Shown piece by piece: positions 1 to 44,698 of a DNA stretch of 44,698 nucleotides; position 1 is the stretch's first letter, and every line of letters begins with the position of its first letter. Source of the DNA: Thalassovita litoralis. Lineage in GTDB: Bacteria; Pseudomonadota; Alphaproteobacteria; Rhodobacterales; Rhodobacteraceae. Under the pieces are notes generated by a model. The model did no database searches, was not told the DNA's origin, and saw nothing but the letters and a program-made list of their open reading frames with translations. The DNA lies in the NCBI RefSeq assembly GCF_900182725.1, contig NZ_FXTO01000027.1, positions 1-44,698 of the forward strand, given 5' to 3'. Both the position numbers and the translations under genes were made by a program.

Positions 1-111
1 ACGAAGAAGCGCGATGGCCGCCAGCCCGGCCGCGCGCTGCGCTACGCCAAGGGCTTCGCGCGCGGCCTCTTACACCACCCCACGGGGCACTACCGATACG
101 GTGCGACATGA
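1..111 (+). CDS. Possible 3' end of an unidentified ORF entering from the left edge
   Basis: Frame 1 is open from the first base to a TGA at 109-111 and reads as an Arg/Gly-rich 36-residue tail. I do not recognise it. It lies directly against the SDR relic on the other strand, so it may be the end of a mobile-element gene or random open frame in a rearranged stretch. Sequence to the left of the window would decide. Confidence 0.15.
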   Translation, partial: TKKRDGRQPGRALRYAKGFARGLLHHPTGHYRYGAT

Positions 112-401
112 AATGCGCCCTTGAGATTTGTGTCTATGATCGCGTCGATTTCGGCCGGCCCGTGTTCCAATGCGGGAAGAGATGCCGTCGTTCCGGCATT
201 GTTGATGACAGTGTCAAAGACCCGTCCCTTCAGCGCGGCTTCCACCGACTCCGGGTCCGCCACGTCCATCTCTATCACATCGGCCTGCCCCCCTTCCGCC
301 GCTATCTTTGCGGAAAGCTCAGACAAGCGGGCGACGCGGCGGGCGGCCAATGTGACGTCGACATCCTGCCCCGCCAGCAGTTCGGCGAAATGCTCGCCCA
401 A
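90..401 (-). pseudogene. Short-chain dehydrogenase/reductase fragment
   Basis: The minus frame encodes a typical Rossmann SDR core: the tail of the glycine-rich loop (GEHFAELLAG), the LAARR segment after beta-2, the DVADPES segment after beta-3, and the NNAG motif with a following DTNLKGAF helix. Both ends are missing. The first beta strand and most of the TGxxxGxG loop are lost at about 401, and everything after the NLKGAF helix, including the Ser-Tyr-Lys catalytic residues, is lost near 110. About 100 of the usual 250 residues remain, so it is inactive. It abuts the beheaded paaE at 403 in the opposite orientation, which indicates a rearrangement joining two gene fragments. Confidence 0.75.
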
Positions 402-402
402 T

Positions 403-1407
403 CCCGAAGATCTGGCGGACGACTATCAATTCATCCCGGGCCAGTACGTCACGCTGCGCCGTGCCGGTGATATCGATGGTGTGCGGCGATGCTATTCGGT
501 CAGCTCCGGCCGAGACGATGGCGAGTTGCGCGTTCTGGTCAAGCTGCTGGAAGGCGGAGCGTTTTCCTCTTTCGTTCATAGCGAACTGCCACCGGGCACC
601 GAACTTGATGTCATGACGCCCGAAGGCACATTCGGATCAAAGATACGACAAGGCGGACCACGCACCTATCTCGCCCTGGCCCCGGGCAGTGGAACTACTC
701 CAATCATTTCGATCATCCGCTCGGTGCTTGCCACCGAGGCCGGGGCCAACTTCATCCTTTTTTACGGCAGTCGAACGCTAAGTTCCATCATCTTCCGCGA
801 CGAATTGAACGATCTCAAGGATACCTATCCCGGACGGTTCTCTCTTTTTCATACACTGACGCGCGAAGGCACCGATTCCCCACTATTCTCGGGCCGGCTT
901 GATGCGGAAAAGCTGCGCAAGTTCTCCGGTGCCCTGTTCGCTCCGGCAGAAATAGAAGATGCTTTTCTTTGCGGCCCCGCCGAGATGATTCAGGAACTCA
1001 AGACCGCGCTCCGCGACCTCGGCGTTGAAGAGAACCGTTTTCATGACGAGCTGTTCGCTCCCGCCGATGCTGACAATACCGCCACCGTCACGCTTGCGCC
1101 GCTTACGGCGGAAGCCGCCACTGGAGAAGGAGTTCAGGTCACGGCGATCCTTGATGGCACCGCCCGCAGCTTTGTGATGACACCTGATCAGGAAAGCGTG
1201 GTCTCCGCCGCCGCAGCAGGTATCGAACTACCCTATTGCTGCAAGGGCGCAATGTGTTCCACCTGCCGCGCCAAAGTTATCGAAGGCGAGGCAGAGATGA
1301 CGCTGAACTATGCTTTGGAGCCTCGGTAGTTGAAGGAGAACTTTGTCCTGACCTGCCAGGCCCGTCCGAAAACCAAAAAACTGACAGTCGATTTCGACCA
1401 CGTTTGA
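403..1407 (+). pseudogene. paaE: Phenylacetyl-CoA epoxidase reductase subunit (PaaE), truncated and with an in-frame stop
   Basis: This is a ferredoxin-NADP reductase domain (FAD-binding RCYSVSS, NAD-binding LAPGSGTTPIISI, C-terminal DAFLCGPAEM) followed by a plant-type [2Fe-2S] domain with the cluster cysteines in YCCKGAMCSTCRAK, the PaaE architecture. In the family this reductase feeds electrons to the PaaABC epoxidase. Homology begins abruptly at about 403 (PEDLADDY), so the first ~45 residues are missing. A TAG at 1327-1329 interrupts the frame just after LEP, where PaaE normally continues with Trp. The same frame then continues through a good PaaE C-terminus (FVLTCQARP) to TGA at 1405-1407. 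No other paa epoxidase gene is present. It is a relic, unless the stop is read through. Confidence 0.85.
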
Positions 1408-1554
1408 CCTGTGCCGCTTTCCGCGACACCCCACGGGCGCGCGGGGCCGGGATCCCCAAGACCTTCGCCAAGTTGAAAGTCTTGGGTCCACGAAAACCCG
1501 CGTGCCAGTGTCGGCTAAAAGGTCGGATTCAGGCAAAGCGCACAGAACCCGATC

Positions 1555-2751
1555 TCAGCGGTCTTTTTGGTTGACGATCAGTTCTGCATTTTCGGGTAGT
1601 TCCGAAACAATGTTCACCTCGTCAGCACGAATTCGTGCATGCAGTTTGAAGGTATCAGCGGCGGCTGCTTCTGCGGCGGAAGCGTCGGCACCGTCTTCCA
1701 GCACAAGCGAGAGGCGGATCATGTCGCGATCGTTCTCGCGCGTTACCACGGCCTGCGCGGCCTTTGCGCCCGGCGTGCCGATGACAACTTCTTCAACCAC
1801 GCGCGGATAAACGAAAATCTCGCGCACTTTGACCGCTGCCCCGACCCGTCCCTGCAATGCTGAAATCCGGCTGACGGTGCCATCCGCGTTGCTTTCCAGG
1901 GCAAAGGCGCTGTCGCCGGTGCCGAACCGGATCATCGGCCAGGTGGAATCGCGCGCGGTCACGACAACCTCGCCAGGATCGCCATGAGCGACCTGTTCGC
2001 CGCTGACCGGATCGCAGATCTGCACCACGCGGTCGGGATGAACCAGGTAGCCTTCGCCGCCATCCTCATAGGCGACAAGGCCCAGATCGGCGGTGGCATA
2101 GGCGGCCCAGGTGGACACGCCGTATTCGGCCTCGATCCGGCGGCGCTTGGCCATCCAGTCGCCCATCTCACCGCCGAGGAAGGCTGTCTTCACCTTCCAT
2201 GCGTCGCGGCCATAGGTTTCGATCACCTTGTCCGCCAGCGTCAGGAAAAACGCGGTCGAAGCGCAGATCGAAGTCACGCCGGTTTCGGCGATGATCTGTG
2301 CCTGAAGCTCCGTATTGCCGACGCCTCCGGGGATCACCGTGGCGCCTGCGGCCTGTGCCGCTTCGTCGAACAAAAGCCCCGCGGGCACCAGATGATACAT
2401 CCAGGTGTTCAGGATGATATCCCCCGGCCCCACGCCTGCCGCCTTGAACAGCCGGTCAAGGCCGTGGCCGCCACCGTCCGAAAGGGCCGGTTCGAAAATC
2501 GGGCCGGGGGACACGTAGATCCGCCCGACATCCTTCAGATCCGAGGCCAGGAACCCGCCAAAGGGCGGGTTCTCGCGCTGGATCTTCAGAAGCTCTTCTT
2601 TTTTCATCACTGGAAGACGCGAGAGGTCCGCCACCGATGTGACAGCTGCCGGATCGAATCCGGCAGCCGTAAATCGCGATTTCAGGCCAGGAGCTTTTTC
2701 GGCCGCAGCGGCATAGGCTTGAGCTATATCTTTGTAGATATCATCAGACAT
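1555..2751 (-). CDS. Phenylacetate-CoA ligase-like AMP-forming acyl-CoA ligase
   Basis: The product (398 aa) resembles the PaaK branch of the adenylate-forming enzymes: a short N-terminal half with LPVMKKEEL, then the LNTWMYHLVPAG and GVGNTELQ segments, and a C-terminal lid. It should activate a carboxylic acid to its CoA thioester in the cytosol. It is slightly shorter than the usual ~430 aa. I chose the ATG at 2751 because AGGAGG sits 7 bases upstream; the ATG at 2757 would overlap that site. It is the last gene of the unit starting at 7041, which also has an acyl-CoA dehydrogenase pair, a MaoC hydratase and a crotonase, so it probably activates the substrate or an intermediate of that pathway. 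The paaE relic beside it does not prove phenylacetate as substrate. Confidence 0.85.
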   Translation of the reverse strand: MSDDIYKDIAQAYAAAAEKAPGLKSRFTAAGFDPAAVTSVADLSRLPVMKKEELLKIQRENPPFGGFLASDLKDVGRIYVSPGPIFEPALSDGGGHGLDRLFKAAGVGPGDIILNTWMYHLVPAGLLFDEAAQAAGATVIPGGVGNTELQAQIIAETGVTSICASTAFFLTLADKVIETYGRDAWKVKTAFLGGEMGDWMAKRRRIEAEYGVSTWAAYATADLGLVAYEDGGEGYLVHPDRVVQICDPVSGEQVAHGDPGEVVVTARDSTWPMIRFGTGDSAFALESNADGTVSRISALQGRVGAAVKVREIFVYPRVVEEVVIGTPGAKAAQAVVTRENDRDMIRLSLVLEDGADASAAEAAAADTFKLHARIRADEVNIVSELPENAELIVNQKDR

Positions 2752-2778
2752 TTCCATGCCTCCTCGTCCAATCTGGTG

Positions 2779-3588
2779 TTAAAGCGGGCAGTCCTTACGG
2801 AAGTTCGGCGCGCGCTTCTCGCGGTGCGACAACACACCTTCCTTGACGTCCTCGCTCATGAAGCCAAGCATCTCCAGCGCGGTCGACGCATCAAAGATCG
2901 GCCCGGCCTGGCGCAGCCAGTTGTTCAGCGAATACTTGGTCCAGCGAATCGCGCTTTGCGAGCCGTTGGCCAGTTCGACGGCTGTATCCAGCGCGATCTG
3001 CTGCAGCTCGTCATCCTCGACGCACATTGATACCAGACCGATACGCTCGGCCTCTTCGCCCGACACCGGCTTGCAGGTCATCAGATAGTATTTCGCCTTG
3101 GCCATCGAGGTCAGCAGCGGCCAGATAATCGCCGCGACGTCACCGGCGGCAACACCAAGGCGGGGATGACCATCGACAATCTTGGCCTTCTTTCCGGCGA
3201 TCGAGATGTCGGCCAGGATGGCAACCACAAGGCCTGCGCCGGCCGCAGGGCCATTGATCGCGGAAATGATCGGCTTGTTGCAGTTGATGATGTTATAGAC
3301 GAGATCCTTGGCTTCTTTCCACGTCTTCATGATCTCGTGCGAATTGCCAATCATGTTTTCGATCAGGCTGAAATCACCCCCGGCGGAAAATGCCTTGCCC
3401 GCACCGGTCACGATGACCGAATTGATGTCTGGGTCACGGTCGATATCGATCCACATGTCCGTCATCTGGGTGTGGGTTTCGGCATCGACCGAGTTGAATG
3501 TCTCGGGCCGGTCGAACGTGATGCGCAGGACGCGATCCGCCGGGTAGTCAAATTTCAGTTTATCGTATTTTGCATAACGATCCGACAT
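2779..3588 (-). CDS. Enoyl-CoA hydratase/isomerase family protein with non-canonical active site
   Basis: A crotonase-fold protein of 269 aa. Both oxyanion-hole segments are present: FSAGGDF near residue 68 and NGPAAGAG near 112. Aligning by eye to rat crotonase, the two catalytic glutamates correspond to Val121 and His141, so it is unlikely to be an ordinary hydratase; isomerase, hydrolase or lyase activity fits better. The start at 3588 is fixed by GGAGGAAATAGAACC directly before the ATG; an upstream in-frame ATG would run into the dehydrogenase gene. It lies 28 bp after that gene and 27 bp before the ligase in the same minus-strand operon. Confidence 0.88.
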   Translation of the reverse strand: MSDRYAKYDKLKFDYPADRVLRITFDRPETFNSVDAETHTQMTDMWIDIDRDPDINSVIVTGAGKAFSAGGDFSLIENMIGNSHEIMKTWKEAKDLVYNIINCNKPIISAINGPAAGAGLVVAILADISIAGKKAKIVDGHPRLGVAAGDVAAIIWPLLTSMAKAKYYLMTCKPVSGEEAERIGLVSMCVEDDELQQIALDTAVELANGSQSAIRWTKYSLNNWLRQAGPIFDASTALEMLGFMSEDVKEGVLSHREKRAPNFRKDCPL

Positions 3589-3616
3589 GGTTCTATTTCC
3601 TCCGTGGGGTATTGAT

Positions 3617-4768
3617 TCAGCCAGGCAGTCCCAGGACGGCCTTGGACAGGATGTTTCTTTGGATTTCGTTCGATCCACCGTAGATCGTGGTAGGTCTGGC
3701 CTTGTAGAAACTCGCCAGAACATCGACACTTACGTTGCCGACCTGAAGCGGCCCGATGGAGCCGCCATCGGGACCGGCTGCTTCGATCATCAGCTCGGTG
3801 ATGCGCTGGAAGCATTCAGTCACCCAAATCTTCAGCATGGACACATCCGCACCGAGCGTCTCGCCACGTTTGAGCTGATCTGCAAAACGGGCATAAAGCG
3901 CGGCATGATCTTCCACATCCAGTGCCGCCTGGGCAAAGCGGTCACGGAACACCGGATCGTCAAACGCGCCACGGCCACGGGCAAAACTTTCAAGCTGTCC
4001 CAGAGCGTTCTGGGCCAGACTTGGCGAACCGATGAAAATGCGTTCGAAGCTCAAGAGAGCCTTGGCCATCGTCCAACCCTTGTTCAGCTCGCCCACGAGG
4101 TTCTCGCGGGGCGTCCGTGCATTGTCAAAGAAGACCTCGCAAAACTCGGTCTCGCCCGACAGGGTCGTGATGGTGCGCACCTCGACTCCGGGTTGATCCA
4201 TCGGAGCGAGCAGGAAACTGATGCCCTGCTGTTTCTTCGGCGCATCGGGATCGGTGCGCACCAGCATGAAAATATGCGTGGCGTCATGCGCCATCGTGGT
4301 CCAGATCTTCTGTCCGTTGATGACAAAGTCGTCGCCGTCAATCTCTGCGCGTGTGCGCAGGTTCGCCAGATCGGACCCGGCGCCGGGTTCCGAATAGCCC
4401 TGACACCAGATATCTTCGCAACTCAGGATACGCGGCAGCCAGTAATCTTTTTGTTCCTGGGTGCCGAATTTGATGATCAGCGGCCCGACCATCTGCACGC
4501 CCATGTCGCGGCCGCGATTGACGCCCCAGCGCTGCTGCTCTTCGTAAAAGATCAGCAACTTGGCGGCGTTCAGCCCCATACCGCCGAATTCAGCGGGCCA
4601 GGCTGGCGCGACCCAGCCCTTGGCGTGAAGCTTGCGGTGCCAATGTTCGATCTCGGCGAACTTCGGTCGGTGCGGCAGGTGACGCAGCTCCTCGGGATAT
4701 TCCGCCTCGAAGAACTGGCGCACTTCTTTGCGGAACTCTGCATCGGTCATAGCGTTCCAGTCGGTCAT
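3617..4768 (-). CDS. Acyl-CoA dehydrogenase (first of an adjacent, probably heteromeric pair)
   Basis: A full-length acyl-CoA dehydrogenase of 383 aa with the middle-domain signature around QGYSEPGAGSDLA and INGQKIWTT and the C-terminal YGGSNEIQRN segment that contacts FAD. It oxidises an acyl-CoA to the 2-enoyl-CoA and passes electrons to ETF. Its ATG at 4768 overlaps the stop of the upstream dehydrogenase gene as ATGA. Adjacent dissimilar dehydrogenases made in equal amounts are typical of heterotetrameric enzymes such as PimC/PimD or the steroid side-chain enzymes ChsE1/ChsE2. I infer a complex with the 4765-5889 product; substrate unknown. Confidence 0.92.
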   Translation of the reverse strand: MTDWNAMTDAEFRKEVRQFFEAEYPEELRHLPHRPKFAEIEHWHRKLHAKGWVAPAWPAEFGGMGLNAAKLLIFYEEQQRWGVNRGRDMGVQMVGPLIIKFGTQEQKDYWLPRILSCEDIWCQGYSEPGAGSDLANLRTRAEIDGDDFVINGQKIWTTMAHDATHIFMLVRTDPDAPKKQQGISFLLAPMDQPGVEVRTITTLSGETEFCEVFFDNARTPRENLVGELNKGWTMAKALLSFERIFIGSPSLAQNALGQLESFARGRGAFDDPVFRDRFAQAALDVEDHAALYARFADQLKRGETLGADVSMLKIWVTECFQRITELMIEAAGPDGGSIGPLQVGNVSVDVLASFYKARPTTIYGGSNEIQRNILSKAVLGLPG

Positions 4769-5889
4769 TGTGCTGCCCCCTCTGCTTCGCGTGCCTCGAA
4801 CCATATCCGCCTGTGATAGGCATCGTCGCCCAACCAGGCCGACAGCACCAGCGCCCGGTTCAGGTAGAGCCCGATATCGAACTCATCCGTGTACCCGACG
4901 GCCCCGTGCAGCTGGATGGCGTCGCGGGTGATTTTCTTGGCGGCCGTGACGGCGCGCGCTTTGGCGCGGCTGGCAATCGGGGCCCGAACCTTCGGATCGG
5001 TTTCGCTGTCCATCTGCGCAAGCGCCTCCCGCACTCCGGCCTGCGCGACCTCGCACATCACGTTGAGGTCGACGGCACGGTGCTGGATGACCTGGAATGA
5101 TCCGATCGGCTTGTCGAACTGCTCCCGCGTCTTGATGTAGTCGAGCGTGATCTCGAAGGCGCGCTCGCTCAGGCCGACAAGCTCGGCCGCGGCAAGCGCC
5201 GTTGCATCGGCGACAGCTTCGGCCAGTGCAGTGAGAACCGCACCGCTGCTGGCCAATTCCGCGGCCGGAGTTCCCGAAAACGAAAGCTCGCCCAGAGAGC
5301 TGCCATCCGCCTGCGTCCGCTTGTCGATGACAAGCCCCTGCGCGTCTGCCTCAGCCAGAACCAGAACCGGACCATCATCCTGTTCGGCCACGACAAGGAA
5401 CCCGTGCGAACCGATCGCACCGACGACCCAGGCCTTGCCACCGGTCAGCTTTCCGTCCGCGTATCGGCAGGTCGCATCGGCAGGCGCCCCGTCGGGGCCG
5501 CGTTCCTGCCAGGCAACCGCCAATGAAATTTCGCCGCCGATGAGCTGTGCCATCTTCGGATGATCCGGACAAAGGCGGCGCAGAAGGCCGAGGCTCAGAC
5601 CGATCGTCGACACGACCGGTTCCGGGGCAATCACACGGCCGACTTCCTCGGCGATGACACCCCCGGCGGCTAGGCCCATGCCAAGCCCGCCCTGATCTTC
5701 GGGCACCGCCACGCCGAAAACACCGGCCTCGGCCAGTTCCCGGACCATCTCCGGATCGAAACCGCCCCCGGCATCACGGAGTTGTCGGGCTCTGTCACTT
5801 CCGCCCGCCCGTTCAAACAACGTGCGCACGCTCTCGCGCAACAGGCGAAGGTCTTCTTGTTCGCTGGAAAGGATATCAGTTTGTGTCAT
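4765..5889 (-). CDS. Acyl-CoA dehydrogenase, small/partner subunit type
   Basis: 374 aa with all three acyl-CoA dehydrogenase domains but divergent: EDQGGLGMG in the N-terminal helical domain, a weakened middle domain without the usual GSD segment, TREQFDKPIGSFQVIQH, and a C-terminal QLHGAVGYTDE motif. This divergence is typical of the smaller, partly degenerate subunit of heteromeric dehydrogenases. The gene overlaps its upstream MaoC neighbour by 14 bp and its downstream partner by 4 bp, so translation is probably coupled. Which subunit carries the catalytic base and full FAD site cannot be settled by eye. Confidence 0.9.
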   Translation of the reverse strand: MTQTDILSSEQEDLRLLRESVRTLFERAGGSDRARQLRDAGGGFDPEMVRELAEAGVFGVAVPEDQGGLGMGLAAGGVIAEEVGRVIAPEPVVSTIGLSLGLLRRLCPDHPKMAQLIGGEISLAVAWQERGPDGAPADATCRYADGKLTGGKAWVVGAIGSHGFLVVAEQDDGPVLVLAEADAQGLVIDKRTQADGSSLGELSFSGTPAAELASSGAVLTALAEAVADATALAAAELVGLSERAFEITLDYIKTREQFDKPIGSFQVIQHRAVDLNVMCEVAQAGVREALAQMDSETDPKVRAPIASRAKARAVTAAKKITRDAIQLHGAVGYTDEFDIGLYLNRALVLSAWLGDDAYHRRIWFEAREAEGAAQ

Positions 5890-6325
5890 TTTGTTTTCGC
5901 TGGATCATCACGGGGGTGTCGGTCGAAAAAACGACCTCGCCCTCGGGGTTTTTGGCGCTGAGCGTATAGTGCAAAACACCTCTGTCGGGCTTGCTTTTTG
6001 ACGGTGTGACCGAGTTGACCGTCAGTTCGACATCAAGGGGTTCGTTCGGGTGCACAGGCCGCAGCCAGCGCAAATTGTCAAAGCCCATGCCGCCGATATT
6101 GGCAACATCGACCATCATCTCGGTCATGACCGGCTTGAACACCTCAAGCATGGTCTGAAAGCCCGAGGCGATCAGGCTGCCATGTATGGCGGTTGCATAG
6201 TCTTCATCGGTGTGCAGCCGCTGCGGATCCCATTCCTTGGCAAAGGCCTTTATTGAATCCGCGCTCATCGGAGCGCTGCGAAAGCGATAGACTTGGCCCG
6301 GCGAGAAGTCTTCCAGATACCTCAA
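5876..6325 (-). CDS. MaoC-family (R)-specific enoyl-CoA hydratase-like protein
   Basis: A single hot-dog domain of 149 aa. The hydratase motif is visible as D33-x4-H38 in EWDPQRLHTDED, followed by HGSLIASGF. It probably hydrates a 2-enoyl-CoA, logically the product of the dehydrogenase pair encoded immediately downstream. The start appears to be TTG at 6325: GGAGGGTGCCTC lies at ideal distance, and TTGA overlaps the stop of the transglutaminase-like gene. A TTG start may lower expression relative to its neighbours. Confidence 0.88.
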   Translation of the reverse strand: MRYLEDFSPGQVYRFRSAPMSADSIKAFAKEWDPQRLHTDEDYATAIHGSLIASGFQTMLEVFKPVMTEMMVDVANIGGMGFDNLRWLRPVHPNEPLDVELTVNSVTPSKSKPDRGVLHYTLSAKNPEGEVVFSTDTPVMIQRKQNDTN

Positions 6326-7041
6326 GAGGCACCCTCCTTTGCGAAACCGTCATCGTATCCGCTCGCATCCTTGGATATCCGGATGCGGTTGAATTCTTCC
6401 AGCTTCGGATAGGTTTCCTTGAACGCCACCAGGAACTCACCCATCGGCGCGTCGAAATAGAGACCACGGTCGTTCACATATTCCATGTGCCGGTGATTCT
6501 GTTCGTCGAACTCATGAAAGAGCGCGTCGTGATAGCCGTCGAAGACCAGGGGTTTGACCCCGAATCTTTCACACAGTTCCATGTTGAATGCAGGTGTCAC
6601 CTTGTAGGCCTCATTCCCCAACCACAGCTGAACATAGCCGTGGTAGATAAAGAGATCGGTCCCCATCAACTCCTGCAACTTGGGTGTATTCAGGTGGTTG
6701 CGCACATCCGCGAACCCCAGAGCGGCGGGGATACCCACAGCACGCAAACAAGCCGCCAGAAGAATTGCCTTGGGAACGCAAAACGCCGCTTCCGCCCCAG
6801 CGATACGGCTGGCACGGTAAGAGTCCTCATCCAGCGCAAAACAATAGGGATCATAGCGAATATCGTCGCGCACCGCTTCGAACAGGCGGATCGCCTTGTC
6901 GCGATTGGTTGCGCCCACAGGGAGATCACGCAAAGCCGATGTCACGAAACCCTGCACTTCCAAGCTATCGCTTTCCACAAAGCGCGATGGCATGACATAA
7001 CGCTCAGCTTCAGTCGGCAGGTCATCGTCAGACTTGTCCAT
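6322..7041 (-). CDS. Transglutaminase-like domain protein at the head of a CoA-catabolic operon
   Basis: 239 aa with a transglutaminase/cysteine-protease fold: the candidate nucleophile Cys88 in AAFCVPKA, a helix AILLAACLRAVGIPA, then His134 in IYHGYVQLWL. The third member of the Cys-His-Asp triad is not evident; the expected position reads KVTPAFN. No signal peptide is seen, so it is cytosolic. This is the first gene of the unit 7041-1555, with GGAGGGGCC before the ATG and the operator-promoter 15 bp upstream. It could be an amidase or hydrolase acting on an amide-linked substrate, or a thioesterase-like enzyme. I do not know a pathway role for it. Confidence 0.75.
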   Translation of the reverse strand: MDKSDDDLPTEAERYVMPSRFVESDSLEVQGFVTSALRDLPVGATNRDKAIRLFEAVRDDIRYDPYCFALDEDSYRASRIAGAEAAFCVPKAILLAACLRAVGIPAALGFADVRNHLNTPKLQELMGTDLFIYHGYVQLWLGNEAYKVTPAFNMELCERFGVKPLVFDGYHDALFHEFDEQNHRHMEYVNDRGLYFDAPMGEFLVAFKETYPKLEEFNRIRISKDASGYDDGFAKEGAS

Positions 7042-7055
7042 TGGCCCCTCCTTTT

Positions 7056-7084
7056 TTCTAACAAATGTTAGATTACCGATTCAA
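7056..7084 (-). promoter_or_regulatory. Operator-promoter for the 7041-1555 operon
   Basis: The 16-bp near-palindrome TCTAACAAATGTTAGA lies at 7057-7072, symmetrical except for the central two bases. On the minus strand a -35 TTGAAT (7079-7084) is followed after 17 bp by a -10 candidate TTAGAA (7056-7061), so a bound repressor would cover the spacer and -10. The same arrangement recurs at 10.7, 14.3, 26.9 and 29.4 kb. Confidence 0.7.
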
Positions 7085-7104
7085 AACCTGCCCGTCAACG
7101 GGAT

Positions 7105-8241
7105 TTACTCTGTCTTTGGTTGGTCCAAGCCATAACGCGTATTGTCTTCGCCCAGAGTGGCTGCAACTCCGACCGAATTTCCGGAAGAACGGAACTCCGG
7201 CGCAATTGGCAGCGGCAAAGCAGGCGCGTCCCGGCCGGAGATTTTTACTGTCCGCCCGAACACGTCACGCGCTTTGAAATGCGGGTCGCGCGCCGCCTCG
7301 GCGGGCGTTTTCACGACCGAACAGCAGCAATCTGCCGCTGCCAGCAAAGGCTCCCAATGGGTCGAGGGGTGTTCCCTCAGACGACGTGCAACCTCTGCGG
7401 CGCAGGCATTGGGATCGGACCAGTCATCGCGAAGGGCCACCGGCAAACCAATAACATCGCAGAACGACTGCCAGAACTTTTCTTCCAACGCGCCGACGGC
7501 GATCTGACGCCCGTCCGCAGCCGAATAAAGCCGATATCGGGCCAGGCCACCCGTCAGACGGCTGCCACCGCTTTCGATGTTCTGCCCGGCAATCACACCT
7601 TCGGCATGGGCCCAATAGGCAAAGGCGAACGCCCCCTCGGCCATTGCGATATCCAGATGCGTTCCCTGCCCGCTTGCCTGCCGCGCAATCAGGGCCAGCA
7701 GGATATTCATCACCGCAGGATAGGTTCCGCCTCCGATATCGGCGACCAGCCCGAACGGGGCCGTTGGCTGGTCATCCGGTCCACGACTGAGCGACAGGAT
7801 ACCCGCATCACCGACGTAGTTGAGGTCGTGGCCGGCGGCGCTGGCCTTTGGTCCGGTCTGGCCATAGCCGGTGATCGAACAATAGATGAGACCGGGATTG
7901 ATCTTGCGCACCGCTTCATAACCAAGCCCCAACCGGTCCATCACGCCGGGACGGAACTGCTCGACCAGAACATCGGCCCTCTCGATCAAGGGGCGCAGAC
8001 GTTCCACTGCGCCCCTTGACTTGAGGTCGATGGCCACCGATCGCTTGCCGTGGTTCAACACGGCAAATCCGATGCTCTCTCCGTCGATCTTGGGCTCGGT
8101 TTGGCGCGCGTCCTCGCCGACTCCGGGACGCTCGAACTTGATCACTTCGGCGCCGACCTCGGACAACATGAGCGTCGCCATCGGACCGGGAAGAAGTGTG
8201 CTGAAATCCAGCACCAGGATATCCTTGAGCGGTTGAGCCAT
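7105..8241 (-). CDS. CaiB/BaiF (class III) CoA-transferase
   Basis: A family III CoA-transferase of 378 aa: N-terminal VLDFSTLLPGPMATLMLSEVG, the EQFRPGVMDRLGLGYE segment, GYGQTGP, and the probable catalytic Asp in LVADIGGGTYPA, which forms an aspartyl-CoA anhydride in characterised members. It moves CoA between acyl groups without ATP. The ATG at 8241 is preferred, with GAGG nine bases upstream; a GTG at 8247 is an in-frame alternative. It is the last gene of the unit 10665-7105 and follows the MaoC gene by 10 bp. One of four such genes in the cluster; donor and acceptor are unknown. Confidence 0.9.
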   Translation of the reverse strand: MAQPLKDILVLDFSTLLPGPMATLMLSEVGAEVIKFERPGVGEDARQTEPKIDGESIGFAVLNHGKRSVAIDLKSRGAVERLRPLIERADVLVEQFRPGVMDRLGLGYEAVRKINPGLIYCSITGYGQTGPKASAAGHDLNYVGDAGILSLSRGPDDQPTAPFGLVADIGGGTYPAVMNILLALIARQASGQGTHLDIAMAEGAFAFAYWAHAEGVIAGQNIESGGSRLTGGLARYRLYSAADGRQIAVGALEEKFWQSFCDVIGLPVALRDDWSDPNACAAEVARRLREHPSTHWEPLLAAADCCCSVVKTPAEAARDPHFKARDVFGRTVKISGRDAPALPLPIAPEFRSSGNSVGVAATLGEDNTRYGLDQPKTE

Positions 8242-8251
8242 CTTCACTGCC

Positions 8252-9109
8252 TCAGGCGAAGCGCGCCGCGCCGTTGTTCAGAACAACCACGTCGCGTGCC
8301 GGAATAGATGCTCGAAACCGGGCCTCGCCGTCCTCTTCCCAGATTTCGAACCGCACGGTTTCGCCGGGATAGACCGGCGCCGAGAACCGAACATCCAGAC
8401 CGACAAGCCGGGCAGAATCATAGTCCAGCAACGTCTTGAGAATCGCCCGGGCCGCCAGCCCATAGGTCGCCAGACCATGCAGGATCGGGCGGTCGAACCC
8501 GACAGAACGGGCAACATCCGGGTCAGCATGAAGCGGATTGAAATCACCGCTGAGACGATAAATAAGGGCTTGGCGCGGCAGGGTATTGATATCACATACA
8601 TGATCAGGCGCCCGATCAGGCAGCACTGCGGGTGCCGGACCCGCCTGGTTTTCACCGCCGAACCCCCCATCACCGCGACAGAAAGCCGACATCGCCACGC
8701 GCGCCAGTTTTTCGCCGCTGTCCGCGTCGATAATATCGCGGCTTTGGTAAATGACGGCTCCCTTGCCCTCGCCCTTGTCGGCGATAAAGTCGATCTTGCT
8801 GCGGCCGACAATTCGGCCATGTGTCGGCAGCGGCTTGTAGATGTCGAGCCACTGTTCTCCGTGCAGCACTTTCTGCCAGTTCACGCCGGTTTTCGGATTG
8901 CGCAGCCAGAAGCCCGGATACCCCAGGGTAACGGCCATAGAGGGAACCGCCTTCAGACCGTCCTCATAGACAAAGGCCAGTTCTTTCTTGTCTGTCGGAT
9001 CTTCGCCGAACCCCAGCCCGAGTGCGTAAAGGATGGTATCCCGCTCGGTCAGAGTCTGCTTGATCTCTTCGAAATCCCAATTCGAAAGTGCTTCGAAATC
9101 CAGTGGCAT
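8252..9109 (-). CDS. Two-hot-dog MaoC-type enoyl-CoA hydratase 2
   Basis: 285 aa with a degenerate N-terminal hot-dog half and a C-terminal half carrying the hydratase 2 signature SGDFNPLHADPDVA (Asp189, His194) followed by ILHGLATYG. This is the architecture of (R)-specific hydratases acting on bulky or long enoyl-CoA, such as the hydratase domain of peroxisomal multifunctional enzyme 2. The start at 9109 has GGGAGGAAAGATC upstream. It lies between the thiolase/DUF35 pair and a CoA-transferase, which suggests it makes the beta-hydroxyacyl-CoA that the pair then cleaves. Confidence 0.92.
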   Translation of the reverse strand: MPLDFEALSNWDFEEIKQTLTERDTILYALGLGFGEDPTDKKELAFVYEDGLKAVPSMAVTLGYPGFWLRNPKTGVNWQKVLHGEQWLDIYKPLPTHGRIVGRSKIDFIADKGEGKGAVIYQSRDIIDADSGEKLARVAMSAFCRGDGGFGGENQAGPAPAVLPDRAPDHVCDINTLPRQALIYRLSGDFNPLHADPDVARSVGFDRPILHGLATYGLAARAILKTLLDYDSARLVGLDVRFSAPVYPGETVRFEIWEEDGEARFRASIPARDVVVLNNGAARFA

Positions 9110-9132
9110 GATCTTTCCTCCCTTGATCGCCG

Positions 9133-10284
9133 TCAGAGCGTGTTTCGTGACCCCAGTATTGCCGTGACCTGGCTGGACAGCACACCGCCATTGCCATGCG
9201 CCAGCGCCAGATCAATATCCTTCAACTGAATGCCCGGCGCGTCGCCACGGATCTGACGGGCAGCCTCGATCACTGTGAAGATGCCGTACATCCCGGGGTG
9301 CACGCAGGACAGGCCGCCGCCATTCGTGTTCACCGGCAACACGCCGCCAGGCGCGATGCGTCCGCCCTCGACAAAGGCCCCTCCCTCGCCCTTCGCGCAG
9401 AACCCAAGATCTTCGAGAAACAAAATCGTGTTGATGGTGAAGGCATCATAGAGCTCGACCGCCTGGATATCCGCAGGGGTCACTCCGGCCGCCGCAAAGG
9501 CGCGCGCGCCCGAGTCGCGGGCCGCGGTCACGGTGAAATCCTTCATCTGGGAAATCTGCCGGTGCGAGCTTGCCGCAGCACTGCCCAGCACATAGGCAGG
9601 TGCCTTCGGGAAATCCCGGGCGCGGTCCGCGCGGACCATTACGATCGCGCCGCCACCGTCGGTGACAAGACAACAGTCGCGCACGGTCAATGGATCGCCC
9701 ACCATGCGCGAACCCAACACGTCCTCGCGGGTCAGCGGGCCGCGCTCGAACGCTTCGGGGTTGCGCTGCGCCCAGGCCCGCGCGGCAACGGCCACGTCGG
9801 CCAGCTGTTCGCGGGTGGTACCATATTCATGCATGTGCCGCGCCGCCGCCATCGCATAGGCCGAGATCGGATAGCGCGGATTATACGGCGCCTCGTAGGC
9901 CGGCGGACGTGAAGCGGTCACCAGTCTGCCCGACGCGGTGCGCTGGTTGGAGCCATAAACAATCAGCGCGACATCACACAGACCGGCGTCCAGCGCCATG
10001 GTCGCGGACGTCAGGTAGTTTACGAAGGACGAACCGCCCGACATCGTGCCATCAATGAAACGGGGCTGGATGCCCAGATACTCCGCCGCCATAAGCGCCG
10101 GCATGCTGTCTTCCATCATGGTGCAAAACAGCCCGTCGACGTCGGACAGTTTCAGCCCGGCATCGCCAAGCGCCGCAAGCGCAGATTGCGCCATGACATC
10201 ATAGGCCGTCAGGCCATGGGCTTCTCCGAGACCGGCATGACCGGTTCCCACGATGGCGGATTTCCCCCGAAGTTCAGTGGTCAT
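9133..10284 (-). CDS. Thiolase-fold (SCP2/Ltp-type) protein, probable CoA-thioester aldolase
   Basis: A thiolase-superfamily protein of 383 aa. The position of the thiolase nucleophile reads GTMSGGSSF (residues 79-87), with no Cys, and the C-terminal Cys is replaced in AHGNGGVLSS. Tyrosines occur at ELYDAFT (Tyr279) and GMYGIF (Tyr333). In the steroid side-chain aldolase Ltp2, a thiolase homologue that pairs with a DUF35 domain, tyrosines replace the cysteines and the enzyme does retro-aldol cleavage. The gene directly follows a DUF35 gene (3-bp gap), so I infer retro-aldol cleavage of a beta-hydroxyacyl-CoA rather than thiolysis. Confidence 0.85.
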   Translation of the reverse strand: MTTELRGKSAIVGTGHAGLGEAHGLTAYDVMAQSALAALGDAGLKLSDVDGLFCTMMEDSMPALMAAEYLGIQPRFIDGTMSGGSSFVNYLTSATMALDAGLCDVALIVYGSNQRTASGRLVTASRPPAYEAPYNPRYPISAYAMAAARHMHEYGTTREQLADVAVAARAWAQRNPEAFERGPLTREDVLGSRMVGDPLTVRDCCLVTDGGGAIVMVRADRARDFPKAPAYVLGSAAASSHRQISQMKDFTVTAARDSGARAFAAAGVTPADIQAVELYDAFTINTILFLEDLGFCAKGEGGAFVEGGRIAPGGVLPVNTNGGGLSCVHPGMYGIFTVIEAARQIRGDAPGIQLKDIDLALAHGNGGVLSSQVTAILGSRNTL

Positions 10285-10287
10285 GGC

Positions 10288-10665
10288 CTATCCCTCCGAC
10301 GGTTTGAAAAGCACGGCCGGAACACCCTCGGCCTCGCCCACGAATGCGGTTACAGGCATGTCGATGACGACCTCACCCGGGGCAATGCCCTCGACCCGGC
10401 TCATCATCCGGACACCCTCGTCCAGCTCGACGACGCATACGTTGTAGTCGCCGCCCCGTTCGGGCTTTCGGCGCACGACTGTTGTGGTGTGGACCCGTCC
10501 CTTGCCGCCGGCCTGCTTCCACGAAATCGCGGTGCCATGACAATGTGGACACAGGACTCGCGGGAAAAAGTGATAGGCCCCGCAGTCGTCGCACTTGGGC
10601 AGCAGGATCTCTCCCTCTGCCAGCGCGCGTTGGAAAAGCTGGTCTGGTCCTTTGGCATCCTGCAT
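10288..10665 (-). CDS. DUF35 Zn-ribbon/OB-fold partner of the thiolase-fold protein
   Basis: 125 aa: a rubredoxin-like zinc ribbon with Cys25, Cys28, Cys39 and Cys42 (CDDC and CPHC), then an OB-fold. DUF35 proteins form complexes with thiolase-fold enzymes and are thought to help bind acyl-CoA; in ChsH2 the domain docks with the aldolase Ltp2. The start at 10665 has GAAGGAG just upstream. It is the first gene of the unit 10665-7105, in tight linkage to the thiolase-fold gene, and is divergent from the CoA-transferase pair at 10770. Confidence 0.92.
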   Translation of the reverse strand: MQDAKGPDQLFQRALAEGEILLPKCDDCGAYHFFPRVLCPHCHGTAISWKQAGGKGRVHTTTVVRRKPERGGDYNVCVVELDEGVRMMSRVEGIAPGEVVIDMPVTAFVGEAEGVPAVLFKPSEG

Positions 10666-10706
10666 TGGCGTTCTCCTTCAAGCGACCCAGTCTTTGTTTA
10701 AGCGTA

Positions 10707-10742
10707 TTGATAATCTTTCTAACAATTGTTAGATTTAGTCAA
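10707..10742. promoter_or_regulatory. Shared operator and divergent promoters for 10665-7105 and 10770-13112
   Basis: A perfect 16-bp palindrome, TCTAACAATTGTTAGA, occupies 10718-10733. For the plus-strand CoA-transferases, -35 TTGATA (10707-10712) and -10 TAGATT (10730-10735) are 17 bp apart. For the minus-strand DUF35 operon a -35 TTGACT (complement of 10737-10742) is seen, with a weaker -10. One operator would thus block both directions. It is the best-conserved copy of the five. Confidence 0.75.
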
Positions 10743-10769
10743 CCTTTCAGGATCAATTGAGAGAAACTC

Positions 10770-11915
10770 ATGTCAGGTTCAGACTTAGCCCCCCTTTCCG
10801 GCAAACTCGTCGTTGCGTTGGAACAGGCAGTCGCCGCGCCTTTTTGCTCCTCGCGGCTGGCCGACGCCGGCGCGCGCGTGATCAAGATCGAACGCAAGGG
10901 CGCAGGCGATTTCGCCCGCGCCTACGATACCGCCGCCAACGGTGAAAGCGCCTATTTCACATGGCTGAACCGAGGCAAAGAATCGGTCGCCTTGGACATT
11001 AAAGCCGACGAAGACCGTGAAATCCTGCTCAGGATGCTGGAAAACGCAGATGTGTTTATTCAGAACCTGCTGCCGGGCGCGCTGGCCAAGCTGGGGCTCG
11101 ATTCCGCGAGTCTGCGAGAGAGCTTCCCGCGTCTAGTGACCTGCGACATCACCGGATATGGCGAAGACGGCCCGATGCGCAACGCCAAGGCCTATGACCT
11201 TCTGGTGCAATGCGAGAGCGGTCTGGCATCAGTGACCGGTACACCCGACGGACCAGGACGGGTGGGCGTGTCGGTCTGCGATATCGCCACCGGTATGACA
11301 GCCCATGCTGGAATCTGCGAAGCACTTGTCGGGCGTGATCGCACCGGCAAGGGCAGCGGCGTTTCCGTGGCAATGTTTGATGTGATGGCCGACTGGATGT
11401 CGGTTCCACTGCTGTATCACGATTACCTTGGCAAGCCGACACCTCGTGTCGGACTGAACCACACGGTCATTTGCCCGTACGGGGCCTATGAATGCAAGGA
11501 CGGTCAGCTTGTCGTCATTACCGTGCAACACAACGGCGAATGGCAACGGTTCTGTGAACACATACTGGGCGATGCGGCTTTGGCAACCGACCCCCGGTTC
11601 CATGACAACACGTCGCGAATTGAAAACAAACCCGCGCTCGAAGTTCTCATCAAGGCCGTGTTCGCCTCGCATGACCGCGCCGAGATGCTGAAGCGGCTTG
11701 ACGCTGCGGGCATTGCCTCGGGCGCGGTGAACGACGTGGCGACCCTGTCCGGTCACCCCCAGCTCGACCGGTCCGTAATTCGCACGCCTTCCGGTGAAAT
11801 CAACGTCCCGACCCCCCCGATCCGGCGCAGCCTCGGCGAAACGGCACTGGGCCCCTGCCCGGCCTTCGATGCGCAAGGCAAGGCCCTTCGCGCCGAGTTC
11901 GGCCGTCGTTCATAA
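10770..11915 (+). CDS. CaiB/BaiF (class III) CoA-transferase
   Basis: 381 aa, family III CoA-transferase: LEQAVAAPFCSSRLADAGARV at the N-terminus, VFIQNLLPGALAKLGLD, GYGEDGP, and the likely catalytic Asp in SVCDIATGMTA. First gene of the two-gene plus-strand unit; GAGAGAAA precedes the ATG. The 18-bp gap to the next CoA-transferase suggests co-translation. The two consecutive transferases are not close copies of each other and may act on different thioesters or form a hetero-dimer, as some succinyl-CoA-dependent family III enzymes do. Confidence 0.92.
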   Translation: MSGSDLAPLSGKLVVALEQAVAAPFCSSRLADAGARVIKIERKGAGDFARAYDTAANGESAYFTWLNRGKESVALDIKADEDREILLRMLENADVFIQNLLPGALAKLGLDSASLRESFPRLVTCDITGYGEDGPMRNAKAYDLLVQCESGLASVTGTPDGPGRVGVSVCDIATGMTAHAGICEALVGRDRTGKGSGVSVAMFDVMADWMSVPLLYHDYLGKPTPRVGLNHTVICPYGAYECKDGQLVVITVQHNGEWQRFCEHILGDAALATDPRFHDNTSRIENKPALEVLIKAVFASHDRAEMLKRLDAAGIASGAVNDVATLSGHPQLDRSVIRTPSGEINVPTPPIRRSLGETALGPCPAFDAQGKALRAEFGRRS

Positions 11916-11933
11916 AAAACGGTAGGCAACTAA

Positions 11934-13112
11934 GTGGACAATCAAATGACCGATGAGAACAATCCGGCGATCCTTCAAGACGTGAAGATCGTCGATCTGA
12001 CTTCTGTAGTTTTCGGACCTTTGGCGACGCAGATGCTGGGCGATCTGGGGGCCGATGTGATCAAGGTGGAAGGCCCCGAGGGCGATCTTCTTCGCCAGGT
12101 CCAGCCATCGCGCAACAAGCTGATGGGTGCCGCTTTTCTGGGGGCCAACCGTAACAAGCGCAGTGTCGTACTCGACCTCAAAACACAAACCGGTCTCGAT
12201 CAGTTGCGCAAACTGCTCATCGATGCCGATGTGATGATTTCGAGCATCCGGCCTGCGGCGCTTGCCAGATTGTCTTTGGAACCCGAAACCCTGCGCCAGG
12301 AAAACCCGAACCTGATCACGGTATCCGCCACCGGTTTCGGACAGGACGGGCCCTATGCCGCCAAGCCAGCATTCGACGATTCCGTCCAGTCGGTGTCGGG
12401 ATTGGCCAGCCTGGCAACCTTGCGCGACCCCGAGGCACCGCCCGCTTATGCCCCGACAATTCTGGCCGACAAGCTTGGCGGGGTCACCGCCGCCTATGCC
12501 GTGATGGGCGCCCTGTTCCACCGCGAGCGTACGGGACAGGCCCAGCATGTCGAAGTTCCGATGTTTGAGACGCTGGCCGCCTTCCTGCTGGCCGAACATA
12601 TGGATGGCGCCACCTTCGAGGAGGCTCCGCAGGATTTCGGCTATGCCCGCATGCTGGTTCCGCACCGGCGTCCGGTTCAGACCGCAGATGGCTACATCAC
12701 AATTCTGCCTTACACCAACGTACAATGGGCGCGGTTTTTCAAGACGGTTGGGCGCAATGACATGATCGACCATGTCTGGGTCACGGACATGGACGCCCGT
12801 AGCCGCAACATCGGCGCAGTATACGATATGGTGGCGCACATTGCGCTGACCCGGACCACAGATGAGTGGCTTGACCTCATGGAGCAGGCCGACATACCCG
12901 CCATGCCAGTGCGCAACCTGTCAGATTTACCGAACGATCCCCATCTTGCCGCAACCGGGTTCTTTCAACGGATTGATCACCCGACCGAAGGTGCGATCTG
13001 GACGACACGCCCGCCGGTTCGCTTTTCGGCGACCCCTGCGCGACATGATCATCGCCCGGCCCCGCGACTTGGGGAACACAGCGACGAAATTCTGGGGCCG
13101 GGCAGGGAGTAG
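11934..13112 (+). CDS. CaiB/BaiF (class III) CoA-transferase
   Basis: 392 aa, family III CoA-transferase with VDLTSVVFGPLATQMLGDLG, the SSIRPAALARLSLE segment, GFGQDGP and the candidate catalytic Asp in ILADKLGGVTAA. The start may be GTG at 11934 or ATG at 11946; neither has a strong ribosome site (a GGTAGG lies before the GTG). It ends 22 bp from the convergent dehydrogenase gene, with no obvious terminator between them, so transcripts may overlap there. Confidence 0.9.
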   Translation: MDNQMTDENNPAILQDVKIVDLTSVVFGPLATQMLGDLGADVIKVEGPEGDLLRQVQPSRNKLMGAAFLGANRNKRSVVLDLKTQTGLDQLRKLLIDADVMISSIRPAALARLSLEPETLRQENPNLITVSATGFGQDGPYAAKPAFDDSVQSVSGLASLATLRDPEAPPAYAPTILADKLGGVTAAYAVMGALFHRERTGQAQHVEVPMFETLAAFLLAEHMDGATFEEAPQDFGYARMLVPHRRPVQTADGYITILPYTNVQWARFFKTVGRNDMIDHVWVTDMDARSRNIGAVYDMVAHIALTRTTDEWLDLMEQADIPAMPVRNLSDLPNDPHLAATGFFQRIDHPTEGAIWTTRPPVRFSATPARHDHRPAPRLGEHSDEILGPGRE

Positions 13113-13133
13113 CCCCACCCGGCACCGGACGGA

Positions 13134-14291
13134 TCAAACATCCATCGAGCGTGCGATCAGTTCCTTCATGATCTCGTTGGTGCCGCCATAGATCATCTGG
13201 ACCCTGCTGTCGGCATAAAGTCGCGCGATGGGGTATTCCATCATGAAACCGTAACCGCCGTGCAGTTGCAGGCATTCATGCATGACCTCGTTCTGCGTCT
13301 GGCTGCCCCACCATTTCGCCATCGAAGCCGTGGCCGCATCAAGTTCGCCCGCTTCAAGACGCGCGAGCCCGTCATTTACGAAGGAGCGTAGCAATTCGGC
13401 CTTGGTTTTGCATTCCGCCAGTTTGAAGCGTGTATTCTGGAAGTCCATGATCCGGCTTCCAAATGCCTTGCGGTCCTGAACATATTTCACCGTTTCATCG
13501 ATCGCAAAATCAATAAAACCGAGCGCGGTAATGCCGATCATCAGCCGCTCCCAAGGCAGCTGCTTCATCAGCTGGTAGAACCCCTGCCCCTCTTCCGGAC
13601 CAAGCAGGTTCGCCGTGGGCACGCGCACATCCTCGAAGAACAGCTCAGCAGTATCCGAACCTTTCATACCCAGTTTCTTCAGGTTCCGTCCCCGGCGAAA
13701 GCCCTCGGCGCCCTCGGTTTCCAGAACGATCAACGAAACGCCCTTGGCGCCGGCGTTGCGATCGGTCTTTGCCACGATAACAACGAGATCCGCCGTGTGC
13801 CCGTTTGTGATAAAGATCTTCGAACCGTTGATCTTGTAGTGGTTGCCATCCTTTTCCGCATAGGTTTGTACGTTCTGGAGGTCAGAGCCCGTTCCAGGCT
13901 CGGTCATGGCAATCGCCGCAACGCTGTCGCCGCTGACCAGTTTCGGCAACCACTTTTTCTTCTGTTCCTCACTGCCATATGCGTTGAGATAATGGATTAC
14001 GATGGACTGAATCCCATAGCCCCAACCCGTATCACCGGTGCGCCCCTGCTCGTAGACGGTAATCGCGTCGAACCCGATGCCGCCACCGAACCCACCATAT
14101 TCTTCGGCAATCGAGCCACCCATGACACCCTGCTGACCGACTGTTTTCCAGAAGTCGCGGTCAACAATTCCCTGCTCCGCCCATTTTTCAATCTTCGGAG
14201 CCATCTCTGCATCGAAAAGCCTGCGTGTACTATCGGCGAACATCTTGTGTTCATCCACTGCCCAACTCGGGGAGTTCTTGATCAGAGACAT
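13134..14291 (-). CDS. Acyl-CoA dehydrogenase
   Basis: A canonical 385-aa acyl-CoA dehydrogenase: EEYGGFGGGIGFD, the AIAMTEPGTGSDL flavin segment, INGSKIFITNG, and at the C-terminus LQLHGGYGFMMEYPIARLYADS and YGGTNEIMKE. All hallmarks are intact and there is no adjacent partner subunit, so a homotetramer is likely. It forms a single-gene unit with its own copy of the cluster operator 38 bp upstream of the ATG. Electrons would go to the ETF encoded next door (14499-16183). Confidence 0.93.
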   Translation of the reverse strand: MSLIKNSPSWAVDEHKMFADSTRRLFDAEMAPKIEKWAEQGIVDRDFWKTVGQQGVMGGSIAEEYGGFGGGIGFDAITVYEQGRTGDTGWGYGIQSIVIHYLNAYGSEEQKKKWLPKLVSGDSVAAIAMTEPGTGSDLQNVQTYAEKDGNHYKINGSKIFITNGHTADLVVIVAKTDRNAGAKGVSLIVLETEGAEGFRRGRNLKKLGMKGSDTAELFFEDVRVPTANLLGPEEGQGFYQLMKQLPWERLMIGITALGFIDFAIDETVKYVQDRKAFGSRIMDFQNTRFKLAECKTKAELLRSFVNDGLARLEAGELDAATASMAKWWGSQTQNEVMHECLQLHGGYGFMMEYPIARLYADSRVQMIYGGTNEIMKELIARSMDV

Positions 14292-14326
14292 GTTTTATTC
14301 CTATCGGTTCATGCTTGCATTGAAGA

Positions 14327-14355
14327 AATCTAACAAGTGTTTTATTTCCTGGCAA
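14327..14355 (-). promoter_or_regulatory. Operator-promoter for the acyl-CoA dehydrogenase at 13134-14291
   Basis: On the minus strand, -35 TTGCCA (14350-14355) and -10 TAGATT (14327-14332) are exactly 17 bp apart. The operator at 14329-14344 reads TCTAACAAGTGTTTTA; its right arm has two mismatches to the consensus, so binding may be weaker here. Confidence 0.65.
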
Positions 14356-14446
14356 TGAACCCGAGGCGTTCTGACGGGGCGTCACAAGGCTTCGGACCGT
14401 GCGCATCCGGATTTATCTAATCACGCGCCGCCCATTCGGCTCGTAC

Positions 14447-14479
14447 AAAAAAGGCCCGCCAAAACAGGCGGGCCTTTTT
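14447..14479 (-). terminator. Intrinsic terminator downstream of etfA
   Basis: The stem GGCCCGCC / GGCGGGCC, extended by A/T pairs, encloses a 6-base loop and is flanked by A and T tracts on both sides, so it can work in both directions. It lies 20 bp after the etfA stop and would end the long 26891-14499 operon. Confidence 0.9.
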
Positions 14480-14498
14480 GTAATTTTTTCGCAATGAC

Positions 14499-15425
14499 TT
14501 ACAGCCTGTCGGTCAGTTCGGGCACGGCGTCGAACAGGTCGGCAACCAGACCGTAATCGGCAACCTGGAAGATCGGGGCTTCTTCGTCCTTGTTGATCGC
14601 AACGATGATCTTGCTGTCCTTCATGCCGGCCAGGTGTTGGATCGCACCCGAGATGCCAACAGCGATATACAGGTCAGGCGCGACCACCTTGCCGGTCTGG
14701 CCAACCTGCCAGTCGTTCGGTGCAAAGCCCGAGTCGACGGCGGCGCGGGATGCGCCAACGGCGGCGCCCAGCTTGTCGGCCAGTTTCTCGATCAGGGCAA
14801 AGTTCTCTTCGGAGCCGACGCCGCGCCCACCGGACACGACCACACCGGCCGAGGTCAGTTCGGGACGATCCGATGCGGCGACCTTGTCTTCGACCCATTC
14901 CGACAGGCCGGGGTTGTCCCCGGCACCGATGCTTTCGACCGAGGCAGACCCGCCTTCGCCAGCGGCATCAAAGGTCGAGGTGCGGAAGGTGATGACCTTT
15001 TTCGCATCCGACGATTTGACGGTTTGAATCGCGTTCCCGGCATAGATCGGGCGCTCGAACGTTTTGCCATCGACAACGCCGGACACGTCCGACAGGACCA
15101 TCACGTCCAGCAGCGCGGCAACGCGCGGCATGACGTTCTTGGCGTCCGTGGTGGCCGGGGCGACGATATGTTCATAATCACCGGCCAGCGATGCGATCAG
15201 CGCGGCGGTCGGTTCGGCCAGGCGGTGACCCAGCGATGCGTCTTCGGCGACCAGAACCTTGGTCACACCGTCGATCTTGGCGGCGGCGTCGCCTGCGGCA
15301 GCAGCAGAGGCGCCCGCGCACAGAACGGTCACATCGCCTAGGGCCTTGGCCGCGGTCACGGCCTTGGCGGTTGCGTCGATTGCCAGTTCACCATCGGTCA
15401 CTTCTGCGAGAAGAAGAACAGCCAT
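14499..15425 (-). CDS. etfA: Electron transfer flavoprotein alpha subunit
   Basis: 308 aa with the EtfA layout: N-terminal domain I ([13 protein letters not shown]), then the C-terminal FAD domain with [53 protein letters not shown] and [12 protein letters not shown]. With EtfB it carries electrons from the acyl-CoA dehydrogenases to ETF-ubiquinone oxidoreductase in the membrane; that oxidoreductase is not in the window. The ATG shares one base with the etfB stop (TAATG). Last gene of the long operon, just before a strong terminator. Confidence 0.96.
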
Positions 15426-16183
15426 TATACAGCCCCCGCTTCTTTGAGTTTTGCGACCAGCTCGTCCACCGAGCCGACCATGATACCGGCCGCGCGTGCC
15501 ACGGGCTCGGAGGTTTTGACGATTTCCAGACGCGGCGTGACATCAACGCCGTAATCATCGGCGGTCTTCTCATCCAGCGGCTTTTTCTTGGCCTTCATAA
15601 TGTTGGGCAGCGACGCATAGCGCGGCTCGTTCAGGCGCAGGTCCACGGTGACGATCGCGGGCATCTTGACCTTGATGGTCTGCAGGCCGCCGTCAACTTC
15701 GCGGGTCACGACGGCGCTGTCACCGTCGATGTCCAGTTCCGAGGCAAAGGTACCCTGCGACCAGCCCAGCAGGGCTGACAGCATCTGGCCGGTGGCATTC
15801 ATGTCGTTGTCGATCGCCTGCTTGCCGCAGAGAATCAGACCAGGCTGTTCCTCTTCCACGACCTTGGCAAGGATTTTGGCCACTGCCAGCGGCTCGATAT
15901 CATGGTGCACGTCATCCGCTGCAACGACCAGGATGGCGCGGTCGGCACCCATGGCCAGTGCGGTGCGCAGGGTTTCCTGCGCCTGTTTGACGCCGATGGA
16001 TACCGCGACCACCTCTTCGGCCTTGCCGGCCTCTTTCAGGCGTATCGCCTCTTCGACGGCGATTTCGTCGAAAGGGTTCATCGACATCTTAACGTTGGCC
16101 AGATCGACACCGCTTCCGTCCGCTTTGACACGAACCTTCACGTTGTAGTCGATCACGCGTTTCACAGGCACGAGTACCTTCAT
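15425..16183 (-). CDS. etfB: Electron transfer flavoprotein beta subunit
   Basis: 252 aa, full-length Etf[19 protein letters not shown] at the N-terminus, [20 protein letters not shown] with the following [24 protein letters not shown], and an intact C-terminus. EtfB binds AMP and docks with dehydrogenases. It directly precedes and overlaps etfA. Having etfBA at the end of an operon that also carries the ABC importer and ligase ties electron disposal to use of the imported substrate; whether the host has another etfBA elsewhere is unknown. Confidence 0.96.
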
Positions 16184-16225
16184 TGGCGTGGTCTCCTTGA
16201 GTTTTGCGATAAGGTTTCAACCGAG

Positions 16226-17008
16226 CTAACGGTCTTTGAATTCTGGAGTTCTTTTTTCCGAAAACGCTTTCATGGCCTCGGGAAAGTCATGCGCGCACAG
16301 CAAAACGCTTTGGGCATCGCGCTCGATATCCAGCGCCTCGAGATAGCTGCACTCGGCTGCGGCGCGCATCACACGCTTGGCGGTCTGAACGCCAAACATC
16401 GGGTGCGTTGCAATCTCGCGGGCAATTTCCAGCGCCCGTACCTCGACCTGGTTGGCCGGCACGCATTCTTCGACAACGCGCAGGTCCCTGGCGGTGCGCC
16501 CGTCGATTTCACGGCCCGTGAGCACAAGCATCCGGGCAACGCCCGCACCGGCGCGCTGGTGAAGCAGCCAGCTTGATCCCGTGTCGGGACAACCGCCGAC
16601 GCGTGCAAATACTTCGCACAGCCGGGCATCTTCGGCGGCAACGACAATGTCCGCCGACAAGGCCAGGCTGAGGCCCGCGCCAAAAGCCACGCCGCATACC
16701 GCGGAAATCAGAGGTTTGCGAAACAGATAGGCCGCGCGTCCGCCATCGTGAACCAGGTCCACCATTTCCGACGTCGCCCGCGCGCCTTTGGCGATCTCGG
16801 ACTGAAACCCGACAAGATCGCCGCCGCTGCTGAAATGATTGCCACCGGTCATAACAACGACACGGATCGTAGCGTCCCGTTCGGCTTCGCGCAGAAGCGC
16901 CACCAGTTCTTCGACGAACCCGATGCTGTAAGGGTTGCGTTTTGTCGGCTGAAGAAAACGCAGGATTCCGACAGGGCCTTCCCTGTCCAGGCGAATAAGC
17001 TCAGTCAT
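16226..17008 (-). CDS. Enoyl-CoA hydratase/isomerase family protein, PaaG-like
   Basis: A crotonase-fold protein of 260 aa. Oxyanion-hole segments FSSGGDL (near 59) and CGVAFGAGLS (105-114) are clear. The positions of the two crotonase glutamates are Ser114 and Phe134, while Asp142 occurs in GCPDTGSSW, the arrangement of PaaG-type ring 1,2-epoxyphenylacetyl-CoA isomerases and related enoyl-CoA isomerases. I therefore favour isomerase over hydratase activity. It lies 11 bp after another crotonase gene and 42 bp before etfB. Confidence 0.9.
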   Translation of the reverse strand: MTELIRLDREGPVGILRFLQPTKRNPYSIGFVEELVALLREAERDATIRVVVMTGGNHFSSGGDLVGFQSEIAKGARATSEMVDLVHDGGRAAYLFRKPLISAVCGVAFGAGLSLALSADIVVAAEDARLCEVFARVGGCPDTGSSWLLHQRAGAGVARMLVLTGREIDGRTARDLRVVEECVPANQVEVRALEIAREIATHPMFGVQTAKRVMRAAAECSYLEALDIERDAQSVLLCAHDFPEAMKAFSEKRTPEFKDR

Positions 17009-17019
17009 TCAAGTCTCCA

Positions 17020-17796
17020 TCAGGTCCCGGTCCAGACGGGTGCTCGCTTTTCAGCAAAGGCCTTTGGGCCTTCAATCGCGTCGTTGCTGGCGTAAACCAC
17101 CTCGTGAAGGCGCTTGCCCTCTTTCAGGCCACCCGCACAGCCCAGGTCCATGGTCGCGCGAACGCCGCCTTTCGCGGCAACAACCGACAGCGGGGCCGCG
17201 CTGGCAATGCGTTTGGCAAGGTCAAATGCCCTTGCGCGGACAGCATCGGGAGTGTCTTCGATATAGTTGGTGAACCCGTATTCGTGCAGGCGCTCGATCG
17301 GCATCAAGTCGCCGGTCAGAACGATTTCCATAAGGATGGGCTGCGGTAGCATGGACAGTGCCGGCGATGCCCAGGGCGATCCACGACCGATCTTTACTTC
17401 GGTGATACCGACCTTGGTCCCCTTGAGACCGACCCGCAGATCGCAATTCAAGGTCAGCATCATGCCGCCCGCCATCAGCGACCCTGTCATCGCCGCGATG
17501 ATCGGTTTCTTGCAGGCGCGCATGGTCTCGTGAAACGGGTCGCGCATCTTGGTCAGAATATCGACACCCTCGTCGCGTGCGATTTGTGTGGCTTCCTTCA
17601 GATCCAGTCCGGCGCTGAAAACGCCGCAATCGGCAGAAGTCAGAATGGCCACACGAACGCTGTCATCCGCCTCGATCTTCTCCCAAGCGTCGGTCAGCCC
17701 GTTCGTCGCCGCCACGGAAAGCGCGTTTTTACGTTCGGGCCGGTTGATACAGACGGTCGCAATTCCGTCTTCGATCTTCACGTCAATGGGGCTCAT
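17020..17796 (-). CDS. Enoyl-CoA hydratase/isomerase family protein
   Basis: A 258-aa crotonase-fold protein: INRPERKNALS, FSAGLDLKEA (oxyanion hole 1), GSLMAGGMML (hole 2). Of the two catalytic glutamates only the second is kept (Glu133 in GITEVKIGRG); the first is Met113. Single-glutamate crotonases include both isomerases and some hydratases. The start is set at ATG 17796; an upstream in-frame ATG at 17931 would overlap the binding-protein gene and the intervening hairpin. It continues the long minus-strand operon 79 bp after the binding-protein gene. Confidence 0.9.
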   Translation of the reverse strand: MSPIDVKIEDGIATVCINRPERKNALSVAATNGLTDAWEKIEADDSVRVAILTSADCGVFSAGLDLKEATQIARDEGVDILTKMRDPFHETMRACKKPIIAAMTGSLMAGGMMLTLNCDLRVGLKGTKVGITEVKIGRGSPWASPALSMLPQPILMEIVLTGDLMPIERLHEYGFTNYIEDTPDAVRARAFDLAKRIASAAPLSVVAAKGGVRATMDLGCAGGLKEGKRLHEVVYASNDAIEGPKAFAEKRAPVWTGT

Positions 17797-17836
17797 GATA
17801 CCTGCTTCGCTTTCTCGGGACAATCTAACTGCGGAA

Positions 17837-17870
17837 AGCTTCCCCGCGACATGTCTGCCGCGGGGAAGCT
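17837..17870 (-). promoter_or_regulatory. Intercistronic hairpin after the distal binding-protein gene
   Basis: The arms AGCTTCCCCGCG and CGCGGGGAAGCT pair perfectly over 12 bp around a 10-base loop, 5 bp after the stop of the binding-protein gene. No T tract follows on the minus strand, so it is probably not a full terminator. A 3'-protecting stem, keeping binding-protein mRNA more abundant than the downstream genes, is a common arrangement in ABC operons; this is inference. Confidence 0.6.
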
Positions 17871-17875
17871 CTGTC

Positions 17876-19126
17876 TTATTCGACGGTGAACGTCGCGGAG
17901 CTGTGCTTGATGACATCCCAAACAACGTCAAGATAGTCGGCGCTCCAGTCGGTCAGCGGAACCCAGGTTTCGCCATTCCACTGCTCGACCCGGGTCTTGC
18001 CGCCACCACCGTGGTCTTTGTCGGTCACTGTAACCGGGGCCATGATGCCGTTTCCATCGAAGTTCTCGATCGATTCATAGGCATTCTTCATGCTTTCCGG
18101 TGTGATCGGCCAACCGTTTTCAGTAATTGCGATCCGCGCGGCTTCGAAACCGGCCGAGTAGATCGCCATGCCCGTGTTGTAGTACACGTCGCGCACCAGG
18201 CTCTCGGGACCGCTGCCCTTGCCATTGGCATAGTAGGTGTCCAGCATCGTCTTGACGATCGGAACTTCCTGGCCACCGGCCACGTTGGTCCCGCGCAGGA
18301 TGCCTTTCGCCTCTTGTGCGCCGATATTGGCGATATCGACTTCGTTCAGCCAGTTCACCGACAGATAGCGGTCGATCGGGAAACGGTTGCGGCGCATTTC
18401 CTTCGAGGCGACCACATGCCCGCCCGCCAGCAGCCAGCTGATCACGTAGTCAGGCTTGTCGCGGCGGATTTTGCTCCATGCGCCGGCCTGATCCGACCCG
18501 GGAAGGGGTACGGGATACAGCTCCAACTCGAACCCTTCCTTTTCGGAAAGCGTTTTCAGGATCTCGATCGGTTCCTGGCCAAAGGGATAATCCAGATAGA
18601 TGAACCCGATCTTCGCCTTGCTCAAGTCACCGCCCATCTGACCCTTGATGAAGGCAACGTCATTTGCCGCCTGCTGCCAGTACGTCGGACCGACCGGGAA
18701 AACCCATTCGAACACTTCGCCGTCCACCGCGTCACCGCGGCCAACGAAAGACTGCATCAGTACGTTACCGTCCTTCATGGCACGCGGCAAAACCGCGTTC
18801 GTGACCGGCGTGGACAGAAAGTTGAACAGGAACACGCCTTCGCGCTTGAGCTGCTCGTAGCATTCCACACCGCGCTGCGGTTCGTTGCCGTGATCGCGAA
18901 TGATGACTTCAACCGGATGACCTTCGATACCGCCATTTTCGTTGGTGTACATCGCCAGGTCCTGCGCGGCCTGGGCCACCTGCGGTGAAATGAACGTGTA
19001 GGATTTACTAAGGTCGAAGCAGAGTCCGAAGCGGATAGGCTCCTTGTCCTGCGCTGAGGCAACAGTCGCGCTTGCTGCCAGTGCAGTAGCAACGGCCACT
19101 GCCTTAATGTGCTGTTTGACTTTCAT
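17876..19126 (-). CDS. ABC transporter periplasmic substrate-binding protein (branched-chain type), copy A
   Basis: 416 aa of the LivK/AmiC-like type I binding-protein family. Starting at ATG 19126 (GGGAGATAGATAAC upstream) it has a clean signal peptide with cleavage after VASA. The mature protein begins with the ligand domain (RFGLCFDLSKSYTF) and ends in a domain also seen in copy B (DHGGGGKTR and WVPLTDW). It should capture the substrate in the periplasm for the LivHMGF-like importer encoded upstream in the same operon. It is closely similar over its full length to the 19224-20462 product, so the two arose by tandem duplication. Ligand unknown; the family binds many compounds besides amino acids. 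Confidence 0.92.
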   Translation of the reverse strand: MKVKQHIKAVAVATALAASATVASAQDKEPIRFGLCFDLSKSYTFISPQVAQAAQDLAMYTNENGGIEGHPVEVIIRDHGNEPQRGVECYEQLKREGVFLFNFLSTPVTNAVLPRAMKDGNVLMQSFVGRGDAVDGEVFEWVFPVGPTYWQQAANDVAFIKGQMGGDLSKAKIGFIYLDYPFGQEPIEILKTLSEKEGFELELYPVPLPGSDQAGAWSKIRRDKPDYVISWLLAGGHVVASKEMRRNRFPIDRYLSVNWLNEVDIANIGAQEAKGILRGTNVAGGQEVPIVKTMLDTYYANGKGSGPESLVRDVYYNTGMAIYSAGFEAARIAITENGWPITPESMKNAYESIENFDGNGIMAPVTVTDKDHGGGGKTRVEQWNGETWVPLTDWSADYLDVVWDVIKHSSATFTVE

Positions 19127-19223
19127 GTTATCTATCTCCCGTTGGTTTAGTGTAGGGCGGTGATACCGTTCCGTAAGCGCCACTGCCGCCCCGCGTAGCG
19201 TCACACTTCCTGCAATCAGTCAT

Positions 19224-20462
19224 TCACTGCTCGTATTTCGCGGAACTCTCTTTAACCACACCCCACACAACGTCCGTGTACTCAGAGATCCAGTCGGTTT
19301 GCGGCACCCAAGTCTCTCCGTCCCACATTTCGATACGGGTCTTGCCCCCGCCGCCATGATCTTCGGCCGTCACCGTAATGGGGGCCATCAGCCCGTTCGC
19401 GTCATAGCCCTCAAGCGACTCCAGTCCGGCCTTGTAGGATGTCGGAGTGATCGGCAGCCCCTCGGCTTCCGCCGCCTTGCGCGCGGCTTCGAACATGATC
19501 GAATACATGGCCAGCCCGGTGTTGTAGAAAACGTCCTGCGTCTTCTCGATCGGGCCGGATCCCTCGCCCTTGTCATAAAGCTCGGCCATGATTTCCTGAT
19601 ACAGGGCAATATCCTGACCGCCCACGACATTGGTCCCGCGCTTGATACCTTTGGCGGCCTCTTTACCGATGTTGGCGATATCGACTTCGTTCAGCCAGTT
19701 GACCGAGATGTATTTGTCCATCGGAATGCGATTGCGCTTCATCTCTTTCGAGGCAACCACATGGGCACCGCCCAGCATCCAGACGATCACATGATCGGGC
19801 TTGTCGCGGCGCACCTTGGACCACACGCCGGCCTGGTCGCTGCCAGGCAGTGGCACGGGGTACAGTTCAAGCTCGAAACCCTCTTTCTCGGACAGGGTTT
19901 CCAGGATCTCGATCGGCTCCTGCCCGAAGGGATAATCGAAGTAAACAAACCCGACCTTCACATCTGACAGATCGCCGTCATGCAATTGCTTGATGTAGGC
20001 GACATCGTTGGCGGCCTGTCCCCAATAGGTCGGCCCGATCGGATAGACCCAATCGAAGACGGTGCCATCAACGGCATCGCCGCGCCCGACAAGAGACTGC
20101 ATCAGGATACGCCCGTCTTCCATGGCCCGCGGCAGGATAGCCAGAGACACCGGAGTGGACAGGGTATCGAAAACAAAGACGCCCTCGCGGCTGAGTTTCG
20201 AGTAGCACTCGATTCCGCGCTGCGGTTCGTTCCCGTGGTCACGCACGATGACTTCGACCGGTTCCCCACCGATGCCGCCCTTCATGTTGATGAGCTTGGC
20301 AAGGTCCATCGCGGCCTGCGAAACCTGCGGCGTGGCAAAGGTATAGGCTTTGCTGAGATCGTAGCAGATGCCGATCTTGAATGGCTCGGCCAGCGCCTGG
20401 GTGCCAAACATTGCTCCGCCGAACATTGATAATACGGCCAACGCTTTGGTAAGTTTCTTCAT
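19224..20462 (-). CDS. ABC transporter periplasmic substrate-binding protein (branched-chain type), copy B
   Basis: 412 aa with a signal peptide ending TQALA, then FKIGICYDLSKAYTF. Long stretches such as VIVRDHGNEPQRG, NWLNEVDIANIG and YPVPLPGSDQAG are shared or nearly shared with copy A. The N-terminal lysines and the signal peptide differ. It lies 33 bp after the LivF-type gene and 97 bp before copy A. Both copies look intact. They may widen the ligand range of one importer. Confidence 0.93.
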   Translation of the reverse strand: MKKLTKALAVLSMFGGAMFGTQALAEPFKIGICYDLSKAYTFATPQVSQAAMDLAKLINMKGGIGGEPVEVIVRDHGNEPQRGIECYSKLSREGVFVFDTLSTPVSLAILPRAMEDGRILMQSLVGRGDAVDGTVFDWVYPIGPTYWGQAANDVAYIKQLHDGDLSDVKVGFVYFDYPFGQEPIEILETLSEKEGFELELYPVPLPGSDQAGVWSKVRRDKPDHVIVWMLGGAHVVASKEMKRNRIPMDKYISVNWLNEVDIANIGKEAAKGIKRGTNVVGGQDIALYQEIMAELYDKGEGSGPIEKTQDVFYNTGLAMYSIMFEAARKAAEAEGLPITPTSYKAGLESLEGYDANGLMAPITVTAEDHGGGGKTRIEMWDGETWVPQTDWISEYTDVVWGVVKESSAKYEQ

Positions 20463-20495
20463 TTGTTCCTCCCTGAACAGCTTCTGATTAGTACC

Positions 20496-21311
20496 TCAAC
20501 TCAACCAACGTTTGCGTCGGCTGTAGTGCTTGACGTTGTGAAAATCGGTCTCTCCGCCGCCTAGATAGAACTCCTGAATGTCGGAGTTAGATTTGAGCGC
20601 CTCGGCGGTGCCGTGCATAACAACGCGGCCGTTTTCGATAAGGTACCCTTGCGAAACGATTTCCAGAGCCGCCAAGGCGTTCTGTTCCACCAGCAGGACG
20701 GACAGGCCCTCATCCTTATTGATCTTTTGCAGGATGCCGAAGATTTCCTCGACCAGGAACGGAGCAAGCCCGAGACTTGGTTCATCAAGCATCAACAGCT
20801 TCGGCTGGGTCACGAGGGCCCGCCCAATGGCAAGCATCTGTTGCTCACCACCCGACAAATAGCCTGCTTGCGAATTTTTGCGTTCGGCAAGCCGCGGAAA
20901 ATATCCGTAGATCTTTTCCTTTTCCGCATTCAGCGTTGATCGGGACATTCCGCGTGGCGCGGCGGCGGTCAGGTTCTCGTCGGGGGTCAGGTGTTCGAAG
21001 ACCCGCCGCCCTTCGATGACATGACAGATGCCCATCTCGACGCGTTTTTGCGCGAGCGCTTCGGTAATGTCCGTTCCCTGGAACGTTATCTCACCTCGGC
21101 TGATGCGTCCGCGCTCGGCTTTCAAAAGACCGCTGATCGCTTTCAACGTGGTGCTTTTTCCCGCTCCGTTAGAACCCAAAAGTGCGATCATCTCGCCCTT
21201 TGGAACCTGAACCGAAACACCTTTGATCGCCAGCATTACATTGTCGTACAGCACCTCGACACTGTTCATGGACAGAATGTTCTGGGCTTCAACTTTTTCT
21301 TGCATCGGCAT
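20496..21311 (-). CDS. ABC transporter ATP-binding protein, LivF type
   Basis: 271 aa with Walker A (GSNGAGKST), Q-loop region, ABC signature LSGGEQQ and Walker B (LLMLDEPSLGLAP). The LivF type is recognised by the VIEGRRVFEHLTPDENL segment. The C-terminus carries an extra basic tail ending RRKRWLS. An alternative ATG at 21305 is better spaced from AGGGGA. It energises import together with the LivG-type subunit (25193-25999). Confidence 0.93.
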   Translation of the reverse strand: MPMQEKVEAQNILSMNSVEVLYDNVMLAIKGVSVQVPKGEMIALLGSNGAGKSTTLKAISGLLKAERGRISRGEITFQGTDITEALAQKRVEMGICHVIEGRRVFEHLTPDENLTAAAPRGMSRSTLNAEKEKIYGYFPRLAERKNSQAGYLSGGEQQMLAIGRALVTQPKLLMLDEPSLGLAPFLVEEIFGILQKINKDEGLSVLLVEQNALAALEIVSQGYLIENGRVVMHGTAEALKSNSDIQEFYLGGGETDFHNVKHYSRRKRWLS

Positions 21312-21315
21312 TCCC

Positions 21316-22389
21316 CTATTTCTTGAACTGATCGAAGGGCCAGACCATCAGATAGTCTCTGATGTTGCCGTAGAGTTTTCCCAAACCGAGTGGTTCGATC
21401 AGAAGGATAATGACGATCAGTGCGCCATAGACTGCGTTCGGGATGTGAGCGAGTGTTTCAACATCGATCTGCATGCCAAGCCCGTCACTCAACGTGACGA
21501 CGAGACCGTTCACGATACCCGGAACAAGAAGGATCAGGGCAACACCGAAATAGGAACCGATAATGCTGCCAAGGCCGCCAACAATCACCATCGCAAGAAC
21601 CTGGATCGAAACGGCAACCGAGAATTGCTCGGGTGCGGCGAGAAAGAAAAAGGTGGCAACAAGCAACGCACCGCTGACGCCTGCGATGAACGAAGAAGTC
21701 GCGAATGCGAGGATTTTGTAGTAGAAACTGTTCACACCCAGGATCGCGGCCGCAAAGTCTTTTTCCCGGACAGCGACCAAGGCGCGACCGAGTCCAGTCC
21801 GCTTGAGATTAAGCATGAAGATCGTCACCAACACACACCAGCCGAAGGCGACATAGTAGAAGCCAGTATCAGTGGTAATCTCTTGCCCGAGCAGCGCCAA
21901 TGTCGGTGACTGGAGCGACGCGTGTGAGCCCCCCGAGATCGCCGGAGAGTGGGTCAGAACCCAGTCCATCACGAATTGCATAGCGAGAGTAGTGAGAGCG
22001 AGATAGAGGCCCTTGACCCGCAAAGCGGCAAAAGCGAACAGGCTGCCGATCACGGATGACGTCAATCCGCCGATGATAAGGGCGAATTCCCACGGCACCC
22101 CGAAACGCGCGGCATGGATCGACGAATACGCTCCAACGGCCATGACTGCAGCATAACCCAAGTGAAGTTGGCCTGCCCAACCTGTCACCAGATTCAATCC
22201 AAGCGCGGCGGCCGTCCAGATCAGCCAAGGAAGCATGTAGCTGTTCAGATAAAGCGACGGGATGATGAATGGCGCGGCAAGGCCAATCAAGAAGATGAAT
22301 GCTGTCAGATTCCGGTCAGCAGGCACCTTGAAGATTCGGCTGTCCGAAACGTAGTTGGCGTGATGGACGCCAGAAAGTCTGTAAAACAT
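21316..22389 (-). CDS. ABC transporter permease, LivM type
   Basis: 357 aa, highly hydrophobic, with about 9-10 membrane segments and the conserved permease motifs LNLVTGWAGQLHLGYAAV and, near the C-terminal half, AMVIVGGLGSIIGSYFG. A soluble N-terminal extension of ~30 residues precedes the first helix, and ~20 polar residues follow the last. It forms the inner-membrane channel with the LivH-type protein. Three bases separate it from the LivH-type gene upstream and four from LivF. Confidence 0.93.
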   Translation of the reverse strand: MFYRLSGVHHANYVSDSRIFKVPADRNLTAFIFLIGLAAPFIIPSLYLNSYMLPWLIWTAAALGLNLVTGWAGQLHLGYAAVMAVGAYSSIHAARFGVPWEFALIIGGLTSSVIGSLFAFAALRVKGLYLALTTLAMQFVMDWVLTHSPAISGGSHASLQSPTLALLGQEITTDTGFYYVAFGWCVLVTIFMLNLKRTGLGRALVAVREKDFAAAILGVNSFYYKILAFATSSFIAGVSGALLVATFFFLAAPEQFSVAVSIQVLAMVIVGGLGSIIGSYFGVALILLVPGIVNGLVVTLSDGLGMQIDVETLAHIPNAVYGALIVIILLIEPLGLGKLYGNIRDYLMVWPFDQFKK

Positions 22390-22392
22390 GCC

Positions 22393-23280
22393 TTACACCC
22401 TTTCGATGTCGTGACGACCGAACAGCCCGTGCGGACGGATCATGACGGTAAGAATGAGCACGGCAGCGACGATAAGCTCACGGCTTCCGCCTCCGACAAG
22501 CGGATCGAGGAAATCAGCGCCAACGTTTTCGACGACGCCCAGGATGATGCCTGCGATCACGGCGCCAAGGATACTGTCGAGACCACCGAGAACGGCAACC
22601 GTCAGACCTTTGAGAAGCAACAGCGACAGCGCCTGATCGACACCCTGAATCTCGCCCCAGATAACGCCAGCGGCGACGGCAACAACGGATGCCAATGCCC
22701 AGGACAACCCAACGCCGCGCTCAACCGCGATACCGACCGACCACGAAGCCATGTAATCATCCGCGATCGCCCGCAACTTGATCCCGGTCCGGGTTCGGAA
22801 AAACAGCATGAATGCGACAAACAAGGCGAGCGCAACACCGGCACCAACCAGATGGATGCGGCTGATGAAGATGTCGCCCAGGAACAGCGGATCATAGCTG
22901 ACGCCCAGTTCCATCGAACGCGACGTCCCGCCCCAGATCGCAAGCGTTGTACCCCGCAGGAAAATGTCGAGGCCGAGTGTCAGCATCAAGATCATGACAA
23001 CCGGCCGACCTGCGAGACGGCGCAGGGCAACACGCTCAATGCCGAACCCAAGGCCTAACATTACAACCGCAGCCAGAGGGATGGCCAGCCACAAGGGTAA
23101 ACCCACGTCGCGTGCCAGCGCCAGGACCACATAGGCCCCGACCATGGTCAACCCGCCCTGCGCCAGATTGGGCACCGAAGATGCCTTGTAAATCAGCACG
23201 AGGCCGATGGCGAATAGCGAGTACAGCAGACCCGTCAAGGCTCCGTTGATCGCAAGCTCTGATAGAAAGACCCAGTCCAT
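22393..23280 (-). CDS. ABC transporter permease, LivH type
   Basis: 295 aa with about 8 membrane helices; family motifs at the N-terminus (GALTGLLYSLFAIGLVLIY and NLAQGGLTMVGAY) and LLLLKGLTVAVLGGLDSILG in the C-terminal half. Pairs with the LivM-type permease. It starts immediately next to the stop of the ligase gene (no intergenic base), so its translation probably depends on the ligase being translated. Confidence 0.93.
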   Translation of the reverse strand: MDWVFLSELAINGALTGLLYSLFAIGLVLIYKASSVPNLAQGGLTMVGAYVVLALARDVGLPLWLAIPLAAVVMLGLGFGIERVALRRLAGRPVVMILMLTLGLDIFLRGTTLAIWGGTSRSMELGVSYDPLFLGDIFISRIHLVGAGVALALFVAFMLFFRTRTGIKLRAIADDYMASWSVGIAVERGVGLSWALASVVAVAAGVIWGEIQGVDQALSLLLLKGLTVAVLGGLDSILGAVIAGIILGVVENVGADFLDPLVGGGSRELIVAAVLILTVMIRPHGLFGRHDIERV

Positions 23281-25200
23281 TTATACCTCCCTGATGGGAA
23301 GGCTTCTTTCGACCTTCCCTACTTCCCCGGTCTCGTAAGTCACCTGCGCGCTTACATGGACCTCTTTTGAACCGTCGTAGAGCGCCGCGATCACGTCAGC
23401 ATAGCGTTCCTGAACGACCTTCCTCCGCAGTTTTCGGGTTCGCGTGATTTCACCATCGTCCGGGTCGAATTCTTTCGGCAGACTGACAGAGCGTTGCAGG
23501 CGCAATGGTTCGGTGACGGCCTTGTTGACCCGTTGGAAGGCCTCGCGAAGCAACGTCGCGACCTCTTCACGCTGAGAAAGATCGGCATATGACACGTAAG
23601 GTACGCCGTTCACTTCGGCCCAGTGCCCCACGGCCTCGAAATCCACGCAGACCATCGCCGTCAGTTCCTTCAGCCCGGCGCCAATCACGGCCGCATCCTT
23701 GATATACGGGCTGAATTTCAACCGGTTCTCGATGTAGTTTGGAACGTAACGTTCACCGTCGGCGGTGTGCATGACCTCGGATACACGCCCCAGAACAACC
23801 AGGTGTCCGTCGTCCTCCAGATAGCCGGCATCACCTGTATGCAGCCACCCGCCGTCAAGGGCTTCGGCGGTCGCTTCGGGTTTGTTGAAGTACCCTTTAA
23901 ACACGCTGTCCGAGCGCACCAGGATCTCACCGTCTTCGGCAATGCTGACCTCGACGCCAGGCGCGGGTTTGCCAACCGTATGAAGACGGACCTCGCCCGG
24001 AGCCTGAATCGCGTTGATCGCGCTGTTCTCGGTCTGGCCGTAGAGCTGACGCAACTTGATCCCCAGGGCGCGGTAGAACACAAAGGTGTCTTCCCCGATC
24101 GCTTCACCGCCGGTGAACGCATTCTTGAGGCGGCTCATCCCGAACTGGTCCTTGATCGGACCGAAAACAATCGCCTCGCCCAGAAGCCGGCCCAATGGCT
24201 CAAGAACACCGCCGCTTTTGCCATTCAGCTTGCGCGTTTCCGCCGCGATGGCCCGATCCATGAAAAAATGGTACAGCCACTTCTTTAAAGGGGTCGAATT
24301 TTCGATACCAACCTGGATTGTCGTCAGCATCTGGTCCCAGCTTCTTGGCGCCGCCAGATAGAATGTCGGAGCGATCTCGCGCATGTCGCGCACGACCGTT
24401 TCCTGGCGCTCAGGCACATTCACGGTGAAACGCCAAAGGAGTGCCGCGGCAACGGTTATGGCGTAGTCTCCCACCCAGGCCATCGGCAAGTACGCGAGGA
24501 TCTCCTCATTTTCGTCGAAGGCACCCGCCGCATGTCCATTCCGAGCAGCAGCAAGAACGTTCTTCTGACTCAGTACGATGCCCTTCGGCGCGCCCGTCGT
24601 TCCGGAGGAGTGCAGAAAAATGGCCGGATCTTCCGGCTTCGCACGACTAAGCAGTTCCTCACGCAGGCCCGGGGTTTCGTTCAGATCGTGCTGACCAACT
24701 TCGATCAGGTGATCCCAGGACAACAGTCCTTCAACCTCGTAGAAGCCAAGACCGCGCGCTTCATCATAAATGATGTGGTCGATGCCCTCGGCGCCCGCGT
24801 CCTTCAGTTCCAGGATCTTGTCAACCTGTTCCTGATCTTCGGCGATGGCCGCGACGATTTCGACTTCGCCAAGAAAGTGCCGGAGTTCTTCGAGCGTCGC
24901 GCCGGGATAGGCAGGCATTGCATAGGCACCCAGCAACGAAATAGCCAGCATTCCGCCATACAGCCGCGCCCGGTTGTCGCCCAGGATAAGCACCGCCTTG
25001 CCCGGTGTTACGCCGATTTTCTCAAGCCCGGCCGCGCAGGCCAGCACCTCTTCGGCGTATTCCGCCCATGTGGTTTCCTTCCAGATCCCACGCTCTTTTT
25101 CGCGAAGCGCGATTTCCGAACCGTGTTTCGAGGCGTTCCGCGCCAGAATTGCGCCGATCGTGTCGCCGCCCGAAGACTGTTTCTTCGTCAAATCAGTCAT
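23281..25200 (-). CDS. Long-chain-type AMP-forming acyl-CoA synthetase within the importer operon
   Basis: 639 aa, ANL superfamily, of the FAA1/long-chain branch: phosphate-binding loop HSSGTTGAPKG near residue 200, the LYGQTE adenine motif near 390, HTGDAGYLEDDGHL near 450, and RTRKLRRKVV near the C-terminus for the lid lysine region. It makes acyl-CoA from ATP, CoA and a carboxylic acid. It sits between the LivG and LivH genes and overlaps the LivG gene by 8 bp, so ligase and importer are made together. This suggests that the imported compound is a free carboxylic acid trapped by thioesterification on entry. Confidence 0.94.
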   Translation of the reverse strand: MTDLTKKQSSGGDTIGAILARNASKHGSEIALREKERGIWKETTWAEYAEEVLACAAGLEKIGVTPGKAVLILGDNRARLYGGMLAISLLGAYAMPAYPGATLEELRHFLGEVEIVAAIAEDQEQVDKILELKDAGAEGIDHIIYDEARGLGFYEVEGLLSWDHLIEVGQHDLNETPGLREELLSRAKPEDPAIFLHSSGTTGAPKGIVLSQKNVLAAARNGHAAGAFDENEEILAYLPMAWVGDYAITVAAALLWRFTVNVPERQETVVRDMREIAPTFYLAAPRSWDQMLTTIQVGIENSTPLKKWLYHFFMDRAIAAETRKLNGKSGGVLEPLGRLLGEAIVFGPIKDQFGMSRLKNAFTGGEAIGEDTFVFYRALGIKLRQLYGQTENSAINAIQAPGEVRLHTVGKPAPGVEVSIAEDGEILVRSDSVFKGYFNKPEATAEALDGGWLHTGDAGYLEDDGHLVVLGRVSEVMHTADGERYVPNYIENRLKFSPYIKDAAVIGAGLKELTAMVCVDFEAVGHWAEVNGVPYVSYADLSQREEVATLLREAFQRVNKAVTEPLRLQRSVSLPKEFDPDDGEITRTRKLRRKVVQERYADVIAALYDGSKEVHVSAQVTYETGEVGKVERSLPIREV

Positions 25201-25999
25201 GCGACCCTCCGATATATGCCTCGATGACCCGCGGGTCCTTCACAACCTCCTTGGGGATGCCACTGGCGATCATTTCACCATAATTCAGGGCCAGCATCCG
25301 ATCACAAATGCCGGTGATGACATCCATATGGTGTTCGATCAGCAGAACGCTGACGCCGCGTTCGGCACGGGCATCCAGAATGAAACGGGACATATACCCT
25401 TTCTCTTCCTGGTTCATGCCGGCCATCGGTTCATCGAGAATCAGCATCTGTGGCTCGGCCACCAATGCCCGCGCCAGCTCGACCCGTTTTTTCAACCCGA
25501 TCGGAAGGCCATCGACCAACTCATGCCGGATGCTCTCGAGTTGTAGAAACTCGATCACCTCTTCGACGATCTTGCGGTTTTCGATTTCTTCACGCTGTGC
25601 TGCCCACCAGTAAAGCGCGGTGCGCAGAACGCCCGGTTTCATGTGGATGTGCCGCCCCAGCAGGATGTTGTCCAGAACGCTCATCCCGTTGAACAAGGCA
25701 AGATTCTGGAACGTCCGGGCGACGCCGAGCTTGGCAACCTTGTGAGGTGCCGTACCCGTGATTTCCTTTCCTGCCAACCGGACAGTCCCCACATTCGGTG
25801 GGTAGAACCCGGTAATTGCGTTCGTCAGTGTTGTCTTGCCGCTGCCGTTCGGGCCGACAAGTCCAAAGATTTCCCCCTGCCGAATGACGAGGTCCACACC
25901 GGTGACAGCGACGATGCCGCCGAACCGTCGCTCGACCCCGCTGCACTCCAGTATCGCCCCATCATCGGCTCCGATTGCTGTTTTAATCTTAGTCGTCAT
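25193..25999 (-). CDS. ABC transporter ATP-binding protein, LivG type
   Basis: 268 aa with Walker A GPNGSGKTT (49-57), FQNLALFNGMSVLDN, Walker B LILDEPMAGMN, and the LivG-specific C-terminus IEAYIGGSHD. The signature region reads LPIGLKKRVELARAL instead of LSGGQ, a variant seen in this LivG branch. The N-terminus has about 15 extra residues. The ATG at 25999 follows the SDR gene by 37 bp. Confidence 0.92.
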   Translation of the reverse strand: MTTKIKTAIGADDGAILECSGVERRFGGIVAVTGVDLVIRQGEIFGLVGPNGSGKTTLTNAITGFYPPNVGTVRLAGKEITGTAPHKVAKLGVARTFQNLALFNGMSVLDNILLGRHIHMKPGVLRTALYWWAAQREEIENRKIVEEVIEFLQLESIRHELVDGLPIGLKKRVELARALVAEPQMLILDEPMAGMNQEEKGYMSRFILDARAERGVSVLLIEHHMDVITGICDRMLALNYGEMIASGIPKEVVKDPRVIEAYIGGSHD

Positions 26000-26036
26000 C
26001 TAGATATCATTGTCCCCCTAAGGTTCACGGCCAACA

Positions 26037-26891
26037 TCAGGTAATCCGGAAGTAGTCCGGCCGCCCCGTTGGCCATGGATCCCCCCACAATTGCTGCCCA
26101 CCGTCGATGTTCAGAACTTCTCCGGTTACGAATTTCCCTGAATTCGCCGCCATATAGACAACCCCTTCAGCGACATCCCATTCGTCCCCGGCGTGCCGCA
26201 TCGGGTTGGAGTCCTGAAAGGTCGCAGAACCCTCCGGAGGGTAGTTCCCGAAACCGTTGCTTTCGCAGCAACCCGGCGCCACGCAGTTCACTCGGATACC
26301 GTGCGGGGCCCACTCCACCGCAACCGACTTGGACAGGTAAACTACCCCTGCCCGGGCCGCACAGGTATGCGCGATGCCGGGCATGCCGCGCCAGATATCG
26401 GCCACGATGTTGACGATGGAGCCCGATTGCTTGTTGGCAACCCAGTGGCGCGCCGTGGATTGCATCATCCACCACGTGCCGTTCAGGTTGGTGTCTATGA
26501 CCGCATTCCAGCCCTTTGGACTAAACTCCAACGCTGCTTGCGGAAACTGACCCCCAGCATTGTTCACCAATACGTCAATCGCCCCGAACTCCTGGTTCGT
26601 CTTGGCGACAAAATCCTCGACCTGCTCAGGCTCCCGGATGGTCATAGGCACAGCGAAAACTTCGCCCCCGAAACTTTCAAGGAACTCCTTGGCCAAAGCC
26701 AGTTTCTCTTCGTTGCGTCCATTGATCGCCAGATTGGCCCCGAGCCTTGCGAACAAGGTCGCAATTGCCAGCCCCAATCCGCCTCCGGCCCCGGTCACCA
26801 CAACGACTTTGCCGGTGAATAAACCGCTTGCGTAAACGGTTGCACGTTTTGATAGGTCCTCCCTCGAAGACCCAAACTGCGTCTTATTCAT
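26037..26891 (-). CDS. Short-chain dehydrogenase/reductase, 2,4-dienoyl-CoA reductase-like
   Basis: 284 aa from ATG 26891, chosen because GGGAGGAGGCGTC precedes it; an ATG at 26912 would place that site inside the gene. The NAD(P) loop is TGAGGGLGLAIA and NNAGGQFP follows; the usual Tyr-x3-Lys active site is replaced (CAARAGVVYLSKSVA), as in the 2,4-dienoyl-CoA reductase branch (DECR/FabG-like), which uses a different proton relay. PGCCESNGF and NIDGGQQLWG fit that branch. First gene of the 12-gene unit; a role in reducing a dienoyl-CoA intermediate is possible. Confidence 0.85.
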   Translation of the reverse strand: MNKTQFGSSREDLSKRATVYASGLFTGKVVVVTGAGGGLGLAIATLFARLGANLAINGRNEEKLALAKEFLESFGGEVFAVPMTIREPEQVEDFVAKTNQEFGAIDVLVNNAGGQFPQAALEFSPKGWNAVIDTNLNGTWWMMQSTARHWVANKQSGSIVNIVADIWRGMPGIAHTCAARAGVVYLSKSVAVEWAPHGIRVNCVAPGCCESNGFGNYPPEGSATFQDSNPMRHAGDEWDVAEGVVYMAANSGKFVTGEVLNIDGGQQLWGDPWPTGRPDYFRIT

Positions 26892-26929
26892 GACGCCTCC
26901 TCCCATTCCCATTAGGGGCAGCTGCCAGT

Positions 26930-26958
26930 AATCTAACGGGTGTTAGAAAATTGGTCAA
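26930..26958 (-). promoter_or_regulatory. Operator-promoter for the 12-gene importer/etf operon (26891-14499)
   Basis: On the minus strand, -35 TTGACC (26953-26958) and -10 TAGATT (26930-26935) are 17 bp apart. The operator TCTAACGGGTGTTAGA (26932-26947) has perfect 6-bp arms and covers the -10 and part of the spacer. The SDR start codon is 41 bp downstream. Confidence 0.75.
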
Positions 26959-26995
26959 GACAACTTTTCCCACCAGCCCCGCCCGTTATCTCCGA

Positions 26996-28162
26996 TCAGT
27001 AAGACTTTGGAAGTCCAAGGGCTTTTTCTGCTATGAACGACAGAAGCATCTGCGGTGTCACCGGTACGATGCGGAACAGCAGAGCTTCACGTACCAGTCG
27101 CTCCACGTGATATTCCTTAGCATATCCGAATCCGCCAAACGTAATTTGCGCGGCTTCGGTCGCCTCGACCGCGGCGTCGGCGGCCAAAAGCTTGGCGGCG
27201 TTCGCCTCGACGCCGCAGGGTTCTCCCGCATCGTAGAGGGCTGCAGCGTGCATCACCATGAGATTGGCAGATTCCACTCGCGCCCAGGCTTTGGCGAGTG
27301 GATGCTGAACACCCTGATTTTGGCCGATCGGGCGGTCAAAAATCACACGTTCGTTTGCATAATGCGCCGCTCGCGCCAGTGCGTTGCGCGCAATACCGAT
27401 GCATTCACCGGCCACCAGGATGCGTTCGGGATTCAACCCGTGCAAAATTTGCCTAAAGCCTTTGCCCTCCTCCCCGATCAGGTCCTCAGCCGGAATCGGC
27501 AATCCATCGATGAAGACTTCGTTCGAATCGACAGCCTTTCGACCCATCTTTTCGATCTCTCGCACGTCAACGAAATTTCGGTCGAGATCTGTATAGAACA
27601 GGCTCAGCCCTTCGGTCGGGCTGCTCACATCCTCTAGCCGCGTTGTTCTGGCCAGAAGCAACATCTTGTCCGCTACCTGCGCGGTAGAAATCCAGACTTT
27701 TTGTCCGTGCACGACATATCTGTCCCCCTGCCGCACCGCCATGGTCTTCAGCTTTGTGGTGTCTAACCCGGTCGTCGGTTCGGTTACGGCGAAACAGGCC
27801 TTTTCATCGCCTGCTATTAGAGGGCCAAGCATACGCGCGCGCTGCTCATCGGTCCCAAACTTCACCACCGGGTTGAGCCCGAAAATGTTCATGTGGATGG
27901 CCGAGGCTCCGCTTGCGCCGGCCCCCGACTCGGCAATTGCCTGCATCATTATGGTCGCCTCGGTGATCCCCAGACCCGCGCCGCCGACAGCTTCTGGCAT
28001 GGCGATACCTAGCCAGCCGCCATCGGCCATTGCCCTGTGCAGATCATGGGGAAAACCACCGTTGCGATCCCGATCCAGCCAATAGTCGTCGTCGAACCCT
28101 GCGCAAATCCGCAGAATCTGGTCGCGAATCTCTTGTTGGTCGGCGGTCAATCGAAATGTCAT
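26996..28162 (-). CDS. Acyl-CoA dehydrogenase
   Basis: 388 aa, complete acyl-CoA dehydrogenase: MPEAVGGAGLGITEATIM, ACFAVTEPTTGLDTTKL (the flavin segment with TTGLD in place of the usual GSD), VHGQKVWISTAQ, and a C-terminus ITFGGFGYAKEYHVERLVREA. It resembles the branch active on short or branched acyl-CoA. ATG overlaps the CoA-transferase stop as ATGA, so the two are translationally coupled. Electrons go to ETF. Confidence 0.92.
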   Translation of the reverse strand: MTFRLTADQQEIRDQILRICAGFDDDYWLDRDRNGGFPHDLHRAMADGGWLGIAMPEAVGGAGLGITEATIMMQAIAESGAGASGASAIHMNIFGLNPVVKFGTDEQRARMLGPLIAGDEKACFAVTEPTTGLDTTKLKTMAVRQGDRYVVHGQKVWISTAQVADKMLLLARTTRLEDVSSPTEGLSLFYTDLDRNFVDVREIEKMGRKAVDSNEVFIDGLPIPAEDLIGEEGKGFRQILHGLNPERILVAGECIGIARNALARAAHYANERVIFDRPIGQNQGVQHPLAKAWARVESANLMVMHAAALYDAGEPCGVEANAAKLLAADAAVEATEAAQITFGGFGYAKEYHVERLVREALLFRIVPVTPQMLLSFIAEKALGLPKSY

Positions 28163-29370
28163 AGCGCGCGCCCTCCCTCCAATCTTACGAGCCCAGCCTC
28201 ACATAGGGCAGCGATCCGCTCATCGTTAAAACCAAGATCACGCAGAATGCTTTGGCTGTCTGCGCTAGGCGGTCGTCCCAGCCAACGAAGCTGACCGGGC
28301 GTCGCGCTGAGATGAGGGACCGGACCAATGACCTGGGTCTGTTCGCCGTCGACCGACACGATGTCCCCACGATGGCGTATCTGCTCGTTCGTCATGATCT
28401 CTTCGACGCTCAACACACGCGAGGCAACCGCATCATGGCGGGCGAATACCGCTTCCACTTCCTTAGCCGTGTGCTGCGTGACGAAATCATTGATCGCGTC
28501 AAAGACCACCGTCATGTGCCGCGACATCTCGCCCAATGTCGCGAACCGCGGGTCATCGGCGAGGGCATCGCCTCCGACCGCCCGCAACAGGCGCTGCGCG
28601 GTTTCCGCGCTCCCTGCCGAAACGCTCAGCCACACCCCATCGGACGTTCGGAACATCCCCCCCGGAGCAAAGTCCATCGGCTGGCGCAGCCCATTGCGTC
28701 GCGGCGAGAGGTTCGCGCCAGTCAATGCGGGAACAGGATAATCCATCAACCGAAGCAGGGCCTCGAATACTGCAATATCGACGACCTGACCGCGTGCTAT
28801 CCCCTTTTCGCGAGCAAATAGCGCGATCATGATTCCCAAAGCGCCCATTAGCCCTGTCGTGCTGTCAGCCGCCGGAAAGCCGGGGTGCATCGGCGGCCCG
28901 TCGGGAAAACCGGTCAGATGCGCTAATCCACTCATGGCCTCCGCAGCACGCCCAAACGCTGGCAGGTCGCGCATCGGACCGTCCTGTCCGTAACCTGAAA
29001 CCCGCAAGACAACCAAGTCCGGGTTCCAATCGTGCAAGACGTCTGGCCCAACACCGGCACGTTCCAGCACACCCGGTCGGAAATTCTCGATCAGCACGTC
29101 GGCATCTTCGACCAACTTTCGCAGGATGTCCCGGCCCTCGTCGGACTTCCAGTCCAGACCTAGTGTTTTCTTGTTACGGCCCAAAGTCTTCCACCAGACG
29201 CCCACCCCATCCTCTGCCTTGGGTCCAAGGTCGCGCATCATATCCGTCCGGTTGGGGGCTTCGATCTTGATGACATCTGCACCAAAATCCGAGAGTAAAG
29301 CTGCCGCAAGTGGTCCGGCAATTACGTGACCAAGTTCTATAATCTTCAGTTGATCAAGGGGTCCAGACAT
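28159..29370 (-). CDS. CaiB/BaiF (class III) CoA-transferase
   Basis: 403 aa from ATG 29370 (MSGPLDQLK); a longer in-frame start would lie upstream of the promoter. Family III features: IELGHVIAGPLAAALLSDFG, IENFRPGVLERAGVG, GYGQDGP, and the probable catalytic Asp in FPAADSTTGLMG. It heads a two-gene unit with an acyl-CoA dehydrogenase, with its own operator 25 bp upstream of the start. A transferase plus dehydrogenase could load CoA onto an intermediate and oxidise it directly. Confidence 0.92.
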   Translation of the reverse strand: MSGPLDQLKIIELGHVIAGPLAAALLSDFGADVIKIEAPNRTDMMRDLGPKAEDGVGVWWKTLGRNKKTLGLDWKSDEGRDILRKLVEDADVLIENFRPGVLERAGVGPDVLHDWNPDLVVLRVSGYGQDGPMRDLPAFGRAAEAMSGLAHLTGFPDGPPMHPGFPAADSTTGLMGALGIMIALFAREKGIARGQVVDIAVFEALLRLMDYPVPALTGANLSPRRNGLRQPMDFAPGGMFRTSDGVWLSVSAGSAETAQRLLRAVGGDALADDPRFATLGEMSRHMTVVFDAINDFVTQHTAKEVEAVFARHDAVASRVLSVEEIMTNEQIRHRGDIVSVDGEQTQVIGPVPHLSATPGQLRWLGRPPSADSQSILRDLGFNDERIAALCEAGLVRLEGGRAL

Positions 29371-29392
29371 CTGCACTTTCGACTTTGCTAAT

Positions 29393-29420
29393 TTTCTAAT
29401 GGTTGTTCGATTCCTAGCAA
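29393..29420 (-). promoter_or_regulatory. Operator-promoter for the 29370-26996 unit
   Basis: The operator copy TCTAATGGTTGTTCGA (29395-29410) is the most degenerate of the five. On the minus strand -35 TTGCTA (29415-29420) and -10 TAGAAA (29393-29398) are 16 bp apart. Assigned mainly because it has the same layout and position as the better copies. Confidence 0.5.
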
Positions 29421-29493
29421 AGGCGAAGTCGGATCTCAAGATTCAAAGGTAATCACCTCCCCGAAAACGTAACCGCCCGGTTGTTACCATGGA

Positions 29494-29865
29494 TCAGTTC
29501 ATTGGCGTCCAGTTCCATGGAAGCGGTTCGTTGAGCGGGTTGGTCATGTGATTGTGGATGCGGTCGAGGATTTCGGCCAGCCAGGCTTGCCGATCGAGGC
29601 CGTTCATCTTGGCTGTCTCGACAAGAGACATCGCCCGGGACAGCGTTTCGCCACCGCTGTCGGAGCCTGCAAAAAGCCAGTTTTTTCGCCCGATGCTGAT
29701 CGGGCGCATGACGCGCTCGGCGGTGTTGTCGTCGATGCCGACGCGGCCATCTCCAAGGAAGAGCTCGAATGACGGCCAGCAGCTGAGACCATAGCGGAAG
29801 GCCTTCGCGAGATCGCCCTTGCCGGGAATGCGTAGCAGTTGGGCCTCGGTCCATGCCTTGAAGGC
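29494..29865 (-). pseudogene. IS66-family transposase C-terminal remnant
   Basis: The minus frame reads as the end of an IS66 TnpC: GKGDLAKAFRYGL, IDDNTAERVMRPI, GRKNWLFAGSDSGGE, SLVETAKMNGLD and the terminal NEPLPWNW. About 120 of ~500 residues remain, and a TAG at 29866-29868 stops the frame upstream. The last catalytic Glu region (DNTAERVMRP) is present but the rest of the DDE domain is gone, so it cannot act. It marks an old insertion at the edge of the catabolic cluster. Confidence 0.8.
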
Positions 29866-30009
29866 CTAGACCATGGAGCGGGAGTGCGCCTGGCCTGCTG
29901 CCAGCCGCAGTTCCGCTGTATTTCGTGCCCTCACGAATTATGGCCAGCCGTGCGTTCTTTCAGGCCTGCGGGACGAAGCGCTCGTCTTTGGCGGCACCGA
30001 AGTGATCAG
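29866..30009. other. Unassigned stretch between the IS66 remnant and the IS3-family element
   Basis: No open frame of recognisable family is seen here on either strand. It is probably further decayed insertion-sequence DNA. Confidence 0.3.
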
Positions 30010-30036
30010 CCCCACCTGAGTGGTCCGGTTTGATTG

Positions 30037-30807
30037 TTAGTGCATGACCGGTCTCGGGTCCATCGGGACGATGGTTTCCGGGGCGGGAGGGCGATAGCCC
30101 AAGGCACTATGTGGTCGTTTGGTATTGTAGTGGTTCCTCCATTGTTCGATCAGGATTTCCGCTTCCCGAAGGTTGTAAAAGACTTCTCCGTTGAGCAGTT
30201 CATCGCGGAACCTGGCATTGAAGCTTTCGCAGTAGCCGTTTTCCCAAGGTGACCCGGGCGCGATGTAAGCGGTCTTGGCGCCGACGGCCCTGATCCAATC
30301 TTGAACGGCCTCAGCCACGAACTCCGGGCCGTTGTCAGACCGGATGTAATCCGGCACACCCCGCATGATGAACAGGTCGCTCAAGGCATCGATCACGTCA
30401 CCCGAGTTCAGCTTGCGCTTCACCTTTATCGCCAGGCATTCCCGGCTGTGCTCGTCCAAGATGTTGAGCGTCCGGAAGACCTTTCCGTCCTCCGTCCGGC
30501 AGTGGACAAAGTCATAGCTCCAGACGTGGTTGCGATACTCAGGACGCAGCCGGACACAGGATCCGTCATTCAGCCAGAGCCGTCCCTTCTTCGGTTGCTT
30601 CATTGGCACTTTCAGCCCCTCTCGTCGCCATAGGCGCTCGACCCGCTTGTCGTTCACCTCCCAGCCCGCATCTCTCAGCAAAGCCGCGATCCGACGATAG
30701 CCGTAGCGGCCATACCGCCGCGCCAGCTCGATCATGTCCGCGACCAGACGCTCCTCATCGGCACGGCCTTGCGGCACCTTCCTCTGCGTGGATCGGTGCT
30801 GACCCAA
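30037..30807 (-). CDS. IS3-family transposase OrfB (DDE integrase domain)
   Basis: The catalytic transposase: an HTH-like N-terminal part (RRYGRYGYRRIAALL), then an rve integrase core with the DDE triad in SYDFVHC, RSDNGPEF and NGYCESFN; the last two acidic residues are 35 apart, the IS3 spacing, followed by YNTKRPHSALGY. The open frame extends upstream of the first ATG/GTG to about 30893 and overlaps the end of orfA in the -1 frame, so the functional enzyme is probably an OrfAB fusion made by frameshifting at 30894-30900. Confidence 0.92.
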   Translation of the reverse strand: MGQHRSTQRKVPQGRADEERLVADMIELARRYGRYGYRRIAALLRDAGWEVNDKRVERLWRREGLKVPMKQPKKGRLWLNDGSCVRLRPEYRNHVWSYDFVHCRTEDGKVFRTLNILDEHSRECLAIKVKRKLNSGDVIDALSDLFIMRGVPDYIRSDNGPEFVAEAVQDWIRAVGAKTAYIAPGSPWENGYCESFNARFRDELLNGEVFYNLREAEILIEQWRNHYNTKRPHSALGYRPPAPETIVPMDPRPVMH

Positions 30808-30884
30808 GACACGGCAGGCGCGTCTCTCGGACAGATGGAACCGGGTGCGAACGTGATCAATGCAGGCACGGCGGCGAGCGGGGC

Positions 30885-31163
30885 TCAGAAGTTTCCCTTT
30901 GCCGCCTCCGCCAGGATCAGCTTGTCCAAAGTCAGATCCGAAACGGCTTTTCTCAACCGTTCATTCTCTTTCTGGAGGCGCTTCAGTTCCCTGAGTTGGT
31001 CGGTTCCCATACCGCCGTATTGCTTGCGCCAGCGATAATAGGTCTGCTCAGTAATGCGAACCTCGCGGATCGCATCCACCCGCGCCATGCCTTGCCCGAC
31101 AAGCACTTCAACCTGCCGCAGCTTCGTGACAATCTCTTCCGGCTTGTGTCTCTTCGTAGCCAT
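30885..31163 (-). CDS. IS3-family OrfA (helix-turn-helix)
   Basis: 92 aa: an N-terminal HTH (EEIVTKLRQVEVLVGQG and AIREVRITEQTYYRWRKQYGG) followed by a leucine-zipper-like helix (LRELKRLQKENERLRKAV). OrfA binds the terminal repeats and limits transposition. Near its 3' end, a slippery heptamer A-AAG-GGA lies in frame a few codons before the stop. Confidence 0.9.
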   Translation of the reverse strand: MATKRHKPEEIVTKLRQVEVLVGQGMARVDAIREVRITEQTYYRWRKQYGGMGTDQLRELKRLQKENERLRKAVSDLTLDKLILAEAAKGNF

Positions 31164-31212
31164 CTTGGCCCTCCGTTTTCCTTAACATAACGGTGGACCA
31201 CTTCAGTGGGGG

Positions 31213-31456
31213 AGGACCAACCGCTCTTCTCCCTTTGTCTGAGTTGCATGACATGCTGGTCGCAGCTGTCGTCCCGTCCACAAAGGTCGCCGCCGATCTT
31301 TTCCCCCTAACCCGCCAAAGAACAGGGGTGGGCCATTCCTCACGGACCAAAAAGACCGGCGCCTGCCCCTCTCCGCTCACGCTTCGCCTTCGGTCTGGCC
31401 GGGCCTTGGCCAGCTGCCAGGTGACCATCATTGCTACACAAACAAGGAGAAGAGCT
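31213..31456 (+). other. Leader region upstream of the DUF736 gene
   Basis: No gene is seen here. The left end is the edge of the IS3 element, which may have replaced whatever lay upstream. A strong ribosome site (AAGGAG) lies 7 bases before the DUF736 ATG. No clear sigma-70 promoter was found by eye. Confidence 0.3.
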
Positions 31457-31795
31457 ATGACCACGAGCTGCATCAAATTCACCAGCGCCGACATCGAAAC
31501 CGCAAAGGGCGTCGGCTCCATCTCGACCCTGACCTTCGATCTCGACATCACGGTCGAACCCGTCGCGAGCACGAACCCTTTGGCCCCCGCGCACCGCGTC
31601 CTCGGCCGCTCCCCGCGCGGCAAGCTGGTTGAGTGCGGCGGCATCTGGAAGAAGCAGAACAAGGAGACCGGCGCCGACTACTTCACGCTGACCATCCGCG
31701 ACCACGGCTTCAACGCCAACCTCGGCAAGGCCGCGAACCAGGACGATCTGTCCCTGCAGGCCGTCATCCCCTGGGGTCCCAAAGACGCAGCGTGA
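31457..31795 (+). CDS. DUF736 family protein
   Basis: 112 aa starting at ATG 31457; the frame is open further upstream, but the ribosome site and family similarity begin here. The core (GIWKKQNKETGADYFTLTIRD and LSLQAVIPWG) matches the small DUF736 family common on alphaproteobacterial plasmids and conjugative elements, where it usually lies near replication or transfer genes. It has no known biochemical function. A perfect hairpin follows 7 bp after the stop. Confidence 0.8.
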   Translation: MTTSCIKFTSADIETAKGVGSISTLTFDLDITVEPVASTNPLAPAHRVLGRSPRGKLVECGGIWKKQNKETGADYFTLTIRDHGFNANLGKAANQDDLSLQAVIPWGPKDAA

Positions 31796-31802
31796 AGCAT
31801 AG

Positions 31803-31828
31803 AATCGGCTGGGGCTACCCAGCCGATT
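31803..31828 (+). terminator. Hairpin terminator after the DUF736 gene
   Basis: A perfect 11-bp stem, AATCGGCTGGG / CCCAGCCGATT, with a GCTA loop. The following sequence is only mildly T-rich (CTGTTTATCTT), so termination may be partial. Confidence 0.6.
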
Positions 31829-32288
31829 CCCGCTGTTTATCTTCCCTCTGGTAAGACTTGCTTATGTTTTAGAGTACCCTGGTGGATACGCTTGGCCGAA
31901 GTAAATGATTGCAGATCGGATCCAAGTTCGTGCTGACACATACTGCTTCCTTGTCTTGGTTTTCCGGCTTGCACAGGCGCGTCTATGCCTCGAGTTGGTT
32001 CCGTTTTGACAGCCGTGCAAAGATAGAAAAGGCAATAAAAACAAATAATTGCGACGGGAGAGACGCGAAGTCTAGGTCAACTTCTGATCTGCTGATGTCG
32101 AAAAAGTTCCCATATATTGGGCGGCCATCTTCCGCGATCACTACAATTTGTCGGAACATCTATGCCGGCAGGTGTCTCGGTGGAGTTCGAGCCATCGGGT
32201 GAAAATCGTTGTTAAGACTCATTTTTCCGTGTAGATGACAGTTTAAAGAGCGAAATCGCCGAAAAAGCGATATTTAGAGGGCAGGCAG
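31829..32288 (+). promoter_or_regulatory. Upstream control region of repABC
   Basis: A 460-bp gene-free, AT-richer region. It holds one copy of the repeat GTTTTGACAGCCGTGCAA (32003-32020), an AT-rich stretch just after it, and a candidate repA promoter TTGTTA-17-TAGATG (32209-32237). Between promoter and start lies an inverted repeat AAATCGC / GCGAT-ATTT (32253-32275) that could be an operator for RepA autoregulation. No ORF of known family is seen. Confidence 0.5.
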
Positions 32289-33500
32289 ATGCGAGAACGG
32301 TCTTTTACGGCTGATACGAAGGATCAATCCTTCGACGAGATCATCCTACAGCAAGGAGAGTTGATTTCCGACCGCCTCAATATGTTGCGTCAGGAACAGT
32401 ATCCTCCCGACGCTCAAAAAGGTCTACGTCAGTTTTCATTGGCCGAGGTTGCCTACTATCTCGGCGTGACGCAGTCGACCATTAAGAAGCTTCATCTCGA
32501 AGGCAAAGGTCCTGAACCTGAAACATCGTCGTCCGGGAGGCGCAGCTACTCGGCCGAGCAGATGCTGGAACTGAGAGCTTATCTCGACAAGCATGGCCGC
32601 CCCGGAAAACGCCGTTATGTCCCCTATCGGCAACCTGGCGAAGAACTGCACGTCGTGTCTGTCGTGAACTTCAAAGGGGGCTCGGGAAAGACCACTACCT
32701 CCGCTCACCTCGCGCAGCACTTGGCGTTGAAAGGGCATCGAGTTCTTGCGATCGACTTGGACCCTCAAGCGTCGTTCACAGCTTTGCACGGCATTCAGCC
32801 TGAACTCGACAACGTGCCTTCGCTCTACGAGACACTTCGGTATGATGACGAGCGCAAGCCGATCACAGAGGTGATCCGGCCAACAAATTTTCCCAACCTA
32901 GATATCGTTCCGGCAAGTCTCGAGCTTCAAGAGTACGAATACGATACCCCTGTTGCTTTGACGAGTAGCGATCCCCATGAGGGCCGTACCTTCTTCACTC
33001 GTATATCGAAGGCGCTTAGCGAGGTTGATGACCGCTATGACGTGGTTGTGATCGATTGCCCTCCTCAGCTGGGCTACCTCACACTCACTGCTCTCACGGC
33101 TTCTTCCTCGGTCATTGTGACGGTCCATCCTCAGATGCTGGACGTCATGTCGATGAGCCAATTTCTCCTGATGCTGGGCGGGATCATGAAGACGATCCGT
33201 GACGCTGGAGCGAACATGCGCCTGAAGTGGTTCCGTTACCTTGTAACGCGATTTGAACCAACGGACGGCCCCCAGAAGCAGATGGTTGGGTTCCTCCAGG
33301 CGATGTTTCCAAATCAGATGCTGTCGGCTCCTGTGCTAAAATCTACGGCGATCTCCGACGCTGGGATCACCAAACAGACGCTTTACGAAGTTGAGCGGTC
33401 TCAGTTCGTGCGGACTACTTACGACCGTGCAGTGACTTCGTTGAATGATGTGAACGACGAGATCGCCGAACTGATCCACAAGGCTTGGGGGCGTGAATGA
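32289..33500 (+). CDS. repA: Plasmid partitioning ATPase RepA (ParA type)
   Basis: 403 aa. An N-terminal MerR-like winged HTH (FSLAEVAYYLGVTQSTIKKL, about 49-70) precedes a ParA ATPase with deviant Walker A KGGSGKTTT (129-137), ALDPQ-like IDLDPQ (155-160) and Walker B VVVIDCPPQ. In repABC plasmids RepA and RepB segregate the plasmid, and RepA with RepB represses the operon from the promoter in front of repA. It is the first gene of repABC and precedes repB by about 100 bp that contain two repeats. Confidence 0.95.
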   Translation: MRERSFTADTKDQSFDEIILQQGELISDRLNMLRQEQYPPDAQKGLRQFSLAEVAYYLGVTQSTIKKLHLEGKGPEPETSSSGRRSYSAEQMLELRAYLDKHGRPGKRRYVPYRQPGEELHVVSVVNFKGGSGKTTTSAHLAQHLALKGHRVLAIDLDPQASFTALHGIQPELDNVPSLYETLRYDDERKPITEVIRPTNFPNLDIVPASLELQEYEYDTPVALTSSDPHEGRTFFTRISKALSEVDDRYDVVVIDCPPQLGYLTLTALTASSSVIVTVHPQMLDVMSMSQFLLMLGGIMKTIRDAGANMRLKWFRYLVTRFEPTDGPQKQMVGFLQAMFPNQMLSAPVLKSTAISDAGITKQTLYEVERSQFVRTTYDRAVTSLNDVNDEIAELIHKAWGRE

Positions 33501-33505
33501 ATGAG

Positions 33506-33548
33506 GTTTTGACAGCCGTGCAGAGAGCCAGTTTTGACAGCCGTGCAA
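33506..33548 (+). repeat. Two direct repeats between repA and repB, candidate partition sites
   Basis: GTTTTGACAGCCGTGCA occurs at 33506-33522 and 33531-33547, 25 bp apart, and a third identical copy is at 32003-32019. Each core is weakly dyad-symmetric (TTG-x3-G-x-C-x3-CAA where the last base fits). Their placement around repA fits centromere-like sites bound by RepB, or operator sites; the function is inferred. Confidence 0.55.
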
Positions 33549-33603
33549 CTGTCGAAATGCGCGCAGCGCGTAGGTTGGATTCTGACGAAAAGGAGATGGC
33601 TTG

Positions 33604-34599
33604 ATGGCGCGCAAAGACCTCCTGAAGAGCGTCATGGCCGGCTCGCCGGAGCAGCCCAAGGATTCCGGTCGCTCTGGATACGCAATGCGCGGTGCTTCGA
33701 AATCGATGAAGGTTTCGATTGATAGCCTTGCGGAGAACTCGAAGCGTCTTCTTGAAGGCGAGACCATTGTCGAGATCGATCCGCAATTGATCGATGTGTC
33801 ATTCGTCTCGGATCGGCTTAGTGATGACGATATTGCGTTCAACGAACTGAAAGCATCGATCGCGGCCGGTCGCCAGGACACACCGGTATTGCTTCGACCG
33901 CATCCAGAAGCAGATGGTCGCTACATGATCGTCTTCGGGCATCGCCGTGTGCGAGTTGCATCGGCGCTCGGCCGTAAGGTTCGCGCAGTTGTAAAGCCGA
34001 TGGACGACGTGGCCCACATTCTTGCTCAAGGGCAGGAGAACACTGCGCGCGCAGATCTCTCATTTATTGAGAAGGCCCTATTTGCGAAGAGCCTTTTGGA
34101 TATGGGGCAAGCAAAGGACGTGATCCAGTCCGCCCTGACCATTGACGGTACTTTGCTTTCGCGCATGCTTTCAGTGGCGCAGAACGTCCCGCGGAACGTC
34201 ATCGAACAGATTGGCCCAGCCAAGCAGATCGGGCGTGATCGTTGGGAGGATTTCAAGAAGTTGGCCTCGGAGCCCAAGAATGAGAAGATCCTCAAAGGAG
34301 CTTTGGAGTTCGACGGTTTTCAGGGTCTCGATAGCGATGCACGCTTCGAGTTCCTGCACAGCAAGCTAGCAGAAGCGGGCAGGGCGCCGAAAAGCCGAAA
34401 AACGCGTGCCACGCCCAAGAAACGTACTTGGACCGCCGGCAAAGGCCGCATCAAAGGCGTCATCGGCCGATCCGGAAAGGCATTCAGCATTTCACTCACG
34501 GCGCAAGACTCGACCGAGTTCGGGGACTTTCTCTCGGGCCGGCTCGATCAGCTGTACAGTGAATTCCTCGCGACGAAAGAGGAGCAGTCAGAACAATGA
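33604..34599 (+). CDS. repB: Plasmid partitioning protein RepB (ParB type)
   Basis: 331 aa from ATG 33604 with AAGGAG upstream; it begins MARKDLL as RepB proteins do. The ParB/Srx domain shows PVLLRPHP and FGHRRVRVA (GHRR at 112-115), then GQENTARADLSFIEKALFA, and a central HTH region DVIQSALTIDGTLLSRML. It binds the plasmid centromere and acts with RepA. The C-terminal dimerisation part is present. A 160-bp gap to repC holds the predicted antisense RNA. Confidence 0.95.
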   Translation: MARKDLLKSVMAGSPEQPKDSGRSGYAMRGASKSMKVSIDSLAENSKRLLEGETIVEIDPQLIDVSFVSDRLSDDDIAFNELKASIAAGRQDTPVLLRPHPEADGRYMIVFGHRRVRVASALGRKVRAVVKPMDDVAHILAQGQENTARADLSFIEKALFAKSLLDMGQAKDVIQSALTIDGTLLSRMLSVAQNVPRNVIEQIGPAKQIGRDRWEDFKKLASEPKNEKILKGALEFDGFQGLDSDARFEFLHSKLAEAGRAPKSRKTRATPKKRTWTAGKGRIKGVIGRSGKAFSISLTAQDSTEFGDFLSGRLDQLYSEFLATKEEQSEQ

Positions 34600-34605
34600 T
34601 CTAGG

Positions 34606-34660
34606 CAAAAGAAAAGCCCCCAAGCAGCGTGGCCTGAGAGCTAATCTGAAAAGTTTGGTC
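34606..34660 (-). ncRNA. Predicted counter-transcribed RNA controlling repC
   Basis: On the minus strand a strong promoter, TTGACA (34690-34695), 17 bp, TATCTT (34667-34672), predicts a start near 34660. A hairpin (34615-34642, about 8-9 pairs including G-U) followed by TTTTCTTTT ends near 34606. The ~55-nt product lies between repB and repC, exactly where repABC plasmids encode the antisense RNA that limits RepC synthesis and sets incompatibility. Predicted from sequence only. Confidence 0.75.
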
Positions 34661-34759
34661 GCTTAGAAGATATCTCTCCCGCGAATCACTGTCAACAAGA
34701 ACGCCACTTCGGCGAACGGCTTTCTTTTGCCTCCACATAACTGGAGGTGAGAAACAGGC

Positions 34760-36040
34760 ATGGAACATACAGGTTGGCGCAAGCCGACACCGGGTCTTGG
34801 CATTGCAGAGCAACTTGCCCAAGCCGGTGAACAGGTAGCTGTACCCAAAACACGAGCCTTCGTGGCAGTGAAGCGGGTGGGGGCCTACATTGGCCTCAAG
34901 GCCGGAGACATGATGCTCCTCGACACGCTCGGAGCGTTTACCCAAGCCCAGGACTGGGAGGAGGGGCAGCGCCCGATCGTCTGGGCGTCAAACGCCTATC
35001 TGATGGAGCAGACCGGGTTCTCGCTGTCCGCGCTGAAACGCCATGCGCGACGGCTGGCCGAGATCGGCGTGATCTCCTTCCAGGACAGCCCAAACGGCAA
35101 GCGATGGGGCCGCAGGGACGCCGAGGGGCGCATCGTCGAGGCCTATGGCTTTGATTTGTCGCCGCTGTCGGCGCGAGTCGAGGAGTTCGAGGAGCTTCAT
35201 ACCGATTTGCAGGTCGAGCGCGAGCTCTGTCAGCGCCTGAAGCGCCAGATCACGGTTGCACGCCGTATGATCCGCGCGCGGATCGAGGCGGCCGTCAGCA
35301 GCGCGCTACGAGGGCCCTGGACTCAATTCACGGGTCTCTTCGAGGAGCTTCTGGACCGGCTTCCGCGCCGCCATGAAACCTCAGAACAGCTTGTGCGGCT
35401 GCTAACATGGTTCAAGGAGCTCCAGGAGCGTGTCGAGGCGGCCTATCTCAAGGCAACGGAGGGTGTCCAGCCTGTGGAAAACACGCCTGAAACCAAGGCA
35501 CAAGTCTTCGAAAAGACTCAAAAAATGAACCCCAGGGAGGCCATTTCTGACCCTCATATACTAATTACAAACCAACTTGATCCTGTAACTCGTAATTCCT
35601 CTGAAAAAGAGGAAGCGGCGGCCGTGGTACCCAATGCTCACACCGAGGATCGGGTTGATAAGGAGCTGGAAGACTGGGTGGCCGAAGTGCGCAAGAAACG
35701 GACGGCGCTCGATCTTCCGACAATCATGCAGGCCTGTCCGGAATTCGCATCCTGGGCGCGCAATCTAGGTGGATTCCTGAAGGATTGGGGCGATCTGCAT
35801 CGGGTTGCGGGGCAACTTAGGCCAATGATCGGGATCTCGGAGCATGCCTGGAACGCGGCGCAGGACAGAATGGGCACTCAAGTGGCAACGGCAGCATTTG
35901 CGCTTGTCTTCGAGAAACACAGCACAGGGGAGGTTTCCTCGCCGGGCGGATATCTGCGCGGCATGGTCGAGAAAGCCGGGGCAGGGGAGTTGCACCTCGA
36001 GCGCAGCTTCTATGGCAGGCTCAGCGGGCAGGCGGCGTGA
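34760..36040 (+). CDS. repC: Plasmid replication initiator RepC
   Basis: 426 aa; begins with the conserved RepC N-terminus (GWRKPTPGL, AFVAVKRVGAYIGLKAGDMMLLDTLGAFT) and has a winged-helix segment QTGFSLSALKRHARRLAEIGVI. The C-terminal domain (DLPTIMQACPEFASWARN and GTQVATAAFALVFEKH) is complete. RepC initiates replication at an origin located inside its own gene. GGAGG lies upstream of the ATG. It follows repB by 160 bp containing the antisense RNA, and it is probably the rate-limiting product of the module. Confidence 0.95.
   Translation: MEHTGWRKPTPGLGIAEQLAQAGEQVAVPKTRAFVAVKRVGAYIGLKAGDMMLLDTLGAFTQAQDWEEGQRPIVWASNAYLMEQTGFSLSALKRHARRLAEIGVISFQDSPNGKRWGRRDAEGRIVEAYGFDLSPLSARVEEFEELHTDLQVERELCQRLKRQITVARRMIRARIEAAVSSALRGPWTQFTGLFEELLDRLPRRHETSEQLVRLLTWFKELQERVEAAYLKATEGVQPVENTPETKAQVFEKTQKMNPREAISDPHILITNQLDPVTRNSSEKEEAAAVVPNAHTEDRVDKELEDWVAEVRKKRTALDLPTIMQACPEFASWARNLGGFLKDWGDLHRVAGQLRPMIGISEHAWNAAQDRMGTQVATAAFALVFEKHSTGEVSSPGGYLRGMVEKAGAGELHLERSFYGRLSGQAA
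35500..35620 (+). other. AT-rich segment inside repC, candidate oriV
   Basis: This stretch of repC is clearly AT-richer than its surroundings (around CTCATATACTAATTACAAAC) and encodes the variable linker between the two RepC domains. In studied repABC plasmids the origin lies in such an AT-rich segment within repC, so it is the best candidate for the unwinding region. Confidence 0.5.
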
Positions 36041-36052
36041 TAGGGCAGGGGG

Positions 36053-37204
36053 TCAGAGACCGGCGGCTTTGGTCAGGTTCACCCGGAACCGGTCGCGACG
36101 GCGCTGGTAGCGCCGGGTCATCTCGGCCGAGGCGTGTCCGAGCTGTTTCTGGACGTAGCGTTCATCAACTTCGGCTGAGCTGGCGAGGCCGGCGCGCAGC
36201 GAGTGTCCGGAGAACAGCGCTAGGCGCTCTTTCTCGGGTAGCTCGGATCGAATGCCTGCGTCCAGGACCGTGCGCTTGATCAGACGGGCGACGTGTTTGT
36301 CGTTCAGTCGCGTCTCCAGAGCCTTCTTACCATCACGGGAGGTGCCGACGAAGACCGGACCGAAGTCGATCTTTGCGAAGTGCAACCATCGCTCGAGCGC
36401 GTGGACGGGGCAGGTCTGGTCCGTTGACCCGCGGCCAATCTCAACCTCGCGCCAGCCGGTCTTGGCGTTCAGCGTCAGGACCGCTCCGTCCTCGAGGATC
36501 TCGACCCAGCCGCCGCTGTCGGGGGTGACATCTTTGCCGTGATCGAGGCTGACGATTTCGGAGCGTCTGAGACCCCCCGCGTATCCTAGGAGCAAGATGG
36601 CCCGGTCGCGCAGCCCGCGTAGATCGAAGCCCAAAGTAGCCACCATGGCGAGAATGTCTTCGGGCAGGATCGCTTCCTTCTGAACCGGGGGGCGGGCATG
36701 TTTGCGCTTGATCCCAGCCAGGACGGTGGCGATGTGGCGGTCTTTTCGATCCAAAGGGAACCCACGCTGCGCGTAGTTCCAGGCAAGTCCGGACAGGCGG
36801 CGGTCTATCGTACTGACGGAAAGAGCAGGGGAGGGGCCTGTCGGCGCGGCCAAGTCAGTCAGGTAGAGGCCGATCATTTCCGGTGATGGAGGCAGCGGGT
36901 CCGTTCCTTTCAGCCTGCACCAGCGCGCAAAATGCTTCCAGTCGGCGGCATAGGCCTTGTTGGTGTTCTCGGCGGTCGAGGCCTTGGCATAGTCGCGGGC
37001 GTTCTCAACCAAGCGATCGAGGGTGCCGGACCCGGCAACATGAGAGGGCAGGGCGATTGAGGCCCCGTCCAGAGTGACTTTCTCGTCTCGCTCGTTCCCG
37101 TTAGGCGCATCATGGGACGCCGAGCTCGAAGTCTCAGCCTCAGGCGTGTCAGATTTCTCGATTTTGGTGCTGCTATTTGTGAGACTATTCATGTATTCGA
37201 GCAT
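36053..37204 (-). CDS. Tyrosine recombinase/integrase
   Basis: 383 aa with an N-terminal SAM-like core-binding domain (ENTNKAYAADWKHFARWC) and a catalytic domain with Arg213 (GLRRSE), Lys248, His334-x2-Arg337 (GHSLRAG), His357 (LGHAS) and nucleophile Tyr366 (TRRYQ), so it should be active. A second ATG at 37192 is possible; neither has a clear ribosome site. It is convergent with repC (12-bp gap). Such recombinases next to repABC may resolve plasmid dimers. A 12-7-12 inverted repeat immediately upstream is a candidate crossover site. Confidence 0.93.
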   Translation of the reverse strand: MLEYMNSLTNSSTKIEKSDTPEAETSSSASHDAPNGNERDEKVTLDGASIALPSHVAGSGTLDRLVENARDYAKASTAENTNKAYAADWKHFARWCRLKGTDPLPPSPEMIGLYLTDLAAPTGPSPALSVSTIDRRLSGLAWNYAQRGFPLDRKDRHIATVLAGIKRKHARPPVQKEAILPEDILAMVATLGFDLRGLRDRAILLLGYAGGLRRSEIVSLDHGKDVTPDSGGWVEILEDGAVLTLNAKTGWREVEIGRGSTDQTCPVHALERWLHFAKIDFGPVFVGTSRDGKKALETRLNDKHVARLIKRTVLDAGIRSELPEKERLALFSGHSLRAGLASSAEVDERYVQKQLGHASAEMTRRYQRRRDRFRVNLTKAAGL

Positions 37205-37212
37205 ATCATGAT

Positions 37213-37243
37213 TACGTCCGATAATGCAAACTTATTGGACTTA
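37213..37243. promoter_or_regulatory. Candidate crossover site for the adjacent tyrosine recombinase
   Basis: TACGTCCGATAA (37213-37224) and TTATTGGACTTA (37232-37243) are inverted arms matching at 10 of 12 positions around a 7-bp spacer, TGCAAAC. This geometry is that of dif/lox-type core sites. It lies 9 bp upstream of the recombinase start, so it could also be an operator for that gene. Confidence 0.5.
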
Positions 37244-37318
37244 GCGTGGAGCCGCAGGGTGGGGCGGTTTGCACATCATATTGTGGACGAAAGCGCCGCC
37301 ACGGGATAGTCTTGTGGC

Positions 37319-38272
37319 ATGACATACCAGCCCGCCAAGATCTCCAACGACCTGAGCACCCTACCGCAGCTGCCGGGCTGGGTCACCTCCGGACGTGCGG
37401 AAACCCTTGAAACTGTGGCCTTTCGATCGGGGGCGGCGCTGACGGTGCTCGATCAACTGATCAGCGATCCCAGGCATGGCGTGCCGCTGAAACTACTGGC
37501 CAACCGACTGGCGCTGAGTGCCGCAGTGGCGACCTCGAAACTGGAAGGACGGCTGGTGCGGGAAGTCGATATCCGCGATGCCTACCATCTGACGCCGCCG
37601 GGCGAGGCGCGCGGTCCCGATGGCGATCTGCTGGCCTTCTGGCGCGAGGCGGTGCGGCTTCGGCTGAATGGACCCGGCGAGATCGCAGACCTGATCGGGC
37701 CCGACCGCGCGGAGGATGTGGCCGGTTGGTTGGACGCCGGGCAAGATCGGGCCCGGACTCATGGGCCTCTGGCGGGATGCGTGGCCGTCCTGCGTGCCGT
37801 TTTGGAGACCGATGACCGAGGAGAGCGGGTCGCTTGCTTGCTGTCCGATGTCGTCCTGGCGCGGGCCCTGAACTGGAAGGTGGTGTTACCGGTTACGGCG
37901 CAGCGGCTGACGAAGGCCGCATTGCGCGACCTGACAGCAGAAGGGCAAAGGGCCGAGCTGGCAGTCCAGGCGCGGATCCTCGAGTCCATCGAGGCTGTGA
38001 TCCGGCTGGCGCGGGATCTCGCCCGCCGCGCCGAGGCACTTCGCACCGTCGCGCCGAAGCTCCGGGCGAAGGGATCGGATGCCGCGGTCGAGCTGTTCCT
38101 GACCGAGGATGCGGTGTTGCCTGCGTGGATGCTGTCGCCGCGTATCCGCGGAACAACGATCCCCATGACCGATCGCGCCGCGCGGCGGTTCTGCGATCGA
38201 TTGGTCGAACTGGGCGTGGCACGGGAGCTAACCGGACGGCCGACCTTCCGGCTCTATGGGATCGCGCCATGA
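37319..38272 (+). CDS. DUF1403 family protein
   Basis: 317 aa, rich in Ala, Arg and Leu and mostly helical. It matches the DUF1403 family (LPGWVTSGRAETLE at the start, FRSGAALTVLDQL, and RTHGPLAGCVAVLRAVLE) found mostly on rhizobial and rhodobacterial plasmids, usually next to an scpB gene. Its stop overlaps the scpB start as ATGA, so the two are coupled. Function unknown; the steady pairing with ScpB suggests a role in plasmid condensation or maintenance. Confidence 0.85.
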   Translation: MTYQPAKISNDLSTLPQLPGWVTSGRAETLETVAFRSGAALTVLDQLISDPRHGVPLKLLANRLALSAAVATSKLEGRLVREVDIRDAYHLTPPGEARGPDGDLLAFWREAVRLRLNGPGEIADLIGPDRAEDVAGWLDAGQDRARTHGPLAGCVAVLRAVLETDDRGERVACLLSDVVLARALNWKVVLPVTAQRLTKAALRDLTAEGQRAELAVQARILESIEAVIRLARDLARRAEALRTVAPKLRAKGSDAAVELFLTEDAVLPAWMLSPRIRGTTIPMTDRAARRFCDRLVELGVARELTGRPTFRLYGIAP

Positions 38273-38874
38273 CGACCGCGACCCGGAAACGGAAACCGGT
38301 GGACGAGGGAGGCGCCGGCTTTGACCGGGAGCTCGATGATCTGCCGCAAGAGTTGCGCTGGCGCGAATGGATGGGGCGGGTCGAAGCGGTGCTGTTCGCC
38401 AGTGCCTCGCCGGTTGGCCGCGACGATCTCGCGCGCGTGGTGGGGCAGGGGGCCTCGGTCGAGATGCTGATCGAAGACATCCAGGCCGAGTTGACCGGCC
38501 GTCCCTACGAACTGGTTCAGGTCGCCGGCGGCTGGATGTTTCGCACCAGGACGCAGTTTGCAGATGCCATCAAGGCGGCTGCCGATATTGGCGACCAGAC
38601 GCTCGCCTTCACCGAGATGGAGATGGGGGTGCTCTGCGCCATCGCCTATCATCAGCCGATCGACCGCGCCGGCTTGGCCGACATTTTCGGCAAGGAGGTC
38701 AGCCGCGATCTTCTGGCCCGGCTGCGGTACAAGGATCTAATCGCCAGCGGGCCGCGGTCGCCGCGTCCTGGGGCGCCGCATACTTTTGTCACAACCGAGA
38801 CGTTTATGGTGACGTTCGATCTGCAGAGCCTGCGGGATCTGCCGGAATTGGAGCTGGTTCAACACCCAGCCTAA
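38269..38874 (+). CDS. scpB: ScpB-like segregation and condensation protein
   Basis: 201 aa from ATG 38269. It has two winged-helix domains of ScpB: LRWREWMGRVEAVLFASASPV with VEMLIEDIQAEL, and LAFTEMEMGVLCAIAYHQPI with GLADIFGKEVSRDLLARL. ScpB normally bridges ScpA and SMC. No scpA or smc is present here, so this is a plasmid-borne accessory copy. Four-base overlap with the DUF1403 gene. Confidence 0.85.
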   Translation: MTTATRKRKPVDEGGAGFDRELDDLPQELRWREWMGRVEAVLFASASPVGRDDLARVVGQGASVEMLIEDIQAELTGRPYELVQVAGGWMFRTRTQFADAIKAAADIGDQTLAFTEMEMGVLCAIAYHQPIDRAGLADIFGKEVSRDLLARLRYKDLIASGPRSPRPGAPHTFVTTETFMVTFDLQSLRDLPELELVQHPA

Positions 38875-38981
38875 TCGGCTTCGCTCAAGCAAACTGCCAT
38901 GTCCTACATGTTGTAGTCTGCGCCTTACGAAACGCTGATTGAAGTGCTATCTCTGTCATATGGAAGGTACGGGTCATTGGC

Positions 38982-40316
38982 GTGAACAAGAAGATTACTG
39001 CCAGTCAGCGAATTGGCGAAATCGGGGAGAAGGCGGCAAATCTTCAATTCTTGCGAATTGGGTTCCAATTCGATGGGCGGTCACGTCTGGAAGCGGGTAT
39101 CGACGGCATCGCTGAGGTGATGGACGATGATCAACCGACAGCGAAGATGATTGCCGTGCAGGTTAAGGCTACCGAGAGCGGCAGCTATTCTGGAGAGACT
39201 GATGCCGGGTTCTCCTATCGTGTCCGCGCTTCGGACTTTGATTATTGGCGCGGCTCCAACCTACCCGTAATTCTCGTTCTCTACAGGCAATCGGATGACA
39301 CGTTCTTTTGGAAGTCGCTCGAAAACCTCGTTGGCGAGGCCGAACGCACATTGCAGTTCGACAAAGAGCGCGACGTCTTGGACGGACGTGCGAAGGATCG
39401 CCTCGCTGCCCTGACTGTCGCCAAGCAAGGACACGGCTACTATGTCCCGCCACTTGGGGGAGGGGAGGAAGCGATCATCAACATGGTGCCATTGCAGCTT
39501 CCTGAGGAAATCTTCGTCGCACAGACTCAGCTCTCCACCCAGAAGGCGCTCGCCCGGATGAACAAGGTCCGGGAAGACCAGCGGTACGATTGGATGATCG
39601 ATGAAACCTCGCTTTGGACATTCTGCGACCCACTAACCACACCCGTTCGCGACTTGGTCGAACGGGATCAGGTCGAACGGATCGAAACCGACTTTCTGGC
39701 GCAACACGACGCCGTAGATCAGCAGCACAAATTTGCGGGCCTGTTGCGACATACTCTGGCGCATGACTTTCGGGACTTGCTTGGGTGGGACCGAAAGAAA
39801 AAACAGTTCTACTTCTTGCCAACACCTGGAAGCGTCGCGCGCAAGTTCCGCTATCTTGGCGCGAAGCAGAAGACGCAGGCCGACGTTGTCAGCGTCTATC
39901 AGAAGTCAAAGGGGGAGGGGCCCGTCGACTATGTACGGCACCATTCATTCCACCCTCGGTTCGAGCGCTTGGCGGATAAATGGTACCTGATCGTCAACCC
40001 ATCCTACTACTTCACTTCAGATGGAGAACGCGCGCTCAACTATCCGGATGCCTTGTTGTCCGGCAAGAAACGCCTCGACACGAACAGCACAGTTCGAGGC
40101 CAGGTGATCATGTGGCATCGATTGCTATCGGGTATGGATTTTGAAGATGCCGGCGAACTGCTGACGCCCGACACCAAGACGGATCGCATCATCAAGTTCG
40201 GTCTTCCGCCTTCCGTCGAACTGCCAAAGAGCGTGCCCGAGGATGTGTGGGGCGCGAAGGCGCAGAAGTCGAAGAAGCCACCCCACTCCGATGAACAAGG
40301 CAGCTTCGACCTATGA
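38982..40316 (+). CDS. DREN-APAZ: DUF4365 (PD-(D/E)XK) nuclease fused to an APAZ domain
   Basis: 444 aa, start GTG 38982 (no better in-frame codon upstream). The N-terminal ~160 residues are a DUF4365 domain of the PD-(D/E)XK nuclease fold: Glu13/Glu16 in [10 protein letters not shown], Asp41 in GIDGIAEV, and Gln60-Val-Lys62 in IAVQVKAT. The rest has APAZ features, including [13 protein letters not shown] and [11 protein letters not shown], the domain that pairs with short Argonautes in place of their missing N-PAZ half. The gene overlaps the Argonaute gene by ATGA. In characterised SPARDA systems this nuclease is triggered by guide-directed target DNA recognition and degrades DNA and RNA indiscriminately, killing or arresting the cell. 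Function here is inferred from family and gene order. Confidence 0.9.
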
Positions 40317-41788
40317 GCGACTTCAAGACCAAAATCTTCCCGGAGCCCGAACTGGAGTTTGGCGACCAACACCATCATCCTGATCCGCGATTAGGGTTGC
40401 TACAGGCGGGCCCACTGCAAACGAACCTGGGGGACACCATCAAAGTCGGCGTTGTTGGCAGCGCTCTTACCGTCGAAAAATCAGGCGAATTTCTGGATGC
40501 GATCAAAGATGGGTTCGAGGGGAAGACCGAAAAGCACCCGAACCTGCACCCGGACTTTCCCGGGTTGAGAAATCAGAACCCCTATCGGTGCCGGTTCGAA
40601 ATGGTGGCTGCCGACGTCGGTCTGCTGACGAAAGGTCAGATCGAGAAGATTGCCAAGGAACCGAGCGATGCGCGTGCTGTGGAGATGGCGGTCGATGCAG
40701 TTATGGAGCAACTGGAAAAGCTTGAGGCGCATCATGAACGGCCAGACGTGGTCATGGTTTCGCTCCCTGTCAAGCTGATCGAACGAGTCTGGAGAAACGA
40801 GCAGGCGCGCGATGACGAGGTCGTAGAGGACAAAGCGGCCGAGGCGAAAGCTGGTAAGGAAACCTCTCCGAACTTCCGCGGTTTGCTCAAGGCCAGAGCG
40901 ATGAATCTCAGATTCTCAATTCAGATTGTCTGGGAGGATGTCATCAACCCCGATGCCAAGATCCCTCGCAAGATCAAGGAGAACTCTGACCGCCAAACCC
41001 AAGATCGAGCTGATCTCGCATGGAACCTTATGACAACGCTCTACTACAAGGGCAGCGGCAAGGTGCCCTGGCGCAGATTGCCGGAAGAAGGCGAGTTCAC
41101 CGCCTGTTACATTGGCATCAGCTTCTTCAAGGATGCCGAAACCGACGAGATATGGACCAGTGCTGCGCAAATGTTCGACGAGCGGGGCAGAGGGTTCATT
41201 CTTAGAGGCGGTCCTGCGCAGTCAGAGTCGCGGGGTCGCCACCCGTTCCTCACTATCGATGAGGCTCACAAGCTCACCGAGAGTGCCTTGGCCGCCTACA
41301 AGTCGGTCCATAGAACGATGCCGGCACGCGTGATCGTCATGAAGACGTCGCGCTTTCGCGAGGACGAGGCCGAGGGTGTTGGTAAGGCGCTCGACGAGGC
41401 AGGTGTGGAACTGCGCGATCTCGTTTGGATTCATGAGAGCTATTCAGTCAAGGTGCTGCGCGACGGCGACTTCCCTGTCCTCCGCGGCACCTTCGTTGAA
41501 CTGGACGGCAATGGGCTGCTCTATACCAACGGCAGCATTCCCTACTATGGGACCTATCCTGGCCTCTATGTCCCGAATCCCCTGTTGCTCTGTCCGCACC
41601 CGCAAAGCGAGAGCACGATCGAACAGATTGCGAAGGAAGTTTTCAGCCTCACGAAGGTGAACTGGAACTCGACCCAGATGAACCAACGCTTGCCGATTCC
41701 GATCCGAGCAGCGCGTAAGGTCGGTGACGTGTTGAAATACGTTCCCTCGGGGCAAAAGGTCAGCAGTGACTATCGGAAGTACATTTAG
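40313..41788 (+). CDS. Short prokaryotic Argonaute (MID-PIWI), catalytically inactive
   Basis: 491 aa with only the MID and PIWI half of Argonaute. The MID part includes [19 protein letters not shown] (about 192-210). The PIWI domain begins near CYIGISFF (265-272) and ends with [10 protein letters not shown] and [19 protein letters not shown]. The DEDX slicer acids are lost: the first position is Ser in IGIS, and MKTSRF (343-348) replaces the usual Asp motif. Short Argonautes of this kind use a small guide to recognise invading nucleic acid and then activate their partner. ATG overlaps the DREN-APAZ stop, giving equal production, consistent with the known 1:1 complex. Confidence 0.93.
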
Positions 41789-41908
41789 AAGTTGCACACC
41801 GAGCACGCCGTCGGCTCCATGGATGCTGTTAAGAGCATCTGATCGTCGTTCCTCGAAGCTCCCGAGTTTCCAGCGGATCTTTTTTCGGCAAGTGACTTCT
41901 CTGGCGTT
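41789..41908 (+). other. Gap after the Argonaute gene
   Basis: No gene is seen. A 6-bp stem GATGCT / AGCATC (41822-41839) could be a weak transcription stop for the Argonaute operon, but no T tract follows. Confidence 0.3.
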
Positions 41909-42002
41909 TGATATATAAAAGCACATCATGCGCATGCCTTGATGTAGAACTCCACATCAATCTTGAAGTCTCCTTCAGTGAGTGATATGTTTATGCATAT
42001 CA
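41909..42002 (+). promoter_or_regulatory. hipBA promoter with three HipB-type operators
   Basis: Three 20-bp inverted repeats of one type, TGATRT-N8-AYATCA, lie at 41909-41928, 41940-41959 and 41983-42002. The second has perfect 7-bp arms (TTGATGT / ACATCAA when extended by one base). A promoter TTGAAG (41963-41968), 17 bp, TATGTT (41986-41991) has its -10 inside the third operator. Multiple 20-bp operators are typical of HipB autoregulation. Confidence 0.75.
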
Positions 42003-42032
42003 TAAATGGTAGAGGAAGCAGCAAGATAGATC

Positions 42033-42632
42033 ATGGGTTACGCAACGGAGCACATTGCAGAGTCGCTCAAAGCCGCGCGGGAACGCAAGGGGCTCTCTCA
42101 GCGCGCGCTTAGTGCGAAGGCGGGGGTTCCACAGAGCCACATCTCCAAGATCGAGAACGGGGCGGTCGATCTGCGTCTGTCCAGCCTGGTCGAGCTTGCA
42201 CGTGTACTTGATCTGGAATTGACTCTGGTCCCGCGCAAGAAGCTGCCTGCCGTTCGGGCGATCATTCGCGGTGATGATGATGGTCACCGTGACGTTCAGA
42301 GCGCGCGTAAGGCAACGAACCTATTGCAGCGCCTTGATGACCAGATAGCAGCGCTTCCCAGTGAAACGCTCTCTGAGATTGTCGTTCAGGAGTTGCAGCG
42401 CCGGGCGCGCGAATTGATGCACTTCAAGCTTTCAGCCGATGATCTTGTTCAGTTGCAAGAAGCCTCTGCTGCCATGCAGGAGTTCCTGAGCGATCCGCGC
42501 AACTTGGAAGCGGTCGAGCAGGCGCAGAGCCAGTTGCGCATGTTGCGCAACGCACTCGCCCATGGCGCGGGTGTATCTGCACCATCCTTGCCGCGTCCGG
42601 CCTATCGTCTGGACGGTGACGATCGTGGCTGA
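42033..42632 (+). CDS. hipB: HipB-like antitoxin (XRE helix-turn-helix)
   Basis: 199 aa. N-terminal HTH_XRE domain (residues ~6-62: LKAARERKGLSQRALSAKAGVPQSHISKIENG), then LARVLDLELTLVPR. The remaining ~120 residues form a helical extension (QLQEASAAMQEFLSD, EQAQSQLRMLRNALAHG) much longer than in E. coli HipB (88 aa). It should bind the three operators upstream and hold HipA inactive. It overlaps hipA by 8 bp. Confidence 0.88.
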   Translation: MGYATEHIAESLKAARERKGLSQRALSAKAGVPQSHISKIENGAVDLRLSSLVELARVLDLELTLVPRKKLPAVRAIIRGDDDGHRDVQSARKATNLLQRLDDQIAALPSETLSEIVVQELQRRARELMHFKLSADDLVQLQEASAAMQEFLSDPRNLEAVEQAQSQLRMLRNALAHGAGVSAPSLPRPAYRLDGDDRG

Positions 42633-43842
42633 TGTCAGTGTCCTTGAAGTCCTGCTCTACGGAGAGCCGATAGGTACGTTGACGCGGGTCAGCGGTGATA
42701 CCTCGCTCTTTGCTTTCTCTGAAGGCTATGTCGCCGATGCGGGCAGGCCGGTTCTGAGCCTCGGTTTCAAGAATGAGCTTGGGGAACTGACCACTGATTT
42801 CGGTACGCAGAACATGCACCTGCTGCCCTTCTTCTCAAATCTTCTGCCCGAAGGTCACATGCGGGACTATCTCGCCGAGCGCGCGGGCGTGAAGCCCGTC
42901 CGTGAATTTTTCCTGCTCTGGGTTCTCGGCGAGGACCTTCCCGGTGCGGTCACTGTTCGGCCCGCCGATGGTGAGGCGTGGCCCCCCGACGCTGATGATG
43001 GTGAAGATCATCACGATGATCATCGAGATCAGGCGCTGAGGTTCTCGCTGGCAGGCGTTCAGTTGAAGTTCTCGGCTTTGGGAGACAAACAAGGCGGTCT
43101 TGCGATTCCGGCCAAGGGGGTCGGCGGCTCCTGGATCGTCAAGTTGCCAGCGCAAGGCTTCGATGCTGTCCCCGAGAATGAATTCTCGATGATGACGCTC
43201 GCGCGTCTCTGCGGCATGGATGTTCCGCCGATAAGGCTGATCGATGTTGCCGACATCGGCAACCTGCCCGAGGGCATGGATAAGGTCAGCGGTCAGGCGC
43301 TGGCGGTCGAAAGATTTGACCGTCTGAGTGATGGCAGCGCTGTTCACATTGAAGACTTCGCGCAGGTCTTTCGCGTTTATCCCAAGGACAAGTACGAGAA
43401 GGCAAGCCAGCGCAACATCGCACAGGTACTGGCCGCTGAATGCGGAGAGGCCGACATCGCCGAGTTTATCCGGCGGCTGACTTTCAATGTGCTGATCGGC
43501 AATGCCGACATGCACCTCAAGAACTGGTCGCTGATCTATCCGGATCGTAGGCAGGCAGCGCTCGCGCCGTGTTACGATTTTGTTTCGACCATTGCCTACA
43601 TAGACGACGACAAGGCGGCGCTCACCTTTAGCCGCACCAAGAAGTTCTCTGGGTTCTCGAAGGACGAGCTGTCGCACCTGGCTGCAAACGCCGGTCTATC
43701 CGAGAAGCTGGTTCTGGGAACCGCACGCGAGACTGTCGCGCGCTTCCATGAGCACTGGCAGGCCGAAAAGGGAAACCTGCCGCTGACCGCGGATGCGATC
43801 AAGGCGATTGAAGCCCATTTGCACACAGTGCCGATAGCGTAG
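42625..43842 (+). CDS. hipA: HipA-family serine/threonine kinase toxin
   Basis: 405 aa from GTG 42625, overlapping hipB; an upstream ATG at 42562 lies deep within hipB. It has the N-terminal HipA domain (LLYGEPIGTL) and the C-terminal kinase: RFSLAGVQLKFS, the ATP-binding Lys in SWIVKLPA, the catalytic loop NADMHLKNW (Asp295) and the metal-binding YDF (317-319). In characterised pairs HipA phosphorylates a translation factor or aminoacyl-tRNA synthetase such as GltX and halts growth. A His/Asp-rich insert (DGEDHHDDHRD) before the kinase core is unusual. Confidence 0.92.
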   Translation: MADVSVLEVLLYGEPIGTLTRVSGDTSLFAFSEGYVADAGRPVLSLGFKNELGELTTDFGTQNMHLLPFFSNLLPEGHMRDYLAERAGVKPVREFFLLWVLGEDLPGAVTVRPADGEAWPPDADDGEDHHDDHRDQALRFSLAGVQLKFSALGDKQGGLAIPAKGVGGSWIVKLPAQGFDAVPENEFSMMTLARLCGMDVPPIRLIDVADIGNLPEGMDKVSGQALAVERFDRLSDGSAVHIEDFAQVFRVYPKDKYEKASQRNIAQVLAAECGEADIAEFIRRLTFNVLIGNADMHLKNWSLIYPDRRQAALAPCYDFVSTIAYIDDDKAALTFSRTKKFSGFSKDELSHLAANAGLSEKLVLGTARETVARFHEHWQAEKGNLPLTADAIKAIEAHLHTVPIA

Positions 43843-43854
43843 GGGATTGGCAGA

Positions 43855-44609
43855 ATGGCAGAGAGTTTTTCGAACCGGCACGGCTACCGCAGCGCAGCCG
43901 CGGAGATAACCGTTCACGAGGACGCGCCCGAAAACCTGCGCTATGCGATCCCGCTGATTGGGCAGGACATCGGCATGAGCCCGTCCGCCATGCGCCGGAT
44001 CATCTGTCAGGTGTTGCTCGTCCCGCCTGACCGAAACAACTGGTCGGAGCACCCTAACATCTAAGAAGAGGTCGTCGGGCTTGTTGCCGACTGTCCTTGG
44101 TACAAGGTCTATGACATTGCTGAAGCGTTCCATAAGGCACTCGCGCAAGGGTTCAACGACAATGCAAGCAGGTTCGATGACCGGCTGAACCAGTTCATTG
44201 TCGAAAATGGCATCGGCTGGCATATGTACGACGGCCAGATAGTCTATCGCGGTTCCGAAGTATTTACCGGCGCGACACAGGAGGCGGTCGAAATCGTCGA
44301 ACAAACCGGGCGCAGTGCCGCCGCACGCGAGATCCACGAAGCGCTGCGCCGTATTTCTCGGCGGCCGGAACCGGATGTGACCGGGGCAATCCAGCATGCC
44401 TGCGCCGCGATGGAAGCGACCGCGCGGGATCTGGCCGGCGATTCCAAAGCAACATTCGGCCAGCTTGTAAAGCGATTGGACCTTCCAAAACCTCTTGATA
44501 CCGCAGCCGAGAAACTGTGGGGCTATGCGTCCAATAATGCTCGTCACGGGTTGGAAGGACAGCAGGTTGATACGCCAGAGGCCGAGCTGGTTGTCAGTGT
44601 AGCTGTCAC
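43855..44609 (+). pseudogene. AbiJ-N-terminal/HEPN-like abortive infection gene, interrupted
   Basis: The frame starts 12 bp after hipA and encodes the AbiJ_NTD4-type N-terminus (ESFSNRHGY). A TAA at 44062-44064 interrupts it after HPNI, and the same frame then continues with the expected PWYKVYDIAEAF, GIGWHMYDGQIVYRG, RRPEPDVTGAIQHACAAMEAT and ASNNARHGLEG, a HEPN-like region. Near 44610 the frame runs into a sequence resembling a transposon end, which replaces the last residues. No frameshift is needed, only the stop. HEPN proteins are usually RNases. Here it is probably inactive unless the stop is read through or is an assembly error. Confidence 0.75.
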
Positions 44610-44698
44610 TGTACCCTCATTAATCAGAATTGCCTTTAAAATTATCGTTTGTTTTCAGCGGCACGATGTACCCTTAATTTTCATATTGTACCGTTAAT
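44610..44698. mobile_element. Probable left end of a Tn7/IS21/Tn5053-like transposon
   Basis: From 44610 base composition drops in GC and a motif recurs in direct orientation: TGTACCCTCATTAAT (44610-44624), TGTACCCTTAAT (44667-44678) and TGTACCGTTAAT (44687-44698). Repeated transposase-binding sites beginning TGT at one end are typical of Tn7-like, Tn5053-like and IS21 elements. The rest lies outside the window. Confidence 0.5.

Follow-up and report, generated by a model that had tools for sequence, protein, structure and literature searches.

The gene pair at positions 38982-41788 of the window, by which we mean the whole stretch of 44,698 nucleotides that was analyzed, is very probably a complete SPARDA defense operon, with an activity assigned by analogy with NbaSPARDA and XauSPARDA. 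It is an ordinary further member of the already described SPARDA type and is of note mainly for gene swapping between plasmid settings. Near-identical copies occur in two plasmid-type settings and in at least 13 named genera, which provides a natural test of defense genes as cargo shared among plasmids, and the pattern formed by these copies is most readily interpreted as repeated homologous exchange that would be confined to the shared coding sequences (CDS).

The Gene Pair Belongs to the SPARDA Type

The first gene (38982-40316, forward strand) starts with GTG and encodes a DREN(DUF4365)-APAZ effector of 444 amino acyl residues with D41, Q60, and K62 as catalytic PD-(D/E)XK residues. The second gene (40313-41788, forward strand) starts with ATG and encodes a short prokaryotic Argonaute (Ago) of 491 residues consisting of MID and PIWI alone, and the ATGA at 40313-40316 is common to the end of the effector gene and the start of the Ago gene. 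The ORF coordinates show that the original prediction of two genes with an ATGA overlap was correct to the base. The effector, predicted to be a DUF4365 nuclease-APAZ fusion, indeed matches DUF4365 in Pfam (E 1.9e-25, residues 13-143) and REase-APAZ models in PADLOC (Aga_REase-PNTD1-PNTD2, E 1.1e-163), and its best sequence match in the PDB is the DREN-APAZ protein of NbaSPARDA (E 2.1e-141). Similarly, the description of the partner as a MID-PIWI-only short Ago is confirmed by a match to the PADLOC model pAgo_I for short pAgos of class I (E 1.8e-168) and by NbaAgo as best PDB sequence match, which extends over the full length (E 5.3e-217). Both genes are intact, the two-gene system is complete, and the predicted repABC setting is found as well, a repABC replication/partition module at 32289-36040 (RepA, 32289-33500; RepB, 33601-34599; RepC, 34760-36040; all forward strand) lying upstream of the pair and outside SPARDA itself.

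Sequence, tree, and predicted folds all place the pair in SPARDA, as had been proposed. AlphaFold models were made for each protein separately from 27-row alignments, that of DREN-APAZ being of middling confidence (pLDDT 75.8, pTM 0.55) and that of the Ago reaching a pLDDT of 79.9 and a pTM of 0.82. Foldseek searches of the PDB with these single-chain models return SPARDA chains as top match for DREN-APAZ (E 2.5e-47) and for the Ago (E 8.5e-66), followed, among the rows listed, by SPARHA and then by SPARTA/SPARSA. The APAZ part of the effector model matches 9vx1_B with a TMt of 0.91 and an rmsd of 2.7, which, together with the DUF4365 match and the ATGA overlap, characterizes the effector as a co-operonic DUF4365-APAZ partner, and the Ago model matches SPARDA Ago chains along its entire length. 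In a quick Ago tree (n=84, after removal of 13 close rows that were near-identical and of one partial row), built without SPARTA Agos and without characterized SPARSA Agos, the window Ago lies among short Agos linked to DREN-APAZ and shares one clade of 59 rows with NbaAgo (SH-aLRT 100), and the Xau and Eae SPARDAs form a neighboring group. The window Ago is 62.9% (304/483) identical to NbaAgo, 52.0% to the Ago of XauSPARDA, and 50.1% to that of EaeSPARDA, and the DREN-APAZ proteins of window and Nba are 50.9% (216/424) identical. Because of this placement and these identities, the window SPARDA is not divergent, contrary to what had been considered possible. The Pfam Piwi model (PF02171) found no match in the window Ago and none in 240 genomes of the class; judging from the 63% identity to NbaAgo and from the published description of short Agos, the window PIWI is probably catalytically dead and without slicer residues.

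XauSPARDA and EaeSPARDA (PDB 9qbl, 9qbq, 9qcc, 9qbp) share architecture and fold with the window pair although they belong to the neighboring clade, and the title of 9qcc, an Xau entry, is that of an activated filament. Presumably these structures are those of Jurgelaitis et al. 2025. The same two-gene architecture is found in NbaSPARDA from Novosphingopyxis baekryungensis (PDB 9jsb, 9jsp, 9jsz, 9jt2, 9vx1, 9vx6; PMC12205087). TmuRE-Ago from Thermocrispum municipale also combines a DUF4365-APAZ protein with a short Ago and is described as cleaving DNA nonspecifically upon RNA-guided recognition (PMC10810196); compared by description, it prefers 5'-OH guides with a 5' U, whereas the residues of the window Ago predict a 5'-phosphate and AU. 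SPARTA, SPARSA, and SPARHA likewise consist of a short Ago and an APAZ partner but give weaker structural matches, and their effectors are TIR, SIR2, or HNH, whereas that of the window is DREN. An identity as SPARTA or SPARSA was rejected, the APAZ partner carrying neither TIR nor SIR2 and DUF4365 being the sole domain found.

Functional Residues and Proposed Mode of Action

Functional residues as given for NbaSPARDA in PMC12205087 were counted in 95 rows for the Ago and 86 rows for DREN-APAZ, and 85 DREN-APAZ rows could be assigned to groups. Excluded from the count were L001 (the window's own copy), L098-L102 (presumed duplicates), L107 and L108 (distant), any Ago row aligned over fewer than 440 residues, and any DREN-APAZ row below 26% identity or aligned over fewer than 370 residues. 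Conservation of the nuclease residues in homologs had been set beforehand as a test of the original prediction, and the prediction passes it, none of the 85 counted rows differing at D41, Q60, or K62. All 12 guide-contact side chains that were checked are identical in the window (Nba numbering), comprising R183, K187, and K240 for the 5'-phosphate, N181, F182, W159, W201, and N232 for A1/U2, and S447, N451, R221, and R459 for other guide contacts. The PIWI-PIWI filament contacts (6/6) and the DREN beta interface (4/4) are kept as well, and in the Ago-Ago guide dimer R301 is kept and E268 is replaced by D.

In contrast to these catalytic, guide-binding, and PIWI-PIWI residues, other contacts of NbaSPARDA are unlike in the window. 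None of the six APAZ-APAZ guide-dimer contacts is kept (R260A, Y261H, R279L, Y349E, Q353N, F354Y), nor any of the three MID-MID contacts (R244K, which is conservative, G140H, and E97V). Two of four MID-PIWI contacts (changed: Q134E, R295P), one of three in the DREN alpha1 interface (changed: N17K, R20N), and three of six in DREN docking (changed: N8S, R123T, and E30Q, so that the E30-R123 pair has become Q and T) are retained. Most of the contacts that are not kept are uniform across the close clade of the window. The APAZ-APAZ positions vary in 49 mid-range rows too, with H at Y261 in 48 of them, and R244 (52/52) and R295 (45/52), both different in the window, are better kept in mid-range rows. 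The APAZ-APAZ contact may be particular to Nba, and since its residues vary throughout Nba's own clade, their absence may not amount to a loss. In NbaSPARDA, disruption of the guide-bound dimer is reported to impair the nuclease only mildly, whereas disruption of PIWI-PIWI abolishes it and changes in MID-MID and MID-PIWI impair it (PMC12205087). For the window copy we predict from these residues that the same filament core would serve in activation and that the guide-bound dimer would be dispensed with or built differently.

Following what is described for NbaSPARDA and XauSPARDA, the Ago and DREN-APAZ proteins would form a heterodimer, which would take up a short 5'-phosphorylated RNA guide with a predicted preference for 5'-AU, like NbaAgo. 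Once the guide pairs with DNA of an invading plasmid or phage, the PIWI sensor loop would be pushed out, heterodimers would stack via PIWI-PIWI contacts into a filament, and the four DREN domains brought together in this way would cut DNA nonspecifically at their PD-(D/E)XK sites, such collateral cleavage leading to cell death or dormancy. Heterodimer, guide use, filament, collateral cleavage, and defense are thus transferred from the two characterized systems, and the present analysis contributes gene structure, family, predicted fold, residues for catalysis, guide binding, and filament core, and purifying selection. The Nba filament is described in PMC12205087, and 9vx6 is an Nba entry titled as filament or helical; according to the same authors, conservation of the filament in other SPARDAs remains to be studied. 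The window copy belongs to the Nba clade, and Xau, the other SPARDA with a filament structure, to the neighboring one. With its filament core kept and the Nba guide-dimer residues absent, the window copy could help to separate out the contacts that activation needs.

Distribution and Genomic Contexts of the Operon

Relatives were collected from one-per-species genomes as the best 80 of 522. Among these, at least 16 loci from at least 12 named Rhodobacterales genera encode full-length Agos at least 95% identical to that of the window, and plasmid records add Phaeobacter as a further genus. The CDS pairs of Maritimibacter dapengensis (L014) and Salipiger abyssi (L013) are 100% and 99.96% identical to that of the window, and across the close copies in Rhodobacterales nucleotide identity of the operon is 91-100%. 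After these, identity among the matches listed drops to about 60-68% for full-length relatives, which come mostly from Alphaproteobacteria. One allele has probably spread recently. A survey of the family (394 genomes) gave a short-Ago match of some kind in 25 genomes and full-length copies of at least 97% identity in five, that of the window included. An origin on prophages does not appear typical, the best of five short-Ago loci from viral contigs being 33% identical, and a fixed neighbor for SPARDA in general was rejected, as neighbors vary among eight relatives on plasmids with identities up to 65%.

Comparison of 20 close copies distinguishes two contexts that are unrelated to each other. 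In context A (the window and 11 others, one of them, L026, seen on the 5' side only), the operon follows DUF1403-ScpB and precedes HTH-HipA, and in 7 of these 12 loci, the window included, the fetched stretch contains RepC. In context B (8 loci), it is situated between TraG and an AAA ATPase within a conjugation cluster. CDS pairs of A and B are 91.2-99.3% identical, and homology between the contexts begins at the GTG start codon and stops one base after TAG (38982-41789 in the window) in nine of nine B loci, L099 included; the other loci in this border observation are L003, L016, L018, L020-L022, L025, and L036. A tree of the 20 CDS pairs, built without the four presumed duplicates L098-L101, shows three or more changes of context, and context B as a single clade is rejected (p-AU 5e-6). 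The copy L017 lies in context A, and five context-B copies match it at 99.1-99.3% identity, whereas in its 3' flank it has 96.8% identity to the window. Pseudoprimorskyibacter insulae possesses both contexts in one genome (L015, L021), and therefore partners for exchange can meet. Recombination limited to the CDS explains the later exchanges; it does not explain why the original border falls exactly on the start and stop codons. An open-access search found no paper describing the DUF1403-ScpB slot or exchanges between A and B.

These settings bear on what the operon is for. It is possible, although we consider it doubtful, that it serves mainly as a plasmid weapon that excludes rival plasmids or punishes their entry, phage defense being secondary. 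The 12 copies in the DUF1403-ScpB setting and the eight beside TraG would fit such a role, as would the report that NbaSPARDA restricts plasmid transformation (PMC12205087), and the operon may take part in competition between plasmids. However, NbaSPARDA is also described as protecting against phage T5 (PMC12205087), the two copies of P. insulae indicate that carriers coexist, relatives of about 63-65% identity occur in other settings, for example adjoining BREX, and a relative from Labrys resides on a replicon named chromosome 2; matches to plasmids that come from a plasmid-only collection carry no weight in this question. The broader proposal that in Rhodobacterales SPARDA is a shared plasmid cassette, exchanged repeatedly from start to stop between a replication-linked slot behind DUF1403-ScpB, itself a general defense hotspot, and a conjugation-linked slot and activated through a PIWI-PIWI filament without an APAZ-APAZ dimer, is put forward as a speculation that we think rather unlikely to hold in all its parts. 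If true, SPARDA would here be an immune module passing from plasmid to plasmid with a simpler activation cycle.

Genes Surrounding the Operon

Between repABC and SPARDA, the window encodes a tyrosine recombinase/integrase (36053-37204, reverse strand), DUF1403 (37319-38272, forward strand; Pfam), and an ScpB-like protein (38269-38874, forward strand; named from annotated relatives), the latter two marking the slot that holds SPARDA. DUF1403-ScpB has 66% GC vs. 56-59% for repABC, SPARDA, and HTH-HipA, and several context-A loci that otherwise resemble that of the window have homologs with identities of only about 44% and 66%, which suggests that DUF1403-ScpB may have been exchanged separately. 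A leader at 38898-38981 (forward strand), common to most context-A copies, is presumed to contain promoter and ribosome-binding region; a sigma-70 promoter scan gave no site in front of the SPARDA operon. Downstream, outside SPARDA and in context A only, HTH and HipA genes (42033-43842, forward strand) are preceded by two inverted repeats (41939-41960 and 41983-42002), which may be the operator of a toxin-antitoxin pair of HipBA type.

Of the 12 context-A loci, 11 have the HTH gene beside SPARDA and 10 have HipA there, with the window counted in both, and together with the inverted repeats in front of the HTH gene this would be expected if SPARDA and HTH-HipA formed one unit, for example with the HTH protein as controller. 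In contrast, HTH/HipA was detected in none of the eight context-B loci and in none of 64 other loci at a cutoff of E 1e-8 and a minimum coverage of 30%, some of these loci breaking off shortly behind the Ago gene, and no inverted repeat was found in front of SPARDA. A single unit is therefore improbable, and HTH-HipA as third component was rejected because the scan detected it neither in context B nor in the other relatives. At the end of the window, the stretch 43855-44697 consists of two ORFs (43855-44064 and 44224-44697), whereas in Phaeobacter sp. G2 (L004) it is one annotated gene (12543-13334), so that this gene may be broken in the window; ORF 44224-44697 matches the candidate defense model PDC-S32 (E 6e-14).

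Defense Genes in the DUF1403-ScpB Slot

The slot behind DUF1403-ScpB on Rhodobacterales plasmids (36053-38981 in the window) looks like a defense hotspot. When five plasmids with the DUF1403-ScpB order (L110-L114) were opened, genes picked by annotation from four of them matched PADLOC models for AbiEi/AbiEii, IetAS, and QatA and, more weakly, E1-E2 (E 2e-13). For a less biased comparison, DUF1403 loci of the family were ranked, a single locus was taken from each genome, and 40 stretches downstream of the best ones (L145-L184) were used, chosen on DUF1403 with ScpB presumed for each locus; 29 control stretches were taken from elsewhere on such contigs. A locus that was too short and near-copies of L165 and L177, six slot loci in all, were removed, as was the SPARDA locus L165 itself, and of the 33 that remained the first 30 were taken; for each locus the largest of the first three ORFs was scanned with PADLOC (E up to 1e-20). 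Defense matches were obtained in 8 of 30 slot loci vs. 1 of 29 controls (Fisher p 0.015 one-sided, 0.026 two-sided), namely GajA twice, IetS, PDC-S01, RTasSbcB, SngA, AbiEii, and PDC-M21C in the slot and a CBASS effector as sole control match; two TnsB matches in slot loci were not counted. Scanned in batches, 100 ORFs from the slot (with SPARDA among them) gave 119 PADLOC families and 100 control ORFs gave 41, many of them redundant. The enrichment of the slot for defense genes is moderate and comes from a single sampling.

Selection and Broken Relatives

Compared with ten relatives, the window DREN-APAZ has dN/dS values of 0.077-0.141 and the window Ago of 0.044-0.113; both genes are under purifying selection, so that both proteins are maintained and the pair is far from a chance finding. 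The effector frame is open to its normal end in 23 of 24 close CDS pairs, a number that includes the window and the four presumed duplicates. That the operon is a decaying passenger hitch-hiking on the plasmid, as broken relatives in M633, Tropicimonas, Paracoccus, Pacificitalea (IS66), and Roseomonas sp. OT10 (IS5) might suggest, is hardly credible in view of the intact window copy, its dN/dS of 0.04-0.14, and the open effector frames.

Regarding the broken copies themselves, the DREN-APAZ gene of Phaeobacter inhibens M633 (L003, 7670-9004) is interrupted by a stop at codon 200, and the SPARDA copies of Tropicimonas and Paracoccus (L028, L027) are truncated or broken. In Pacificitalea (L109, 1634-6063), an annotated DUF4365 gene is followed by IS66 genes where the Ago gene would be expected, and in Roseomonas sp. 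OT10 an IS5 transposase lies under the match.

Other Short Argonaute Loci

A different short Ago, about 29-30% identical, is encoded by L107 (1465-2985), and L108 is alike. The partner of the L107 Ago (2-1480) contains a HATPase_c_4 domain (E 5e-7) and is possibly an unusual effector. In genome G204, the start of this Ago lies about 7.7 kb past a DUF1403 gene. On a viral contig (L094:3591-4991), a short Ago is accompanied by a partner with DUF4062 (E 8e-25) and no named nuclease.
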